Shown here: positions 1 through 64,000 of the stretch, in pieces
How positions within the stretch are numbered: position 1 is the stretch's first letter
Layout: each line of letters opens with the position of its first letter
Assembly (NCBI RefSeq): GCF_900128995.1
Contig: NZ_FQUE01000006.1
Location: 124,001 to 188,000, forward strand
Length of the DNA stretch: 64,000 nt
Direction of reading: 5' to 3'
Source: Loktanella atrilutea
Lineage (GTDB): Bacteria > Pseudomonadota > Alphaproteobacteria > Rhodobacterales > Rhodobacteraceae
Made by a program: the position numbers and the translations under genes
The notes under the pieces: generated by a model
Database searches by the model: none
Seen by the model: the letters and a program-made list of their open reading frames with translations, nothing else
Told to the model about the DNA's origin: nothing

Positions 1-1
1 C

Positions 2-907
2 TTCGGTCACGAGGCTGCGGGCCATGTGTCCGCCGTCGGGGCAGGCATCCGCGGTGTCGCCGTCGGCGATCCTGTCGTCGTGACCCTGATCCGCGCCTGC
101 GGCACCTGCCCCACCTGCGGCAGCGGCAGGCCGGTGCTGTGCGCGGCACCGCCGCAGCACGACGGCCCGCTGACGACGCTGGACGGCGGGCCCATCGTGC
201 AGGCGATGGACAGCGGCGCCTTCGCAGAGCGTGTGGTCGTGGACCAGAGCCAGGTGGTGAAGCTGCCGGCGGACATGGACCTCGCCGCCGCGGCGCTGTT
301 GGCCTGCGGCGTCATCACGGGCGTCGGTGCCGTGGTCAATGCCGCCGGGCTGCGCGCGGGTCAGGATGTCGTGGTGATCGGGGCCGGCGGCGTCGGCCTG
401 AACGCGATTCAGGGCGCCCGGATCGCCGGCGCCCGCCGCATCGTCGCCGTCGACATGACAGAGGACAAGCTGGCCATCGCCCGCGACTTCGGCGCCACCG
501 ACGGCGTGCTTGCGACGGACGAAAAGCCGTGGCGCGCCGCCAAGAAGGCGCTCGGCAAGGGGGCCGACGTCGTCATCGTCACCGTCGGCGCGATCCCCGC
601 CTATGACACGGCGCCGCAATACCTCGCGATGGGTGGCAGGCTCATCATGGTGGGCATGCCGCATTCCGGGGCCACATCCAGCTACGAGCCGGTGATGATC
701 GCCGCCACCGGTCAGGGCATGATCGGGTCGAAGATGGGCGACGTCGTCATCGCCCGCGATATCCCCTGGCTCGTCGATCTTTACCGTCAGGACCGGCTGA
801 AGCTCGACGAATTGATCAGTCGGACATGGTCGCTGGACCAGATCAACGATGCGATCGCCGACACCCGCACCGGTGCCGCGAAGCGCAACGTCATCCTCTT
901 CGACTGA
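2..907 (+). CDS. Zinc-dependent alcohol dehydrogenase (MDR family), 5' end missing
   Basis: The reading frame is already open at base 2 and begins FGHEAAGHVSAVG, the catalytic-zinc GHE motif of medium-chain dehydrogenases, so the true start lies upstream of the window. The structural-zinc cysteine cluster follows as CGTCPTCGSGRPVLC, then a Rossmann motif GAGGVG. It should oxidise an alcohol, or reduce an aldehyde, with NAD(P). The particular substrate cannot be read from the sequence. The gene ends with TGA and is followed by a convergent cupin gene about 130 bases away. Confidence 0.9.
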   Translation, partial: FGHEAAGHVSAVGAGIRGVAVGDPVVVTLIRACGTCPTCGSGRPVLCAAPPQHDGPLTTLDGGPIVQAMDSGAFAERVVVDQSQVVKLPADMDLAAAALLACGVITGVGAVVNAAGLRAGQDVVVIGAGGVGLNAIQGARIAGARRIVAVDMTEDKLAIARDFGATDGVLATDEKPWRAAKKALGKGADVVIVTVGAIPAYDTAPQYLAMGGRLIMVGMPHSGATSSYEPVMIAATGQGMIGSKMGDVVIARDIPWLVDLYRQDRLKLDELISRTWSLDQINDAIADTRTGAAKRNVILFD

Positions 908-1036
908 ACCGCCCGGCCCCCGATGGGAACGGATCGCACCGACGCGCCGCGTTCCGCATTTACCTGGTCAGTAAACGCCTGCCGAAGGCTCCGTCATCAC
1001 TACGACACTGGTCGCCCGACCCGTCGCATGGCGGTG

Positions 1037-1432
1037 CTATCCGGCGTAGTCCGCATCCGTCACGGGGTCGCCCCAGGTAACGGCGCTGCCGTCCACCGCC
1101 TCGTGGATCGCGATATGAGTCATCGCGCTGTCGGGGGCGGCGCCGTGCCAGTGCCGTTCATCGGGATCGAAGCGCACCACGTCGCCCGCGTGGATCGCCG
1201 TCACGGGTCCGCCGTCGCGCTGCACGCGGCCCTCGCCCGCCGTGACGATCAGCACCTGTCCCAGCGGATGGGTATGCCAGTGGGTGCGGGCGCCGGGCTG
1301 GAACGTAACCTCGGCACCGGCAGCCCGTGACGGTGCCTCGTCGTGGAACAGCGGCGACATCGTGACAGCGCCGGTAAACCACGCAGGGTCGGCGGTCTTG
1401 ATGGGCAAATCGGCATGCGGCGTGATCTTCAT
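1037..1432 (-). CDS. Cupin-domain protein
   Basis: This is a small single-domain beta-barrel protein of about 131 residues. The metal-binding cupin motif 1 appears as HWHTHPLGQVLIV and motif 2 as GDVVRFDPDERHWHG. The His-rich pattern resembles the cupins often found beside carboxymuconolactone decarboxylase or quinone-related genes. The start MKITPHAD was chosen over an ATG six codons upstream because homologous cupins normally begin near this point. No partner gene is adjacent, so the substrate is unknown. It lies between a convergent dehydrogenase and the terminator of katG. Confidence 0.85.
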   Translation of the reverse strand: MKITPHADLPIKTADPAWFTGAVTMSPLFHDEAPSRAAGAEVTFQPGARTHWHTHPLGQVLIVTAGEGRVQRDGGPVTAIHAGDVVRFDPDERHWHGAAPDSAMTHIAIHEAVDGSAVTWGDPVTDADYAG

Positions 1433-1544
1433 GGTCCTGTCCCTTCGCAACGTCCAGCATCATCGGCACCGCAGCAGCGGATTGTAAACCCTGCGCAGGA
1501 TCGGATTCGCAGGATCAAAGCCCCGCCAGCACGCGGGGCGCATG

Positions 1545-1572
1545 AAAAAACCGGCCCCGCGGGGCCGGTTTT
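1545..1572. terminator. Rho-independent terminator of katG
   Basis: A perfect GC-rich inverted repeat (CCGGCCCC-GC-GGGGCCGG) is flanked by six A on the left and four T on the right. Read on the minus strand it becomes a stem followed by six T, 18 bases past the katG stop codon. It could also act weakly for plus-strand transcripts. Confidence 0.85.
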
Positions 1573-1589
1573 CCTGTCACGCCACCTTA

Positions 1590-3881
1590 TCAGCAGACGG
1601 CGACGGCCTTCGCGCGCTCTGCCGGCACATCGAACCGGTCGAGCATCATCACCTTGTGCCACGCCTTCACGAAGTCCTTGACCAGACGGGCGTGACCGTC
1701 GTCGGCGGCATAGACTTCGGCCACCTGACGCAGCTGCGCGTTGGCGCCGAAGACCAGATCGCAGCGGGTCGCGGTATAGCGCGACTCACCGCCCTCGCGC
1801 GTCACGAGGGCGAACGTCATCTCGTCCTCCCCCTGCGGTTCCCACGTGTAGTCCATGCTGCACAACGTCTTGAAGAAATCGTTGGTCAACACGCCGGGGC
1901 GGTCGGTGAAGACGCCGGCAGAGGCGCCGTCGTAGTTTCCGGCCAGCACCTTCAGGCCCCCCGTGATGGCGGTCCACTCCGGGGCGGTCAGGCCCAGCAG
2001 ATGCGCCTTGTCAAGAAACAGGTGCTCCGGCGCCACGTGATAGCCGACGGACTCGTTGATGTAGTTGCGGAAACCGTCGACGACAGGCTGCAGCCAGTTC
2101 ACCTGTTCCACGTCCGTCAGCTCCTGTGTGGTGTCCATGCGGCCACCGACGAACGGCACGGTCACCTCGACACCCGCGTCACGCGCGGCCTTCTCGACAC
2201 CGGCGCAACCCGCCAGCACGATCAGGTCGGCCATGGACACGCGACCGAAGTCCGCCTTTACGCCCTCCAGCACGTCCAGCACACGGCCCAGACGGTCGGG
2301 ATTGTTGACCTCCCAGCTGCGCTGCGGCTCCAGCCGCAGGCGGGCGCCGTTGGCGCCGCCACGGTTGTCGGACTTGCGGAAGGTGGACGCGGAGGCCCAG
2401 GCGGTCGACACCAGTTCCTGCACCGAAAGCCCGGTGGCAAGGATACGGTCCTTCAGGGTGGCGACATCGGCGTCCGACAGGCTGTAGCCGTCGTTGCGCG
2501 GGATCGGATCCTGCCACAGGAACTCTTCCGCAGGCACTTCCTTGCCGAGATAGCGGACCTTCGGCCCCATGTCGCGGTGCACAAGCTTGTACCACGCCTT
2601 GCTGAACGCCTCGGTAAAGTAGTCGAAGTCGTTCAGGAACTTCTCGCAGACCTCCCGGTATTTCGGATCGACCTTCAGGGCGATGTCAGAGGTCATCATC
2701 ATCAGGTCGTTCATCTGTCCGGGCACGTGCGCGTCCGGCGTCTTGGGCGCGTTCGGATCGATCGGCGTCCACTGCGTCGCGCCGGCGGGCGATGTCGTCT
2801 GCTGCCATTCGAACTTGAACAGGTTGGTCAGGTAGTCATTGTCCCACGTCGTCGGGTTCGGCGTCCACGACCCCTCGATACCGTTGGTCATCGTGTCGGC
2901 CCCGTTGCCGTTGCCACGCGGGTTGTGCCAGCCAAAGCCCATCGCCGCCATCGGCGCGCCTTCGGGCGCACTGCCGATCTGATCCGCCGGCGTCATGCCG
3001 TGGGACTTGCCGAAGGCGTGGCCACCGGCGATCAGGGCAACGGTTTCCTCGTCGTTCATCGCCATGCGAGAGAAGGTCTCGCGGATGTCGCGGGCGCTGT
3101 CCATCGGCACGCCGTTGCCGTTCGGACCTTCGGGATCGACGTAGATCAGCGACTGGTTGGTCGCAGCAAGGGGGTTCTCGAGGTCGTAATACTCTTCCTT
3201 CACGTCACCCTTCCAACGGATGCCGCGGTTGACCATCTGGTCGGGGTGACCTTCCAGCTGCTGGGCAGGCGCCTCTGACGGACGCTTGCCGTTCCAGCCT
3301 TCCGGACCCCAGTAGGTCGCCTTGTCGGCTTCCCATGCGTCGATGCGGCCGCCGGCGAACCCGAATGTCGGAAAGTTCATGATCTCGAGCGCGCAGTTCC
3401 CGGTCAGGACCATCAGGTCGGCCCAGCTGATCTTGGACCCGTACTTCATCTTGATCGGTGCCAGAAGGCGTCGCGACTTGTCGGTATTGCCGTTGTCCCA
3501 CCAGCTGTTGATCGGCGCGAAACGCTGCATGCCCTGCGCAGCGCCGCCGCGACCGTCAGCGATCCGGTAGGTCCCGGCCGAGTGCCAGGCCATCCGCACC
3601 ATCTGCGGGCCGTAGTTGTGATAGTCGGAGGGCCACCATTCGACCGAGGTGGTCAGGAATTCCTTGATGTCCGCCTTGATCGCATCGAGGTCGAGTTCGA
3701 GGAACCGCGACGCGTAGTCCTCGTCCTTCAGCGGATTGGCGAAGGGCGGGTCCTGATGCAGCAGATCGACCTTCAGACGGTTCGGCCACCAATGGTCCAG
3801 TTGCGGTTCGGACCCCAGGGCGCCGCCGATGCGGGTGCCGCGGAAGGGACATGCGCCCTGTGTTGCTGCATGATCTTTCAT
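1590..3881 (-). CDS. katG: Catalase-peroxidase KatG
   Basis: This is a bifunctional haem catalase-peroxidase of 763 residues that removes hydrogen peroxide. The N-terminal half holds the distal pocket Arg96-Trp99-His100 ([12 protein letters not shown]) and the proximal haem ligand His288 in [10 protein letters not shown]. The residues that form the family-specific Trp-Tyr-Met crosslink are present as Trp99, Tyr247 (SLIYVDPEG) and Met273 (FSRMAMND), so catalase activity is expected. The second, haem-free half is full length. The C-terminus carries a short tail ending AKAVAVC. An AGGA ribosome site precedes the ATG by about 9 bases. The upstream 220 bases hold no gene, and no OxyR gene is seen nearby. 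A strong terminator follows the stop. Confidence 0.98.
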
Positions 3882-4100
3882 GATGTCGCTTTCCTGATCT
3901 CTGTTTAGCTTTCGGGTCGGACCCTACTGCACCCGCTTTAGCCGGATCGCCGGAAAACGTAACCCGGCAAAGCGTCGCGGCAGTTGACGATCCCGCTAAC
4001 CCATCGTGCGATCCGATGCCATCGCGCGGGCGCCAATGCCCTGCCGGCGCGACACAATGTCCGACGGTCGGTCCTGCCGCGAGGCCCGGTTCCGGACCGC

Positions 4101-5573
4101 CTACGAAGCCAATGTGCGAGAGGCCTCGATCCGCAGGACGGGTCCGTCCTGCATTGCGCGGCGCAGCCGGCGCGACAGGGTATCGACCGCCAGTGTCAGC
4201 AGGACCGAAACCACCAGCAATGCCACCACCCGGTCCATTCTCAGGGTCTGCACATTGCTCTGGATGTAGAAGCCGAGGGTTCCGATGCCCAGCAGGCCCA
4301 TGATCGCGCTGTCGCGCAGAATGATCTCCCACCGATACAGGCACAGCGCCCAGAACGAGGCTGTCAGGCGCGGCAACAGGTCCCATGCCCAGAGCGTCAG
4401 GCCACGCGGCGCGTCGGGACGCTGCGGCAGGCCCCGCGCCTCTCTGCCCAGCAAATGGGCGATGATGGCGCCGTTATGCAGCCCGAGCGCCAGTGCCGCA
4501 GGCAGCATCGAAGGCCCGAGGATCTGCAGCAGCACGAAAGCCAGCATGTAGTCCGGGATGGATCGCAGAACGACCAGCACGGCATGTCCTACCAGCGCCC
4601 CTGCCCGGCCCACCACGCCCGGCACGATGGCCGGAAAGGCCAGCGCGGCCAGCACGGCCGCCCCGGCTAGGGCAATCTGTGACAGGATTAGCGTCGCGAC
4701 GGATCCGGGCAGCGCCTGCGCGACGAAGACCTTGTCCAGCCAGCCACCCCAGTCCGCCCCGCTGCGCAGGGGGGCCGGCACGATGTCCGCCAGAAAGCGG
4801 AGCACCGCGCCATCCCCCATCGGCGGCACGACGATGGTCATCAGTGCCGCGACAGAGGCGAGCAGAAAGACTGGCGCCAACCGCCAGATCATCCAGATCC
4901 GCAATGGCAGGATCAGTGCAAGGAATAGTGCCAGCACCGCCACGGCCTGTCCGTACTGCGCCTGCTTGAAGGCCGTCTCGAGCTGGAACCCCAGCGTGGG
5001 GAGGCCGATGAAGCCCAGCACTGCGGACGAACGCAGCCCGCATTCCAGCCGGTAGAGCGTATACGTCCGCATCTGCGGCAGGGCCTGCGGCAGGCGCACC
5101 CACAGCAATTGGGTCAGCCGCGGGACGGCCCGCGGCAATCGCGCGGCGGCTAGTGCGTCATCAAGGTATTCGGAGAAGACCTTGGCGAAGATCCCGGCAT
5201 AGGGCAGCCCGATCGCCAGCACCCCGGTCAGCGGCGACAGGCCGGTCACGCTGAACAGCAGCAGCGCCCAGAACAGTTCGTGCACCGCACGCAGGCAGAT
5301 GCAGGCGAGACGGACCGGCGTCGCGCCGTAGAACGGCGCCATCAGCAGGCCCGTCACGGCGCCAAGCGCCACGCCGCAGAACGCGAATGCCACGGTCAGC
5401 GCCGCGGCCCCGAGCATGCCGGCGGGATCGCTGAAATCCGGATGCAGCAAGCCGTGTCCGATGGCCGCCAGCGTCATCCAGGGGTCGGGCCGCGTGGCCT
5501 GCAGGTCCGCAAGCCACAGCGCCGCCACTGTCGCCAGCGCGAAGCCGGCCAGCACGTCGCGGCGGCGGATCAT
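4101..5573 (-). CDS. PhnE-like ABC transporter permease, two permease domains in one chain
   Basis: This 490-residue inner-membrane protein contains two consecutive permease units of about 245 residues. The N-terminal unit carries VRLPQALPQMRTYTLYRLEC-type and GFIGLPTLGFQLE motifs. The C-terminal unit repeats the pattern with DLLPRLTASFWALCLYRWE and LLGIGTLGFYIQS. Usual PhnE proteins are single units near 260-290 residues that dimerise, so this is a tandem fusion. Its ATG overlaps the stop of the upstream ATPase by four bases (ATGA), giving an operon in the order binding protein, ATPase, permease. The substrate is an oxyanion of the phosphonate, phosphite or possibly selenate type. Confidence 0.88.
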   Translation of the reverse strand: MIRRRDVLAGFALATVAALWLADLQATRPDPWMTLAAIGHGLLHPDFSDPAGMLGAAALTVAFAFCGVALGAVTGLLMAPFYGATPVRLACICLRAVHELFWALLLFSVTGLSPLTGVLAIGLPYAGIFAKVFSEYLDDALAAARLPRAVPRLTQLLWVRLPQALPQMRTYTLYRLECGLRSSAVLGFIGLPTLGFQLETAFKQAQYGQAVAVLALFLALILPLRIWMIWRLAPVFLLASVAALMTIVVPPMGDGAVLRFLADIVPAPLRSGADWGGWLDKVFVAQALPGSVATLILSQIALAGAAVLAALAFPAIVPGVVGRAGALVGHAVLVVLRSIPDYMLAFVLLQILGPSMLPAALALGLHNGAIIAHLLGREARGLPQRPDAPRGLTLWAWDLLPRLTASFWALCLYRWEIILRDSAIMGLLGIGTLGFYIQSNVQTLRMDRVVALLVVSVLLTLAVDTLSRRLRRAMQDGPVLRIEASRTLAS

Positions 5574-6229
5574 CGGTAAAGCGCCAGCAGATCGGCCTCG
5601 GTAAGCTCTGTCGCGGGCGCGTCGATGGCGATGCCACCCGCCCGCAGGCCGACGATCCGTGTGGCGACGCGCAGCGCCTGATCCACATCGTGCAGCGCAA
5701 GGATGGACGTCGCGAACCGCCCGCCCAGGTGGTCCAGCAGGGCCGCGCCCTGCGCCGGGTCCAGCGCTGTCACAGGCTCGTCGCCCAGCACGACCTCTCC
5801 ACCGCGCAGCAGGGCCCGGGCCAGCGCCACCCGCTGCCGCTGGCCGCCGGACAGTCGGGACACCCGGTGGCGCCCCATGCCCGCCAAGCCGACGACATCG
5901 AGGATGCCCTCGACCCGCGACCTTTCAGACCGGCGCGGCCACAGCAGGCAGCGCAGGTTGCCCGCGGTGCCGTGGTCGTCCAGCACGCCCATCCAGACGT
6001 TGTGGAAGACCGACAGACTTCCGACCAGCCCGTGGTCTTGCGGCACCAGCGCGGTGCGCTTGGTCAGCCGGTCGTGCAGGGTGGCCAGCAGCGTGCTTTT
6101 GCCGACACCGCTGCGTCCCAGAAGCACGATGCGCTCGCCGGGCGCGACCTGCAGGGTCACCCCCCGCAGCACCGCCTGCCCGCCCCAGCCCAGCGTCTGG
6201 TCCGTCAGCGCGACAAGCGGTGCCGTCAT
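5570..6229 (-). CDS. PhnC-like ABC transporter ATP-binding protein
   Basis: This 219-residue nucleotide-binding subunit powers the adjacent permease. Walker A reads GRSGVGKST, the signature is LSGGQRQRVALARALL and Walker B is VVLGDEPVTALDP. It is somewhat shorter than typical PhnC. Its ATG overlaps the stop of the binding-protein gene as TGATG, and its own stop overlaps the permease start, which suggests translational coupling of all three genes. Confidence 0.9.
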   Translation of the reverse strand: MTAPLVALTDQTLGWGGQAVLRGVTLQVAPGERIVLLGRSGVGKSTLLATLHDRLTKRTALVPQDHGLVGSLSVFHNVWMGVLDDHGTAGNLRCLLWPRRSERSRVEGILDVVGLAGMGRHRVSRLSGGQRQRVALARALLRGGEVVLGDEPVTALDPAQGAALLDHLGGRFATSILALHDVDQALRVATRIVGLRAGGIAIDAPATELTEADLLALYR

Positions 6230-7077
6230 CAGTCGATCAGGTCCAGCGCCTGCGCCGTGTCCACGATGGGCTGGTAAAGCGCGTCATCGGCGGGAATGAA
6301 GGCACTGCGCGGGAAAGAGGCCAGCAGGTCCGGATCGTCCATGCCGATCAGCGCCGCCTGCACCTTTTCGGCAAAGCCTTCGCCAAAGCGGTCATCGACG
6401 TCGCCGCGGATCGTCCAGTTGTAATCTGGATAGGGCGGCGTCTGCCAGATCACGGTGGTGGCCGCGGCCTCGGGCGCACCGTCGGCGACGGCGGTGTCGT
6501 AGACCGAATAGTTCAGTGCACCGACTTCGTAGGCGCCGGAAGCGACCAGCCGCAGGGTCTGCCCGTGATCGCCGGAAAATCCGACAGCACTGAACAGGTC
6601 GGACGGTGCCTTGCCAGTCTTCTCTCGGATCCAGTATTCCGGCATCAGGCGACCGGAGGTCGATGTCTCTGCCCCGAAGGTAAAGGAGCGTCCCGCCAGA
6701 TCGGGAAATGCCGTGCCTTCGGTCAGGCCCGTGTCATTGTTGGCGATGAAATAGGTGACGAAGGTCTCGTCCTCTGCCCCCTGCGCGATGGCATGAGAAT
6801 CCGGCACCGCGATGCGCGCCTGCACGCCGGACAGACCGCCGAACCAGCCCAGCTGGATCTGGTCGTTGGCAAAGGCGGTGACGGCGGCGGCATAGCTTTT
6901 CACCGGGACGTACTGCACGTCGACGTCGAGTGTTTCTGACAGATAGTCCGCCACCGCGCCGAAACGTTCGACCAGCCGCGATTCGTCGTCATCGGGAATG
7001 GCCGAGAAATAAAGCGTCTGGGCTGCGGCGGACTGGCCCGCCGTGATCGCAAGCAGGCATGCGAGATATTTACGCAT
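6229..7077 (-). CDS. PhnD/selenate-type ABC transporter substrate-binding protein
   Basis: This is a periplasmic binding protein of 282 residues with signal peptide MRKYLACLLAITAGQSAAAQ. The mature part belongs to the PhnD superfamily. Motifs include LYFSAIPDDDE, YVPVKSYAAAVTAFANDQI and WFGGLSGVQAR, with TSTSGRLMPEYW in the middle. The FSAIPD start and GGLSGVQAR stretch recall the group annotated as putative selenate binding proteins rather than classical phosphonate PhnD; this is from memory of the family and is not proven. It is the first gene of the three-gene operon. No C-P lyase, phosphonatase or selenophosphate synthase gene is in the window. Confidence 0.85.
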   Translation of the reverse strand: MRKYLACLLAITAGQSAAAQTLYFSAIPDDDESRLVERFGAVADYLSETLDVDVQYVPVKSYAAAVTAFANDQIQLGWFGGLSGVQARIAVPDSHAIAQGAEDETFVTYFIANNDTGLTEGTAFPDLAGRSFTFGAETSTSGRLMPEYWIREKTGKAPSDLFSAVGFSGDHGQTLRLVASGAYEVGALNYSVYDTAVADGAPEAAATTVIWQTPPYPDYNWTIRGDVDDRFGEGFAEKVQAALIGMDDPDLLASFPRSAFIPADDALYQPIVDTAQALDLID

Positions 7078-7249
7078 CTTCAGAAACTCCTGATATTTTT
7101 CGCCATCGGCTTAGCGCAAGGCCGTGCCCGTGACCATGCCTTCCGCGCCGATTCCGGACACGCGGACGACCTCGAGGCGGCACCCGGCAGGGCCTTGGGC
7201 CGCAGGGGGGCATTGCACCGCAATTTTCGACCGGGTATCAGACCCTACC

Positions 7250-7326
7250 GGTCCCGTAGCTCAACCGGATAGAGCACCTGACTTCTAATCAGGATGTTGG
7301 GGGTTCGAGTCCTCCCGGGATCGCCA
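7250..7326 (+). tRNA. tRNA-Arg (anticodon TCT)
   Basis: A full 77-base cloverleaf can be drawn. The acceptor arm GGTCCCG pairs with CGGGATC, the anticodon stem CCTGA pairs with TCAGG around loop CTTCTAA, and the T arm contains GGTTCGAGTCC. The anticodon TCT at 7284-7286 decodes AGA. The CCA end is encoded (7324-7326). It lies between the transporter operon and a PPC-domain gene. Confidence 0.97.
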
Positions 7327-7345
7327 ACATTGTATGCCCGAGACG

Positions 7346-7765
7346 TCACACCGGTGCGATGGTCAACTCGTCATAGCCGGACAGGGCGCAGGGCCTGCGG
7401 GCGAAGTGCAGGCCGGGCAGGACGGCGACGACGAGTTCGGCGGTGGTGTAGACAACGCTGCCAGACGCCATCAGATGGCCGCCGCGCACCTGTCCGTGTT
7501 CATCCGCCACGCTCAGGTGCAGATGCTGGTGCGCTGCATCCATGGTGCCTGTCAGCGACAGGATCTCGAACCGCCCGCGAAGGCGCGTCGCCTCGGGGCG
7601 GTCGGCGAACCGCAGGTCGACCTGCGTCAGGCTGCCGACGCAACTGACGACCGCCATGGCCGTGGCCGCGCTTTCAGCAAAGATGTTTCGCAGGCCTTCG
7701 ATCAGGTTCGCGCCGGGCTTCAGGCGGACCGCCATGAAACGGCCATCGGAGGCGTGCCAGTTCAT
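7346..7765 (-). CDS. PPC-domain (DUF296) protein
   Basis: This 139-residue protein is a single PPC/DUF296 domain, the fold found in AT-hook plant proteins and as stand-alone bacterial proteins. Supporting features are the N-terminal RLKPGANLIEGL, the central VVSCVGSLTQVDLRFA, and the HLHLSVADEHGQVRGGHL motif with conserved His residues. Bacterial members are probably metal-binding trimers of unknown role. The stop lies just after the 3' end of the tRNA gene, on the opposite strand. The modA gene lies upstream in the same orientation 39 bases away, so co-transcription is possible. Confidence 0.85.
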   Translation of the reverse strand: MNWHASDGRFMAVRLKPGANLIEGLRNIFAESAATAMAVVSCVGSLTQVDLRFADRPEATRLRGRFEILSLTGTMDAAHQHLHLSVADEHGQVRGGHLMASGSVVYTTAELVVAVLPGLHFARRPCALSGYDELTIAPV

Positions 7766-7804
7766 GTCAGACCATCCTTCTTTTACCCTGCCGCGCCGGC
7801 GGTA

Positions 7805-8617
7805 TCAGTTGCGGCCCGCCGTTTTGCTGGTCAGCACCGTAAAACCCTGCTGCAGGAAGACGTCGCGCGCCGCGTCGCCCCGCAGGTAGGTCAAGAAGTC
7901 GGCGGCAAGCGAACTGTCACCTGTCGTCAATGCTGCGGCCGGGTAGACGATCGCCGGGTGGGACGTCTCGGGAAAGGTGCCGACGACGCTGACCCGATCC
8001 TCTGCCACCGCATCGGTGGCGTAGACGATGCCGAACGGCGCCTCACCAGCCGCGACGTAGGCAAGGGCCGCACGCACGTTGCTGGCCTGCGCGACATGTG
8101 GCGCGACGGCGTCCCAGACCCCGAGGCCGGTCAACGCCGCCTTGCCATAGATGCCGGCCGGCACGGCATCCACCATCGCCATCGCAAGGCGATCCTCGCC
8201 CAGCAAACCCGCCAGATCGAATCCCGGTGCGATGTCGACCGGTGCCGCGTCCCGGTCATGCGCGATCAGCACGAGGCGGTTGCCCAGAAGATCGAACCGC
8301 GAGCCCGAGACCACGAGGCCATCGGCTTCGAGCAAGTCCATCCACTCCGGGTTGGCGGAGACGAAGACGTCGGCGGGCGCACCCTGCTGGATCTGCCGCG
8401 CGAGTTCCGAGCTTCCGCCCAGCGACACGGCGGCGGTAAGACCCGTGGCCGCGGTCCAGTCGGCGGCAATGGTATCCATCGCGGTCTTCAGACTGGCGGC
8501 GGCAAAGACCGTGATGTCGTCCGCCGCGGCACGGACGGTCGTTGCCGCCATGACGCAAGCCATAATCAGCGCTAGACGGGTCGCGGCGGCGGGACCGAAC
8601 GAACGAAACGACGGCAT
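7805..8617 (-). CDS. modA: Molybdate ABC transporter substrate-binding protein ModA
   Basis: This periplasmic molybdate-binding protein has about 270 residues. The start at MPSFRSFG was chosen because it is preceded by an AGGA site and gives a clean signal peptide ending near TTVRAAADD; a longer frame begins 40 codons upstream but reads as Arg-rich noise. The mature part shows the ModA motifs ITVFAAASLKTAMDTI, SLGGSSELARQIQQGAPADVF and VSANPEWMDLL. It is not next to its transporter partners: modB and modC are about 38 kb away in the same window. No ModE-like regulator is seen. Confidence 0.95.
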   Translation of the reverse strand: MPSFRSFGPAAATRLALIMACVMAATTVRAAADDITVFAAASLKTAMDTIAADWTAATGLTAAVSLGGSSELARQIQQGAPADVFVSANPEWMDLLEADGLVVSGSRFDLLGNRLVLIAHDRDAAPVDIAPGFDLAGLLGEDRLAMAMVDAVPAGIYGKAALTGLGVWDAVAPHVAQASNVRAALAYVAAGEAPFGIVYATDAVAEDRVSVVGTFPETSHPAIVYPAAALTTGDSSLAADFLTYLRGDAARDVFLQQGFTVLTSKTAGRN

Positions 8618-8752
8618 GGCAAAGTCCTGATGAGTCTTCTTGATCTGGCAAGGATCGCGCGGCCCGTGCCTGCGGTGCAAGTGCCGATTCTGGCGGACGT
8701 CGCACGCAGGCAGGTTTTGCCGTGCTCTGCGCCTCACCAGTCCCTCAGTCGC

Positions 8753-9640
8753 TCAGCTCCGATCTGGCGGAACCTGTCCGGCAAAGGCTTCCGCGATCTC
8801 GCCCGCCGTGGTCAGCCAGACGCGGTCGCGATGCCGCGCAATATGCCTCAGCGCACGCCGCAGCTGGCGCAGGCGGAACGGCTGGCCGACGATATAGGGA
8901 TGCAGCGCGATTCCGAAGACCAGCGATTGGCCTTCACTCTGGTCCAGCAGTTCGTCGAAGTTGTCGATGATCATGTCGGCGAATTCCGCGGCCCCGGTCT
9001 TGCGTCCGACGATCGCAGGGATGTCGTTGATCTCCTGCCCGTAGGGCATTGCCAGCAGAGGGCCGGACCGGGTGCGCATCCAGACGGGCTGGTCGTCCAT
9101 GCACCAGTTCATCGTGTAGCTGTAGCCCGCCTCCACCAGCAGGTCCGGCGTAACCTCCGTTTCCGCGATCCAGGGACTTAGCCAGCCCTTGGGCCGCATG
9201 CCGGCTCCGGCGGCGATCTTCGCGGTCGCCTCCGCGATCATCGCGGCCTCCTCGCCTTCGGACATGTCGCTCTGACTTTCGGAATTGGTCCGCCCGTGTC
9301 CCGCGATCTCGTCCCCCCGTGCGTGGTGTGCGGCCATGAGGTCTGGCGCATAGTCGTACATCGCGCTGTTGGGCAGGACCGTGGCCGGCAGGTCCAGCGC
9401 ATCCAGCAGGTCGATCAACCGCCACGCGCCGACCCGATTGCCGTAGTCGCGCCATCCGTAGTTCAACACGTCGGGCGGTGGCTCGGCATGGCCGATCTGC
9501 GCGCCCCGGCCCTCGCCGAAGGCGAAATGTTCGAAGTTCACGCCCAGATAGACCGCCAGCCTCCGGCCCTCTGGCCATAGAAAGGCGGGCCGGTCCGTCA
9601 CGGCGCTGTAGTCGTATCGGTCGTGCGACGCGAGGGTCAT
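8753..9640 (-). CDS. Polysaccharide deacetylase family protein (PuuE/allantoinase-like)
   Basis: This 295-residue NodB-like (beta/alpha)7 enzyme has no signal peptide, so it is cytoplasmic. Motifs include VLPNSAMYDYAP, IAGHGRTNSESQ and GWLSPWIAETEVTPDLL. The absence of a secretion signal and the N-terminal RRLAVYLGVNFEHF fit the PuuE group (cofactor-free allantoinase and related amide hydrolases) better than cell-wall deacetylases. It is transcribed divergently from the betaine demethylase operon, with 257 bases between the starts. This raises the possibility of a nitrogenous-compound substrate, which is inference only. Confidence 0.8.
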   Translation of the reverse strand: MTLASHDRYDYSAVTDRPAFLWPEGRRLAVYLGVNFEHFAFGEGRGAQIGHAEPPPDVLNYGWRDYGNRVGAWRLIDLLDALDLPATVLPNSAMYDYAPDLMAAHHARGDEIAGHGRTNSESQSDMSEGEEAAMIAEATAKIAAGAGMRPKGWLSPWIAETEVTPDLLVEAGYSYTMNWCMDDQPVWMRTRSGPLLAMPYGQEINDIPAIVGRKTGAAEFADMIIDNFDELLDQSEGQSLVFGIALHPYIVGQPFRLRQLRRALRHIARHRDRVWLTTAGEIAEAFAGQVPPDRS

Positions 9641-9897
9641 GCGTCCCCCGGAAACGCTGGCGTATTAACGGTCATGGTCTTTCATCCTTTCACGAAGCAT
9701 AGCGCTGTGCTGTCTGCGATCCCTGAATGAATAGGATAGGACAGAAGGCCCTGTCAGCCATGCTTGCGTGCACGTTCACGGCTTCCTTCGGTGACAGCAG
9801 ACAGGACAGCGGCGGAAACGACACCGGCCCGTCGCATTTCGACGCCTCGCCCCTGCGGAATGCGGCAATAACGGATCCGAACCAGAGGGCCACCGCC

Positions 9898-11160
9898 ATG
9901 CTAGACGACCGTTCCACCCTGTCCCCCGTCATGGCCCTGCTGGCCGCGCGTCAGCCCGGGCACACCTTGCCGGCAGAACTTTACACCTCCCGCGCGGCCT
10001 TCGATGCGGATTGCGCCACGATCTTCGGGCGGCACTGGATCGCCGTCGGGGTCGCCTGCGATGTGGCAGAAGCCGGCGACGTGATGGCGGTAGACATCGG
10101 TCCGGCCTCGATCCTGATCCTGCGCGACGACGACGACGCCTTGCGCGCCTTCCACAACGTCTGCTCTCATCGCGGGGCACGGCTGGTGCCGCCGGGCCGA
10201 TCCGTCGTAGGCAAGCTTGTGTGTCCCTACCACCAATGGACCTATGACCTCGATGGCGCACTGGCGCTCGCCCCGCACATGGGCGTCGACTTTGCCCGCG
10301 ACCTGCACCATCTGAAGCCCGTGGCGCTGCGCGACGTGGGCGGCATTCTCTATGCCTGCCTGTCCGACGATCCGCCCGCCGACATCGCGGAACTTGCGGC
10401 GGTGATGGAGCCGCGGCTGGCACCCTATGACCTGCGCAACGCCAAGATCGCGTTCGAGCAGGACGTGATCGAGGAGGGCAACTGGAAGCTGACGATGGAG
10501 AACAATCGCGAGTGCTATCACTGCGCGTCGAACCATCCGCAACTGTCCCTGTCCTTTCACGCCGCGGACTTCGGCTATGATCCCGCGAACCTGACAGAGA
10601 CGGAGCGGGCCGAGGCGAACGGCCTGTTGGATGCCTACGCCCGGCACGGCGCGATCTGGGATGCGCAGGGCCTGCCGCATGCGGCCGTCGAACATACCGT
10701 CGGCTGGCCCACGAACTTTCGCACTCAGCGGCTGATCATCGCCGGGCTGGGCGAAAGCCAGACGCCCGACACCCGCGCCGCGGTCGGCGTGCCACTGGGA
10801 GACACCGACCGCCCGGGGATGGGTGATGTGCACCTGTGGGGGATCAATTCGTGGAACCACGTGATGTCGGACCACGCGGTGATCTTCACCGCCTTCCCGG
10901 TGGCGCCGGACCGGACGCTGGTGCGAACGAGATGGCTGGTGAACCGCGACGCGGTGGAGGGCGAGGATTACGACCTCGAGAACCTGACCGCCGTCTGGAA
11001 ACAGACCAATGCCGAGGACGCGCATCTGGTGGCGCTGGCCCATCGGGGTGCGATGTCCCCCGGCTACCGGCCCGGCCCCTACTCGCGCTTCACCGAACGC
11101 GCGCTGGACGAATTCGCGACGTGGTATGTCAGCCGCATGACCGCGGGCAGCGGGGCATGA
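9898..11160 (+). CDS. Rieske oxygenase subunit, glycine/proline betaine demethylase type
   Basis: This 420-residue aromatic-ring-hydroxylating-dioxygenase alpha subunit carries a Rieske [2Fe-2S] site, CSHRGARLV followed by CPYHQWTYDL, and a mononuclear iron site in ENNRECYHCASNHPQL. The start at MLDDRSTLSP follows an AGAGGG ribosome site; the frame is open 57 codons further up without recognisable content. With the reductase that overlaps it by four bases (ATGA), it forms a two-component oxygenase of the GbcAB or stachydrine demethylase type, which removes an N-methyl group as formaldehyde. Which betaine is used cannot be decided here. Confidence 0.92.
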   Translation: MLDDRSTLSPVMALLAARQPGHTLPAELYTSRAAFDADCATIFGRHWIAVGVACDVAEAGDVMAVDIGPASILILRDDDDALRAFHNVCSHRGARLVPPGRSVVGKLVCPYHQWTYDLDGALALAPHMGVDFARDLHHLKPVALRDVGGILYACLSDDPPADIAELAAVMEPRLAPYDLRNAKIAFEQDVIEEGNWKLTMENNRECYHCASNHPQLSLSFHAADFGYDPANLTETERAEANGLLDAYARHGAIWDAQGLPHAAVEHTVGWPTNFRTQRLIIAGLGESQTPDTRAAVGVPLGDTDRPGMGDVHLWGINSWNHVMSDHAVIFTAFPVAPDRTLVRTRWLVNRDAVEGEDYDLENLTAVWKQTNAEDAHLVALAHRGAMSPGYRPGPYSRFTERALDEFATWYVSRMTAGSGA

Positions 11161-12209
11161 TCGCCGTCGATCCGGCCGACTGGGGCACCCGGCGGCGGCG
11201 GCGCTTTCCGCCCGAGGCTTGGGCGACGCTGGTCTGCCGGGCCGTCTGGGACGAAACCCCGGATGTCCGCACCTTCCTTCTGGCCCCCGCCGACGGCAGC
11301 CGGATCGAACACGATCCCGGCCAGTTCATGACCTTCCGCATTCCGACGCCGTCCGGCACGGTCGAGCGCTGCTATACCATCGCGTCTTCTGCGGCACGGG
11401 ACGGCGGGATCGAGATCACGGTGAAGCGCCAGTCCGGCGCCGCGTCCGGCGATCTGCACGACAACCTGCGGCCGGGCGCAACGATCGAGGCCTTCGGTCC
11501 CTCTGGTCGCTTCGGCCCGGTGTCGTGGCCCGGCGGTCGCTACGCATTGATCGCGGCGGGCAGCGGTGTGACGCCGATGCTTTCGATGCTGCGCACGGCG
11601 GCGGATCGCGGCATCGCCTTCGATGCTGTCCTTGTGCAGGTTTCGCCCGATCATGCGGACATGATCGCTGCGGATGACATCGCCGTGCTAAGCCGTCGCT
11701 TGCCGGGGCTGGTGCATATTCCCGTCACGACACGGACACCCGGCGCCACACGGCCGGATGCAGACCTGTTGGCCCGATTGATCCCTGACATGGCGGACCG
11801 CACCGTGCTGTGCTGCGGACCGCAACCCTTCATGGAAATGGTGCGCACCGCCGCCCGCGCCGCCGGCGTGTCCGCCGACAACTACGGCGAGGAAAGCTTC
11901 GACTTCAGCTCTCCACTGGCAGAGATCACGCCCACGGCAGAGACGCGCCAGCGCACCGTGACCTTCGCCAAGTCCGGCAAGAGCTTTGCCTGTCCTGAAA
12001 CCTCGACCATCCTCGGCGCGGTGAAGGCGGCAGGACTGCCGCTACCTTCGTCCTGCGCGCGGGGCATGTGTGGCACCTGCAAGACGTTCAAGCATAGCGG
12101 TGAAGTCACGATGGCCCACGAGGGCGGCATCCGCCAACGCGAAATCGACCGCGGCTTCATCCTGCCCTGCGTCAGCCGCCCGCTGACGGATATCGTCCTC
12201 GACTGTTAG
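11157..12209 (+). CDS. Betaine demethylase reductase component (FNR-ferredoxin fusion, GbcB-like)
   Basis: This 350-residue electron-transfer protein passes electrons from NAD(P)H to the Rieske oxygenase. The N-terminal flavin domain has RCYTIASS (FAD binding), the nucleotide domain has GSGVTPMLSML and CCGPQPFMEMV, and a C-terminal plant-type [2Fe-2S] domain has CARGMCGTC with a distal Cys in ILPCVSRP. The ATG overlaps the oxygenase stop, so coupled translation is likely. A gene for the next demethylation step starts 10 bases downstream. Confidence 0.92.
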   Translation: MIAVDPADWGTRRRRRFPPEAWATLVCRAVWDETPDVRTFLLAPADGSRIEHDPGQFMTFRIPTPSGTVERCYTIASSAARDGGIEITVKRQSGAASGDLHDNLRPGATIEAFGPSGRFGPVSWPGGRYALIAAGSGVTPMLSMLRTAADRGIAFDAVLVQVSPDHADMIAADDIAVLSRRLPGLVHIPVTTRTPGATRPDADLLARLIPDMADRTVLCCGPQPFMEMVRTAARAAGVSADNYGEESFDFSSPLAEITPTAETRQRTVTFAKSGKSFACPETSTILGAVKAAGLPLPSSCARGMCGTCKTFKHSGEVTMAHEGGIRQREIDRGFILPCVSRPLTDIVLDC

Positions 12210-12219
12210 GAAGACCCGA

Positions 12220-14277
12220 ATGAAAGACGGCGCCACTACCGATCCGCTGCTGCAGCCCTTCCAGTTGAAGCATTTGACGCTGAAGAACCGGATCCTGACC
12301 ACGAGCCATGAACCCGCCTACCCCGAGGACGGGATGCCGAAGGGCCGTTACCGTGCCTACCACGCGGAACGGGCCAAGGGCGGCGTGGCACTGGCGATGA
12401 CGGCAGGCTCTGCTGCCGTCAGCCGCGACAGCCCGCCGGTCTTCAACAACGTGCTGGCCTACCGCGACGAGGTCGTGCCGTGGGTGCGCGAACTGACCGA
12501 TGCCGTCCACGAACACGGCTGCGCGGTGATGATCCAGCTGACGCACCTTGGGCGCCGCACGACATGGTCAAAGGGCGACTGGCTGCCCGCCGTCAGCCCC
12601 GGCCCGCACCGCGAACCCGCCCACCGCGCCTTTCCCAAGGTGATGGAGGATTGGGACATCGCCCGCATCATCACCGACTTCGCCGACGCGGCAGAGCGGA
12701 TGCAGGCCGGCGGCATGGACGGAATCGAGCTCTATGCCGGTGGCCACCTGCTTGACAGTTTCTGGTCGCCGCTGACCAATACCCTGACCGGTCCCTACGG
12801 TGCGGACAGCATCGAGAACCGCGTCCGCTTCACCCTCGACGTGCTGGCCGAGGTACGCAAGCGCACTGGCCCCGACTTCATCGTCGGCATCCGCGGCACG
12901 GCCGACGAGATGCAGGCAGGCGGGATCACCGCCGCCGAGGGCGTGCAGATCGCCACCCTGCTGCGGGACAGCGGGATGGTGGATTTCTTCAACGTGAACC
13001 GGGGCCGCATCCACACCGATCCCGCGATGACGCAGATGATCCCCGTCGGCGGCATGCGCAGCGCGCCGCATCTGGATTTCGCCGGCCAGATCCGTGCGGC
13101 GACCGGGCTGCCGACCTTCCATGCCTCCCGCATCCAGGATGTCGCCACCGCGCGGCACGCCATCGCGGATGGGCTGCTCGACATGGTGGGCATGACCCGC
13201 GCCCACATGGCCGACCCGCATATCGTGCAGAAAATCGAACAGGGGCGCGAAGATGACATCCGGCCGTGCACCGGGGCGAACTACTGCCTCGACCGCATCT
13301 ATCAGGGTGGCATGGCGCTGTGCATCCACAACGCCGCCACGGGGCGGGAGGAGACGATGCCCCACGACATCGCGCCCGCCCCGACGCCTCGCCGCATTGT
13401 GGTCGTCGGTGCCGGCCCTGCGGGGCTGGAGGCCGCGCGTGTCGCCGCCGCCCGCGGTCACGCCGTTACGGTGTTCGAGGCCGCCGATGCACCCGGTGGC
13501 CAGATCCGCCTGACCGCCCGCACGCCGCGGCGCGGTGAGCTGATGGGCATCATCGACTGGCGCATGGCGCAGTGCACGGCCATGGGCGTGACGTTCCACT
13601 TCAACACCTACGCCGAAGAAGATGACGTCACCGCCCTGAACCCCGATGTCGTCATCGTGGCGACTGGTGGCATGGCGCATCGTCAGCTGTACGAAACATC
13701 GCACGAACAGGCTTTGGTCGTCACGAGCTGGGATATCCTGTCCGGTGATGTAAAACCTGCCGGCAGCGTCCTGATCTACGACGAGGCGGGCGATCACGCA
13801 GGACTTCAGGCCGCCGAGGTCGCGCTGCTGGCCGGCGCGAAGGTCGAGATTATGACACCCGACCGCACTTTCGCGCCCGAGGTCATGGCAATGAACCTCG
13901 TGCCCTACATGAAGGCGCTGCAGCACGACGACGTCACCTTCACCGTGACGCAGCGGATGCTGGGGGTGGAACGCCTGGGCAATCGGCTGCGCGTCGCGAT
14001 CGGCACCGATTATTCCGAACGCGTGACCCATACGGAATACGATCAGGTCGTGCTGAACTACGGCACACTCCCCCTCGACGAGCTGTATCACGCCCTGCGT
14101 CCAGGTTCGGTCAATGATGGCGCGGTCGATCATGCGGCACTGATCGCCGGGCGCGCCCAGACGATCTCTGTCCGCAGCGACGGTGCCTATCAGCTGTTCC
14201 GGATCGGCGACGCGGTAGCGTCACGCAACACCCATGCGGCGATCTACGACGCATTGCGTCTGGTCAAGGATCTCTGA
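12220..14277 (+). CDS. Old-yellow-enzyme/FAD fusion demethylase (dimethylglycine or N-methylproline demethylase type)
   Basis: This 685-residue flavoprotein is of the 2,4-dienoyl-CoA reductase architecture. An N-terminal FMN TIM barrel (about residues 1-330) is followed by a [4Fe-4S] segment beginning CTGANYCLDRIYQGG with a later Cys in ALCIHNAATG, then an FAD/NAD domain with VVVGAGPAGLEAARVAAARG. Family members next to Rieske betaine demethylases (DgcA, StcD, HpbA) take off the second methyl group. The DgcB-like Fe-S partner and electron-transfer flavoprotein are not adjacent. This leaves the dimethylglycine and N-methylproline readings equally open. Confidence 0.85.
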   Translation: MKDGATTDPLLQPFQLKHLTLKNRILTTSHEPAYPEDGMPKGRYRAYHAERAKGGVALAMTAGSAAVSRDSPPVFNNVLAYRDEVVPWVRELTDAVHEHGCAVMIQLTHLGRRTTWSKGDWLPAVSPGPHREPAHRAFPKVMEDWDIARIITDFADAAERMQAGGMDGIELYAGGHLLDSFWSPLTNTLTGPYGADSIENRVRFTLDVLAEVRKRTGPDFIVGIRGTADEMQAGGITAAEGVQIATLLRDSGMVDFFNVNRGRIHTDPAMTQMIPVGGMRSAPHLDFAGQIRAATGLPTFHASRIQDVATARHAIADGLLDMVGMTRAHMADPHIVQKIEQGREDDIRPCTGANYCLDRIYQGGMALCIHNAATGREETMPHDIAPAPTPRRIVVVGAGPAGLEAARVAAARGHAVTVFEAADAPGGQIRLTARTPRRGELMGIIDWRMAQCTAMGVTFHFNTYAEEDDVTALNPDVVIVATGGMAHRQLYETSHEQALVVTSWDILSGDVKPAGSVLIYDEAGDHAGLQAAEVALLAGAKVEIMTPDRTFAPEVMAMNLVPYMKALQHDDVTFTVTQRMLGVERLGNRLRVAIGTDYSERVTHTEYDQVVLNYGTLPLDELYHALRPGSVNDGAVDHAALIAGRAQTISVRSDGAYQLFRIGDAVASRNTHAAIYDALRLVKDL

Positions 14278-14321
14278 ATAAGTCGGCTTCGGACTGGCCG
14301 GCGGTCAGCGACCAGCTTCGG

Positions 14322-14690
14322 TCAGTCCGACACCTCTTCCGCCAGGTCCCGGGCCCATTCGATCAGATCGGTGCTCTTGAAAGGCTTGGACATGCGCGAC
14401 ACCTGCCCCAGATCATCCGGCAGATCGACCGTCGCCCGCGTGTAGCCCGTCAGGAAGACGAAGGGCACTTGCCGGTCCTTCAGAAGCCGCGCGACAGGCA
14501 GGCTGGTTTCCCCATGTCCGAGGTTCAGGTCAAGGAACGCGAAACGCGGCAAAGCGAAGTCGATCTGTTTCAGCGCCTCCTCTACCCCATTACACACGAC
14601 GATCGGAGCATAGCCCCCGGTATCAAGCGTGTATTCGATATCGAGGGCGATGAGGGCCTCGTCTTCCAGGATGAGGACGGGAGATTGCAT
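14322..14690 (-). CDS. Single-domain response regulator
   Basis: This 122-residue receiver domain has no output domain. It has the acidic pocket (LILEDEAL), the phospho-acceptor Asp in FAFLDLNLG, a Thr in FLTGYTR and the conserved Lys in MSKPF. Its ATG overlaps the stop codon of the upstream kinase as TGATG, so the two are probably made together. It is likely the phosphorylation target of that kinase, a pattern common for HWE kinases in alphaproteobacteria. Confidence 0.92.
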   Translation of the reverse strand: MQSPVLILEDEALIALDIEYTLDTGGYAPIVVCNGVEEALKQIDFALPRFAFLDLNLGHGETSLPVARLLKDRQVPFVFLTGYTRATVDLPDDLGQVSRMSKPFKSTDLIEWARDLAEEVSD

Positions 14691-17600
14691 CAGATGGTCT
14701 CTTCCAGATCGAAGATGATTTCGTAGCGCAGGCCGTCCGGCTCGTAGTCGACGGCGATGGTTGCATTCAGATCGCTTTTCAGGACCCGCTGCAAGACGAT
14801 GCTGCCAAAGCCCTGCCGGTCCGGCGGTGTCGCGATCGCTGGACCGCCCAGTTCCTTCCAGATGATATGGGCGCGGTTGTCGTCGCCGCTGGCGTCATGG
14901 ATGGTCCGCACTTCGACACGGCCCGCATCGACGGACAGGGCGCCGTATTTCACCGCATTCGTGACCAGTTCGTGCGTTGCCATGCCAAGCGAGGTGGCGA
15001 TGCGCGGCACCAGCGGCAAGTCGGGACCACGCATGGTGACACGCTCTCCCTGCGGATAGGGCAGGGTTTCGTTGGCGAGGATCTGCGAATAGGTCGTCAG
15101 CTTCCAGTCGCCGTCAGTCAGCAGGTCGTGGGTCCGCGACATGGCCGCCAGTCGCTCTTCCAGACGGCTTTGGTATTCCGACGGGTTCTGAATCCCCTGC
15201 AGCAGCAGTTTCGAGATCGAGCTGACCGTGGCGAGCGTGTTCTTGACCCGGTGCTGCAACTCGGCCAGCAGCGTCTTCTGCTGGGTATTCTGGGTGCGGA
15301 TGCGTTCGACCATTCGGGCCTGCTCCGTCACCTCGCGCACGCAGACACCGACCGCAAAGACATCGCGCCCCTGCCACACCGGATAAAAATCGCCGATCCA
15401 GTGGCGCGTTTCTCCGGGAGAGGCATGGGTCTGGCCTACGATTTCCAATCCCTGAACCGGCTTTCCGGTCTCGAACACCTCTCGGTAAGGCGGCGCCAGG
15501 GTTTCCGCCAGTTCCGGCAGAAGTTCCATGAACGACTTGCCAATGTGATCTTCTGCCGGGAAACCGTTGATGCGGGCCAGCGTATCGTTGATCCGCACCC
15601 AGCGCATTTCGCTGTCGACCAGCGCGAGGCCCACTGGCGTCGTGTCGTAGAGGTTCTCCAGCTCGGCATACTGCCGTTCCAGCGCTCTCTCGTTCCGCTT
15701 CAGCGTCACCTCGTAGTTCTTGCGCTGCGTGATGTCGACGAAGGACAGCACGTAGCCGTCCAGCAGGTTGTCCGTGGTGCGGTACGGCTTGATGCGCAGG
15801 ATGTAGGTCTCCTGCGTGGCCTGTATGACGACCTCACGCTCAAGCGACGTCTGGGTTTCGTCCACCCGTTCGGCATCTTCCTGCAGCTCGGGATATTCGA
15901 TCCGTGATGCCAGATCCGATATCGGGCGCCCGATATCCCGGATGCGGATGCCGAACAACTTTGTCACGCTGGGCGTGAAGTTCCTGACGCAGAAATCGCG
16001 GTCCAGAAACAGGGCGGCCAGATCGGTCGATTCGAAAAGGTTCTTGAGGTCGGAATTCGCGCGCGTCAGCTGGCGGTTGTTCTCCTGCAGCTCGGCGTTG
16101 ACGGTCTCGAGCTCTTCGTTGATCGACTGCAGCTCCTCGCGCGAGGTCTCGAGTTCCTCGTTGGAGGACTGCAGTTCCTCGTTCATGCTCATCAGCTCTT
16201 CGTTGAAGCTTTTGAGTTCCTCGCCGGACGTTTCCGTCTCTTGCAAGGTCCGGGCCAGCTGCTTGCGCAACTGGACGACTTCCGTTTCCAGAATATCCCG
16301 GTCGATCGCCTCTCGCCGTTCGAGCACATCGCCGATGCGCCCGGCCTCGATCGCGCGGGCCTCCGTCACGGTCAGGATGTAATCGCCCCCGGCGGGGCCG
16401 ATCCGGATATCGAAGATGCGGGGCCCGCCGTCTGCTGGGACCACGACGTTCTCCTCGCTCTGCGCCTCACCTGATTCCACGCAGCGCTGCAGTGCGGACC
16501 GCACAGGCATGCGCAGGTCCGGCATCAGGAAGGCATCGATCGACGTCGAGGGCGTGCCGCTTGACGGCTGCACCAGCGTGGTCATCCGCTGCGACAGGTA
16601 GACAACCTCTCCAAGTGCCGACAGCAGGGCGAAGGGCGCGGCGTGGTTGCGCAGGAATTCGCGCTCCACGCCGGCCTCGCGCGACAACTCGCGGCTGATG
16701 CTGACGGGCTGCGGTGCCCGGGGCAGTGTCGTGACCTGCGTCAGCGCCCGGCGCGGCATTTCAAGCAAGGCCGAATAGCTGGTTCTGGCCGTGTCGTTCT
16801 TTTCGAAGATCCGGTTCGGCTTGTCGACGAAGCTGAACAGGTTGTCTTCGCCCGACAACCCCTCGGACGGGCCAAGGAACAGGTAGCCCCGGTCGCGCAG
16901 GGCGAAATGGAACCGCGGAATGACCTGCTTTTGCAGGTCCGACGACAGATAGATCAGCAGGTTACGGCAGGAAATCAGGTCGATCCGCGAAAACGGCGGG
17001 TCCTGGATGATGTTGTGCGGTGCAAAGATGCAGGCCTCCCGCAGCCTTGGCACCGCACGATATTCGTCAAGTTCCTCAACGAAATACTTGTCCAGCAGCG
17101 CCGGGTCGAGACTCGACACCGCACCGGTCGAAAACCGGCCATAGCGCGCGGCCGTCAGGGCCGCGGTGTCGATGTCCGTGCCGAACACCTGCAGGACCCG
17201 CCGGTCCCGCCGGGCGGCCATCTCCTCCAGAAACAGGATGGCGATGGAATAGGCTTCCTCTCCGGTAGAACAGCCGGGGACCCAGACGCGCAGGGCTGCG
17301 TCCGTCGTGTCCAGCAGCGTCGGGATGACGGTCTGCCGCAGCGCGTCAAAGGCGGCAGGGTCGCGGAAGAATTGCGTGACTCCGATCAGGAATTCTTGCG
17401 ACAGCAGGTGTGCCTCGCTCTCGTCCGCGAGTATGTCCAGAAAGTCGTCCACATTTGTCAGACGCAGCATCGTCATCCGACGCTCGATCCGCCGGATCAG
17501 GGTGCCGGGCTTGTAGGACGAGAAGTCGTGGCCGACACGGTCCGACAGAAGCTTGGTGAAGCGCGGCAGCGCCTTCTCGATCGCAAGCTTGATGTCGGGC

Positions 17601-18202
17601 GCGATGCTGTCTCGGGACAGTCGCTGGCGGTGGTTGATGATCTCTGCCAGTTGCGTGGCGATGCGTTCGATCGGCAGGATGAAATCCACCAGCCCGGTCG
17701 AGATCGCGCTGTCAGGCATCCCCGGAAACCGCGCGCCGGTGCTTTCCTGCACAAAGGCATAGCCGCCGTTCGCCTTGACCGTCCGCAGCCCGGAAGAACC
17801 ATCGTTGCCCGTGCCGGACAGGACCACGCAATAGGCATCGCGTCCCCTTTCCCGCGCCATGGCGTCGAAGAACATGTCGATCGGGCGATGCGGCGCCTCT
17901 TCGGGGCTGCGCGCGGTCAGGTGCAGGCGGTCATCCCTGATGTCGCAAACCATGCCGGGCGGCACGACGTAGATGTGATCCGGCAGGATCGGATCGCCGT
18001 CCCTGATCTGCGCGACCGGCACATCGACATGGTCCTGCAGCAGTTCGTGCAGGATCGACTTCTGCGTGGGTGACAGGTGCTGGACAATGACATAGGCCGC
18101 GCCGGTCCGCAGGCCGATGTGACCGACCATCGCCAGCAGGGCTTCCAGCCCGCCTGCAGAGGCGCCGATACCGACGATGGGAACTGTGGAACGCGTTGGC
18201 AC
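14690..18202 (-). CDS. CheB-CheR-PAS-HWE histidine kinase hybrid
   Basis: This 1170-residue multidomain sensor begins with a CheB-type methylesterase domain holding a complete Ser15 (GIGASAGG), His42 (VQHLSP) and Asp135 (GTGNDGSSG) triad. A CheR-type methyltransferase domain follows (about 200-480, with VWVPGCSTGEEAYS and NLLIYLSS). Next is a long Glu/Ser coiled coil built on repeats of MNEELQSSNEELE (about 640-700), then PAS domains, and a C-terminal HWE kinase with the phospho-His in LQHRVKNTL, ATPase Asn in TNAVKYGAL and the WKE motif in HIIWKELGG. No membrane segment is seen, so it is cytoplasmic. It is not beside chemotaxis genes. A likely minus-strand promoter with an ATTATA-like -10 lies in the 100 bases upstream. 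Confidence 0.93.
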   Translation of the reverse strand: MPTRSTVPIVGIGASAGGLEALLAMVGHIGLRTGAAYVIVQHLSPTQKSILHELLQDHVDVPVAQIRDGDPILPDHIYVVPPGMVCDIRDDRLHLTARSPEEAPHRPIDMFFDAMARERGRDAYCVVLSGTGNDGSSGLRTVKANGGYAFVQESTGARFPGMPDSAISTGLVDFILPIERIATQLAEIINHRQRLSRDSIAPDIKLAIEKALPRFTKLLSDRVGHDFSSYKPGTLIRRIERRMTMLRLTNVDDFLDILADESEAHLLSQEFLIGVTQFFRDPAAFDALRQTVIPTLLDTTDAALRVWVPGCSTGEEAYSIAILFLEEMAARRDRRVLQVFGTDIDTAALTAARYGRFSTGAVSSLDPALLDKYFVEELDEYRAVPRLREACIFAPHNIIQDPPFSRIDLISCRNLLIYLSSDLQKQVIPRFHFALRDRGYLFLGPSEGLSGEDNLFSFVDKPNRIFEKNDTARTSYSALLEMPRRALTQVTTLPRAPQPVSISRELSREAGVEREFLRNHAAPFALLSALGEVVYLSQRMTTLVQPSSGTPSTSIDAFLMPDLRMPVRSALQRCVESGEAQSEENVVVPADGGPRIFDIRIGPAGGDYILTVTEARAIEAGRIGDVLERREAIDRDILETEVVQLRKQLARTLQETETSGEELKSFNEELMSMNEELQSSNEELETSREELQSINEELETVNAELQENNRQLTRANSDLKNLFESTDLAALFLDRDFCVRNFTPSVTKLFGIRIRDIGRPISDLASRIEYPELQEDAERVDETQTSLEREVVIQATQETYILRIKPYRTTDNLLDGYVLSFVDITQRKNYEVTLKRNERALERQYAELENLYDTTPVGLALVDSEMRWVRINDTLARINGFPAEDHIGKSFMELLPELAETLAPPYREVFETGKPVQGLEIVGQTHASPGETRHWIGDFYPVWQGRDVFAVGVCVREVTEQARMVERIRTQNTQQKTLLAELQHRVKNTLATVSSISKLLLQGIQNPSEYQSRLEERLAAMSRTHDLLTDGDWKLTTYSQILANETLPYPQGERVTMRGPDLPLVPRIATSLGMATHELVTNAVKYGALSVDAGRVEVRTIHDASGDDNRAHIIWKELGGPAIATPPDRQGFGSIVLQRVLKSDLNATIAVDYEPDGLRYEIIFDLEETI

Positions 18203-18352
18203 GAATGATTATCTTTATCTGGTCAGTTAGGGTGACCGTATAATCGCAATGCGTGTATGTCCCCCCAAAATTAATTTTTCTTTCGAAGTTATGAATCGCG
18301 TGTTGGGAAGGGGCCGCCGCCCCCGGGGCGTCGGATCGGGTATCACTGTCGA

Positions 18353-18550
18353 TCAACGGGGACCCACAGCATCCAGGTGGGCAATGGCGCCACAAGAAAG
18401 GACTTCGTGAAATTCCGCACCGAGCGTGACGCGACGCTGGCTGTACCAAAGCCGATCATCCCGTCGCCGCAGGTGAACATGCGCGCGGGCGAGGTGCCGC
18501 GTGACAAGTACGGTAACGTGGTGCTGAAGCTGCCGGTCAAGGGTCTTTGA
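18353..18550 (+). pseudogene. C-terminal remnant of an MBL-fold hydrolase (persulfide-dioxygenase-like)
   Basis: About 65 codons in one open frame match the C-terminal tail of ETHE1/Blh-like metallo-beta-lactamase proteins. Recognisable pieces are THSIQVGNG, FVKFRTERDATLAVP, PSPQVNMRAGEVP and the LKLPVKGL end. The metal-binding HxHxDH region and the rest of the protein are absent upstream, where the frame reads Pro/Arg-rich noise. A GTG at 18407 preceded by AAGGA could give a 47-residue peptide, so an expressed fragment is possible. A decayed gene is the simpler reading. The surrounding bases 18203-18352 and 18551-18703 hold no other gene. Confidence 0.6.
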
Positions 18551-18659
18551 GCACCCTGATTGCGCACAGTCGGAGATATTGAAGCGTTCTTTCTCTCGCT
18601 TGTGCGGAGCAATCGGGCGCGATCCTTCGGCCAGCTCAGGTCCTGTGTCAGCTGCAACA

Positions 18660-18695
18660 CCGCGTCGCCGCGCCGCGTAGAGTTCGGCGACGCGG
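18660..18695. terminator. Hairpin downstream of gshA, possible terminator
   Basis: A perfect 11-base inverted repeat (CCGCGTCGCCG and CGGCGACGCGG, loop 14) lies 8 bases past the gshA stop codon. There is no T-run after the stem, so it may be a transcript-stabilising hairpin rather than a true intrinsic terminator. Confidence 0.45.
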
Positions 18696-18703
18696 CGCAG
18701 GCT

Positions 18704-20074
18704 TCAGTAGGAGTATTCCGGGTAGATCCGGCTCAAGTCGCCGTTCCACTCGCCATGGTACTTGGCCAGCAGTTCATCAGCGGGCACCTGCCCGGTTTCG
18801 ACACTTTCCTGCAGGGCGTTCAGGAAATGCGTCTCATCCGACACGAGGCCACCGGCCCCCGGCTTCGCCCGTGCCTTCAGGCCCGCGTGGGCGATGTCCA
18901 CGCAGGACCGCGCCAGCGCATGCATGTCGATGCCGTCGACCTTCGCCTGCAGGCCATCGACCGAGGCGGCCACCAGCAGGGCCTGCCGCTGCTCTGCCGT
19001 CCAGTCCTTGCACAGGTCCCAGGCCGCATCGAGCGCGCCCTGATCGTAGGTCAGACCGACCCAGAAGGCAGGAAGCGCGCAAAGCCTGCGCCACGGACCG
19101 CCGTCGGCGCCCCGCATCTCGATGAACTGCTTGATCCGCGCCTCGGGAAAGACCGTGGTGAGGTGGTCGGCCCAGTCTGACAGCAGCGGCTTCTCGCCCG
19201 GCAGGGCGGGCAGTTCACCTTTCAGGAAATCACGGAACGACTGGCCCAGCGCGTCGATGTATTTCCCGTCGCGGTAGACGAAATACATCGGCACATCGAG
19301 TACCCAGTCCACCCAGCGCTCGAAGCCCATCCCGTCCTCAAAGACCCAGGGCAGCATGCCGGTGCGGGAATTGTCGAGCCCGCGCCACACCCGGCTGCGC
19401 CATGACTTGTGACCGTTCGGCTTGCCCTCGAAGAACGGCGAGTTGGCAAAGAGCGCCGTCGCCACCGGCTGCAGCGCAATGGCGACCCGCAGCTTCTGCA
19501 CCATGTCCGCTTCGGAACTGAAATCGAGGTTCACCTGCACCGTGCAGGTCCTGCGCATCATCTGCGTCCCGTGTGTCCCGACGGTGCCCATGTAGGCGTC
19601 CATCAGCTTGTAGCGGCCCTTGGGCATCAGCGGCATCTGATCGTGCGTCCACTCGGGCGCCGCGCCCAGCCCGATGAAGCCCGCTCCCAACTCGTCCGCG
19701 ATCTCCTTCACCTGCGCCAGATGCAGGTTCACCTCGTCGCAGGTCTGATGGATCGTCTCCAGCGGGGCGCCGGACAGTTCCAGTTGTCCACCCGGCTCCA
19801 GGCTGACGTTTGCGCCGTCCTTGGTCAGGCCGATGATCTTGCCGCCCTCTTCCACCCGGTCCCAGCCGAACCTCTGTGCCATGCCCTCCAGCATCGCCTT
19901 GATGCCGATGTCGCCATCGTAGGGCAGCGGCAGGTGGTTCGCCTTGATGTAGCCGAACTTCTCGTGCTCGGTCCCGATGCGCCATTTGTCCTTGGGCTTG
20001 CAGCCCTTCGACAGCATTTCTGCCAGTTGCGCGTGGCTTTCGATGGGGCCGCCACCGGTTTGGGGAATCGACAT
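18704..20074 (-). CDS. gshA: Glutamate-cysteine ligase, plant-type
   Basis: This 456-residue ATP-dependent ligase makes gamma-glutamylcysteine, the first step of glutathione synthesis. The GCS2 (plant/alphaproteobacterial) type is shown by RIGTEHEKFGY, SLEPGGQLELSGAP, MMRRTCTVQVNLDFSSE and RDFLKGELP, with the FIEMRGADGGP motif near the C-terminus. Length is normal. It starts at MSIPQTGGGPI. The upstream gene in the same direction, 59 bases away, is a small membrane protein. The glutathione synthetase gene is not in the window. Confidence 0.97.
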   Translation of the reverse strand: MSIPQTGGGPIESHAQLAEMLSKGCKPKDKWRIGTEHEKFGYIKANHLPLPYDGDIGIKAMLEGMAQRFGWDRVEEGGKIIGLTKDGANVSLEPGGQLELSGAPLETIHQTCDEVNLHLAQVKEIADELGAGFIGLGAAPEWTHDQMPLMPKGRYKLMDAYMGTVGTHGTQMMRRTCTVQVNLDFSSEADMVQKLRVAIALQPVATALFANSPFFEGKPNGHKSWRSRVWRGLDNSRTGMLPWVFEDGMGFERWVDWVLDVPMYFVYRDGKYIDALGQSFRDFLKGELPALPGEKPLLSDWADHLTTVFPEARIKQFIEMRGADGGPWRRLCALPAFWVGLTYDQGALDAAWDLCKDWTAEQRQALLVAASVDGLQAKVDGIDMHALARSCVDIAHAGLKARAKPGAGGLVSDETHFLNALQESVETGQVPADELLAKYHGEWNGDLSRIYPEYSY

Positions 20075-20133
20075 GGGGCAGCCTTCTGCAAGGTCGGTTT
20101 CAACAGCTTATCTGGCGTGACCCGAACGGGCCG

Positions 20134-20652
20134 TCAATGCAAGAGGGTCCGCGTCTTTTCCCAGACCGTGACGCGCGCACCCGGTGTGCGTTCCAGCACT
20201 TCGAGCACCGCCCGGCTGCGAATGCCGGGCAGGGCGGCGAAGACGTCAAACAGCGCCTCCGCCCCTTCGGCATTCACAGGGATCGCCAGATCCTGACCAC
20301 CGACACCCGTCAGCACCCAGTGCGGCGCGGGCATGGCGGCGGGCTCCAGCTCCAGGCGCGTCATGTCCGCCACATCCATCGCGCCGCCGGTCAGAGGTCC
20401 CATATAGACAAGCCGCCGTTCGTCCAGCATGACGATGCCGGGCCCCTGCCCGTCCTGTCGGAACCGCGCCCGCTGCACCCCGGCAATGCCTGCGCCGGCG
20501 GCGATCGCGACCAGCGTCACGCCCAGCCATCTTACGATTCCCATGCTCTCCACCGCCCACCACAGCCCTAATGCGGCCAGGGCGCCTGCCACCAGCACCT
20601 CGCGCCAGCGCCACAGCGCCGCCCGCGCCGCGGGTCGCAGAAACTCAGCCAT
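20134..20652 (-). CDS. Hypothetical membrane-anchored protein
   Basis: The 172 residues begin with two adjacent hydrophobic helices (roughly residues 18-34 and 40-58), followed by a soluble beta-rich domain with RRLVYMGPLTGG and VLTGVGGQDLAIPVNAEG. I do not recognise a named family; it looks like a conserved alphaproteobacterial membrane protein of unknown role. It overlaps the end of the upstream acetyltransferase gene by 8 bases, so the two are probably one operon ending with gshA. Confidence 0.75.
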   Translation of the reverse strand: MAEFLRPAARAALWRWREVLVAGALAALGLWWAVESMGIVRWLGVTLVAIAAGAGIAGVQRARFRQDGQGPGIVMLDERRLVYMGPLTGGAMDVADMTRLELEPAAMPAPHWVLTGVGGQDLAIPVNAEGAEALFDVFAALPGIRSRAVLEVLERTPGARVTVWEKTRTLLH

Positions 20653-21472
20653 CGACCGTCACCCCGTCATCCGTGAACAGCAGCAAAGTCCAGTCGCCGA
20701 CCCGTTCGAACCCGATCGCCTCATACGCCCGGACCGCCGCCGCACCCGAAGCGAAGAGCGTCGCCCGCGCCACCCCGGCCCTGCGCGCCTGCACCAGATG
20801 CAGCGCCACCGCGCGGCGTGCATGACCGCGCCCGCGCAGGTCGGGCGGCGTATAGACGCCACCGACCTGAACGATGGCCGGCAAAGTCGTGTTGAATCCG
20901 GTCATCGCCACCGGCTGGCCGTCCACGATCAGGACCCGGTGGCTGTCTTCGACCAGATAGGTGTCAAGGACCGTGCTGCCCCGCGCCGATGCCGCGGCTT
21001 CGGTGTCACCCAGCGCCTCGACGTCGTAGGCCACGCGCCAGCGCGCCATCATGTCCCGCGGCGCGTCCGCCAGCGGGATCAGATCACCGGGACCGTCGGG
21101 GACAAGAAGCCTGTCGAGCGAAAGCAGGAACTGCGGTTCGTCCTCGTCCAGCTTGGCCGCCGCGCGGCCAAGGCCGGCGGCCCGTTGCACCGCACGGGCG
21201 ATGTCCCGCGCGCCCATGATCCCGCGCACCCTGCGCCCCGCCAGCACGCGGGCCATCGCGGGCGCGGCGTCAGGCGCGCCCGTCACCATCACCATGCCCT
21301 CGCGCGTGACGCACAGCACGGCGGCACCGTCCGTCCAGATCATCGGCGCCCGCGGTGCCTCCCCGTCGAGGCCATAGCGGTCGAGGTTGCCCAACGGGAA
21401 CATCGCCAGATGCGGCGCCGCTTCAAGCAGGGTCCGGACCCGTGGCAGATCCTGCAGGCTCACACGCTGCAT
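20645..21472 (-). CDS. GNAT family N-acetyltransferase
   Basis: This 275-residue protein has a variable N-terminal half and a C-terminal acetyl-CoA-binding domain. Motif A reads VGGVYTPPDLRGRGHARRAV, followed by VQARRAGVARATLFASG and AYEAIGFERVGDW. The acceptor substrate cannot be predicted. It overlaps the downstream membrane-protein gene by eight bases and is separated from rsmE upstream by a strong palindromic terminator. Confidence 0.85.
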   Translation of the reverse strand: MQRVSLQDLPRVRTLLEAAPHLAMFPLGNLDRYGLDGEAPRAPMIWTDGAAVLCVTREGMVMVTGAPDAAPAMARVLAGRRVRGIMGARDIARAVQRAAGLGRAAAKLDEDEPQFLLSLDRLLVPDGPGDLIPLADAPRDMMARWRVAYDVEALGDTEAAASARGSTVLDTYLVEDSHRVLIVDGQPVAMTGFNTTLPAIVQVGGVYTPPDLRGRGHARRAVALHLVQARRAGVARATLFASGAAAVRAYEAIGFERVGDWTLLLFTDDGVTVDG

Positions 21473-21503
21473 CTTGACCGCCTAACGCCAGCCCGGGGCG
21501 TCT

Positions 21504-21526
21504 CCGATTTTTCGTCGAAAAATCGG
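21504..21526. terminator. Palindromic terminator after rsmE (copy A)
   Basis: The sequence CCGATTTTTC-GTC-GAAAAATCGG is a perfect 10-base inverted repeat with a 3-base loop, 14 bases beyond the rsmE stop. Near-identical palindromes occur at 25560 and 37550. Because the T tract lies inside the stem it can work in both directions. Confidence 0.7.
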
Positions 21527-21539
21527 CTTCGATGTTCCA

Positions 21540-22256
21540 TCATCGCCAATCCCCCAACCTGGCCTGCCATAGCGTCAACGCCGCCACCGCGGCCGTATCC
21601 GCCCGCAGGATGCGCGGACCGAGGCTCACGGCCTGCGCCTGCGGCATGGCGTGCAGCCGGTCGCGTTCGTCGGGGGAAAAGCCGCCTTCCGGCCCGATCA
21701 GCACGGCCCACGGACCTGGCGCGAGTCCGTCCAGCAGCGCAGTCGCGCCCGCGAGCCTCTCGTCGCAGAACAGGATCCGCCGGTCGTCCCAGCTGTCCAG
21801 CACGGCGGACAACCGCGCGACCTCCGCCACCTGCGGCACGAAGGTGCCGCCGCATTGCTCCGCCGCCTCGACCGCGTGGGCCTGCAGCTTGTCCTGACGC
21901 GCCTTTTCGTTGGTATGATCCGTCACCACCGGCAGAATGCGGGCCACGCCGAGTTCCACCGCTTTTTCGACGATGAAATCGGTCCGGACCTTCTTGATCG
22001 GTGCGAACATCAGCCACAGATCCGGCGGCGCGATATGAGGGCCGGTCTGCCGGTCAACCCGCAGCGTCCCGCCGCGCTTCGATCCTTCGATCACCACCGC
22101 GTCCCAGGCGCCGTCGCGCCCGTTGATCAGGGTCAGCACGTCGCCGACGGTCAGCCGCATCACGGCAAAGAGATACATGGCCCTGTCCCGGTCCAGCGGA
22201 ACCGTTTGCCCTTCCCCCAGCGGGTGCTCTACAAAAAGGCGAACTTTGGAAGCCAT
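21540..22256 (-). CDS. rsmE: 16S rRNA (uracil1498-N3)-methyltransferase RsmE
   Basis: This 238-residue SPOUT-class methyltransferase modifies U1498 of 16S rRNA. It has an N-terminal PUA-like domain (MASKVRLFVEHPL). The trefoil-knot SAM site is LIGPEGGFSPDERD, followed by SLGPRILRADTAAVAAL. The MASKVRLF start was selected because the conserved N-terminus begins there; an upstream extension would run into the divergent ubiA gene. Only 11 bases separate this start from that of ubiA, so each promoter must lie in or over the neighbouring coding region. Confidence 0.95.
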   Translation of the reverse strand: MASKVRLFVEHPLGEGQTVPLDRDRAMYLFAVMRLTVGDVLTLINGRDGAWDAVVIEGSKRGGTLRVDRQTGPHIAPPDLWLMFAPIKKVRTDFIVEKAVELGVARILPVVTDHTNEKARQDKLQAHAVEAAEQCGGTFVPQVAEVARLSAVLDSWDDRRILFCDERLAGATALLDGLAPGPWAVLIGPEGGFSPDERDRLHAMPQAQAVSLGPRILRADTAAVAALTLWQARLGDWR

Positions 22257-22267
22257 GGACCAGACAT

Positions 22268-23239
22268 ATGACCCAGACCACCGGGATGCCAGAGGCGCCA
22301 TCGGCGAAAGGTCAGGTGGCCGATTCCGCCGGTAACTGGGTCGACACCCGCGCGCCCGCCGCCTGGCAGCCCTACCTGCGACTGTCGCGCCTCGACCGGC
22401 CAATCGGGACATGGCTGCTTCTGCTGCCCTGCTGGTGGGCGGTGGCCCTTGCCGCGCTCGCAACAGACAGCTTCACGTGGTTCGATGTCTGGCTGATCGT
22501 GGGCTCGGCGATCGGTGCCGCCCTGATGCGGGGCGCCGGCTGCACCTGGAACGACATCACCGACCGGCATATCGACGGCAGCGTGGCGCGGACGCGCTCG
22601 CGGCCGATCCCGAGCGGTCAGGTGAGCGTCAGGCAGGCGCTGGCCTGGATGATCGTGCAGTGCGGCATCGCCTTCGCGATCCTGCTGACCTTTCCGCCAG
22701 CGGCCATCGCGCTTGGCATTGCAGCACTGATCCCGGTCGCGATCTATCCCTTCGCCAAGCGGTTCACGTGGTGGCCGCAGGTCTTTCTGGGTCTTGCCTT
22801 CAACTGGGGTGCGCTGCTTCTGTGGACCGCTCATACCGGGTCGCTCGGGTGGCCTGCGGTCGTGCTCTATCTAGGCGGTATCAGCTGGACGCTGTTCTAC
22901 GACACGATCTATGCCCATCAGGATACCGAGGACGACGCCCTGATCGGCGTGAAATCGACGGCCCGTCTTTTCGGCGACGACAGCCCGCGCTGGCTGCGGG
23001 CGTTCCTCGTGGTCACACTGGCGCTGATGGCGCTGGCGGTGATCGGCGCAGGCCTCGACCGGTCGCTGCCGTGCCTGCTGGTGGCGCTGCTGGGACCCTG
23101 GGCGCTGGCCTGGCACCTGACATGGCAGCTGACCCGCCTCGCCCCGGACGACAGCGCCGTGCTGCTGCGCCTGTTCCGGTCGAACCGCGATGCCGGTCTC
23201 CTGCCCTTGCCGTTTTTCGCCTGCGCGCTTCTGTTATGA
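22268..23239 (+). CDS. ubiA: 4-hydroxybenzoate polyprenyltransferase UbiA
   Basis: This 323-residue integral membrane prenyltransferase attaches the polyprenyl tail to 4-hydroxybenzoate in ubiquinone synthesis. Both Asp-rich, Mg-binding motifs are present: NDITDRHIDGSVARTRSRP and DTIYAHQDTEDD. About eight hydrophobic segments follow a soluble N-terminus of about 35 residues. It is divergent from rsmE. The stop is followed after 67 bases by an OmpA-family gene. Confidence 0.95.
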   Translation: MTQTTGMPEAPSAKGQVADSAGNWVDTRAPAAWQPYLRLSRLDRPIGTWLLLLPCWWAVALAALATDSFTWFDVWLIVGSAIGAALMRGAGCTWNDITDRHIDGSVARTRSRPIPSGQVSVRQALAWMIVQCGIAFAILLTFPPAAIALGIAALIPVAIYPFAKRFTWWPQVFLGLAFNWGALLLWTAHTGSLGWPAVVLYLGGISWTLFYDTIYAHQDTEDDALIGVKSTARLFGDDSPRWLRAFLVVTLALMALAVIGAGLDRSLPCLLVALLGPWALAWHLTWQLTRLAPDDSAVLLRLFRSNRDAGLLPLPFFACALLL

Positions 23240-23306
23240 CCCCTTCGATTGCCACGCCCGGCCGCGCCGCTTAACTAACCGCCAGACTCAGCCCGAGGAT
23301 TCTTCC

Positions 23307-25199
23307 ATGCGTCTGTCACACCTGTTCGCACGCATCGGCGTTTTCCTGATCGCCGCCGTCGCCTGCACCCTTGCCGCCCAAGCCACCGTCGCCGTCGTCG
23401 AGGACGTGTCCGTCGTGTCCGTGCAGGAGGATCTGGTCGACGGCGACATGCCTTGGGCCAGTGTGCTGGCCGACGGCCTGCAGGTCATCCTCGAAGGGCA
23501 GGCCCCGACGGAGGCGAGCCGGTTCCGTGCGATCTCTGCCGCGGGCCGTGTCGTGGATGCCAGCCGCGTGATCGACAACATGACCGTGGCCGACAGCGCC
23601 GACATCGCGGCGCCGGAATTTGCAGTCGAGATCCTGCGGGGCGACACCGGCATCTCGATCATCGGCCTGATCCCGACAGAGACGGACCGCGATGCCCTCG
23701 ATGCCCGGATTACAGAGATCGCCAAGGGCGCAGCGGTCACGGACCTGCTGGAAACCGCGGACTATCCCGTCCCGCCACGGTGGCGCGATGCGATGTCCTA
23801 TGCCCTGCGCGCCCTCGCCCAGTTGCCGCGGTCCAAGATTTCGGTCGGCGCCGACCGAGTCACGATCAGCGCGATCGCCGACAGCGCCGCACAGAAGGCA
23901 AACTTCGAGACAGCACTGGCCCGCAACGTGCCCGACGGTGTGAAGCGCACGGTGCGGATCACTGCGCCGCGGCCGGTCATCTCTCCCTACACGACGCGCT
24001 TCACCATCGATGCGGATGGCGCCCGTTTCGCCGCCTGCGCCGTCGACAGCCTCGAGACCGAGCAGAAGATCATGGCCGCCGCGACCGACGCGGGCTTCAC
24101 GGGCCGGTCGACCTGCGTGCAGGCGCTCGGCGTGCCCTCGCGGACATGGGGCACCGCGGTGGCGCTGGCGATCAAGGCCGTCGCCGACATCGGCGGCGGG
24201 ACGGTGACGCTGGCCGATACGGACGTCACCCTCGTCGGGACAGAGGATACCGATCAGGATACCTTCGACCGCGTCGCCGGCGTGCTGGAAAACGCCCTGC
24301 CCGATGTCTACGCGCTCACCGTCGATCTGCCCCGCAAGCCCGAAGCCACGGCAGGGGGCCCACCGACCTTCACCGCCACGCGCAGCCCCGAGGGCAACGT
24401 TCAACTGCGCGGACGCGTGACCGACGATCTGGCCAACACCACGGCCCAGAATTACGCTGCCGCGAAGTTCGGCGCGGCCAACGTCACCATGGGGACAAGG
24501 GTCGTCGCGGATCTACCGCAGGATTGGAACGTCCGCGTGCTGGCGGGGATCGAGGCACTGGCGCAGCTGGCGAACGGCGTGGTGAACGTGACCCCCGACC
24601 GGATCGCCGTCACCGGCAACACCGGCGACACCAAGGCGCCGGCCATCGTCACGAACCTGCTGATCGACAAGCTCGGGCCCGAGGCGGAAGCCGACCTCGA
24701 CATCACCTATGTGAAGGAACTGGATCCCATCGCGGGTCTGCCCACACCGGAGGAATGCATCGCCAACATCGGCACCGTCACCGACGGGCGCAAGATCCTG
24801 TTCGACCCCGGTTCCGCCACCCTGACCTCGGACAGCCAGCCGGTGCTGGACGATATCGCCGAAATCCTGCAACGCTGCCCCGACATCCAGATGCGCATCG
24901 CCGGGTACACCGACAGCCAGGGCGGCGAGGACATGAACCAGGCTCTGTCCAAGACCCGCGCCGATGCCGTGCTGAATGCGCTGCGCATCCGCAGGGTCGC
25001 CGTCGGCACCTTCGATTCCGTGGGCTACGGCGAGGCCGATCCCATCGCCGACAACGGCACGCCCGAAGGCCGCGAAGCCAACCGCCGCATTGCCTTTTCG
25101 CTGATCCAGACGGTCGAGGAGCCGACGGCCCTTGAAGAGGTGGAGGCCGCGACCGAGACTGAGGCCGCGCCGGATGCGGCGACCGAGACCACCGAATAA
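23307..25199 (+). CDS. OmpA-family protein with BON-type repeats
   Basis: This 630-residue envelope protein starts with an N-terminal signal sequence (MRLSHLFARIGVFLIAAVAC). The long middle part contains several repeated BON-like modules (LQVILEGQAPTEASRFRAIS, VTLVGTEDTDQDTFDRVAG). A C-terminal OmpA peptidoglycan-binding domain follows (ILFDPGSATLTSDSQPVLDD, IAGYTDSQGG, NRRIAFSL). The end is an acidic Glu/Ala/Thr tail. The start at 23307 gives the signal peptide; the longer open frame covers the end of ubiA. It is followed after 17 bases by a small membrane coiled-coil gene. The role is probably cell-wall anchoring. Confidence 0.88.
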   Translation: MRLSHLFARIGVFLIAAVACTLAAQATVAVVEDVSVVSVQEDLVDGDMPWASVLADGLQVILEGQAPTEASRFRAISAAGRVVDASRVIDNMTVADSADIAAPEFAVEILRGDTGISIIGLIPTETDRDALDARITEIAKGAAVTDLLETADYPVPPRWRDAMSYALRALAQLPRSKISVGADRVTISAIADSAAQKANFETALARNVPDGVKRTVRITAPRPVISPYTTRFTIDADGARFAACAVDSLETEQKIMAAATDAGFTGRSTCVQALGVPSRTWGTAVALAIKAVADIGGGTVTLADTDVTLVGTEDTDQDTFDRVAGVLENALPDVYALTVDLPRKPEATAGGPPTFTATRSPEGNVQLRGRVTDDLANTTAQNYAAAKFGAANVTMGTRVVADLPQDWNVRVLAGIEALAQLANGVVNVTPDRIAVTGNTGDTKAPAIVTNLLIDKLGPEAEADLDITYVKELDPIAGLPTPEECIANIGTVTDGRKILFDPGSATLTSDSQPVLDDIAEILQRCPDIQMRIAGYTDSQGGEDMNQALSKTRADAVLNALRIRRVAVGTFDSVGYGEADPIADNGTPEGREANRRIAFSLIQTVEEPTALEEVEAATETEAAPDAATETTE

Positions 25200-25216
25200 C
25201 AGAGCAGGACAGAGCC

Positions 25217-25543
25217 GTGAACCGTACCGAATTCATCGTCGCCACGGCGATCATCCTCTTCGCCGCCTTCGTGATGGGCTGGTTCGCCAGCTGGCTGGTC
25301 AACCGCGCGACCCGCGTGACCAAGGCTGAAATCGGCGAACTGGACCGCATGGCACAGGCCCTGCACGAGGCCGAGGAAACCCGCGACGAGGCCATCACCT
25401 ACCTGCAGCAGCGCGAGGCCGAGATCACCAACCAGCTGTCCCAGACCGAAGCCGAACTGCGGGCCGCGATGGACGGTCTGCGTGACGCCCGCCGCGAGGC
25501 GGAGGAATATCGCGCCTACATCGAGCGCCAAAGCGCCGGCTGA
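25217..25543 (+). CDS. Small membrane-anchored coiled-coil protein
   Basis: The 108 residues contain one N-terminal transmembrane helix (IVATAIILFAAFVMGWFASW) and then a charged coiled coil (about residues 35-105, rich in Glu, Arg and Ala) ending IERQSAG. No family name is recognised. Its position 17 bases behind the OmpA-BON gene, and before a bidirectional terminator, suggests a joint role in the cell envelope. Confidence 0.75.
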   Translation: MNRTEFIVATAIILFAAFVMGWFASWLVNRATRVTKAEIGELDRMAQALHEAEETRDEAITYLQQREAEITNQLSQTEAELRAAMDGLRDARREAEEYRAYIERQSAG

Positions 25544-25559
25544 CCGGCGTTCCGCGCTG

Positions 25560-25581
25560 CCGAATTTTCTAGAAAATTCGG
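25560..25581. terminator. Palindromic bidirectional terminator (copy B)
   Basis: CCGAATTTTC-TA-GAAAATTCGG is a perfect 10-base inverted repeat located between convergent genes (the coiled-coil gene and the CDF exporter gene). It differs from the other two copies at the fifth and matching positions, with both arms changed together, so pairing is kept. Confidence 0.7.
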
Positions 25582-25698
25582 AGTGGCCGCCCTGCACCGC
25601 ACGCCTCGCGATACCGGAAAGCCCGCGCCGCCAGCAAATGTCGGATCAATGCTGGCGAAGTCTGAAGCCGGACCGGAGTCCGGTCTGCCATTCCAGCC

Positions 25699-26637
25699 TT
25701 AGTGACTGTGATTGTGCGCCGCATGCACCGCGGTCTTCTCGCCGAAAAGCTGCCGGTCATGGCAGGCATGGCGACTGCACTCGATTTCCAGCGTGGCATG
25801 AGAGATGTCGTGCCCTTTCAGGGCCAACCGCACCGCGTCCTTCACCGCATCCGCCCGGTCCCAGTCACCCTCGGTGACGACGACATGGGCATCGACTGCG
25901 TTGCGGCCTTCGTCGATCATCCACAGGTGCACGTGGTGGACGTCCTGCACGCCATCCACGGCGCGCATGTCCGCGACGATGGCATCCGCGTCCGATTCGA
26001 CGGGGCTGCCCAACATCAACAGCCGGATCACGGGACCGATCTCCGTCAGCGATTGCCACAGGATGTAGCCCGCGATAGCCAGCGTCACGACCGGGTCGAC
26101 CCAGGTCCAGCCGAAGGTCAGGATCAGCACGCCCGCCACGATCACCCCGACCGAACCCAGCGCGTCGCTGACGTTGTGCAGAAAGGCGGCGCGGATATTC
26201 ATGCTGTCCTTGCTCATTGCATAGGTCAGCGCCGCCGTGATCAGGTCGATCACCAGCGCGATCGCCGCGATCCAGATCACCAGCCAGCCGTCGACGCCCT
26301 CGGGCGAGATCAGGCGCGATACGCCTTCGTAGACCAGCCAGACGCCGATCACGATCAAGGTCGTATAGTTGATCAGCGCCGCCACGACCTCTGCCCGGGC
26401 ATAGCCGAAGGTCATCGCCTTGTCGGCAGGCCTGCGGGCGATCTTGCGCGCCCCGAAGGCGATGACCAGCGCCAGCGCGTCTGACAGGTTGTGGATCGCG
26501 TCGGCGATCAGCGCGAGGCTGCCCGACAGGATGCCGCCGACGATCTGCGCCACGGTCAACAGCAGGTTGACCCCCACTGCGGCGGCGATCCGGCGATCAC
26601 CCGCGCTTGGGTCGACGTGATGATGATGTCCGGCCAT
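25699..26637 (-). CDS. Cation diffusion facilitator (CDF) metal exporter
   Basis: This 312-residue inner-membrane antiporter probably exports Zn2+ or a similar divalent ion. It has a His-rich N-terminus (MAGHHHHVD) and C-terminus (HAAHNHSH). The metal sites in the membrane helices appear as ALIADAIHNLSDALALV and FLHNVSDALGSVGV. A cytoplasmic ferredoxin-like C-terminal domain contains VHHVHLW. The start MAGHHHH follows an AAGGGGA ribosome site. It lies 43 bases downstream of sua5 in the same direction. Confidence 0.93.
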   Translation of the reverse strand: MAGHHHHVDPSAGDRRIAAAVGVNLLLTVAQIVGGILSGSLALIADAIHNLSDALALVIAFGARKIARRPADKAMTFGYARAEVVAALINYTTLIVIGVWLVYEGVSRLISPEGVDGWLVIWIAAIALVIDLITAALTYAMSKDSMNIRAAFLHNVSDALGSVGVIVAGVLILTFGWTWVDPVVTLAIAGYILWQSLTEIGPVIRLLMLGSPVESDADAIVADMRAVDGVQDVHHVHLWMIDEGRNAVDAHVVVTEGDWDRADAVKDAVRLALKGHDISHATLEIECSRHACHDRQLFGEKTAVHAAHNHSH

Positions 26638-26680
26638 GAAGGTCCCCTTTACGTGACAACGCGGGTCGACGGCCTCGGGT

Positions 26681-27649
26681 TCAGTCCCGTGGTGCGGCAG
26701 CCCGCGACAGACGGTCGTTGATGGCAGCCCCAAGCCCGTGCGCAGGGACCGGGGCCACGGCGATCGCTGTGGCGGCCATTGCGTCCAGCCGGTGCAGACA
26801 GTCGAACAGATTCGCCGCCGCCTCCCGCAGATCGCCGGCGCGCGACAGGCTCAGGTCGCCCTGCACCTCACCGAACCCCAGCAGGATCTCACCCGGTCGC
26901 GCCGCGGTCGCATTCAGCCGCATGGTGCCCCGCGGCGCATAATGGCTGGCCATCATGCCGGGCGCTGTAATGGCACCTGTCTCAGACGAACGATCGAGCG
27001 ACGCACCAATCGCGGCCTCCAGCGCCTCTGCCGGTATGCCTCCGGCGCGCAGCAGCACCGGCTTGCCCGTCAGGTCGAGGATCGTGGACTCGACCCCGAC
27101 CCCGCAGGGTCCCCCGTCGACCACACCGGCGATCCGGCCACCGAGTCCCGTCAGCACATGCGCCGCTGTCGTGGGGCTGATCCGTCCCGATGGATTGGCG
27201 CTCGGCGCTGCGACGGGTCCGCCGAAGGCGCGCAGCAAGCATTGCGCGATTGGATGCGCCGGCACCCGCACTGCCAGCGTCGACAGACCCGCGGTCACCA
27301 GCGACGACACACCCGCCCCCGCCCGCAACGGCAGCACCAAAGTCAGGGCGCCAGGCCAGAACGCCTGCGCCAGCTGGCGGGCCCGCGGGGTGAATGTCAC
27401 CAGCGCCTCTGCCGCCGCAAGATCGGCGACGTGGACGATCAGCGGGTTGAAGCTGGGACGCCCCTTGGCTGCATAGATCCCTGCGACCGCATCCGATTGC
27501 CGGGCATCGGCTCCAAGGCCGTAGACGGTCTCCGTCGGAAAGGCGATCAGGCCACCCGCCCCCAGCACCTCTGCCGCGCGGGTCAGCCCCGCCGCATCCG
27601 CCGGCAGCAGGATCGTCTCTGACGTGGCGTTGTCATTGCGCGATTGCAT
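26681..27649 (-). CDS. sua5: Threonylcarbamoyl-AMP synthase (Sua5 type)
   Basis: This 322-residue enzyme makes threonylcarbamoyl-AMP for the t6A37 tRNA modification. The YrdC domain shows FPTETVYGLGADA, KGRPSFNPLIVHV and SANPSGRISPT. The extra C-terminal domain (from about residue 210, with HYAPRGTMRLN) marks the long Sua5 form rather than short TsaC. It is divergent from the acyl-CoA dehydrogenase gene, with 80 bases between the two starts. Confidence 0.93.
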   Translation of the reverse strand: MQSRNDNATSETILLPADAAGLTRAAEVLGAGGLIAFPTETVYGLGADARQSDAVAGIYAAKGRPSFNPLIVHVADLAAAEALVTFTPRARQLAQAFWPGALTLVLPLRAGAGVSSLVTAGLSTLAVRVPAHPIAQCLLRAFGGPVAAPSANPSGRISPTTAAHVLTGLGGRIAGVVDGGPCGVGVESTILDLTGKPVLLRAGGIPAEALEAAIGASLDRSSETGAITAPGMMASHYAPRGTMRLNATAARPGEILLGFGEVQGDLSLSRAGDLREAAANLFDCLHRLDAMAATAIAVAPVPAHGLGAAINDRLSRAAAPRD

Positions 27650-27729
27650 GGGGCGGCTACCTTGGTCAGGATCGCGCGTGCTTAACGCAGCACGCCCGCA
27701 ATGCCAAGCAGACCCGAGGAGGAGCCTTG

Positions 27730-29433
27730 ATGCCGTACCGTGCCCCCGTCGCCGATTTCCGTTTCCTGCTCGACCATCTGGCCGGTTTCAAGGCCGTGAC
27801 CGCGACGGACCGGTTCGCAGAGGCCACGCCGGACATGACCGACGCGATCCTGACCGAGGCCGCGAAGATGTGCGAGGAGGTGCTGGCCCCCCTGAACCGC
27901 GCCGGTGACCTGCATCCCGCGCGCCTCGAAAACGGCATCGTGCGGACCTCCCCCGGTTTCGCCGATGGCTACAGGGCCATCGCCGAGGGCGGCTGGATCG
28001 GCATGTCCGCCAGTCCGGACAATGGCGGCATGGGCCTGCCGATGGCGCTGACCACCGCCGTCAACGACATGATGTCGGCAGCCTGCCTGTCGCTGCAACT
28101 CAACCCCCTGATGACCCAAGGCCAGATCGAGGCGCTGGAACATCATGCCAGCGACGCGCTGCGCGACCTATACATCCCGAAGCTCATCTCGGGCGAATGG
28201 TGCGGCACGATGAACCTGACCGAGCCGCAGGCCGGGTCCGACGTCGGCGCCCTGCGCACGAAGGCAGAGGATAACGGCGACGGCACCTATGCGATCACGG
28301 GCCAGAAGATCTACATCTCCTGGGCCGACAACGACTTCACCGACAACGTCTGCCACCTCGTCCTCGCCCGCCTGCCGGACGGCGTGCCGGGGACCAAGGG
28401 GATCAGCCTCTTCCTCGTGCCGAAATTCATTCCAGACGCAGACGGCAATCCCGGCAGGGCCAACGACCTGCGGGTCGTCAGCCTCGAACACAAGCTCGGC
28501 CTGCACGGCAGTCCCACGGCGGTCATGGACTACGCCGGCGCCACCGGCTGGATGGTCGGGCCGGAGAATGGCGGCATGGCGGCGATGTTTACCATGATGA
28601 ACAACGCCCGCCTCGGCGTCGGAACGCAGGGCATCGGCGTGGCCGAAGGGGCCTACCAGCATGCGCTGGCCTACGCGCAGGACCGGCGTCAGGGCAAGGC
28701 CGGCGGCAGCGGGTCGATTATCGAACATGCCGACGTGCGCCGGATGCTGGCAGAGATGAAGGCCGACATCTTTGCCGCCCGTGCCATCGCCCTGATGTGT
28801 GCCTGCGCCATCGACATGACGACCGCCACGGACGACGCCGCCTGGCGTGCCCGCGCGGCCTTTCTCACACCGATCGCCAAGGCCTTCGGCACCGATACCG
28901 GCATCAAGGTCGCCTCGACCGGGGTGCAGGTCCACGGCGGCATGGGTTTCGTCGAGGAGACGGGCGCCGCCCAGTACCTGCGCGACGTCCGCGTCACGGC
29001 GATCTACGAGGGGACCAATGGCATTCAGGCGATAGACCTCGTGGCCCGCAAGCTGATGGACGGCGGAGAGGCCGCCCGCCTGCTGATCGAGGAAATCCAG
29101 ACCGGCGCCGAAGGCGCGCGGGCCACCCATGCCGATCTGGCAGAGGCCGTCTGGCAAGCGGCAGAGGATCTGCGCGAAACGACCGACTGGCTGGTGGCGC
29201 AGACCGACCTGCAGCAACGGTTCGCCGGGGCCGTGCCCTACCTCGCCGCCTTCGCCCGCGTCCTCGGGGGCCATGCCCACCTCGCTGCCGCCATCCACGG
29301 CGACAGCGGCCGGGCACGCCTCGCGACATTCTACATCAGGCGTCTCCTGCCAGAGGTCACGGGCCTCCTGACCCAGGTCCGCGAGGGCGCCGACAACCTG
29401 CTGGAGATCTCCCCGGACGATCTCGCGGCCTGA
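27730..29433 (+). CDS. Acyl-CoA dehydrogenase, DmdC-like (methylmercaptopropionyl-CoA dehydrogenase group)
   Basis: This 567-residue FAD enzyme introduces a double bond in an acyl-CoA. Motifs include the LTEPQAGSDVGALRTKA substrate/FAD loop, the GGMGFVEETGAAQYLRD C-terminal signature, and YEGTNGIQAIDL containing the catalytic Glu. A long C-terminal extension and the N-terminus MPYRAPVADFRFLLDH match the DmdC branch used in DMSP demethylation-pathway degradation, which has many paralogues in roseobacters. DmdA, DmdB and DmdD are not nearby, so the substrate is open. The ATG follows a GAGGAGG ribosome site. Confidence 0.88.
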   Translation: MPYRAPVADFRFLLDHLAGFKAVTATDRFAEATPDMTDAILTEAAKMCEEVLAPLNRAGDLHPARLENGIVRTSPGFADGYRAIAEGGWIGMSASPDNGGMGLPMALTTAVNDMMSAACLSLQLNPLMTQGQIEALEHHASDALRDLYIPKLISGEWCGTMNLTEPQAGSDVGALRTKAEDNGDGTYAITGQKIYISWADNDFTDNVCHLVLARLPDGVPGTKGISLFLVPKFIPDADGNPGRANDLRVVSLEHKLGLHGSPTAVMDYAGATGWMVGPENGGMAAMFTMMNNARLGVGTQGIGVAEGAYQHALAYAQDRRQGKAGGSGSIIEHADVRRMLAEMKADIFAARAIALMCACAIDMTTATDDAAWRARAAFLTPIAKAFGTDTGIKVASTGVQVHGGMGFVEETGAAQYLRDVRVTAIYEGTNGIQAIDLVARKLMDGGEAARLLIEEIQTGAEGARATHADLAEAVWQAAEDLRETTDWLVAQTDLQQRFAGAVPYLAAFARVLGGHAHLAAAIHGDSGRARLATFYIRRLLPEVTGLLTQVREGADNLLEISPDDLAA

Positions 29434-29506
29434 CGGGACGCTCCCATGTCCCGCCTCGCCGCCCGGACCGTGCGGGCCGCGCAGATCAGGCAGCTTGAGG
29501 GTCGTC

Positions 29507-29566
29507 GGGGACGGTGGGCGGGGCGCCTTGACCGCGCAGCGGGCAACAGCGTTGTCCACCGTCCCC
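29507..29566. repeat. Intergenic dyad repeat, copy 1
   Basis: Outer arms GGGGACGGTGG and CCACCGTCCCC form a perfect 11-base inverted repeat with a 38-base centre. The centre contains GGGCGGGGCGCCTT, an inner imperfect hairpin and GCAACAGCG. The core GGGCGGGGCGCCTT...AACAGCG recurs at 33681-33735. It lies in the 152-base gap between the acyl-CoA dehydrogenase gene and the MBL hydrolase gene. Confidence 0.6.
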
Positions 29567-29585
29567 CCTTGCCCCTGCGCCCCCG

Positions 29586-30629
29586 ATGCGTCAGGCCATG
29601 CACATGAAGATCACCACCCCTTTTCCCGATCCGCCCGCCCCGGGTGACGTCATTACCGTGGCCCCAGACGTGCTCTGGATGCGCCTGCCCCTTCCGATGG
29701 CGCTGGATCACGTGAACATCTACGCCTTCGACGAAGGTGACGGCTGGACCGTCGTCGATACGGGCTTCGACAGCCGCACCACGCGGGCACACTGGCAGGA
29801 CCTGATGGACGGTCCCCTCGCGGGCAAGCCCGTCACCCGCCTGATCGTGACTCATCACCACCCGGACCATGTCGGCCTCGCCGGCTGGTTCATGGCCCGT
29901 GGCGCGGAACTTCTGATGACGCGAACGGCCTGGCTCATGGCACGGATGCTGACCCTCGACACCCAGGACCGGGCGACCCCGGCGCAGATCGCCTTCTGGC
30001 GATCCGCCGGCATGGACCCCGAAACGCTCGTACGCCGGCAGCGGGAACGACCTTTCAACTTCTCCGACTGCGTCCACCCCCTGCCGCCGGGCTACACCCG
30101 GCTGGTCGAAAGCGACACGATCCGCATCGGTGGACGCATCTGGGACATCCGCATGGGCGAGGGCCACGCGCCCGAACACGCGACATTCTGGTCACGGGAC
30201 GATCACCTCGTGATCGGCGGCGACCAGTTGCTCCTCTCGATCAGCCCGAATCTCGGCGTATATCCCACAGAACCCGGGGCGGACCCCGTCGGCGACTGGA
30301 TCGACAGCTGCCGCCGCTTCCAGCCCCACGCACGACCGGACCAGCTGGTCCTCGGCGGCCACAAGTTGCCCTACACCGGTCTGCCCCTGCGGCTGACCCA
30401 GATGATCGAGAATCACGATGCCGCCCTCGACCGCCTGCAGGACCATATCGCGACGCCGCGGACCGCCGGCGACTGCTTCGCCCCGCTATTCAAGCGCGCC
30501 ATCGGCCCGGAAACCTATGGTCTGGCGATTGCAGAGGCAGTGGCCCACCTGAACCACCTCCACCAGACCGGACGCGCCACCCGCAGCAGGGGCGCCGACG
30601 ACGCTTGGTATTATCAGGCCGTCTCCTGA
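29586..30629 (+). CDS. MBL-fold metallo-hydrolase
   Basis: This 347-residue hydrolase carries the binuclear metal motif THHHPDHVGLAGWF, a later His in GEGHAPEHATFW and Asp in VIGGDQLLLSI. The C-terminal part contains a winged-helix-like tail, as in the LACTB2/glyoxalase-II-like group. The first ATG (29586) is used; ATGs at residues 5 and 7 are equally possible because no clear ribosome site is seen. It follows the acyl-CoA dehydrogenase in the same direction and may hydrolyse a thioester product, which is inference. Confidence 0.85.
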   Translation: MRQAMHMKITTPFPDPPAPGDVITVAPDVLWMRLPLPMALDHVNIYAFDEGDGWTVVDTGFDSRTTRAHWQDLMDGPLAGKPVTRLIVTHHHPDHVGLAGWFMARGAELLMTRTAWLMARMLTLDTQDRATPAQIAFWRSAGMDPETLVRRQRERPFNFSDCVHPLPPGYTRLVESDTIRIGGRIWDIRMGEGHAPEHATFWSRDDHLVIGGDQLLLSISPNLGVYPTEPGADPVGDWIDSCRRFQPHARPDQLVLGGHKLPYTGLPLRLTQMIENHDAALDRLQDHIATPRTAGDCFAPLFKRAIGPETYGLAIAEAVAHLNHLHQTGRATRSRGADDAWYYQAVS

Positions 30630-30848
30630 CGCCGGGCCGCCCCCGGCCCGGCGATTCGCCCTCGCGCCGAGCGCCGTGTCAAAGTCGATCACGCACGATG
30701 CCATCGCGGGCCTCCGGCCTGACAGCAGCCTCCGGACCGCCCCCGCTGCGGAGGGCAAACTGACGCAACCCGGGCGATCCGCGGGGGCGTGACAGACCGT
30801 CGGGGATCGGCTAGGACGGGGCCGACACATCAGACAAGGACGATGCAG

Positions 30849-30983
30849 ATGGCAGACCACAAGCACGGCGAAATGGACATCACCGTACAGGAAAAGACCT
30901 TCGACAGCTTCATCTGGTTCGTGTCCCGCGGCGCCGTCGCGATCGTCGTCCTGCTGATCCTGCTCGCGCTCGCAAACGGCTGA
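30849..30983 (+). CDS. aa3-type cytochrome c oxidase subunit IV (bacterial)
   Basis: This 44-residue single-span membrane protein (MADHKHGEMDITVQEKTF then a hydrophobic helix ending LLALANG) matches the small proteobacterial COX subunit IV family. The ATG at 30849 is preferred over the one two codons earlier because the AAGGA site then sits 8 bases away. Its stop overlaps the start of the next gene (TGATG). The main oxidase subunits are not in the window. Confidence 0.85.
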   Translation: MADHKHGEMDITVQEKTFDSFIWFVSRGAVAIVVLLILLALANG

Positions 30984-31597
30984 TGATCTCGCGTCGCGCG
31001 TTCGTCTGCGGCCTGCCGCTGGCGGCGATGGCCGCCTGCGCGGCACCGCAGACCTCATCCCCACCGGACATGATCGCGGCCAAGCGCTTTGCCGGTCCCG
31101 GTCCGCGGGTCCTGCGGCTGTTCACGATGCGCAGCGTGTCCTCCGGCGGCGGCGCGCACACCAGCCTGCTGATCGACGCGCCCGGCGAGAGGATCATCTT
31201 CGACCCTGCCGGCAGCTTCCGTCACAGCACCATCGCGGAACGCAATGATGTCCTCTTCGGCGTTACGCCCGAGGTCGAGGCCTACTACATCAGCTACCAC
31301 GCGCGAGAGACCTACTACGTGCTGGGCCAGACCCTTCCGGTCAGCGACGCGGTGGCCGAACAGGCGTTGCAACTGGCCCTCGCCAATGGCCCCGTGGCAC
31401 GGTCATTTTGCACCAGCGCAACCTCCGGACTGCTACGAAAGCTGCCGGGCCTGTCGTCCCTGCCGCAGACCTTCTTCCCCAACACGCTGGCCGATGCCTT
31501 CGGCCGACTGCCCGGCGTCACGACGCGCGAATGGCGCGAAAACGACCCGGACAACAAGGCGCTGGCGCTCGCGGAAATCGAGATGCAGCTGCGCTGA
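30983..31597 (+). CDS. Putative lipoprotein of unknown function
   Basis: The 204 residues begin with an SRRAFV twin-arginine-like signal followed by a lipobox-like segment ending MAACAAP, so an exported lipoprotein is likely. The body has GGGAHTSLLIDAPGERIIF and a pattern of His, Cys (SFCTSATSG) and Asn residues that could be a cysteine-peptidase-like fold, but I do not recognise the family. It starts inside the stop codon of the COX subunit IV gene and is thus likely co-translated with it. Confidence 0.75.
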   Translation: MISRRAFVCGLPLAAMAACAAPQTSSPPDMIAAKRFAGPGPRVLRLFTMRSVSSGGGAHTSLLIDAPGERIIFDPAGSFRHSTIAERNDVLFGVTPEVEAYYISYHARETYYVLGQTLPVSDAVAEQALQLALANGPVARSFCTSATSGLLRKLPGLSSLPQTFFPNTLADAFGRLPGVTTREWRENDPDNKALALAEIEMQLR

Positions 31598-31615
31598 GGC
31601 GCGGCGGTGCGGCGC

Positions 31616-31951
31616 TCAGAACGCGCCGGACAGGAACAGTCCGATGTAGAGCGCGGCAAAGCCTGCAAGGATTGCCCAGATCACCTGCCGGGTCCAAAGC
31701 CCGACCGCCAGCGCGACGGCGGCGGCGACAAGCCTGACGGCATCGGGATGTCCACCGGTCGCCGCCGGCCACAGCACCAATGGCGCCACCAGCCCCGGCA
31801 GTACCGCCACAGGCGTATAGCGCAGCAGGCGCAACACGATCGGCGGCATCGGCCGGTTTCCGATCAGCCCGAGGAACGAGAACCGGATCAGAAAGGTCGC
31901 CACCGCCAGGGCAGCGATGATGCCCCAGATCTCTGCGGTGCTATAGCTCAT
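31616..31951 (-). CDS. azlD: AzlD family branched-chain amino acid exporter small subunit
   Basis: The 111-residue protein has about four membrane helices and the AzlD pattern (TFLIRFSFLGLIGNRPMPP, LRYTPVAVLPGLVAPLV). It pairs with AzlC to export branched-chain amino acids. Its ATG overlaps the azlC stop by four bases. Confidence 0.92.
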   Translation of the reverse strand: MSYSTAEIWGIIAALAVATFLIRFSFLGLIGNRPMPPIVLRLLRYTPVAVLPGLVAPLVLWPAATGGHPDAVRLVAAAVALAVGLWTRQVIWAILAGFAALYIGLFLSGAF

Positions 31952-32643
31952 GTCCGGTCCTCCACCAGTACGCCGACGACCATGGCGCAGGCCGCTGCGA
32001 TCAGCAGGCCGAAGCCGGAAGGCAATCCGCTCAGCGCCAGCGCCACCACGACCGAGGTGAAGGCCGCCGCAACATGCGCCAGCGTCCGCAGCATCGGCGC
32101 CACCATGGCGAGAAAGGTGATCGGCAGCGCGAAGTCGAGCGCCATGGCCGGCGGGATCGTCGCCCCGACCAGCACCCCCACCGCCGTCATGCCGCACCAG
32201 ATCGGCGTGATCGGTGTCGCCACGCCGAAGAAATAGGCGATCCGCGCGCGCACGCCCATGGCGGGCCGCTCCTCATAGGCCTTCACGCTCGCCAGATAGG
32301 TCTGGTCGAACAGCAGGTAGGCGACGCAGGCCCGCTGCCACAGGGGCGCCTGCCCCAGCGCCGGCACGAGGGCCGCGGAATACATCGCCATCCGCAGGTT
32401 CACGGCCAGCGCCGCCAGCAGGACCAGCGCGATACCGGCCTGATCGACCATCATCTGCAGGGCCGCGAACTGCGAGGCGCCGGCAATGACCAGCACGCTG
32501 AACCCCATCGCCTGCCCCAGCGTCAGGCCCGCATCCGTCGCAGCCACGCCGAACAGCAGCGAGAACGGCACCACCACGATCACGAAGGGCGCACCGGCCC
32601 GGACCCCCTCCCAATAGACGGATTTCGTTGTGGCAGAGGTCAT
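31948..32643 (-). CDS. azlC: AzlC family branched-chain amino acid exporter large subunit
   Basis: This 231-residue inner-membrane protein has six or more helices and the family motifs VVPFSLLFGVAATDAGL, AGASQFAALQMM, LAVNLRMAMYSAAL and FDQTYLAS. It is the upstream member of an azlCD operon and is divergent from fdhD, 62 bases away. Confidence 0.93.
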   Translation of the reverse strand: MTSATTKSVYWEGVRAGAPFVIVVVPFSLLFGVAATDAGLTLGQAMGFSVLVIAGASQFAALQMMVDQAGIALVLLAALAVNLRMAMYSAALVPALGQAPLWQRACVAYLLFDQTYLASVKAYEERPAMGVRARIAYFFGVATPITPIWCGMTAVGVLVGATIPPAMALDFALPITFLAMVAPMLRTLAHVAAAFTSVVVALALSGLPSGFGLLIAAACAMVVGVLVEDRT

Positions 32644-32705
32644 GGCTTTGGCCTAGGTCTGGTGTTGATCGCGCAATGCCTAACCTTGTGCCCGGGGATT
32701 GACAA

Positions 32706-33584
32706 TTGGCCACCCTCACCGACACGCCCTATACCATCGCCCCGCAACCGGACCTGCCGCGCCTGACCCGTGCCGTCACCGGCACCGATCAGACCGGGCG
32801 CGCGGTGGACCTGCGCGTGGTGGAAGAACGCCCGCTGACCATCTACCTCAACAGCCGCGAAATCGTCACGGCGATGACGATCGGCGACTACCCGGCCTAT
32901 CTGGCGCTGGGCTTCCTGCGCAATCAAGGCATGCTGTCGGACAGCGACGTCGTCACGGCCGTCGATTACGACGCGGAACTCGAGGTCGTCGTGGTGCGCA
33001 CCGAAGTCGATTCGGACCACGAAGCGAAGCTGCAGAAGAAGACCCGCACCTCCGGCTGCGCCGTCGGCACGGTCTTCGGCGACATGATGGCGGGACTCAC
33101 GGGTCTGAAGCTGCCGCAGACCCCGGTCAGGACGTCCGATCTCTACGCGCTCGCCGCCACCATCAATCGCACGCCCTCACTCTACCTCGAGGCGGGCGCC
33201 ATCCACGGCACGGTGCTTTGTCAGGGTGAACGCCCCCTCGTCTACATGGAGGACGTCGGCCGCCACAACGCGGTGGACAAGATCGCTGGCTGGATGTTCG
33301 CGGAAGGCATCACCGCCGACGACAAGCTGCTCTACACGACCGGCCGGCTGACATCGGAGATGGTCATCAAGACCGCGCTGATGGGCATCCCCACCCTCGT
33401 CTCCCGCTCCGGTTTCACCGCTTGGGGGGTCGAGATCGCGCAGCAGGTCGGCCTCACGCTCGTCGGCCGGATGAAAGGCCAGCGATTCATCTGCCTCGCC
33501 GGCGATCACCGCCTGATCCGCGACATGGACCCTGCCAGCGTGCCGGACGAGGCGCGTCGGCAGGGACGGAAAGCCGCCGAATGA
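32706..33584 (+). CDS. fdhD: Formate dehydrogenase accessory sulfurtransferase FdhD
   Basis: This 292-residue protein transfers sulfur to the molybdenum cofactor of formate dehydrogenase. It has ERPLTIYLNSREIVTAM, ALGFLRNQGM, YMEDVGRHNAVDKIAG and TTGRLTSEMVIK. At the sulfur-carrying loop the sequence is TSGCAVGTVF, with only one Cys where E. coli has two. The start is TTG, the only sensible start near the conserved N-terminus. It opens the molybdenum-cofactor cluster and lies 151 bases before mobA. No formate dehydrogenase genes are in the window. Confidence 0.95.
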   Translation: MATLTDTPYTIAPQPDLPRLTRAVTGTDQTGRAVDLRVVEERPLTIYLNSREIVTAMTIGDYPAYLALGFLRNQGMLSDSDVVTAVDYDAELEVVVVRTEVDSDHEAKLQKKTRTSGCAVGTVFGDMMAGLTGLKLPQTPVRTSDLYALAATINRTPSLYLEAGAIHGTVLCQGERPLVYMEDVGRHNAVDKIAGWMFAEGITADDKLLYTTGRLTSEMVIKTALMGIPTLVSRSGFTAWGVEIAQQVGLTLVGRMKGQRFICLAGDHRLIRDMDPASVPDEARRQGRKAAE

Positions 33585-33680
33585 CGGATCACACGACACA
33601 CGCCGCTCACCCTTCGCCCGATCGGAGGCACTGCGGGGGCAGCGCTCCCTCCACAGCTGCCAGGGGCTCAGTGCACGCGG

Positions 33681-33735
33681 GACGGCGGGCGGGGCGCCTT
33701 TGCGCATCGCGCAAACAGCGCCGCACGGCGGCCCC
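33681..33735. repeat. Intergenic dyad repeat, copy 2
   Basis: This copy shares GGGCGGGGCGCCTT and AACAGCG with the element at 29507. It holds a perfect inner hairpin TTTGCGC-ATC-GCGCAAA. It abuts the mobA start codon, so it may influence translation or termination between fdhD and mobA. Confidence 0.55.
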
Positions 33736-34317
33736 ATGATCCAGCCCCACGGACTGATCCTGATGGGCGGGCGCGCGACCCGCATGGGCGGCGGCGACAA
33801 GGGCCTGCTGCCCCTCGGGGACACCACCATCCTCGGCCATGTCCTCGACCGCCTCGCCCCGCAGGTCGACCGCGTCGCGCTCAACGCCAACGGCGACCCC
33901 GCACGCCTTGCACACCTGAACCTGCCCGTCCTTCCCGACGGCCTGCCGGATCACCCCGGCCCCCTCGCCGGCACCCTCGCGGGCCTCGACTGGGCCGCGT
34001 CTCTCGGGGCGACGCATATCGTCACCGCCGCCGCGGACACGCCCTTCCTGCCCTGCGATCTCGTCCCGCAACTCCTTCTGGCGGGCGGAGGGTCAGGCTT
34101 CGCCCTCGCCGCCTCCCCCGGCGGCCGCCAGCCGACCTTCGGCCTCTGGCCCGTCGCCCTGCGCGATGCACTCCGCACGGCCCTGAACGACGGCCTGCGC
34201 AAGATCGTCCAGTTCACCCGCGCCCACGGCGCCGGCACCGCCGCGTTCCCCGACGATGCCGCCTTCTTCAACGTGAACACGCCCGACGACCTCGTGACGG
34301 CGAGGGCCATGCTGTGA
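33736..34317 (+). CDS. mobA: Molybdenum cofactor guanylyltransferase MobA
   Basis: This 193-residue enzyme attaches GMP to molybdopterin to form the guanine dinucleotide cofactor. The nucleotide-binding loop is LILMGGRATRMGGGDKGLLPL and later motifs are ITAAADTPFLPCDL-like (VTAAADTPFLPCDL) and GGRQPTFGLWPV. The start ATGATCCAG was chosen because conserved sequence begins three residues later. Its stop overlaps the mobB start (GTGA). Confidence 0.95.
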   Translation: MIQPHGLILMGGRATRMGGGDKGLLPLGDTTILGHVLDRLAPQVDRVALNANGDPARLAHLNLPVLPDGLPDHPGPLAGTLAGLDWAASLGATHIVTAAADTPFLPCDLVPQLLLAGGGSGFALAASPGGRQPTFGLWPVALRDALRTALNDGLRKIVQFTRAHGAGTAAFPDDAAFFNVNTPDDLVTARAML

Positions 34318-34817
34318 GGATTTTCGGCGTCACCGGCTGGAAGAACGCGGGCAAGACCGGCCTTATGGAACGGCTCGTGACCGACATCGCCTCCCGCGGC
34401 TTCACCGTCTCCACTCTGAAACACGCGCACCACAGCTTCGACGTGGACCAGCCCGGCAAGGACAGCCACCGCCACCGCACCGCGGGGGCGTCTCAGGTCC
34501 TGCTCGCCTCCCGCACCCGCTGGGCGCTGATGACAGAACTGCGCGATGCGCCGGAACCACCCCTTTCCGATCTCCTCGCGCAACTCGACCCCGTCGACCT
34601 GATCCTCGTCGAAGGCTACAAGCGCGACACCCACCCCAAGATCGAGGCCCACCGCGCCGCCACCGGCAATCCACTGATCGCGCCGGACGACCCCAGTATC
34701 CGCGCCGTCGCCACCGACACCCCCCTCACCCTGGACCGCCCGCAGTTCCACCTCGACGACACCGTCGCCATTGCAGACTTCATCCTGCGGCAGGTCGGCC
34801 TGCCGGACCGCGCATGA
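34314..34817 (+). CDS. mobB: Molybdopterin-guanine dinucleotide biosynthesis protein MobB
   Basis: This 167-residue GTP-binding protein has the P-loop GWKNAGKTGLMERL, the HAHHSFDVDQPGKDSHRH segment and LILVEGYKRDTHPKIE. It assists MobA. It starts with GTG overlapping the mobA stop and ends overlapping the next ATG (ATGA), so mobA-mobB-moeA are tightly coupled. Confidence 0.95.
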   Translation: MRIFGVTGWKNAGKTGLMERLVTDIASRGFTVSTLKHAHHSFDVDQPGKDSHRHRTAGASQVLLASRTRWALMTELRDAPEPPLSDLLAQLDPVDLILVEGYKRDTHPKIEAHRAATGNPLIAPDDPSIRAVATDTPLTLDRPQFHLDDTVAIADFILRQVGLPDRA

Positions 34818-36910
34818 TCGTCGATAGCGTCATCATGGTCGACTGGTCCGGCGGCCATGACCGCGGCGCCACCCCCAAGCGCGACGCGATCTGGACATGC
34901 ATCGCCCGCGCAGGAACGGCCGAGGCCCCGGTCTATCACCGCAACCGGCAGGTTGCCGAAACCTATCTGCGCGACACCCTCGCAGCCGAACTGGCCGCGG
35001 GCCGCCGCACCCTCGCCGCCTTCGACCTCTGCTTTGCCTACCCGACCGGTTTCGCGGAACGCCTGACCGGCACCGACGACCCGTTGGTCCTCTGGGACTG
35101 GTTCGCCGACCGCGTGGAGGACAGCCCCGCGGCCAACAACCGCTTCGCTCTTGCCGGGCAGATCAACGCCATGTTCCCCGGCACCGGCCCGTTCTGGGGC
35201 AACGGGCGCCCCCATCACGACGTCGACCATCTGCCGCGCAAGGGCCGCGACCGCGCAGGTTACGGCCTGCCCGAGCACCGTGCCACCGACCGTGCCGCGC
35301 CGGGCGCCTTCTCGCCCTGGCAACTCTCCGGCGCGGGCGCCGTCGGCGGTCAGGTCATCATGGGGTTCCCCACGCTCTCCCGCCTGCGCCGCCACTTCGG
35401 CCCCGCCCTCTCGGTCTGGCCATTCCAGCCCCCCGACACGCCGCTGGTGCTGGCAGAGAGCTACTTCTCCCTGCTGCCCACGACACTGCTGACAGACCAT
35501 CCGATCCGGGACGCGGCGCAGGTGGCGCTCTACGCGCGTGCCTTCTCGGCGCTCACGCCGTCCGAGTGGGATCGCGTGCTCGACCAAGACCCCACGCCCG
35601 AGGGCTGGGTGCTCGGCCTCGGCCACGCCGACCTGCTGGCACGCGCGGCCCGGCCGGCCCTGACCCCGCCGCCCCTGCGCAACGACTGCTTCGCCATGCC
35701 TCAGGGCGCACACTGGACGCCGGTGGACGAGGCTCTTGCCCACCTGCGCGCCCACCTCGCCCCCATTACCGGCACCGAGACGATCCCCCTTATGCAGGCC
35801 GCCGGACGTATCCTCTCCGTCCCGGTGACCGCCGCGCGCAGCCACCCGCCCCATGACAATGCCGCCGTCGACGGTTATGCCTTCGCAGGCCCCCTGCCTG
35901 CCGGCCCCCACACCCTTCCCCTGCACCCCGGCCGCGCCGCCGCCGGTCAGCCATTCTCCGGTACCGTCCCGCCGGGCCACGCACTCCGCATCCTCACCGG
36001 CGCCAACATCCCCGCCGGCACCGATACCGTTGTCCTGCAAGAGGACACGACGTCCAGCCCGACCCACATCGCCCTGCACGGTCCCCTGAAGCAGCGCGCC
36101 AACGCCCGCCGTGCGGGCGAGGACATGGGCGCAGGCGACGTCGTCCTGCCCGTCCGCCGCCGCCTGACCCCCGCCGACCTCGCCACATTGGCGGCCTGCG
36201 GCACCGCCACGGTCACGGTCCACAGGCCGCTGCGCGTCGGCGTTCTGTCCACCGGCAACGAACTCCGGGCGCCCGGCCAGCCGGCCACCCACGGTCAGAT
36301 CTTCGACGCCAACCGCGCCATGCTGCTGTCCGATATCGCGTACTGGGGACACACCCCCGTCGACCTCGGCATCGCCCCCGACGATCGGCAGACCCTGCAA
36401 AATATCCTCGACGACGCAGCCACCCGTTGCGACGCGATCCTGACCTCGGGCGGCGCTTCGGCCGGGGACGAGGATCACATGTCCGCCCTGCTGCAGGGAA
36501 CCGGAAGCCTCGCCCTCTGGCGTATCGCGATGAAGCCGGGCCGCCCGCTGGCGCTGGGGCTCTGGCAGGGCAGACCGGTCTTTGGCCTGCCGGGAAATCC
36601 GGTCGCCGCACAGGTCTGCGCCCTGGTCTTCGCCCATCCGGCGCTGGCGGTTCTCGCCGGCGGCGACTGGCCGGTGCCGCAGGGCTTCGATGTGCCTGCC
36701 GCCTTCACGAAATCAAAGAAGGCCGGCCGCCGGGAATACCTCCGCGCCCGCATCGCCAATGGTGCGGCAGAGGTCTTCGGTTCCGAAGGCTCCGGCCGGG
36801 TCAGCGGACTCAGCTGGGCCAGTGGCCTCGTCGCCCTGCCGGACGAAGCGGCAGAGATCGGCCCCGGCACCCCCGTCACCTATCTGCCGTTCGGAAGCTT
36901 CGGCCTGTGA
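34814..36910 (+). CDS. moeA: MoeA molybdopterin molybdenumtransferase fused to an N-terminal RNase-H-like domain
   Basis: This 698-residue protein has two parts. From about residue 295 it is MoeA, which inserts molybdate into adenylated molybdopterin: HPPHDNAAVDGYAF, TGANIPAGTDTVV, LSTGNELRAPG, LTSGGASAGDEDH, KPGRPLALG and the GLPGNPVA loop. Residues 1-294 are not part of MoeA. They show MVDWSGG (Asp10), AAFDLCFAYP (Asp71), LVLAESYFS (Glu215) and IRDAAQVALYARAF (Asp233), a spacing reminiscent of DUF429-type RNase-H-fold proteins. An ATG at codon 295 could allow an internal start giving MoeA alone. A normal MoeA is near 400 residues, so the extension is unusual. It is coupled to mobB and to the following acetyltransferase by 4-bp overlaps. 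Confidence 0.92.
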   Translation: MIVDSVIMVDWSGGHDRGATPKRDAIWTCIARAGTAEAPVYHRNRQVAETYLRDTLAAELAAGRRTLAAFDLCFAYPTGFAERLTGTDDPLVLWDWFADRVEDSPAANNRFALAGQINAMFPGTGPFWGNGRPHHDVDHLPRKGRDRAGYGLPEHRATDRAAPGAFSPWQLSGAGAVGGQVIMGFPTLSRLRRHFGPALSVWPFQPPDTPLVLAESYFSLLPTTLLTDHPIRDAAQVALYARAFSALTPSEWDRVLDQDPTPEGWVLGLGHADLLARAARPALTPPPLRNDCFAMPQGAHWTPVDEALAHLRAHLAPITGTETIPLMQAAGRILSVPVTAARSHPPHDNAAVDGYAFAGPLPAGPHTLPLHPGRAAAGQPFSGTVPPGHALRILTGANIPAGTDTVVLQEDTTSSPTHIALHGPLKQRANARRAGEDMGAGDVVLPVRRRLTPADLATLAACGTATVTVHRPLRVGVLSTGNELRAPGQPATHGQIFDANRAMLLSDIAYWGHTPVDLGIAPDDRQTLQNILDDAATRCDAILTSGGASAGDEDHMSALLQGTGSLALWRIAMKPGRPLALGLWQGRPVFGLPGNPVAAQVCALVFAHPALAVLAGGDWPVPQGFDVPAAFTKSKKAGRREYLRARIANGAAEVFGSEGSGRVSGLSWASGLVALPDEAAEIGPGTPVTYLPFGSFGL

Positions 36911-37485
36911 TCGTCTCCTCCGGCCTGCCGCCTGGCCAGACCGCGGACGCCGCGCGCCTCTACTGGCAGGCCTTCGGCGGCAAGCTGCACCGGGTCCTCG
37001 GGCCGGAGGACCGGGCCCTCGCCTTCATCGCGCAGGTCGTCGACCCCGGACACGTCATCAGCGCCACCGATGCCGGCGGCACCCTGATCGGCATCGCCGG
37101 TTTCAAGACCCACCGCGGCGCTTTCGTCGCGGGCGGCCTGCGGGATCTCGTCCGCTTCTACGGCTTGGCAGGGGCGTTGTGGCGCAGCGCCCTGCTGTCC
37201 CTGCTGGCCCGCGACACGGAGAACCGTCGCATGCTGACCGACGGTCTTGCGGTCGCGGCCCCCGCCCGCGGCCACGGCGTCGGCACCGCCCTGATCGACG
37301 CCCTCTCGCAGGAGGCGCGTCGCCGCGGCTACCCCGGGCTGCGCCTCGACGTCGTCGACACCAACCCGCGCGCGCAGGCTCTCTACACCCGCCTCGGCTT
37401 CGAGATCGAGAAGGAAACCTCGATCGGCCCCCTAAGGCACATCTTCGGATTTCGGCGGACGATCACGATGGTCCGCCCGGTCTGA
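36907..37485 (+). CDS. GNAT family N-acetyltransferase
   Basis: This 192-residue acetyltransferase starts with GTG overlapping the moeA stop. The acetyl-CoA motif is LAVAAPARGHGVGTALIDAL, followed by LDVVDTNPRAQALYTRLGF. It ends the molybdenum-cofactor operon, but a role in that pathway is not evident from the family. The palindromic terminator at 37550 follows. Confidence 0.88.
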   Translation: MIVSSGLPPGQTADAARLYWQAFGGKLHRVLGPEDRALAFIAQVVDPGHVISATDAGGTLIGIAGFKTHRGAFVAGGLRDLVRFYGLAGALWRSALLSLLARDTENRRMLTDGLAVAAPARGHGVGTALIDALSQEARRRGYPGLRLDVVDTNPRAQALYTRLGFEIEKETSIGPLRHIFGFRRTITMVRPV

Positions 37486-37487
37486 AC

Positions 37488-37542
37488 TTCTTCTCGTCGA
37501 AAATACCTCGGGGGGTGGCCGCAGGCCGGGGGGCTGGCCCCC
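37488..37542 (+). repeat. Rhodobacteraceae-type intergenic repeat
   Basis: Begins TTCTTCTCGTCGAAAATACC, continues TCGGGGGG and a GGCCGCAGGCC dyad, and ends in a GGGGGGCTGGCCCCCC stem. The same unit in inverted orientation lies at 49915-49977. I know this motif as widespread between genes in this family; its role is unclear, possibly termination or mRNA stability. Confidence 0.65.
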
Positions 37543-37549
37543 CTCTGTT

Positions 37550-37571
37550 CCGATTTTTCTGGAAAAATCGG
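37550..37571. terminator. Palindromic bidirectional terminator (copy C)
   Basis: CCGATTTTTC-TG-GAAAAATCGG is a perfect 10-base inverted repeat directly abutting the mbfA stop codon, between the convergent acetyltransferase and mbfA genes. The arms are identical to those of copy A; only the loop differs. Confidence 0.7.
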
Positions 37572-38549
37572 CTACCCCGCCCCGATCAGCGCGCCGGCGC
37601 CGAACACCAGTGCACCGCCGACGACAACCTGAAACGCCGCCCGCAGGAACGGCGTCTGCATATAGCGGTTCTGAATCCAGGCGATCGCCCAAAGTTCCAC
37701 GAAGACCACGATCATCGCGATGGTCGTCGCAGTCCAGAAATCGGGGATCAGGTAGGGCAGCGCATGACCCAAACCGCCCAACGTGGTCATCACGCCGGCC
37801 GCGATACCGCGCTTGATCGGCGACCCTCGGCCCGAGATCTGGCCGTCGTCAGAAGCCGCTTCGGTGAAACCCATCGAAATGCCGGCGCCGATGCTCGCTG
37901 CAAGGCCCACAAGGAATGTCGTATGCGTGTTCTGCGTGGCGAAGGCGGTGGCAAAGATCGGAGCCAGCGTGCTGACCGATCCGTCCATCAGCCCCGCCAG
38001 TCCCGGCTGCACCCATGTCAGCACGAACTGCCGGTGGGCGGCGGCCTCCTCCTCGGTTTTCGCCGCGGGGCCGAGGTTGTGTTCGATCAACTGGTCCGCC
38101 CGCTCCACATGACCGCTCTCGGCCTGCGCCAGATCACCCAGAAGCCTGCGCGTGCCTGCATCCGAGGTCGCCTGCGCCGCCGCGTGATAGAATCGCGCCG
38201 CGTCCCGCTCCATCTGGCCCGCCTCCTCTCGGATCCGCTCGAGGCCGAGGTTTTGCGTCAGCCACACCGGGCGGCGGGCGTAGAAGCCCGAGACGTGTTC
38301 GCGCCGGATCAGCGGAATCACCTCGCCGAACCGCTGCCGGTGCAGGTCGATCAGTCGCCTGCGGTGTTCGTCCTCTTCCGCGGCCATGCCATCGAAGACT
38401 GCGGCAGAAGCGGGATAATCGCCGCGCAGCATCTCGGCGTAGCTGCGATAGATCCGACCGTCGTCCTCCTCGGACGAGATCGCGAGCGCCAGCACCTCCT
38501 GCTCTGTCAGGTCGGAGAAACGGCGGCGGTTGGCGAAACCCGGAATCAT
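37572..38549 (-). CDS. mbfA: Membrane-bound ferritin MbfA (ferritin-like domain fused to VIT1/CCC1 transporter)
   Basis: This 325-residue inner-membrane protein exports iron in alphaproteobacteria. The N-terminal half is a rubrerythrin-like four-helix domain with Glu/His iron ligands (ISSEEDDGRIY, AAEEDEHRRR, GQMERDAARF, AQAESGHVERAD). The C-terminal half is a VIT1/CCC1 membrane domain (QPGLAGLMDGSVSTLAPIF, GISMGFTEAASDD) with about five helices. Both are complete. The promoter region carries an apparent iron control element, so Irr repression under low iron is likely. Confidence 0.94.
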   Translation of the reverse strand: MIPGFANRRRFSDLTEQEVLALAISSEEDDGRIYRSYAEMLRGDYPASAAVFDGMAAEEDEHRRRLIDLHRQRFGEVIPLIRREHVSGFYARRPVWLTQNLGLERIREEAGQMERDAARFYHAAAQATSDAGTRRLLGDLAQAESGHVERADQLIEHNLGPAAKTEEEAAAHRQFVLTWVQPGLAGLMDGSVSTLAPIFATAFATQNTHTTFLVGLAASIGAGISMGFTEAASDDGQISGRGSPIKRGIAAGVMTTLGGLGHALPYLIPDFWTATTIAMIVVFVELWAIAWIQNRYMQTPFLRAAFQVVVGGALVFGAGALIGAG

Positions 38550-38563
38550 CTTGGCGCATCCTT

Positions 38564-38580
38564 TTTAGAATGATTCCAAA
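38564..38580. promoter_or_regulatory. Iron control element (probable Irr box) of mbfA
   Basis: TTTAGAA-TGA-TTCCAAA differs at one base from the symmetric ICE pattern TTTAGAA-N3-TTCTAAA recognised by Irr. It lies 15 bases upstream of the mbfA ATG, over the likely promoter or early transcript. Known mbfA genes in rhizobia are controlled through such a site. It is also 29 bases from the end of the next gene, so it acts on mbfA. Confidence 0.7.
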
Positions 38581-38608
38581 CTAAGCGGAATTGCCGCCGT
38601 GGCAAGGA

Positions 38609-39361
38609 CTAGTCGAGCCGTCGCACATCCAGATGGTTGCCGCCCTGCCGCTGAGTCACCTCGAAGCGGCCGGACTTGCGCAGCAGGTCCGACAGCTTGG
38701 CGCTGCCGTAGGTGCGCGGATCGAATTCCGGATTTGCGCTGACCAGATACTGCCCCAGCTGGCCCAACGAATACCAGTCACCGTCGGGATCGATGCTGTT
38801 CATGGCAGAAATCACCAGCGGCACGACCTTGCTTGGCTGCTCTTTGGTGTTGCTCTCCGTCGACTGAGGCGCGCGGGGCGCGGTCGCTTCGCCGGGGGCC
38901 TGCGACGTCGGGTCGACCGTGTCGGCCCCGAGGTTCTCGACGAAGATGAACCGCTTGCAGGCCCGGCGGAAGGCGTCCGGCGTCTTCTTCTGGCCAATGC
39001 CGTAAACGTCCAGCCCCTGTTCGCGGATCCGGCTGGCAAGCGAGGTGAAATCGCTGTCGGAACTGACCAGCACGAAGCCCTGAAAACGCCCGGTGTGCAG
39101 CAGGTCCATCGCGTCGATCACCAGCGCGATGTCGCTGGAATTCTTGCCGGTCGTATAGGCCGGGCTTTGCTGCGGGTTCAGCCCGTGCTCCAGCAGGATC
39201 TTGTTCCAGCCGCCCAGTTGCGGGCTGGCGAAATCGCCGTAGATGCGGCGCACGCTTGCCTCGCCGAAACTCGCCACCTCCTCGAAGATCGCGGCGGCGA
39301 ACTTCGGCGAAGTGTTGTCGGCGTCGATCAGCACGGCCAGCAGGGGGCGTTGTTCGGGCAT
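38609..39361 (-). CDS. NYN-domain RNase-like protein with C-terminal LOTUS/OST-HTH domain
   Basis: This 250-residue protein has an N-terminal PIN-like NYN domain. Acidic active-site residues appear in LIDADNTSPKFA, SSDIALVIDAMDLLHTG and LVSSDSDFTSLASRIREQG. A linker rich in Pro, Thr and Ser (about 150-180) joins it to a winged-helix domain ending with GSAKLSDLLRKSGRFEV, which matches OST-HTH/LOTUS. It should cut or bind RNA. It starts at MPEQRPLLA behind an AAGGA site. It lies upstream of mbfA in the same direction but is separated from it by the iron box. Confidence 0.87.
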   Translation of the reverse strand: MPEQRPLLAVLIDADNTSPKFAAAIFEEVASFGEASVRRIYGDFASPQLGGWNKILLEHGLNPQQSPAYTTGKNSSDIALVIDAMDLLHTGRFQGFVLVSSDSDFTSLASRIREQGLDVYGIGQKKTPDAFRRACKRFIFVENLGADTVDPTSQAPGEATAPRAPQSTESNTKEQPSKVVPLVISAMNSIDPDGDWYSLGQLGQYLVSANPEFDPRTYGSAKLSDLLRKSGRFEVTQRQGGNHLDVRRLD

Positions 39362-39858
39362 GTCATGTCCTTTCAGGTTGCCCCCTGACCTACCGCAGCC
39401 AGAGGTGACCGACCAGCCCGGACGCACCGCAGCCTCGGCGCATCGCCTAAGGGGACCACACAGCCACTGTTGCAAAGCCGCGACACGGGATGGAGAGGGT
39501 GCCGCCATGCCGCACCGTATCAAGACGGTCCGGTGATCGCCGTGCGCACCTGCCGGCAGCGGACATTGCGGTGCGGTGCGCGCAGGCCGAACACGACGAG
39601 CCGCGGAAAATGCGATCGCCGTCAAGGTATTGCACCGCCACTCGCGCAACCCCATCGCGCAGGTTCGTCACGCGCGATACACCGCTACCGGCAATAACGT
39701 CGCAAAGCGACAATGGCAGGGCCGCAAATGTCGCGGCGAAGACCTTGAATCCTCCCGCCCGCGTCGCGAACGATCCGCAGGTCGGACCACATATTTCCTT
39801 GACTTGTTCATGCAAGACCTGACGCAGTGCGAGCGTCCCTCGCGGGGCATGTCTCTTG
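39362..39858. other. Long intergenic region without a recognised gene
   Basis: About 495 bases separate the divergent NYN and GGDEF-EAL genes. Both strands have open frames over parts of it, but none has a ribosome site, a recognisable motif or plausible composition. The minus-strand frame runs into the antisense of the GGDEF gene. A TTGACT hexamer near 39798 is the best -35-like sequence for the plus-strand gene, without a clear -10. A remnant gene or small RNA cannot be excluded. Confidence 0.4.
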
Positions 39859-42357
39859 GTGATCGAGTTGAATTTCAAGTCCGATTTCTTGTTCAGCGGT
39901 TTGGCGGACAGCCTGATCGGCGGCCTGATCGCGCCGACCCTTCTCGTCGACCTGAACGGAGAGATCGTGTCCGTCAGCCCCGCCGCGGAATCCCTGATGG
40001 CCACATCGGATGCCGCGACGTTACGGGGCAGGCCGGTGTCGGATTTCACGGACGGGACCGATCTGGACGGGTTGCGGAACTGGGTCCGCGACACCCTTTC
40101 CGGCAGGGCTACCGCACCGGACTGGACGGTGAACCTGCAGCAGGCCGCAGGCCCGGCCTCATGGATCGTAAAGCCGGTGCCGGACGATTACGCCAAGGTC
40201 GTCGGCTTTCTTTACCAGCACATCGGACCGGATCTGCCGCAGACCGATGATGCCGCAGTTGCGGCAGGGCGCAGATTCGATGTCCTCGCGGAAACCGAAC
40301 TGCGCTGGAAGACCGCCGTGCTGAGCGCGAGCCAAGGCGTCTGGGATCACGACTTCGAACGCAACCGCCATTACCTGTCGGAATCCTGGCGCACCATGCG
40401 CGGCCTCGCACCGGACGCGACGGCCCCGGAATCGACCGAGGACTGGCTGCTGACCATTCACCGCGACGACATCCAGAAAGTTCGCGAGCAGCTGCACCTG
40501 CAGGAATCCGGCCTGACCGACATCGTCAACTACACCTTCCGCCAGCGGCACGCGGCGGGGCACTGGATCTGGATCCTCAGCCGGGGGCGCGTCATGCGGC
40601 GGGATGCGGCCGGCTTTCCGGTCCATATCATCGGCACCGACACGGACATCACCGAAATCAAGGCGGTAGAACAGGAACGCACCCGTCTGGCGGAACGGCT
40701 CGCGCTGGCCATGGAAGTGGCCGAGATGGGCCAGTGGGAATTCGACATCGACAGCGGCCGCACCGCCTGGGACGCCCGCGCCGCCGCCATGCTGGGCGTG
40801 ACGGCGGATGCGGTCGAACGGACCGGTCCGCACTGGAGCGACCTGATACACCCCGACGACAGGCAGGGCGTCATTGCCTACAACGCTGCCCGCCTGCGCG
40901 CGCGCGAGGACATCGCCTATGACTACCGGGTGCTGACGGACGACGGTTCCGAGCGCTATATCCGGACACGGGGCAAGTTCCTGCCCTCGCCCGAAGGCGG
41001 CGGCACCTATGTCGGCGTCGATTTCGACCTGACGCCGGAGTATCGCAAGACACGGGCGCTCGAACAGGCCCGCAGCCAGCTGGAATACGAAAGCCGTCAC
41101 GATGCGCTGACCGGGCTCGCCAACCGTCGCAGCCTTGACGAGGTCTTTGCGAACGCCCTTGCGACGGCGCCGGAGACACCGCTCGCGGCGATGCATTTCG
41201 ACATCGACCGTTTCAAGCAGATCAACGACAGCCTCGGCCACGACGCCGGTGACGTCGCCCTGCGCCACGTCGCGACGATCCTGCGGGACCACATGCCGCC
41301 GGGTGCCCTCGTCGCGCGGGCCGGTGGCGACGAATTCGTGACCCTCTTCGTCGATGCGCCGGCGGAGGATGTCCTGCAGGGCATCGCCGATCGCATCACC
41401 ACGGCCCTTGCTGTGCCCTTCGCCTATCACGCTGCACAGATCAGGACCGACATGAGCATCGGGATCGCTCGTACCGCCCCCGGCGACGCGGCGCGCGGCA
41501 ACCTCTTCATCATCGCCGACATGGCGCTTTACCATGCCAAGACGGACGGCCGCGCCACCTGCCGCTTCTACCACCCCGGAATGATGGAGGAGTCGGCTCA
41601 CCGCAAGCGGCTGGAGGATGCGCTGTCCGTCGCTTTTGCACAGGATCAGATCATCTGCCATTACCAGCCGCAGTTCGATGCGCGTAGCCTGAAGATGACC
41701 GGTCTCGAGGCGCTCGTGCGCTGGCAATGCCCGCAGCACGGGCTGATCATGCCTGACCACTTCCTCGGGATCGCTTCCGACATGGGGCTGATGGCGCGCC
41801 TCGACGATGCCGTGCTGCGGCAGGTGCTGCGCGACACCCGCGCCTGGGCGTCTGCCGGCCTCGACGTGCCGCATGTGTCGGTCAACATCTCGGCCGAGCG
41901 CCTGACTGATCCGCAGCTGGGTCCGTCGCTGCGGGCGTTGCAGATCGTTCCGGGCACGATCGTCTTCGAACTGCTCGAATCGGTCTTTCTGGACGGTGCC
42001 GACGCGACCATCGACAAAAATCTGGCAATGCTGGCCGACCTCGGTATCGAAATCGAGATTGACGACTTCGGTTCGGGCCATGCCTCGATCATCAGCCTGC
42101 TGCGGATCGCGCCGCGCCGGCTGAAGATCGACCGTGCGCTGGTGCAGCCGATCGTGACCTCGCCCCAGCGCCGCGCCCTGTTGGAAACGATCATCCGGAT
42201 CGGACGGATGCTGCATATCGACGTGGTCGCCGAAGGGGTCGAGAGCGCGGATCATGTCAGGATTCTTCAGGATCTGAAGTGCGACATTCTGCAGGGCTAT
42301 GCCCTCGCCCGGCCGGTCCCGCCCGGGCAGGTGCCGGACCTGCTGATCTCTCGCTGA
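39859..42357 (+). CDS. PAS-GGDEF-EAL cyclic-di-GMP signalling protein
   Basis: This protein of about 832 residues has no membrane helix. Three PAS-like sensor regions (about 20-125, 140-265 and 275-400, the second and third with PAC-type HWIWILSRGRVM and YIRTRGKFLPS segments) precede a diguanylate cyclase domain with intact ARAGGDEFVTLF (about residue 487). A phosphodiesterase domain follows with intact TGLEALVRW (about 615) and IEIDDFGSGHAS. Both catalytic signatures are preserved, so it may make and break c-di-GMP, or one domain may regulate the other. The start is uncertain: GTG at 39859 or TTG one codon earlier. Confidence 0.92.
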   Translation: MIELNFKSDFLFSGLADSLIGGLIAPTLLVDLNGEIVSVSPAAESLMATSDAATLRGRPVSDFTDGTDLDGLRNWVRDTLSGRATAPDWTVNLQQAAGPASWIVKPVPDDYAKVVGFLYQHIGPDLPQTDDAAVAAGRRFDVLAETELRWKTAVLSASQGVWDHDFERNRHYLSESWRTMRGLAPDATAPESTEDWLLTIHRDDIQKVREQLHLQESGLTDIVNYTFRQRHAAGHWIWILSRGRVMRRDAAGFPVHIIGTDTDITEIKAVEQERTRLAERLALAMEVAEMGQWEFDIDSGRTAWDARAAAMLGVTADAVERTGPHWSDLIHPDDRQGVIAYNAARLRAREDIAYDYRVLTDDGSERYIRTRGKFLPSPEGGGTYVGVDFDLTPEYRKTRALEQARSQLEYESRHDALTGLANRRSLDEVFANALATAPETPLAAMHFDIDRFKQINDSLGHDAGDVALRHVATILRDHMPPGALVARAGGDEFVTLFVDAPAEDVLQGIADRITTALAVPFAYHAAQIRTDMSIGIARTAPGDAARGNLFIIADMALYHAKTDGRATCRFYHPGMMEESAHRKRLEDALSVAFAQDQIICHYQPQFDARSLKMTGLEALVRWQCPQHGLIMPDHFLGIASDMGLMARLDDAVLRQVLRDTRAWASAGLDVPHVSVNISAERLTDPQLGPSLRALQIVPGTIVFELLESVFLDGADATIDKNLAMLADLGIEIEIDDFGSGHASIISLLRIAPRRLKIDRALVQPIVTSPQRRALLETIIRIGRMLHIDVVAEGVESADHVRILQDLKCDILQGYALARPVPPGQVPDLLISR

Positions 42358-42469
42358 CAGGCCGTGAACCGGGTGCTGACCTGGACCACACGCCCGCGAT
42401 TATCCGCGACGTCTGGACAGCCCCCCCATTTCCGGCAGGATGCCGGCCAGTCCCAAGCGGAGCGTAACC

Positions 42470-44122
42470 ATGACCGCCGACATTCTGATCGTGAATGCCC
42501 GCACCCGCGCGGTCATTGCCGCCCCCGGCACCACCGCCGTTGCATGGCGCGACGGGATCGTCATCGCTCTGGGCGACGATGCCGCCGTCGGGGCGCTTGC
42601 CGGTCCCGCAACGCGGGTCATCGATGCGCGGGGCATGGAACTGATGCCCGGCTTTGTGGAAAGCCACCTGCATCTCTTCATGGGCGGCGCCACGCTGACC
42701 ATGCTCGACCTCGGGACAACCTTTGGTTTCGACGCGGTGGCCGAGACCTTTGCAAGAGCCGCCACCGACCGACCCGGCGACGATCTGATTCAGGCCTTCT
42801 CGGTGCACTACACCGTTTTCGGCGAGGGCACGCGGCCGGACCGTCACATCCTCGACCGGATCAGCCCCGACCGCCCGATCAGCCTGATGTCGGCGGACCT
42901 GCATTGCACCTGGGCCAATACCGCAGCGCTGGCACAGGCCGGCGTCCTTCACGGTGCCGACGTCGGGCCAGAGGCGGAGGTCGTGATGGGCCCCGATGGG
43001 CTGGCGACGGGAGAGTTGCGGGAATTTGCGGCCATGAACCGGGTCAACATGCTCTCGCGGCTGCAGGGGCGTGATGGTCTCGACTATCGCCCGGCAGGGC
43101 CGGTGGCAGAGTCCGATCGCAGCTATGACTGCGAGGTGATCCGACAGGCGGCGGGCTACTGCGCCGCGCACGGGATCACCAGCGCCGTGAATATGGATGG
43201 CAACGCCTATCAGGCCGGGCTGCTGCGCGACCTCGCACTGGCGGGCGACCTGCCCGTCCGCGTCAGCCTACCCCTGCGCCTCGTCGCCTCCGACGGGCCG
43301 GCGGGACTGGCCATGCTGGACGATTTCGGATCCGAGGTGCCGGGCTGGCTGCGCTTCGACCGGGTGAAGATGTTTCTGGACGGCGTCTGGGATACATGGA
43401 CCGCCCTCACGACCAGCGATTATCCGAACCGGCCCGGTTTTCGGTCTCAGCCGCTGATCCCGCAGGACACCTTCGACGCCATCTGCATCGCGGCGGATGC
43501 GCGCGGGCTGCAGATCGCGACCCATGCGGTGGGCGACGGTGCGGTACGTGCGGCCATCGACGGCTATGCCGCCGCGCGCCGGGCCAACGGCCCGCGCGAT
43601 TCCCGCCACCGGATCGAACATATCGAGGCGATCACACCGCAGGATCTGGACCGCCTCGCCCCGCTTGGCATCACCGCATCGATGCAGCCACTGCATCCCC
43701 CCGGTGCAGCGGGACTGCCGCTGCAGCCTACGGTGTCCATCATGGGGCGCGACCGCTGGCCAACCGCCTTTCCGTGGCGGATGCTGAAGGACCGTGGGGT
43801 GCCGCTCGCCTTCGGCAGCGACTGGCCGGTTTCGCCCATCGATCCGCTGCTCGGAATTCATGCCTGCCTGTCGCGGCAGCCTTGGGCGGACGGCATGCCG
43901 GACCAGCGCATCAGCCTTGATGACTGCCTGCTGGCCTGTACCCGTGGCGGCGCCTACGCCGATTTCAGCGCAGTCCGTCGCGGCACGCTGGCCGCCGGTC
44001 TGGATGCCGACCTCGTCCTGATCGACGGATCACTCGACGGTCTGGCGGAATCACCGGATGCGGCCCGGGTGGCGCTGACCGTCTGCGGCGGGCGGATCAC
44101 GTACGGGGCCGACAGCCTCTGA
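42470..44122 (+). CDS. Amidohydrolase (YtcJ-like)
   Basis: This 550-residue metal-dependent hydrolase has the GFVESHLHLF metal site near residue 57, further His residues in LQIATHAVGD and RHRIEHIEAI, and Asp in FGSDWPVSPIDP. This is the TIM-barrel amidohydrolase_3 pattern. Start at MTADILIVNA, seven bases after a GGAG. The substrate is unknown; family members hydrolyse formamides or other amides. It may be co-transcribed with the GGDEF-EAL gene 112 bases upstream and the RNA methyltransferase gene 57 bases downstream. Confidence 0.88.
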   Translation: MTADILIVNARTRAVIAAPGTTAVAWRDGIVIALGDDAAVGALAGPATRVIDARGMELMPGFVESHLHLFMGGATLTMLDLGTTFGFDAVAETFARAATDRPGDDLIQAFSVHYTVFGEGTRPDRHILDRISPDRPISLMSADLHCTWANTAALAQAGVLHGADVGPEAEVVMGPDGLATGELREFAAMNRVNMLSRLQGRDGLDYRPAGPVAESDRSYDCEVIRQAAGYCAAHGITSAVNMDGNAYQAGLLRDLALAGDLPVRVSLPLRLVASDGPAGLAMLDDFGSEVPGWLRFDRVKMFLDGVWDTWTALTTSDYPNRPGFRSQPLIPQDTFDAICIAADARGLQIATHAVGDGAVRAAIDGYAAARRANGPRDSRHRIEHIEAITPQDLDRLAPLGITASMQPLHPPGAAGLPLQPTVSIMGRDRWPTAFPWRMLKDRGVPLAFGSDWPVSPIDPLLGIHACLSRQPWADGMPDQRISLDDCLLACTRGGAYADFSAVRRGTLAAGLDADLVLIDGSLDGLAESPDAARVALTVCGGRITYGADSL

Positions 44123-44179
44123 CCGTCTGCAACGCGGTTTGCGGATGCATCGCCAGCCGAAACCGGCTAAAGCGCGGCG

Positions 44180-45283
44180 ATGACCGAAACCGCATTCGAG
44201 ATCTTCGCCACCGCCCCGCCGGGTCTGGAACCGCTTCTGCTGCAGCAGGTGCAGGCCGCGGGCTTCGCCGGTGCGCAAGCCGTGCCCGGCGGCGTCACCT
44301 TTCCGGGCGGCTGGCCAGAGGTCTGGCGCGCCAATCTGGAGCTGCGCGGCGCCGGTCACATCCTCGCCCGCTTCGGCAGCTTCCTCGCGTTCCATCTGGC
44401 GCAGCTCGACAAGCGGTCGCGCAAGTTTCCGTGGACCGACACCCTGCGCCGCGACATACCCGTCCGGGTCGAGGTGTCCTGCCACAAGTCCAGGATCTAC
44501 CACGCCGGTGCCGCCCAGCAGCGGATCGAGACCGCCCTGCGCGAGGAGGCCGGCATCGCCATTGCCGCCGATGCCCCCGTGACGCTGAAGGTCCGGATCT
44601 TCGACAACACCGTGACCCTGTCCGTCGACACCAGCGGAGAGAGCCTGCACAAGCGCGGCCACAAGGAAGCCGTCGGCAAGGCCCCGATGCGCGAAACGCT
44701 GGCGTCGCTGTTCCTTGCCCACTGCGGCTATGACGGCAGCGAACCGGTCGTCGACCCGATGTGCGGCTCCGGCACCTTCGTGATCGAGGCGGCAGAGATC
44801 GCACGCGCCCTGCAACCGGGCCGCAGCCGCGATTTCGCCTTCATGCAGTTGGCCAGCTACGATCCGGACGCCTTCGCCGCCATGGCCACCACGCCGCGCG
44901 ACACCGATCTGCGCTTCTATGGCTCCGACCGGGACACCGGGGCGGTGCGCAATGCGACCGCGAACGCGGAACGCGCCGGTGTCGGCGATATCGTGACCTT
45001 CGCCCACCACGCGATCAGCGACCTGCCCCGCCCCCCCGGTCCGCCGGGTCTGGTCATCGTCAACCCGCCCTACGGCGCCCGGATCGGCAACCGCAACCTG
45101 CTGTTCCCGCTCTACGGTGCGCTCGGGGCCACGCTGAAGGACCGTTTTCGCGGCTGGCGCGTCGGCCTCGTCACCAGCGAACCGGGGCTGGCCAAGGCGA
45201 CCGGCCTGCCCTTCACGCCTGACCGCCTGCAGGTGCCTCATGGCGGCCTGCGGGTAACGCTGTTCAGGACCGACCCGCTCTAG
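44180..45283 (+). CDS. THUMP-domain class I RNA methyltransferase (RlmL N-terminal-like)
   Basis: This 367-residue SAM-dependent methyltransferase is probably a 23S rRNA guanine-N2 enzyme like the RlmL half of RlmKL. The THUMP region is in the first 160 residues. The methyltransferase fold shows VVDPMCGSGTFVIEAAEIA and the catalytic VIVNPPYGARIG. The stop codon TAG overlaps, through the palindrome CTAG, the stop codon of convergent modC. Confidence 0.9.
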   Translation: MTETAFEIFATAPPGLEPLLLQQVQAAGFAGAQAVPGGVTFPGGWPEVWRANLELRGAGHILARFGSFLAFHLAQLDKRSRKFPWTDTLRRDIPVRVEVSCHKSRIYHAGAAQQRIETALREEAGIAIAADAPVTLKVRIFDNTVTLSVDTSGESLHKRGHKEAVGKAPMRETLASLFLAHCGYDGSEPVVDPMCGSGTFVIEAAEIARALQPGRSRDFAFMQLASYDPDAFAAMATTPRDTDLRFYGSDRDTGAVRNATANAERAGVGDIVTFAHHAISDLPRPPGPPGLVIVNPPYGARIGNRNLLFPLYGALGATLKDRFRGWRVGLVTSEPGLAKATGLPFTPDRLQVPHGGLRVTLFRTDPL

Positions 45284-46329
45284 GCCGCGCCGCCGATGTC
45301 CTGCGCGGCGACCGCGGTCGCCTTGATGATCGCATGCACCTCCTGCCCCACCACCAGCCCCATCCGGGCGGCGGACCGCCGGGTGATCCGGGCGAGCAGC
45401 CGGTCGCTGCCGCTGTTAAGGGACACGGCCACGCCGGGGCCGTGTCCGACCTCGATCGCGGCGATGTGGCAGGTCAGCACATTCAGCGCCGACAACCCCT
45501 GCGGCGCCTGCAGGGACAGGATCACGTCCTGCGCCGGGATCCGCAGTCGGATGCGGTCGCCATGGCGGCCCAGCCGCCCGGGCAGCACCAGTCGCCCGGC
45601 GGACAATGCGACCTCGGTCAGCCCATCGGCTGCGTTCAGCCCGCGCACGGTGCCTGTCAGCACCGCCCCCGCATCGCGCACACCGACCAGCGGCACGGCG
45701 GCGGGGTCGGACAGGATGTGGTCGAGCGGGCCAAAGCGGGTGACGCGGCCCGCTTCCATCAGCACGAGCGTCGTGGCCAGACGCGCGACCTCTGACATCG
45801 CGTGGCTGACATAGATAACTGGCACACGTGTCGCGGCACAGAGGCGTTCGAGGTAATGCAGCACCTCTGCCTTGCGGTCGGCATCCAGCGCGGCGAGGGG
45901 TTCGTCCATCAGCAGCAGTTGCGGGTTCGACATCAGCGCCCGCCCGATGGCGACGCGCGACTTCTCTCCGCCCGACAGGGTCGCGGGACGACGGTGCAGC
46001 AGATCGTCGAGGCCCAGCATCTCGATCACCGCGTCGCGGTCGTGGGTGCCACCGTAGCTGAGGTTGCGTGCCACATCGAGATGCGGGAAAAGCCGTGCAT
46101 CCTGGAAGACATAGCCGATGCGCCGGCGATGGACGGGCGTTTGCGTCAGGTCCATGCCACCGATCCGCACGTGGCCCGCATCGGGGCGCATCAGTCCGGC
46201 GATGCAGTTGATCAGCGACGACTTGCCAGACCCCGACCGGCCGAAGATGGCTGTGACGCCGTGCGGCGCCGCGAACGCCGCATCCAGCGTGAAGTCGCCC
46301 AGACGGCGCATGACGGCAATGTCGATCAT
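45280..46329 (-). CDS. modC: Molybdate ABC transporter ATP-binding protein ModC
   Basis: This 349-residue ATPase has an N-terminal nucleotide-binding domain (Walker A GRSGSGKSS, signature LSGGEKSRVAIGRAL, Walker B LLLMDEPLAALD) and a C-terminal Mop/TOBE molybdate-sensing domain (IPAQDVILSLQAPQGLSALN and MGLVVGQEVHAIIKATAVA). The start MIDIAVMRR overlaps the modB stop by four bases (ATGA). With modB it forms the membrane and energy part of the importer, whose binding protein lies about 38 kb away. Confidence 0.95.
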   Translation of the reverse strand: MIDIAVMRRLGDFTLDAAFAAPHGVTAIFGRSGSGKSSLINCIAGLMRPDAGHVRIGGMDLTQTPVHRRRIGYVFQDARLFPHLDVARNLSYGGTHDRDAVIEMLGLDDLLHRRPATLSGGEKSRVAIGRALMSNPQLLLMDEPLAALDADRKAEVLHYLERLCAATRVPVIYVSHAMSEVARLATTLVLMEAGRVTRFGPLDHILSDPAAVPLVGVRDAGAVLTGTVRGLNAADGLTEVALSAGRLVLPGRLGRHGDRIRLRIPAQDVILSLQAPQGLSALNVLTCHIAAIEVGHGPGVAVSLNSGSDRLLARITRRSAARMGLVVGQEVHAIIKATAVAAQDIGGAA

Positions 46330-47018
46330 GCGCCCAACCGCGCGGTCAGGCGTTGGGACAGCCATTCGGCCAGCGCCAGCGTCGTCATCGCCAGCACGAT
46401 CGAGATCACCACCAGTGACACCACCGCCCCGTCCTCTCCCGGTACCTGCAGCAGACCGTAGATGGCCGAGGGGATGGTCTGCGTCTGCCCCGGAATCGCC
46501 GCGACGAAAGTGATTGTGGCACCGAATTCGCCCAGCGCCTTGGCAAAGCCGAGCACCGCCCCCGCCAAGACCGCGGGGCCGATCAGCGGCAATGTGACGG
46601 TGGCAAAGACGCGGACACGCGATGCCCCCAGGGTCGAGGCCGCATCCTCCAACCCCGGTGGCACCGCCTCGAACCCCAGCCGGATCGCGCGGACGGTCAG
46701 CGGAAAGGCCATGATCGCCGCTGCCAGAACGGCACCGGTCCAGCGAAAGGCCAGCGTAATGCCGAAGGCATCGCGCAACACGCTGCCGATCGGTCCCTGC
46801 GTGCCGAAGGCCAGCAGCAACAGGTAACCGGTGACGACCGGCGGCAGCACCAGCGGTAGATGCACGAGGCCATTCAGCAGCCCCCTGCCCCAGAACCGCT
46901 TGCGCGCCAGCAGCCATGCGACCACCACCGCGAAGGGCAGGCTGATGATGGTCGCGACGACCGCCACGCGCAATGAAAGCATGACAGCGGCCCAGGCGAC
47001 GGCATCGAGCGCACCCAT
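46326..47018 (-). CDS. modB: Molybdate ABC transporter permease ModB
   Basis: This 230-residue membrane protein has five to six helices and the EAA-like loop FEAVPPGLEDAASTLGASRV, preceded by LPPVVTGYLLLL and followed by ALGEFGATITFVAAIPGQTQ, both typical of ModB. The start at MGALDAVAW gives the normal length. It is the first gene of the modBC unit, 114 bases from the upstream histone-deacetylase-like gene. No modA copy is found directly upstream. Confidence 0.95.
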   Translation of the reverse strand: MGALDAVAWAAVMLSLRVAVVATIISLPFAVVVAWLLARKRFWGRGLLNGLVHLPLVLPPVVTGYLLLLAFGTQGPIGSVLRDAFGITLAFRWTGAVLAAAIMAFPLTVRAIRLGFEAVPPGLEDAASTLGASRVRVFATVTLPLIGPAVLAGAVLGFAKALGEFGATITFVAAIPGQTQTIPSAIYGLLQVPGEDGAVVSLVVISIVLAMTTLALAEWLSQRLTARLGA

Positions 47019-47132
47019 CAGAACGGGCCCCGCGGGTCACAGCGACGAACGGCCCTTTCGGGCCCAAGCTTGTCTGGCGTGTCTGTCATGGCGCGGACTA
47101 TCCCGCCTGCGTCGCCGCACCGCAAGGCCGCA

Positions 47133-48290
47133 TCAGGCCCAGGCGACAAGGCGCGCCGACAGATGGTCGCAAGCCGCCCGTGTCGCATCGTGCACGGGAC
47201 CGGTGCGGGGCGTATCGCGCAGGGTCGTGATCCAGTGCGGTGGCGGCACCGTCACCCGCCGCTGTCCCTCCCACCGCAGGGCGCCCAGCACTGCCTGCGC
47301 GGCCGGCGGCAGCACGGTGGGGATCGGCAGATCGTTCAGGATTGCCCAGTTGCCGGACCACAGGCGGCCGACGCTCCACGGATTGTACCCGCCGCCGCCC
47401 AGCACCATCAGGCGCGGGGCCAGCCCCCGGATCGCCCGCAGGATCGCCCAATGAGCGTTGTTCGACAGCGACAGGCGGGACTGCGGATCCTCCTGCACCG
47501 CATCGGCCCCGCACTGCAGCACGACGGCATCGGGGCGGAAGGCCGCAAGCGCCGGCAGGATCACCCGATCGCGCACAAGCGCCATGTCGTCGTCGCAGGC
47601 CCCCGGCACCAGCGGCACGTTGAAGACATTGCCCGCCCCCGCATCCTCCAGCGGCCCGGTGCGGGGCCAGCGCCCGGCCTCGTGGGTCGAGATCAGCAGC
47701 GTGTCGGGATCGGCGCGAAAGGCATGATCCACCCCGTCGCAATGGTGGGCGTCGATGTCGAGGTAGGCGATCCGTGCCACCCCGTTGCGGCGCAGCGACT
47801 GGATGCCCAGCACCGGGTCGTTGAGGTAGCAGAAGCCCCCGGCCCGGTCGGGGAAGCCGTGATGCGTGCCGCCCGCGGGGGTAAAGACCGTGCCCGGGCG
47901 GCGCAGCAACTCTCCCGCCAGCAGGGCCGCGCCGGCAGAGGTGGCCGGGCGGCGGTACATCTCGGGAAAGACCGGGTTGTTCGAGGTGCCAAGGCCGTGG
48001 CGCAGCCGGTCCGTCTCGGTCACGGCCTGCGCCGCTTCGGCCCGTTGCAGCGCGGCGATATAGGCGGGCGTATGGAACGACAGCAGCGCGGCAGGCTTGG
48101 CGCGCGGCGAGGTCAGGTACTGCCCCGGCCCGATCCAGCCCATCGCGCGGCACAGATCCATGACCGTGCTGACCCGCGGCACCCGCAGCGGGTGGAACGG
48201 TCCATAAGACGAATGGCGATAGATCTCGGACCCGATGAACACAGGTTCCGTCTTGCGGACGTCATGGGGGTATGGGACCACGAGGTTCAT
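47133..48290 (-). CDS. Histone-deacetylase-like protein (AcuC/aminohydrolase superfamily)
   Basis: This 385-residue zinc deacetylase-like enzyme has PAGGTHHGFPDRAGGFCYLND (paired His), IAYLDIDAHHCDGVDHAF (Asp/His zinc ligands), VVLQCGADAVQEDP and LMVLGGGGYNP. These match arginase/deacetylase-fold bacterial HDACs. The start is MNLVVPYPHD; the longer frame above it overlaps the divergent Nudix gene and reads as noise. The substrate may be an acetylated small molecule or protein. Confidence 0.9.
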   Translation of the reverse strand: MNLVVPYPHDVRKTEPVFIGSEIYRHSSYGPFHPLRVPRVSTVMDLCRAMGWIGPGQYLTSPRAKPAALLSFHTPAYIAALQRAEAAQAVTETDRLRHGLGTSNNPVFPEMYRRPATSAGAALLAGELLRRPGTVFTPAGGTHHGFPDRAGGFCYLNDPVLGIQSLRRNGVARIAYLDIDAHHCDGVDHAFRADPDTLLISTHEAGRWPRTGPLEDAGAGNVFNVPLVPGACDDDMALVRDRVILPALAAFRPDAVVLQCGADAVQEDPQSRLSLSNNAHWAILRAIRGLAPRLMVLGGGGYNPWSVGRLWSGNWAILNDLPIPTVLPPAAQAVLGALRWEGQRRVTVPPPHWITTLRDTPRTGPVHDATRAACDHLSARLVAWA

Positions 48291-48309
48291 ATCTCGGGAT
48301 GTAAGACCT

Positions 48310-48801
48310 TTGGCCGACGACACCACCCCCGCCCGCCGGCCCGCGCCGTCTGGACAGTTGCCGCTGAAGCTGCGCGGCGGCAAGACCGACGTGCGGGGCC
48401 AGTTCGCCGCCCTGTGCTGGCGTCGCGCGGCCGACGGTAAGGTCGAGATCTGCCTGATCACCTCGCGTCGGACGAAACGCTGGATCGTCCCCAAGGGCTG
48501 GCCGATGCACAAGCAGACGCCGGCAGAAGCCGCCGCGACCGAGGCCTGGGAGGAAGCGGGCCTGACGGGCCGCCCGGTCGACCGCTGCCTCGGCGTCTAT
48601 TCCTACGTCAAACCGCTGTCGAAGCGGACCACGCCCGTCGTCGTCATGGTCTATCCGCTGGAAGTCACCCAAGTGTCGAGCGATTGGCCGGAACGCCGCG
48701 AGCGCCGGCGCAAATGGTTTCCGCTGCAAGAGGCCGCGAACAGACTCGCCGAACCGGCATTGCGCCGGATCGTCGAACACTTCGATCCCAGTGGACTTTA
48801 G
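48310..48801 (+). CDS. Nudix hydrolase (DIPP-like)
   Basis: The hydrolase of about 163 residues carries the Nudix box GWPMHKQTPAEAAATEAWEEAG, preceded by RRTKRWIVPKG as in the diphosphoinositol-polyphosphate phosphohydrolase group. The start is not certain: a TTG at 48310 is the only codon that avoids running into the divergent HDAC gene, leaving 19 bases between the starts. It is followed after 61 bases by a DUF1178 gene. Confidence 0.88.
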   Translation: MADDTTPARRPAPSGQLPLKLRGGKTDVRGQFAALCWRRAADGKVEICLITSRRTKRWIVPKGWPMHKQTPAEAAATEAWEEAGLTGRPVDRCLGVYSYVKPLSKRTTPVVVMVYPLEVTQVSSDWPERRERRRKWFPLQEAANRLAEPALRRIVEHFDPSGL

Positions 48802-48862
48802 GGCCGTTGCAACCGGGGCCGTCTCGCCTATATTTTGCACAGACTTTACCGGACGTGCATCC

Positions 48863-49249
48863 TTGATCCGTTACACATTGACCTGCGAAAATTCGCACCG
48901 CTTCGATAGCTGGTTCAGGTCCGCCGCCGCTTTCGAGGCACTGGCGGACCAAGGCCATCTGTCCTGCGCCACCTGCGGATCGCCGCAGGTGACGAAATCC
49001 GTCATGACGCCCTCCGTCGCGACCGATCGCGCGGAACCTTCCGCGCTCGAGCGGCTGCGCGCGCATGTAGAGGCGACATCCGAAGACGTAGGCGACCGTT
49101 TCGCCGCAGAGGCGCGTGCCATTCACGATGGCGATGCGCCTGACCGCCCGATCATCGGGCAGGCGAACGGGGCGCAGGTGCGCGCGCTGATCGCCGACGA
49201 CATCCCCGTGCTGCCGCTGCCCTTCATGCCGCGCCGGCGCACCAATTAG
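48863..49249 (+). CDS. DUF1178 protein
   Basis: This 128-residue protein starts with TTG (MIRYTLTCENSHRFDSWF), the conserved N-terminus of DUF1178. A zinc-ribbon-like pair of Cys residues occurs in LSCATCGSPQVTK, and the C-terminus has VRALIADDIPVLPLPF. The function is unknown. It is followed 12 bases later by the SDR gene, so the two are likely co-transcribed. Confidence 0.88.
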   Translation: MIRYTLTCENSHRFDSWFRSAAAFEALADQGHLSCATCGSPQVTKSVMTPSVATDRAEPSALERLRAHVEATSEDVGDRFAAEARAIHDGDAPDRPIIGQANGAQVRALIADDIPVLPLPFMPRRRTN

Positions 49250-49261
49250 GAGAAGCCCTTC

Positions 49262-49906
49262 ATGACCACCCTCATCACCGGCGCCAGCCGGGGCATCGGC
49301 CTTGCCATGTTTCAGGCCCTTCGCGACCGTAGCGAGGCCGTGACCGGCACGCATCGCGACGGCCCTGGGGCGGACATGCTGCGGCTGGACGTGGCCAATC
49401 CGGGATCGGTGCACCAGATGGCGAAGGATTTCGGCGACACTCCGCTCGACCTGCTGGTCTGCAACGCGGGCGTCTATCCCGAAAAGGGCATCGCGCTGGA
49501 GGATCTGACCGCAGATCTGTGGGCGCAGGCCTTTGCGGTCAACGTGACGGGCGTCTTCCTGACGATTCAGGCGCTTTTGCCGAACCTGAAGGCCGCGAAG
49601 GGCAAGATCGCCATCATCTCCAGTCAGATGGCCTCTGACACCAAGGCCCCGGGCGGATCCTACATCTACCGCGCATCCAAGGCCGCCGTGCTGAACCTGG
49701 GGCGCAACCTTGCCGTCGATCTGAAGCGTGACGGCGTTGCAGTTGGCATCTATCATCCGGGCTGGGTGCAGACCGACATGGGCGGCAGCGCCGCCGCGAT
49801 CACGCCGGAACAGGCCGCGGGTGGACTGCTCGCCCGGTTCGACGACCTGTCGCTGGCCACCACGGGCTGCTTCAAGACATGGGACGGGCAGGACCATCCC
49901 TTCTAG
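49262..49906 (+). CDS. SDR family oxidoreductase
   Basis: This 214-residue short-chain dehydrogenase has the TGASRGIGLA dinucleotide site, the NAGVYPEKG motif and the YRASKAAVLN catalytic Tyr-x3-Lys, with Ser in IISSQMAS. The short length and C-terminal HPGWVQTDMGG resemble the C-factor/csgA-like group. The substrate is unknown. Confidence 0.92.
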   Translation: MTTLITGASRGIGLAMFQALRDRSEAVTGTHRDGPGADMLRLDVANPGSVHQMAKDFGDTPLDLLVCNAGVYPEKGIALEDLTADLWAQAFAVNVTGVFLTIQALLPNLKAAKGKIAIISSQMASDTKAPGGSYIYRASKAAVLNLGRNLAVDLKRDGVAVGIYHPGWVQTDMGGSAAAITPEQAAGGLLARFDDLSLATTGCFKTWDGQDHPF

Positions 49907-49914
49907 GTAACTGT

Positions 49915-49977
49915 GGGAGGCGGCTCTGCCCCCGCCGCGTGCCGCGGCCCCTCGAGGTATTTGCGACCAGAAGAAGG
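49915..49977 (-). repeat. Rhodobacteraceae-type intergenic repeat, inverted copy
   Basis: On the minus strand it reads CCTTCTTCTGGTCGCAAATA then CCTCGAGGGG and a GC-rich dyad, paralleling the element at 37488. It fills most of the gap between the SDR gene and lysC. Confidence 0.6.
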
Positions 49978-50055
49978 CGGGACGCCGCCTTGGGCGGCAT
50001 TGCCCTTGCGCCTTGCGTCGCGTAAAGGGCGGCGCAGAATTGCAAGGGATGCGTG

Positions 50056-51294
50056 ATGCCCATACTCGTGATGAAATTCGGCGGCACATCCGTCGCCAAC
50101 ATCGACCGGATCGCCCGCGCGTCGAAGCGCGTGGCACTGGAGGTGGCGAACGGCTACGACGTGATCGTCGTCGTCTCGGCCATGTCAGGCAAGACCAACG
50201 AGCTTGTGGGTTGGGTGAACGAGACCTCGCCCCTTTACGACGCGCGCGAATACGACGCGGTAACCGCGAGCGGCGAGAACGTGACGGCGGGCCTCATGGC
50301 GCTGCGGTTGCAGGAAATGGACATCCCCGCACGCAGCTGGCAGGGCTGGCAGGTGCCGGTCCAGACGACGTCGGCCCATGCAAATGCCCGCATCGACGCG
50401 ATCCCGACCGACAACATCGGCGCGAAGTTCGCCGAAGGGATGAAGGTCGCCGTCGTCGCGGGCTTTCAGGGCATCAGCCCCGAGGGCCGCATCACGACGC
50501 TGGGCCGGGGCGGGTCGGATACGACCGCCGTCGCCTTCGCCGCGGCCTTCGGCGCAGAACGCTGCGACATCTACACGGACGTCGACGGTGTCTATACGAC
50601 CGACCCCCGGATCGTGCGCAAGGCACGCAGGCTCGATCGCATCGCCTTCGAGGAGATGCTGGAACTGGCATCTCTCGGGGCGAAGGTGCTGCAGACCCGT
50701 TCGGTCGAACTCGCCATGCGCTTCGGCGTCAAGCTGCGGGTCTTGTCGTCGTTCGAGGAACCATCGGATAATGCGGGCACGCTGGTGTGCGCCGAGGAGG
50801 ACATCATGGAAAGCAATGTCGTGGCCGGTGTGGCCTATTCCCGTGACGAGGCGAAGATGACGCTGATCTCGGTCGCCGACCGGCCCGGCATCGCCGCCGC
50901 GATCTTCGGCCCGCTGGCGGAATCGGGGGTGAACGTCGACATGATCGTTCAGAACATCTCGGAGGAAGGGCGGACGGACATGACCTTCTCCTGCCCCGTG
51001 GATCAGGTGATGCGCGCCCAGAAGGCGATGGAGGACGCAAAGGCGGCCGGCACGATCAACTTCCACGATCTGGTGGCCGACGAGGGTGTCGCAAAGGTCA
51101 GCATCGTCGGGATCGGGATGCGCAGCCACGCCGGCGTGGCGGCCAAGATGTTCGCCGTGCTGCGCGACGAGGGCGTCAACATCAAGGTCATCACCACGTC
51201 AGAGATCAAGATCAGCGTCCTGATCGATCGCAAGTACATGGAACTGGCAGTGCAGGCCTTGCACGACGCCTTCGGCCTCGAGAAGGCGGCCTGA
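50056..51294 (+). CDS. lysC: Aspartate kinase
   Basis: This 412-residue enzyme catalyses the first step of the lysine, threonine and methionine pathway. The kinase domain begins MKFGGTSVANIDRI, with TLGRGGSDTTAVAFAAAF and YTDVDGVYTTDPRI. Two ACT regulatory modules follow (from about residues 265 and 345; VGIGMRSHAGVAAKMF). The ATG at 50056 is used; a GTG one codon earlier is the alternative. ptsP follows on the same strand after an inserted reverse gene. Confidence 0.97.
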   Translation: MPILVMKFGGTSVANIDRIARASKRVALEVANGYDVIVVVSAMSGKTNELVGWVNETSPLYDAREYDAVTASGENVTAGLMALRLQEMDIPARSWQGWQVPVQTTSAHANARIDAIPTDNIGAKFAEGMKVAVVAGFQGISPEGRITTLGRGGSDTTAVAFAAAFGAERCDIYTDVDGVYTTDPRIVRKARRLDRIAFEEMLELASLGAKVLQTRSVELAMRFGVKLRVLSSFEEPSDNAGTLVCAEEDIMESNVVAGVAYSRDEAKMTLISVADRPGIAAAIFGPLAESGVNVDMIVQNISEEGRTDMTFSCPVDQVMRAQKAMEDAKAAGTINFHDLVADEGVAKVSIVGIGMRSHAGVAAKMFAVLRDEGVNIKVITTSEIKISVLIDRKYMELAVQALHDAFGLEKAA

Positions 51295-51340
51295 ACCTTG
51301 CGTCGGGCTGCGCCGGTCGGATGTCCCAGGCGAACCTGAG

Positions 51341-52075
51341 CTAGCGTTCCGCCACGACCAGCCGCCCGTTGCGGGGCTGGATCGGACGGTTGTTGTGGGG
51401 GAAGGCAGACCGGAAGGCGGCGATCTGTTCGGCCGAGGCCGTGATCGGCGTCATCAGCATGTGCCAGTTGATTCCCTCCGTGCAGGGCGGCGTGGTCAGC
51501 GAGCCCATGAACCGCATGTAGCTTTGGTTGCTGGGCAGCAGATCGCGGATCGAGATCACCGCTTCGCCGCTGCCCGTCGTGTCGTGGTCGTAGGGGGCCA
51601 CGTTCCACAGCTGCGCAATCGCCGGATTGGCCGGTCCCTCGTCGATCATGGCGCCGATCACCGCGAAACGGCCGTCTTCGGACTGATGGACGAAGTGCAC
51701 CTCCATCGGGAAACTGCGACCGTCGATCAGGTATTCGCTGGGCGTGTGGAAATGAAACTGCAACAGGCGGTAGTCGGTATCGCCGATTCGGACATGATCG
51801 TCCGCCCCGCCCGCGACGACGAGCGTATGGCCGTTGTTGGTCACGGACACCGGCATCTGGCCGTAGTGGATATCGAGCTCTGCCAGATCGGCGTCGATAT
51901 CGGCGACGATGTCGAAGGGCGACTGGAACATGCCGGTTGCGCAGATCGCGTTGTCTGCCGACAACGCGGCCCAGTGGTCGGGCCCGTTTTCACCTTCGTA
52001 ACTCCACCCCTCGGCCAAAGCGGCCGAGGTAGAGAGGACGAGGGCAAGGGTCAGCTGCCAAACACTTTTGATCAT
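51341..52075 (-). CDS. Alpha-class carbonic anhydrase
   Basis: This 244-residue secreted enzyme has signal peptide MIKSVWQLTLALVLSTSAALAEG and alpha-type zinc ligands in LLQFHFHTPSEYL and MEVHFVHQSEDG. It interconverts CO2 and bicarbonate in the periplasm. The active site looks complete (Glu in the TPSE motif; SLTTPPCTEGINW near the C-terminus). It is inserted in reverse between lysC and ptsP. Confidence 0.94.
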   Translation of the reverse strand: MIKSVWQLTLALVLSTSAALAEGWSYEGENGPDHWAALSADNAICATGMFQSPFDIVADIDADLAELDIHYGQMPVSVTNNGHTLVVAGGADDHVRIGDTDYRLLQFHFHTPSEYLIDGRSFPMEVHFVHQSEDGRFAVIGAMIDEGPANPAIAQLWNVAPYDHDTTGSGEAVISIRDLLPSNQSYMRFMGSLTTPPCTEGINWHMLMTPITASAEQIAAFRSAFPHNNRPIQPRNGRLVVAER

Positions 52076-52263
52076 CGGTTGCCTCCTTCAGACGCGGTTC
52101 TGCCCTATCTGGACGCGATGCCGTAAACATCCGCTTAAAAGCCGCACATCCAACGGCAGATACAACCGCAGAGTGCGTTCGCGAGGACGTGGCACAGCAT
52201 TCGCACTCCCCTTTCGCCGCAAAACCGCCTAAGGGTGGGGGACGACCACGCCCCGGGGGAAGC

Positions 52264-54528
52264 ATGTCCGAAAAGATCGAAACCGAGAGCCGCAAGCTGC
52301 TGGGGCGTCTGCGCCGGGCACTTGCAGAGGATTCGGCTGGTCAGGAACGCCTCGACCGGATCGTGGAACTGATCGCGACCTCGATGCTGACCGAGGTCTG
52401 CTCTATCTACCTGTTCCGCGACGCGGATACGCTGGAGCTTTGCGCGACTGAAGGTCTGCAGGCGGAATCGGTGCACCAGACCCGGATGCGCCTCGGCGAA
52501 GGCCTCGTCGGCCGCGTCGCGCGCACCCGTCAGGTGGTCAACACCGCCGATGCGCCCTCGGCCAAGGGATTTCGCTACATGCCGGAAACCGGCGAGGAAC
52601 GGTATTCCTCGTTCTGCGGCGTGCCGATCCAGCGGCTGGGCGATGCGCTTGGCGTTCTGGTCGTGCAGTCGAAGGACGCCCGCGCATTCACGCCTGACGA
52701 GGTCTATGCACTGGAAGTCGTGGCCATGGTGCTGGCCGAGATGACGGAACTCGGCGCCTTCGTGGGCGAGGGCGCAGCCCTGTCGGCCCGCCACCAGCAG
52801 CCGGTGATGTTCCGCGGCATGATCGGCCAAGAGGGCGCGAGTGCCGGCAATGTCTATCTGCACGAACCGCGAGTGGTCGTGACCAATCCCATTTCCGACG
52901 ATCCGGAGACGGAGCTGGAGCGTCTGCGGGCCGCGGTGGACACCTTGCGCACGACCGTCGACGACCTGCTGTCGTCCAACCGGGCGATGTCGGCCGATCA
53001 GGTGGAAGTCTTCGAGGCCTACCGCATGTTCGCCAATTCGCGCAGCTGGATGCGCCGGATGGAGGCTGACGTGACCACGGGCCTGTCGGCCGAGGCGGCG
53101 GTCGAAAAGGAGCAATCGCTGGCGCGGTCGCGGCTGGGTCAGGCGGAAGATGCCTACATGCGCGACCGATTGCACGATCTCGACGATCTGTCGAACCGAC
53201 TGCTGCGCATCCTGACCGGTCAGGGCAAGAACACCGGGGCAGAGATGCCAGAGAACCCGATCCTGATCGCCAAGAACATCGGGCCGGGCGAACTCTTGGA
53301 CTACGGCAAGACCCTACGGGGCATCGTGCTGGAGGAAGGCTCCGTCGGCAGTCATGCCACCGTCGTCGCCCGCGCCTGGGCCATTCCGCTGGTCATCAAT
53401 GCTAAGGGCATCACGACAGAGGCGCTCAACGGCGACGCGATCCTCGTGGACGGTGAACAGGGCGTCGTGCACCTGCGCCCCGACGACAGCGTCAAGAACG
53501 CCTTTGCCGACAAGCTGGCGATGCAGACACGGGCGCAGGAACGCTATGCCAGCCTGCGCGAACTGCCGGCCCAGTCCCTGTGCGGCACCGTCGTGGCCCT
53601 GCACATGAACGCGGGCCTGATGGCGGACCTGCCGTCGCTGCCATCCTCTGGCGCAGAGGGCGTCGGCCTGTTCCGGACCGAACTGCAGTTCTTGATCCGC
53701 AGCCAGATGCCCAAGCGGCAGGAGCTTTCGGCGCTTTATGCCCGGGTGATCGATGCCGCAGGGGGCAAGCGCGTGGCGTTTCGCACTCTGGACATCGGGT
53801 CGGACAAGGTGCTGCCCTACATGAAGGCGATCGAAGAGCCCAACCCCGCGATGGGCTGGCGCGCGATCCGCGTCGGCCTCGACAAGCCCGGAATCCTGCG
53901 GATGCAACTGCAGGCCCTGATCCGTGCCGCCAACGGCGGGCCGCTTGCGGTCATGTTTCCCTTCGTCACGCTGCACGGCGAATTTCGCGCGGCGCGGGCA
54001 GAACTCGACAAGGCGATTGCGCGGGAGGAGCGGCTCGGCAACCCGCTGCCGTCCAAGCTGGAGGTCGGCGCGATGCTGGAGACGCCTTCGCTGGCCTATG
54101 CCCCCGATGCGTTCTTCCGAGAGGTCGACTTCATCTCTGTCGGTGGGAACGATCTGAAACAGTTCTTTTACGCCGCAGACAGGGAAAACGAGCTGGTCCG
54201 CCGCCGCTACGACATGCTGAACGGCAGCTTCCTGTCGTTCCTGCAGACCATCGTGGCACGCTGCGACGCCTTGGGCACCGCGCTGTCCTTTTGCGGCGAG
54301 GACGCCGGCCGCCCGCTTGAGGCGCTTGTACTGGCCGCCATCGGATTCCGCAGCCTGTCCATGCGTCCCGCTTCCGTCGGGCCGGTCAAGCACCTGCTGC
54401 GTCAGGTGGATCTGGGCAAGGCAGGCGCCGCCGTGTCAGAGGCGCTGGCCGCCGGCGAACAGGACATCCGGGAATTCATCAACGCCTGGCTGGTGGATAA
54501 CCATCAAGCGTCGCGCACGGGGACCTGA
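52264..54528 (+). CDS. ptsP: Phosphoenolpyruvate-protein phosphotransferase PtsP (GAF-EI, nitrogen PTS)
   Basis: This 754-residue cytoplasmic enzyme I of the nitrogen PTS starts with an N-terminal GAF domain (about 20-165). The phospho-His region is GSVGSHATVVARA. The PEP-binding barrel has GVGLFRTELQFL, VGGNDLKQFFYAADREN and the active-site Cys in LSFCGEDAGRP. The start MSEKIETESR follows a GGGGGAA site. It probably phosphorylates NPr, which is not in the window. Confidence 0.95.
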   Translation: MSEKIETESRKLLGRLRRALAEDSAGQERLDRIVELIATSMLTEVCSIYLFRDADTLELCATEGLQAESVHQTRMRLGEGLVGRVARTRQVVNTADAPSAKGFRYMPETGEERYSSFCGVPIQRLGDALGVLVVQSKDARAFTPDEVYALEVVAMVLAEMTELGAFVGEGAALSARHQQPVMFRGMIGQEGASAGNVYLHEPRVVVTNPISDDPETELERLRAAVDTLRTTVDDLLSSNRAMSADQVEVFEAYRMFANSRSWMRRMEADVTTGLSAEAAVEKEQSLARSRLGQAEDAYMRDRLHDLDDLSNRLLRILTGQGKNTGAEMPENPILIAKNIGPGELLDYGKTLRGIVLEEGSVGSHATVVARAWAIPLVINAKGITTEALNGDAILVDGEQGVVHLRPDDSVKNAFADKLAMQTRAQERYASLRELPAQSLCGTVVALHMNAGLMADLPSLPSSGAEGVGLFRTELQFLIRSQMPKRQELSALYARVIDAAGGKRVAFRTLDIGSDKVLPYMKAIEEPNPAMGWRAIRVGLDKPGILRMQLQALIRAANGGPLAVMFPFVTLHGEFRAARAELDKAIAREERLGNPLPSKLEVGAMLETPSLAYAPDAFFREVDFISVGGNDLKQFFYAADRENELVRRRYDMLNGSFLSFLQTIVARCDALGTALSFCGEDAGRPLEALVLAAIGFRSLSMRPASVGPVKHLLRQVDLGKAGAAVSEALAAGEQDIREFINAWLVDNHQASRTGT

Positions 54529-55292
54529 CTGCCAAGCAAAGCCGCGTGGAAGACGTCGAGGACTGCATCCTCGCCATGCAGTCTTGCCATGCGGCGCAGG
54601 CCGAAATGGACATGAGCCATTTCGACGTAATACTGCGTGAAGGCGAAGTTCGTGCTGGCCCCCGCCGCGGCGCCCAACAGGGGCACCGCCTGCGACGCCA
54701 GCTTCTGCGTCAGGACGGTGGCGAAGCGGGGCGCGACCTTGCCGATCAACGTCTGGACGGCCGCGCCCGACAGGCCGAGCCGCGCACCGATGAACGACGT
54801 ATCGATCCCGTCCTTCGCATCGCCGCCGGCCCCAAAGACAGCCAGTGCCTGCAGCCGCGTCTCTGGGTCCGTCGGATCCTCGCCATACTGCGCCGCAACG
54901 CCCTGGACCGCGCGAAAGATCATCGTGGTTGCCACTGGCAGTTCCGCCAGCGCCGTCGGCAGCCCGCCAAAGCCGCCGATCGCACCTGACAGCGTCGCCA
55001 TCACCTTGTGCATGCGATCGGTATTGACCGCCTGCCCCAGCGCACCGGCGCGGGACCGCGACGCGACTTCGTAGCTTTGGGTCAGCGCACTGCGGGCAGC
55101 GGCGTCAATCTGGCTGCGGGCTCCCTTTGGCAGCAGCTTCAACGTGTCCTCGACCTGCGTGCCGACGAAATTGATCGCCCGCATCAGCAGACCATTGGCG
55201 CGGCGCTGCCGCTTGGCCAATGCGGCGATCTGCGCATGATCCTCCGGCGTCAGCGGCAACAGGTCGGCGATCGAAGAGTCGGTCTGTGTCAT
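54504..55292 (-). CDS. EcsC family protein
   Basis: The 262 residues contain an EcsC-type membrane-associated domain with Gly-rich hydrophobic stretches (ATLSGAIGGFGGLPTALAEL, QAVPLLGAAAGASTNFAF) and the YYVEMAHVHFGLRRM end. The biochemical role is not established. Its 3' end overlaps that of convergent ptsP by 25 bases. Confidence 0.88.
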   Translation of the reverse strand: MTQTDSSIADLLPLTPEDHAQIAALAKRQRRANGLLMRAINFVGTQVEDTLKLLPKGARSQIDAAARSALTQSYEVASRSRAGALGQAVNTDRMHKVMATLSGAIGGFGGLPTALAELPVATTMIFRAVQGVAAQYGEDPTDPETRLQALAVFGAGGDAKDGIDTSFIGARLGLSGAAVQTLIGKVAPRFATVLTQKLASQAVPLLGAAAGASTNFAFTQYYVEMAHVHFGLRRMARLHGEDAVLDVFHAALLGSQVPVRDA

Positions 55293-55346
55293 GACGGGCC
55301 CGCTGTGGTGTGCATGCCCCTCAAGATATGCGATGCGACGCCGTTT

Positions 55347-55838
55347 TCAATCGTGAGCCCGCACCACGTCACCGGCCACGCCGTCCCAGCCTCCCTTGCG
55401 CAGGGCAATGCCCAGCACCCGGTCGGGGTTCGTGGGCGGCGGCATCGTGACACCCTCGAGCTTCGTAAAGCCGAAGCGACCGTAGTAGGGCGCGTCGCCC
55501 ACCAGCATGATGCGGGGCCATCCGGCCTTTGCCGCGACCTCCAGACAGCGCCAGATCAGCAGGGCGGCAATGCCCTCGCCCTGATGGGTCGGGTGGACCG
55601 CGACGGGGCCCAGCAGGATCACCTGCGCGTCGCCGACCCGCACCGGCCAGTTGCGGATGGCGCCCGCGATCTGTCCCTGACCGTCCCGCGCCACAAGGCA
55701 AAGCTGCGCGATGGGATCGACGCCGTCGCGCAGGCGGTAGGACGACAGCGCCGTGCGCCCGGGCGCAAAACAGGTATCGTAAAGCGCCTCGACCTCCCAC
55801 CAGTCATCGGGCTTTTCCCGTGCGGTCGTGATATCCAT
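55347..55838 (-). CDS. GNAT family N-acetyltransferase (YhbS-like)
   Basis: The 163 residues carry acetyl-CoA motif A in LLGPVAVHPTHQGEGIAALL and the YYGRFGFTKLEGV motif typical of the YhbS/COG3153 group. The substrate is unknown. It is divergent from the flavin reductase gene 80 bases away. Confidence 0.9.
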   Translation of the reverse strand: MDITTAREKPDDWWEVEALYDTCFAPGRTALSSYRLRDGVDPIAQLCLVARDGQGQIAGAIRNWPVRVGDAQVILLGPVAVHPTHQGEGIAALLIWRCLEVAAKAGWPRIMLVGDAPYYGRFGFTKLEGVTMPPPTNPDRVLGIALRKGGWDGVAGDVVRAHD

Positions 55839-55918
55839 GGCGGGGCGTGTCTTTCGTCTGGTCCGGCGCGTTGCCGCACGCTAGCTGTTGGACCGACCGG
55901 ATAAAAGGGACCGCACAC

Positions 55919-56539
55919 ATGTTCTATCGCCCAGACCGCAAGACGGGGGCCGGCCACGGCCTGCCGCACAACCCGTTCAACGCCATCGTGACCCCCCGCC
56001 CCATCGGCTGGATTTCCACGCGCGGGTCGGACGGTTCGGACAATCTGGCACCCTATTCGTTCTTCAACGCCGTCAGTTACTTTCCGCCGCAGGTCATGTT
56101 CGCCAGCACCGGGGCGAAGCCCGACCGCGATGGCACGAAGGATTCCGTGGCCAACATCCGGCAGACGGGTGTCTTCGCGGTCAATGTGGTCAGCCACGCC
56201 CTGCGCGACGCGATGAACCAAAGCTCTGGTCCTTGGGAAAAGGAAACGGACGAATTCGACCTGACCGGGCTGGACAAGGCCCAGTGCGAGACCATCGACT
56301 GCGGCTTCGTCGCCGCCTGCCCCGCCACTCTGGAATGCCGGATGACCCAGATCGTCACGCTGGAGGGCGAGCACAACCTCATGGTGCTGGGCGAGGTCAC
56401 CGGCATCCGCCTGTCCGACGACTGCATCAAGGACGGCATCTTCGACGTGCTGTCGTTCAACCCGGTCTCGCGCCTTGGCTACCGCGACTTCGCCACTGTG
56501 ACCGAAGTCTACAGCCTGAAGCGGCCGGGCGAGACCTAG
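55919..56539 (+). CDS. Flavin reductase family protein
   Basis: This 206-residue FMN-binding split-barrel protein starts at MFYRPDRKTG and has PRPIGWISTRGSDGSDNLAP, SYFPPQVMFAST and FAVNVVSHALRDAMN. Such proteins reduce flavin or act as flavin oxidoreductases of unknown substrate. It is convergent with the transporter operon, 10 bases from the permease stop. Confidence 0.9.
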   Translation: MFYRPDRKTGAGHGLPHNPFNAIVTPRPIGWISTRGSDGSDNLAPYSFFNAVSYFPPQVMFASTGAKPDRDGTKDSVANIRQTGVFAVNVVSHALRDAMNQSSGPWEKETDEFDLTGLDKAQCETIDCGFVAACPATLECRMTQIVTLEGEHNLMVLGEVTGIRLSDDCIKDGIFDVLSFNPVSRLGYRDFATVTEVYSLKRPGET

Positions 56540-56549
56540 GTCGGGGGCC

Positions 56550-57308
56550 TTAGACCGTCCGGTCGGCCCAGCCGGCAAAAATCTTCTCCAGCGCGACGAC
56601 GACGTAGTAGAGCACGATGCCAAGGAACGCCAAGGCGATCAGCACCGCGAACATCAGCGGGTAATCCGAGTTTGTCTTGCCCGAATCGAACAGCGCTCCG
56701 AGGCCGCGGCCGTGCGGCGAGACGATCTCCATCAGGTTGGTGCCGATGAAGGCCAGCGTGACCGCGACCTTCAGCGCGCCGAAGAACTCCGGCAGGGTCT
56801 TTGGCAGCGCAATTTTCCAAAAGACCTGACTTTGCGAGGCGCCGAGCGACCGCAGGATGTCGCGGTATTCAGGTTCCAGTGTACTCAGCCCGATGCTCAC
56901 CGACACGGCAATGGGAAAGAAGCTGATGATGAAGGCGATCAGCACCGTGTTGAAATCGTGCCATCCGACGAACATCAGCGCGACGATGGGCACCACCGTC
57001 GCCTTGGGCACCGCGTTGAAGCCCACCAGCAGCGGGTAGAGCGCATCGCGCATCGTGCGCGAGAAGCCCATGACCATGCCCAGCGCCACACCGAAGATGA
57101 CCGCCAGCACCAGCCCCACGATGGTGCGCCACAGCGTCTGCCAACCCATGACAAGGAACAGGGACCAGTATTTTTCGTAGGCCGGGATCAGGTCGGAAGG
57201 GCTGGCCATCTTGTAGTTCGGCCACCCCATCACCAAGACCAGCGCCTCCCACAGGATCAGGAAGATCGCCACGGCCGCGAGCGGGACGAGGATCTGGCGC
57301 GACTTCAT
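56550..57308 (-). CDS. ABC transporter permease (NitT/TauT/ThiX family)
   Basis: This 252-residue inner-membrane permease has six predicted helices and the EAA-type loop RDILRSLGASQSQVFWKIAL, with LMEIVSPHGRGLGAL after it. The ATG overlaps the ATPase stop by four bases. The operon order is binding protein, ATPase, permease. The ligand may be a sulfonate, taurine, or a thiamine or riboflavin precursor; this sequence alone does not decide. Confidence 0.9.
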   Translation of the reverse strand: MKSRQILVPLAAVAIFLILWEALVLVMGWPNYKMASPSDLIPAYEKYWSLFLVMGWQTLWRTIVGLVLAVIFGVALGMVMGFSRTMRDALYPLLVGFNAVPKATVVPIVALMFVGWHDFNTVLIAFIISFFPIAVSVSIGLSTLEPEYRDILRSLGASQSQVFWKIALPKTLPEFFGALKVAVTLAFIGTNLMEIVSPHGRGLGALFDSGKTNSDYPLMFAVLIALAFLGIVLYYVVVALEKIFAGWADRTV

Positions 57309-58159
57309 GACAGCGGCCCCGTGACGGTTTCGTTGGCCGGTCTTCCGGGACCTTCCGGCAGGTCAGGCCCGACAGCGGCCGCGGGCACCCGACCCTGCGC
57401 GACCTCGATCTGGTGGCGGAGAACGTTCAGGCGTTCGGCGGCAACTGGCGTATAAAGATCGTCCAGAGTCCGCAGACCAGTCCCGGGAATGTCCATGACG
57501 AACTGCGTCCTGGCGGGACGACCCGACAGCACGACCACCTGATCGGCCAGGAAGATCGACTCGCGCAGGTCGTGGGTGATGAGCACGCCGGTAAACGGCT
57601 CCTCGGCCTTTACCTTGTGCATCGTCTGCCACAGGTCTTCGCGCGTGAAGGCATCGAGCGCACCGAACGGTTCGTCGAGGATCAGCACCTCCGGTTTGTG
57701 GATCAGCGCGCGGCAGAGCGATGCGCGCTGCTTCATGCCGCCAGAGAGTTCCGAGGGGCGCTTCGCCTCGAACCCTTCGAGCCCCACCAGCGCCAGCAGC
57801 TTGCGGGCACGCGCCTGGCCTTCGGCCTTGCTCAGTTTCGTCGGCACGATCTCCAACGGCAGCATGACGTTTTCGAGGATCGTGCGCCATTCCAGCAGCA
57901 CCGGGTTCTGGAACGCCATCCCGACGTTGCTGCGCGGGCCGGTGATGCGGCTGCCGTGCACCTGCACCGTGCCCTCGTCAGGGATCAGCAGGCCTGCGAT
58001 CAGCCGGGTCAGCGTGGACTTGCCACAGCCCGACGGCCCGACGACAGCGACGAAGCCGCCCTCGGGTACCTGCACGTCCAGCCCGTCCAGCACCGGCAAC
58101 GGGCCTGTGGCGGTGTGGTAGGCATGCCGCACCCCCTTGATGTTTATAAGGTTGTCCAA
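57305..58159 (-). CDS. ABC transporter ATP-binding protein (NitT/TauT family)
   Basis: This 284-residue ATPase has Walker A GPSGCGKST, signature LSGGMKQRASLCRAL and Walker B VLILDEPFGALDA. It starts MDNLINIKGVRHAYH and lies 3 bases downstream of the binding-protein gene. A C-terminal tail of about 30 residues beyond the domain has no recognised motif. Confidence 0.92.
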   Translation of the reverse strand: MDNLINIKGVRHAYHTATGPLPVLDGLDVQVPEGGFVAVVGPSGCGKSTLTRLIAGLLIPDEGTVQVHGSRITGPRSNVGMAFQNPVLLEWRTILENVMLPLEIVPTKLSKAEGQARARKLLALVGLEGFEAKRPSELSGGMKQRASLCRALIHKPEVLILDEPFGALDAFTREDLWQTMHKVKAEEPFTGVLITHDLRESIFLADQVVVLSGRPARTQFVMDIPGTGLRTLDDLYTPVAAERLNVLRHQIEVAQGRVPAAAVGPDLPEGPGRPANETVTGPLS

Positions 58160-58162
58160 ACC

Positions 58163-59161
58163 CTAGTCCGCCAGCGTGAAGCCGCCCTCCGGCAGGTAGT
58201 CGCTCGTGAAATACACGGCCGGGTCCGGCGGCATGACGAAGTCGTAGGTCGTCGCGATCTGGTCGAGGCTGCTTTCCAGCCGTGCCTGATCGATGATGCC
58301 GAAGCCGTTCGCCTTGACCCAGTCCGTATCCACATTGTCGCGGATCGACAGTTCCAGCCGGCGCTGTTCCAGCGTCGCATCCGCCGCCGGGTTTCGCTTC
58401 ATCAGCATCGGGATGACGGCGGCGGGGTCGGCGATGGCATCGGTCCAGCCTGCGGCAATGGCCTTCAGAAAGCCCTTGATGACCACCGGATTCGCCGCCG
58501 CGTATTCCGTGTTCACGATGACCGCATTGCCGTAAAGGTCGACGCCGTAGTCGGCCATCAGCAGCGTCACGAGGTCATCCGCCGGCACGCCAAGGCGTTC
58601 GGCGTTCAGGGTGGATGTAAAGGAAAAGCCGGTGATCGCGGCGACATTGCCCTCGGCCAGCATCGGCTCTCGCGTTGGAAAGCCGACCGGTTCAACGGTG
58701 ATCGCGTCCATATCGAGCCCGTTCTCGGCCGCGAAGATCGGAAACTGCGCCCAGGCTCCGTCGGGCGGCGGGGCGCCCAGCGTCTTGCCCTCCAGCGACT
58801 GCGGATCGCTGATGCCGAGAGATTTTCGCCCGATCACGGCGAAGGGCGGCTTGTCGTAGATCATCATCGCCGCAATCACCGGCGCACCGGGGTTCTGGTC
58901 AAGGAACTTGATCAGGCTGTTGATGTCGGCGAAGCCCACGGGGAAGGCCCCGGTCGCGACCTTGGGAATGGCGTCGAGCGAGCCGTTCCCCGCCTCGATC
59001 GTCACGTTCAAACCCGCTTCCGCGAAATGACCGTTGTCGACGGCGGCGAAATAGGGTGCGGCCGGCCCCTCGAATTTCCAGTCGAGCGCGAAGGGCAAAT
59101 CGGTCTGTGCCTGCGCGGCAGAGGCCAGCAGGACGGTGGCGGCAAGGGTGCGATAGAACAT
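58163..59161 (-). CDS. ABC transporter substrate-binding protein (NMT1/THI5-like)
   Basis: This 332-residue periplasmic protein has signal peptide MFYRTLAATVLLASAAQAQ. The mature part is of the NMT1/THI5 fold: LDWKFEGPAAPYFAAVDNGH, GAFPVGFADINSLIKFL and SLEGKTLGAPPPDG. Related proteins bind pyrimidine-type thiamine precursors, riboflavin or sulfonates. It begins the three-gene operon. Confidence 0.9.
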   Translation of the reverse strand: MFYRTLAATVLLASAAQAQTDLPFALDWKFEGPAAPYFAAVDNGHFAEAGLNVTIEAGNGSLDAIPKVATGAFPVGFADINSLIKFLDQNPGAPVIAAMMIYDKPPFAVIGRKSLGISDPQSLEGKTLGAPPPDGAWAQFPIFAAENGLDMDAITVEPVGFPTREPMLAEGNVAAITGFSFTSTLNAERLGVPADDLVTLLMADYGVDLYGNAVIVNTEYAAANPVVIKGFLKAIAAGWTDAIADPAAVIPMLMKRNPAADATLEQRRLELSIRDNVDTDWVKANGFGIIDQARLESSLDQIATTYDFVMPPDPAVYFTSDYLPEGGFTLAD

Positions 59162-59279
59162 GGTGGCGGGTCCTCGTCGATGCGTTGTTCACGACAAGTA
59201 TCGAAGCGCGCACCCGGTTTGGCGAGTCGGAAACGAATGCCGTCGCCCCGCCTTCATGCAACTGCCTGCTTTCAAGGCA

Positions 59280-60896
59280 TCAGTGACCGCCCAGTACCCC
59301 CGTCCGCACGCCATAGTCCACCGCCAGCGCGTAGTCTGGGTCGTCGTCACTGTCGACCATCAGGTGCCCGGCCCGCGACAGCAGCCGGTGACAATCCCGC
59401 GACAGGTGGCGCAACTGGATCGATTTGCCGGCCGCCTCGTACTTGCCGGCAACGGCCTCGATGGCAGCCAGTGCCGACTGATCGACCACCCGGCTGCCCG
59501 CGAAATCGACGATGACCAGCGACGGGTCGGTGTCGACCTCGAACAACTCGTTGAAGCCTTCGGCAGAGCCGAAGAACAGCGGCCCCTGCACCTTGTAGAC
59601 CTTGGCGCCATCGGGCGTGGTATCGGTTCTGGCATGGATGCGGGTCGCATTGTTCCAGGCATAGGCGAGTGCCGAGACGACGACGCCGACCAGCACGGCG
59701 GTCGCGAGGTCCGTAACGACGGTGACGGCCGTGACAAGCACGATGACCACCGCATCGGTCCGCGGCACCTTGCGCAGGATGCTGAAGCTGTTCCAGGCGA
59801 AGGTCCCGATCACCACCATGAACATCACGCCCACCAGCGCCGCCAGCGGGATCTGCGCGATAAGGCCCGAAGCGAAGAGGATGAAGGCCAGCAGAAACAG
59901 TGCCGCCGCGATCCCCGCGACCCGCGTGCGCCCGCCGGATTTCACGTTGATCATGCTCTGCCCGATCATGGCACAGCCGCCCATCCCGCCGAAAAAGCCG
60001 GTGACGGTATTGGCCACGCCCTGCGCGATGCACTCCTGACTGGCCCCGCCGCGCTGGTTCGTCATCTCTGACACGAGGTTCAGCGTCAGCAGGCTCTCGA
60101 TCAGCCCGATGGCGGCCAGGATCACGGCGTAGGGCGCGATGATCTGAAATGTCTCCCACGTCAGGGGCACCATCGGCAGGTGGAACGGCGGCAGCGTGCC
60201 CTCGATCGACGCGAGGTCGCCGACCACCGGCACGTCGATGCCGAAGACGATGACGATGGCCGCGACGATGCCGATGCCCGCCAATGGGGCCGGGATCAGG
60301 TTGGTGACCTTGGGCGCGGCCCAGATGATGAACATGGTCAGCGCGGTCAGCGCCAGCATCCAGATCAGCGGTGGCCCCGACAGCCAGACACCGCCACCGA
60401 CGCCGTGGCCCGAAACCTCGCCCCCCGGCACCTTGAACTGGCCCAACTGTGCAAGGAAGATCACGATGGCAAGCCCGTTGACGAAGCCAAGCATCACCGG
60501 ATGCGGCACAAGGCGGATGAACTTGCCCCAGCGCATCACCCCCACGACGATCTGGATCAGCCCCATCAGAACGACCGTCGCGAACAGGTATTCGACGCCA
60601 TGCTGAGCCACAAGGCTTACCATCACGACCGCAAGCGCACCCGTTGCCCCCGAGATCATGCCGGGCCGCCCGCCGATCAATGCCGTAACCAGTCCGACGA
60701 TGAAGGCCGCGTAAAGCCCGACCAGCGGCGGCACGCCCGCGACGAAGGCAAAGGCCACGGCTTCCGGTACGAGTGCAAGGGCCACGGTCAACCCGGACAG
60801 CAACTCGATCCGCAACCGGCCTGCGTTCAAGGGCGCGCTGGGGTCGGTAAGGGCGATGCTGTCGGCGAAATTCGCCAGAAGGGCGCGTTTGGCCAT
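59280..60896 (-). CDS. SulP-family anion transporter with STAS domain
   Basis: This 538-residue membrane protein has about 11-12 helices, the SulP features VALALVPEAVAFAFVAGVPPL, GFFGGMGGCAMIGQSMINVK and SGGRTRVAG, and a C-terminal STAS domain (LVIVDFAGSRVVDQSAL). It probably moves sulfate or bicarbonate, depending on the subtype. It is divergent from mtnP and upstream of the NMT1-type transporter operon in the same direction. Confidence 0.93.
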   Translation of the reverse strand: MAKRALLANFADSIALTDPSAPLNAGRLRIELLSGLTVALALVPEAVAFAFVAGVPPLVGLYAAFIVGLVTALIGGRPGMISGATGALAVVMVSLVAQHGVEYLFATVVLMGLIQIVVGVMRWGKFIRLVPHPVMLGFVNGLAIVIFLAQLGQFKVPGGEVSGHGVGGGVWLSGPPLIWMLALTALTMFIIWAAPKVTNLIPAPLAGIGIVAAIVIVFGIDVPVVGDLASIEGTLPPFHLPMVPLTWETFQIIAPYAVILAAIGLIESLLTLNLVSEMTNQRGGASQECIAQGVANTVTGFFGGMGGCAMIGQSMINVKSGGRTRVAGIAAALFLLAFILFASGLIAQIPLAALVGVMFMVVIGTFAWNSFSILRKVPRTDAVVIVLVTAVTVVTDLATAVLVGVVVSALAYAWNNATRIHARTDTTPDGAKVYKVQGPLFFGSAEGFNELFEVDTDPSLVIVDFAGSRVVDQSALAAIEAVAGKYEAAGKSIQLRHLSRDCHRLLSRAGHLMVDSDDDPDYALAVDYGVRTGVLGGH

Positions 60897-61030
60897 TGAA
60901 TTATCCTGTTACATCATCTGTACCCGCGGCCCCTAAGCCAGCCGGGGTCGAATGTCACCCCTGCCCTGTGCAGAACGGTTGCACCCCGGCGCGGCAGACG
61001 TCACAAAGCGATGATGCAGACGGAGGCGGC

Positions 61031-61906
61031 ATGGACGGCAGATTTGGCATCATCGGCGGATCGGGCCTCTACGACATTCCGGGCCTTTCGGATGCTAGCT
61101 GGACGACGGTCGAAAGCCCCTGGGGCGTGCCCTCGGACGCCATCCTGACCGGCACCCTCGACGGGGTGCCGCTGGCCTTTTTACCGCGCCACGGCCGCGG
61201 CCATGTCCACGCGCCGACCACCGTCCCCGACCGCGCCAATATCGACGCGATGAAGCGTCTGGGCGTCACCCACCTTGTCAGCATCAGCGCCTGTGGATCG
61301 TTCCGCGAGGATATGGCCCCCGGTGATTTCGTCGTTGTGGACCAGTTTATCGACCGCACCTTCGCACGAGAAAAGTCCTTCTTCGGCACCGGCTGCGTCG
61401 CGCATGTCAGCCTCGCCGATCCGGTCTGCCCCGATCTCTCCGCCGCCTGCGTCACGGCCGGGCGTGGCGCCGGGATTACCATGCACGACGGCGGCACCTA
61501 CCTTGCGATGGAAGGCCCGCAGTTTTCCACCCGCGCCGAAAGCCTGATGTATCGCGCCTGGGGCTGCGACGTGATCGGCATGACCAACATGCCAGAGGCA
61601 AAGCTGGCCCGCGAGGCGGAGCTGCACTACGCCTCCGTCGCGATGATCACCGATTACGACAGCTGGCACCCGGACCACGGCGCGGTCGACGTGGCCGACG
61701 TGATCCGGACGCTGCAGGGCAACGGCACCAAGGCGCGCGACTTGGTCGTCGCGCTGGCACGGTCCCTGCCCCGGAGGTGCACCGCCGGCTGCGCAACCGC
61801 CCTGACCCATGCCGTCATGACCTCTCCCGACCAGCGCGACCCCGCGCTGACAGCCAAATTGGACGCGGTCGCGGGCCGCGTTCTGATACCGAAGGACCCC
61901 ACATGA
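61031..61906 (+). CDS. mtnP: S-methyl-5'-thioadenosine phosphorylase
   Basis: This 291-residue enzyme cleaves methylthioadenosine with phosphate to adenine and methylthioribose-1-phosphate. It has the purine-phosphorylase motifs [46 protein letters not shown] and [19 protein letters not shown]. The start ATG at 61031 matches the conserved N-terminus. Its stop overlaps the apt start (ATGA), linking adenine release to its re-use. Confidence 0.95.
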
Positions 61907-62433
61907 AAACCGTTCAGGACTATATCCGCACGATCCCCGATTTCCCGCACGAAGGGATCATGTTCCGCGACGTGACGACGCTCTTCGCCGATCCGCGCGG
62001 GTTTCGCATGGCGATCGACCAGCTGCTGCACCCCTACGCCGGCCAGCCCATCGATCGCGTCGTCGGGCTGGAAGCACGCGGCTTCATCCTCGGCGGTGCC
62101 ATCGCTCACCAGTTGTCCGTCGGCTTCGTGCCGATCCGCAAGAAGGGCAAACTGCCGGCAAAGACCATCGAACAGGCCTACACGCTGGAATACGGCGAGG
62201 CGGTGGTCGAAATCCATGACGACGCCCTGCAGCCGGGCGAACGCGTCCTGATGGTCGACGACCTGCTGGCCACGGGCGGCACGGCCGAGGCCGGCATCAA
62301 GCTGATCGAACGTCTGGGCGCCGTCGTGACCGGCTGCGCCTTCATCATCGACCTGCCTGAACTTGGCGGGCGTGCGAAACTGGAAGAGCTGGGGATGGAT
62401 GTCCATGCCCTTTGTGCCTACGACGGCCACTGA
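61903..62433 (+). CDS. apt: Adenine phosphoribosyltransferase
   Basis: This 176-residue enzyme converts adenine and PRPP to AMP. The PRPP site is [16 protein letters not shown], and the N-terminus has [20 protein letters not shown]. Length is normal. It is coupled to mtnP, so the adenine from methylthioadenosine goes straight to AMP. A 168-base gap without features follows. Confidence 0.96.
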
Positions 62434-62601
62434 GGGTTGCGGCGGCCAGGGCCGTTCGGGCCCGCGCCGCCGCGACCGGAGCGTCAGATCGCTGCGCCGG
62501 ATTTTCCGGCAAGCCCCTTCGAGGGCCGCAGCAAGAGGTCTTCTGACCCGGTGGGATTGGCCTTTCGCCGCCTCTCCGCCAACGCTTAAACGCGATAAAG
62601 C

Positions 62602-64000
62602 CTAATCATCGGTTAAATTCCGCAACACTGCACCGGGATTCATGATGCCGTTGGGGTCGAGGGCGTCCTTGATCGCCCGCATCATCGCAAGCTTCGCGGG
62701 ATCGCCGTAGCGTTCGAGGTCCCCGACCTTCAGTCGTCCGATCCCGTGCTCCGCACTGACCGACCCGCCAAGAGCGTCGGTCAGGTCGTGCAGGCAGGTC
62801 TTGACCGCCGCCCGCTTGTCGTCGTGATCGGTCCGCGTCTCGCCCTTCAGCGGAAAGACGTTGTAGTGCAGGTTCCCGTCGCCCAGATGGCCGAAACAGT
62901 TGATCCGAAAGTCACCGATCCGCGCCAGCTGGGGGCCCGCCTGCGCGATGAATGCGGGCACCTGGCTCAGTGGCAAGGAAATGTCCTGCGATGATACGGA
63001 CCCGATCCGTCGGTTCGCCTCCGGGATGCTTTCACGGATGTGCCACAGGGCATCGCGGTCGGCCCCCGAGCGTGCGATGATTCCGTCAGTGACCAGACCG
63101 GCCTCCGCCGCCGCCTCGAACACCGTTTCCAGCGCCGCATCGGGTTCCAGCCCGGCAGGCAGGCCGATGTCGATCAGCACCATCCACTCGGGTGTCTGCG
63201 CAAAAGGCGCCCGAAAATCCGGCCCCACCTCGGTCAGGAAATCAAGGCCCTGCCGGTGGATCAGCTCGAAGGCAGAGACGCCGTCGCCGAGACGGTCCTG
63301 CGCCAGCGCCAGCAGATCCAGCGCCGCAGCGGGCGACGGCACCGCCAGCATTGCGGCCCCCACCCCCGCAGGTTTCGGCACGAGGCGCAATGCGGCGGCG
63401 GTCATGATACCCAGCGTCCCTTCGGCCCCGATCATCAGGTCCCGCAGGTCATAGCCGGTATTGTCCTTGCGCAGGCGGCTGAGCCCGTTCCAGACCGTTC
63501 CGTCAGGACGGACCACCTCCAGCCCGAGGCACTGGGCGCGGGCATTGCCGTAACGCAGGACATTGACGCCGCCGGCATTCGTCGACAGCAGCCCCCCGAT
63601 CCGCGCCGACCCTTCGGAGGCCAGCGACAGCGGAAACAGGCGACCGATGTCCTCAGCCGCGCGCTGCACATCGGCGAGGATCGCACCCGCCTCGGCCACC
63701 AGCACCGACTCGCTGGGATAGGTGGCGCGGATCGCGGTCATCCTCTCCAGCGACAGCACCAGCGGTGCGGCACCGCCGTTCATCAACTGCCCGCCGACCA
63801 GCCCCGTGCCGCCGCCGTAGGGCACGACGCCGATACGCCGCGCGTTGCAATAGCCAAGGATCCGCGCCACCTCTGCCGTATCGCGCGGCGCCACGACGAT
63901 CCCGGACCCGGCAAACCGCCCGCGCGGCTCTGTCAGGTAGGGGTTGGTATCGGTGCGAAAGCTGTCGTCCGGAAGGACGGCCCGCAGGTCGGCCAGGGTA
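62602..64000 (-). CDS. FAD-binding oxidase (D-lactate/D-2-hydroxyglutarate dehydrogenase family), 5' end outside window
   Basis: The coding frame runs past the right edge: the minus-strand sequence at the end reads LADLRAVLPDDSF, LTEPRGRFAGSGIVVAPRDT, so the start lies beyond base 64000. Visible residues cover the PP-loop FAD site VVPYGGGTGLVGGQ, a second FAD segment LLSTNAGGVNVLRYGNARAQ, and the C-terminal metal/substrate site CFGHLGDGNLHYNVF with EHGIGRLK. It oxidises a D-2-hydroxyacid, probably passing electrons to the respiratory chain. Confidence 0.93.
   Translation of the reverse strand, partial: TLADLRAVLPDDSFRTDTNPYLTEPRGRFAGSGIVVAPRDTAEVARILGYCNARRIGVVPYGGGTGLVGGQLMNGGAAPLVLSLERMTAIRATYPSESVLVAEAGAILADVQRAAEDIGRLFPLSLASEGSARIGGLLSTNAGGVNVLRYGNARAQCLGLEVVRPDGTVWNGLSRLRKDNTGYDLRDLMIGAEGTLGIMTAAALRLVPKPAGVGAAMLAVPSPAAALDLLALAQDRLGDGVSAFELIHRQGLDFLTEVGPDFRAPFAQTPEWMVLIDIGLPAGLEPDAALETVFEAAAEAGLVTDGIIARSGADRDALWHIRESIPEANRRIGSVSSQDISLPLSQVPAFIAQAGPQLARIGDFRINCFGHLGDGNLHYNVFPLKGETRTDHDDKRAAVKTCLHDLTDALGGSVSAEHGIGRLKVGDLERYGDPAKLAMMRAIKDALDPNGIMNPGAVLRNLTDD

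Follow-up and report, generated by a model that had tools for sequence, protein, structure and literature searches.

A predicted RNase-H-like domain fused to MoeA belongs to a family recurrently linked to molybdenum cofactor and vitamin B12 genes

The window analysed here, a stretch of 64,000 nucleotides from Loktanella atrilutea, carries molybdenum cofactor (Moco) genes on the forward strand. The genes for the formate dehydrogenase accessory protein FdhD (32706..33584, +; Pfam FdhD-NarQ, E 1e-70), the molybdenum cofactor guanylyltransferase MobA (33700..34317, +; TIGR02665, E 6e-53, above cut-off) and MobB (34314..34817, +; Pfam MobB, E 4e-48) are followed by one unbroken frame of 698 codons encoding a 698-residue protein (34814-36910, +), and mobB overlaps both mobA and this fusion gene by 4 bases. 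As stated in the first-pass annotation, the C-terminal part of the protein is a complete MoeA (molybdopterin molybdotransferase; residues 303-698, 35720..36907, +), in which Pfam identifies MoeA_N (303-463, E 2e-39), MoCF_biosynth (476-612, E 9e-26) and MoeA_C (628-693, E 5e-11) in this order, while residues 1-294, said not to be a MoeA domain, indeed have no Pfam match at E ≤ 1. An antisense 673-aa frame across the fusion region (34616-36637, -) is taken for a high-GC artefact. No Rfam family reached the gathering score between positions 28000 and 42000 of the window, and thus there is no known Moco riboswitch in this region. A defence or phage origin of the N-terminal domain (NTD) was rejected, as PADLOC (anti-phage defence) and PHROGs (phage) both returned zero families at E ≤ 0.1 for 3/3 proteins.

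The NTD is a separate domain as proposed, and its end was shifted from residue 294 to near residue 283, because in split homologues the MoeA protein starts at a position corresponding to about residue 284. In three of them (L013, L067 and L015) MoeA starts with M-T/S-L-x-PPPLRNDCFAL, and in Ruegeria sp. TM1040 separate genes for the NTD and MoeA are joined by an ATGA stop-start overlap. In the model of the full-length protein, pLDDT drops below 50 at residues 283-292 and 294-298. Based on the AlphaFold2 model, its structural neighbours, the split-homologue boundary and the low-pLDDT linker, we place the NTD at residues 1-283 (34814..35662, +); residues 284-298 (PPPLRNDCFAMP; 35663..35707, +) comprise the linker and the MoeA N-terminal peptide, as judged from split homologues, alignment and pLDDT. 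This segment includes ATG codon 295, which had been suggested as an internal start yielding free MoeA. This idea found no support: among the 33 fused proteins, 17 have Met at this position, 15 have Leu and one has an undetermined residue, and inspection by eye revealed no Shine-Dalgarno-like sequence ahead of the codon in the window. It is virtually inconceivable that the fusion itself merely reflects faulty sequencing or annotation of two overlapping genes. Split genes do occur, including the overlapping pair of strain TM1040, and a frame change lies within the NTD of one genome (G005; L011/L062), but NTD and MoeA share a single open frame at 33 distinct loci, the Salipiger sp. CCB-MM3 record annotates a fused gene of 2169 bases, and independent assemblies thus refute this explanation. 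In this lineage, the fusion probably arose through loss of the ATGA overlap that is still present in Ruegeria sp. TM1040.

AlphaFold2 modelled residues 1-294 with a pLDDT of 93.5 and a pTM of 0.90. The model comprises strands at residues 5-10, 26-32, 40-42, 66-70 and 211-215 and helices at 45-61, 177-198 and 232-245, that is the mixed sheet with helices typified by RNase-H-like proteins. Foldseek placed TerL nuclease, RNase H1 and YqgF among the best PDB matches, interspersed with a transposase and with some kinases of the ASKHA type, none at E ≤ 0.001. VIA-align returned 50 rows with Z 5.1-7.2 and 5-12% identity; none reaches a Z of 8, below which, according to the tool's note, a score can reflect a common arrangement. 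These rows comprise Cas12a, Cas9, CasPi, IscB, terminase nuclease domains, SPT6/Tex, RuvC, YqgF/RuvX, MutS and one sugar kinase, all of which we take to have an RNase-H-like or related fold. A viral structure library yielded nothing at E ≤ 0.001. Searching PDB sequences with the single NTD retrieved just two versions of MoaD (E 0.098), which we regard as chance matches, and the A1 family profile retrieved nothing at E ≤ 5. The RNase-H-like character suspected from the acidic pattern is thus borne out by a confident model, its structural neighbours and conservation across 97 sequences, and we consider the predicted fold and the family assignment very likely correct.

The neighbours, apart from the listed ASKHA kinases and exopolyphosphatase, are mostly nucleic-acid enzymes or domains. 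This favours a rival view, in which the NTD simply cleaves RNA or DNA as nucleases of the RuvC/YqgF/RNase H type do, its gene just happens to lie in cofactor operons, and fusions became fixed by drift or for the sake of co-expression, as has been proposed for mycobacterial RNase HI-CobC. We judge this view somewhat unlikely, for reasons that lie in the distribution of the family.

Family statistics refer to 100 distinct members, the window included, which represent a picked sample with close relatives over-represented, drawn from the loci of the best 30 matches of one search, the best 20 of a second search and self-chosen regions. L001, L002, L063 and L110-L113 were removed before counting; L011 (214 residues, frameshifted), L021 (241) and L027 (111) were removed before alignment, leaving 97 sequences, and L147 was excluded from alignment A3. 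A tblastn search of plasmids with three members of the most distant clade matched only proteins recorded as hypothetical protein or as Glp, or unannotated sequence, none of them DUF429. Two IMG/VR contigs contain a 33% relative.

The acidic residues pointed out in the first-pass annotation are present and conserved. D10, D71, E215, E263, R156, V177, P203 and G268 are invariant in 97/97 alignable members, and D233 is found in 91/91 members outside and 2/6 inside the group labelled RarA/CrcB; near its position, 6 of the 8 distant members listed have a DDH, DDN or SDH stretch, as judged by eye. In the model, D10 (motif D10-W11-S12, 34841..34849, +) lies at the end of strand 5-10, D71 (35024..35026, +) directly past strand 66-70, E215 (35456..35458, +) at the end of strand 211-215 and D233 (35510..35512, +) at the start of helix 232-245, whereas E263 (35600..35602, +) belongs to an EGW motif. 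D10 and D71 thus provide acids at strands 1 and 4, and D233 one at the C-terminal helix, as in RNase-H-like proteins. The topology suggests that D10, D71, E215 and D233 meet in space, and the conserved acidic residues of the family probably bind divalent metal ions. W94 and W128 are present in 60/60 and N118 in 59/60 of the members at Moco and B12 loci. The NTD is under purifying selection: in three comparisons, its dN/dS was 0.13-0.26, and that of the MoeA part 0.10-0.18.

The resemblance to DUF429, which had been drawn from the acidic motifs, was not substantiated, and membership in this family is rejected at the sequence level. PF04250 has no match at E ≤ 1 in the window protein and none in 31 diverse members, whose best match to any Pfam family has an E of 0.063; the window's genome has no DUF429 match either. 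Profile-profile comparison by hhalign gave a probability of 2.05% over 23 columns (89 members versus 32 non-archaeal DUF429 sequences; the partial sequence L182 was left out of the DUF429 profile, and L183 was not picked up by the seed profile). The two may share a fold: DUF429 (PF04250; COG2410, COG4328, COG4923) belongs to clade D of the RNase-H-like superfamily and is described with a predicted RNase-H-like fold whose strands 1 and 4 carry putative catalytic residues (PMC3985635). Judged by eye only, the motif order is also similar: D in strand 1, DxP.G in strand 4, E.YP/E.HP, a D..DA helix and a C-terminal EGW or GLR. In contrast, W94, W128 and N118 mark the NTD family. The pI is 6.1 for the window NTD, with a median of 5.6 for Moco-locus members versus 8.5 for 33 DUF429 proteins (L182 included). 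The low pI, a DUF429 domain fused to a pyridoxal-kinase-like domain (L110) and the occurrence of DUF429 with NUDIX or RelA/SpoT domains, reported in the same paper (PMC3985635), are weak hints at a small substrate. Charge cannot exclude a nucleic-acid substrate, as the median pI is near-neutral for B12-locus (7.5) and other members (7.1).

Among the 100 members, 44 reside in Moco loci, 18 in B12 loci, 6 in RarA/CrcB loci and 32 elsewhere. The partners at Moco loci are MobA, MobB and MoeA, together with FdhD, and those at B12 loci are CbiC, together with CbiX, CobL, CobU, CobQ or CbiB. One open frame is shared with MoeA in 33 members, with CbiC in 8 (partner confirmed by Pfam in two), with MobB in one and with MobA in one. 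The idea of a nuclease-like or structural domain in Moco synthesis is therefore too narrow, because the family is also found beside and fused to B12 enzymes and alone. The recurrent linkage and fusion to genes of both pathways is a computed finding, and the family may represent a shared helper of metal-cofactor assembly.

The gene order at Moco loci raises the question whether the NTD lacks catalytic activity and instead acts as a scaffold or binds a ligand, joining MobB and MoeA (or CbiX and CbiC) or passing on a metal ion or intermediate. MobB and MoeA are both adjacent or in frame in 36 of the 44 Moco-locus members, the NTD lies between them wherever the order is listed, the locus of one genome (G007) retains only MobB fused to the NTD, and in three genomes of the same family that lack the NTD one continuous reading frame encodes both MobB and MoeA. 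In addition, a platform of MoeA1 and MobB has been proposed to assemble the tungsten cofactor of Methylorubrum extorquens (PMC13197769). Nonetheless, a mere scaffold appears quite improbable, as conservation of D10, D71, E215 and E263 in 97/97 members despite different partners would be unexpected for it; moreover, the low-confidence linker and the pTM of 0.50 of the full-length model mean that no firm packing of the NTD on MoeA is predicted.

The B12 loci bear on the nuclease alternative. Fusion to four different cofactor enzymes is hard to explain by drift, and placement at B12 loci recurred: a quick tree, which carries long-branch warnings, requires 6 changes in the B12 label, at least 4 of which are forced by well-supported branches. 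Even within one bacterial family the copy occupies either of two cofactor loci, as illustrated by two genomes (G009 and G014) in which the sole detected copy lies at a B12 locus in fusion with CbiC and the FdhD-MobA-MobB-MoeA loci lack the NTD. Other observations fit a nuclease better. In the most distant clade, 6/8 members adjoin RarA/MgsA or CrcB/RluC, surroundings related in part to nucleic acids; three other members adjoin a CCA/polyA-polymerase family gene; and 32/100 members are away from both cofactor loci. One genome (G234; 1.5 Mb, 92% complete) has the NTD, and neither MoeA_N nor CbiC was found in it at E ≤ 1e-20. Co-occurrence with CbiC supports the link to cofactor genes: CbiC is present in 30/43 genomes with a strong NTD match versus 108/342 others (Fisher p 2e-6, in statistics that ignore phylogeny). 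On the other side, it is missing from 13 of these 43, and the 33 genomes with weaker matches show no association (12/33, p 1.0). Finally, of 28 further genomes from the same bacterial family, 15 gave no match to the NTD, and 13 of these 15 retain FdhD, so the NTD is not required for FdhD-dependent enzymes. The genome in which neither partner was found, the members elsewhere, the gaps in the CbiC association, the NTD-less relatives and the RarA/CrcB clade all speak against a hydrolase dedicated to cofactors.

Taken together, we tentatively propose, as quite possible, that the NTD represents a family of RNase-H-like metal-dependent hydrolases recruited to cofactor operons and acting on a nucleotide-type substrate; with somewhat more reserve, we suggest that this substrate is small. 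With the help of metal ions, the NTD would hydrolyse the phosphodiester or pyrophosphate of a nucleotide-type compound arising while metal cofactors are built, e.g. an intermediate, by-product or damaged form that is linked to a nucleotide and occurs around guanylylation by MobA or CobU. The flexible linker would keep it next to MoeA, and its action would improve yield or provide quality control rather than being an essential step. A bolder version, which we deem unlikely, holds that Moco and B12 assembly have in common an accessory step not recognised before: an RNase-H-fold metallohydrolase, usually present in single copy, placed in either a Moco or a B12 operon and fused to MobA, MobB, MoeA or CbiC, would remove such nucleotide-linked forms of the cofactors and thus act on a cofactor and not on nucleic acid. 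Both pathways are textbook knowledge, yet each contains, in many Alphaproteobacteria, a conserved, catalytic-looking domain without a name. If it is an enzyme acting on cofactor intermediates, two metal-cofactor pathways would have a step or quality-control activity in common. A deletion is easily designed in Ruegeria sp. TM1040, where the NTD is a separate gene (TM1040_RS04220).

The annotated records examined label the fused form 'gephyrin-like molybdotransferase Glp' and the stand-alone form 'hypothetical protein'. A single existing name came up, that of the NCBIfam model NF011066 / PRK14495 ('putative MobB / unknown domain fusion protein'). The C-terminal part of this model corresponds to the NTD family (E 2.5e-62, positions 168-448 of 452), and the model also matches 10/10 other members scanned. 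Its cut-off of 596 bits covers the whole MobB fusion and is not reached by the NTD (211 bits) or the separate MobB gene (195.6 bits). The name conveys neither fold nor function, nor MoeA or B12 genes, and thus no Moco-related domain with an established role came to light; the NTD was known beforehand merely as an 'unknown domain', and no Pfam family fits. No paper in the open-access literature searched contains 'PRK14495', and among the matches listed, titles and abstract beginnings of open-access literature on DUF429 and on Moco/B12 with RNase-H, fusions or gene clusters contain no description of the NTD. RuvC, YqgF and Tex-SPT6 domains rank among its closest structural matches (VIA Z 5-7, rmsd 3-4 Å), from which it differs by an identity of only 5-12%, no significant PDB sequence match and an extended segment that separates strand 66-70 from helix 177-198. 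A parallel in architecture is RNase HI-CobC of Actinomycetales (MSMEG_4305, Rv2228c), where a domain of the RNase H fold is likewise joined to a vitamin B12 enzyme; the authors judged the fusion in MSMEG_4305 to be fixed by drift (PMC7466739), a precedent for the nuclease view. In comparison, the NTD has no Pfam match, its partners are MoeA, MobA, MobB or CbiC, and it occurs in Alphaproteobacteria. Should it prove a nuclease, it would be a further example, besides RNase HI-CobC, of a B12 enzyme joined to a nuclease with an RNase H fold.

The gene at 34814-36910 on the forward strand encodes a single 698-residue protein whose residues 303-693 match MoeA. The main point of the first-pass annotation, that an extra N-terminal domain is fused to a complete MoeA, was correct; the fusion is real, and the picture is broader than that annotation could see. 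FdhD, MobA and MobB are encoded upstream in the same direction, with four-base overlaps between MobA and MobB and between MobB and the fusion gene. Divergent from fdhD and upstream of it, ORFs at 31616-32643 (reverse strand) resemble by eye an AzlD/AzlC pair. The annotation of Ruegeria sp. TM1040 shows the same arrangement, and many family members at molybdenum cofactor (Moco) loci have an AzlC relative next to them. The window's genome also holds a second MoeA (G000:C26:305893-307014; 39% identity to the MoeA part of the fusion), a second FdhD (G000:C21:88326-89042) and one Fdh-alpha above its cut-off, on contig C40.

Split homologues help to delimit the domain. At three loci (L013, L067, L015) domain and MoeA occupy separate open frames, with MoeA starting M-T/S-L-x-PPPLRNDCFAL, and in Ruegeria sp. 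TM1040 they are two genes with an ATGA overlap, MoeA starting MTLTPPPLSNDCFAL. As this peptide belongs to the beginning of MoeA in these homologues, PPPLRNDCFA in the fused protein is MoeA's own start, and the domain boundary lies near residue 283, short of 294. A full-length model, with pLDDT <50 at 283-292 and 294-298 and a pTM of 0.50, is consistent with two domains joined by a loose linker. The ATG at codon 295, previously suggested to yield free MoeA, is not a conserved start, since among 33 fused proteins the position is Met in 17 and Leu in 15 (undetermined in one).

The N-terminal domain matched no Pfam family, and comparison with PDB sequences returned nothing beyond matches taken for chance; the NCBIfam model that it does match, NF011066 ('MobB/unknown domain fusion'), contains it as the unnamed half. 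AlphaFold2 modelled the domain from 21 sequences with a pLDDT of 93.5 and a pTM of 0.90. Foldseek found no PDB match at E <= 0.001; TerL, RNase H1 and YqgF stand among its best rows, alongside a transposase, ASKHA kinases and other proteins. VIA-align 2, run over Foldseek's 1000 best chains, gave Z values of 5.1-7.2 for the best 50 of them, which are middling on their own. The proteins named among these 50, that is Cas12a, Cas9, CasPi, IscB, terminase nucleases, SPT6/Tex, RuvC, YqgF/RuvX, MutS proteins and one sugar kinase, all have what we take to be an RNase-H-like or related fold. In the model, strand 1 ends with D10, D71 directly follows strand 66-70, E215 closes a later strand, and D233 sits at the N-terminal end of helix 232-245. 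Because the structural rows agree and these acidic residues are so placed, the domain likely adopts an RNase-H-like fold, which bears out the earlier proposal to that extent.

Searches of 61, 385 and 398 genomes, with differing cut-offs and overlapping draws, gave matches in 26, 76 and 49 genomes, respectively. We kept 100 distinct members, the window's included, from search loci, loci of named records and regions chosen by hand, which makes them a picked sample and no census. In all 97 members long enough to be aligned, D10, D71, E215, E263, R156, V177, P203 and G268 are invariant; the first three are acidic residues to which the first-pass annotation had pointed. By hhalign (99.9%), the eight most divergent members share ancestry with the remaining 89; six of these eight adjoin RarA/MgsA or CrcB/RluC. 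Distant members lie beside RarA/MgsA at L060, L148, L149, L150 and L153, with CrcB and RluC also nearby at L060, L149 and L153, and RarA as the adjacent called gene at L148 and L150. Two IMG/VR contigs (L184, L185) carry a 33% relative near ORFs resembling, by eye, phage tail/baseplate genes.

When members were labelled by reference genes within 2.5 kb, 44 of the 100 fell at Moco loci and 18 at vitamin B12 loci; of the rest, 6 were near RarA/CrcB and 32 had none of these contexts. The Moco members comprise 29 from the window's family and 15 from named Paracoccaceae or Roseobacteraceae records; those at B12 loci span 11 families by family code. Partners sharing one open frame with the domain are MoeA (33), CbiC (8), MobB (1) and MobA (1), and Pfam confirmed as partners or neighbours CbiC in L054 and L055, CobU in L056, CobQ in L117 and CobD/CbiB in L124. 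On a quick tree of the members, the Moco label has to change 4 times and the B12 label 6 times. Well-supported branches force at least 4 of these changes for either label, and shuffled labels average 31.7 and 16.9 changes, respectively. Most matched genomes have a single match (24 of 26 in the 61-genome search, 72 of 76 in the 385-genome search), and some two-match genomes contain one gene in two pieces. In two genomes of the window's family (G009, G014), the domain is fused to CbiC within the B12 cluster, and their Moco loci have FdhD, MobA, MobB and MoeA without it. No copy was detected in G010, G011 and G020 in the 61-genome search; in these three genomes, a single open frame encodes both MobB and MoeA. 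At L061 (G007), a MobB-domain fusion (3804-5864) is kept at a locus from which FdhD, MobA and MoeA are gone. At L062 (G005; 4217-6683), residues 1-90 and 90-294 of the domain are encoded in different frames, owing to either a frameshift or a sequencing error.

Several observations count against a strict cofactor role. The domain occurs in all eight genomes of the window's genus; leaving these out, 15 of 28 same-family genomes had no match, and 13 of the 15 have FdhD. Among 43 strong-match genomes, MoeA_N was found in 42 and CbiC in 30, and neither was detected in G234. CbiC is enriched in strong-match genomes (30/43 vs 108/342 others; Fisher p 2e-6, a statistic that ignores relatedness), and this association is absent in weaker-match genomes (12/33, p 1.0).

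The conserved acids argue for metal-dependent hydrolysis as the putative activity of the domain. We favour a small, nucleotide-type compound as candidate substrate, because the partners are cofactor enzymes, MobA and CobU among the neighbours are, by name, guanylyltransferases, and the domains at Moco loci are acidic (median pI 5.6 vs 7.5 at B12 loci, where they are not). The probability of a nucleic acid substrate is only slightly lower. A precedent for such a fusion exists in mycobacteria, whose RNase HI-CobC protein is regarded by its authors as fixed by drift (PMC7466739). As for a nucleotide-type substrate, a parallel may be offered by DUF429, possibly a distant cousin of the family. A phosphomethylpyrimidine/pyridoxal-kinase-like domain at L110:583-2214 carries a genuine DUF429 domain (Pfam E 6e-55) at its C-terminus, so that here too a cofactor enzyme bears a domain of predicted RNase-H-like type. 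Like the domain described here, DUF429 associates with nucleotide or cofactor enzymes, PMC3985635 linking it to NUDIX and RelA/SpoT.
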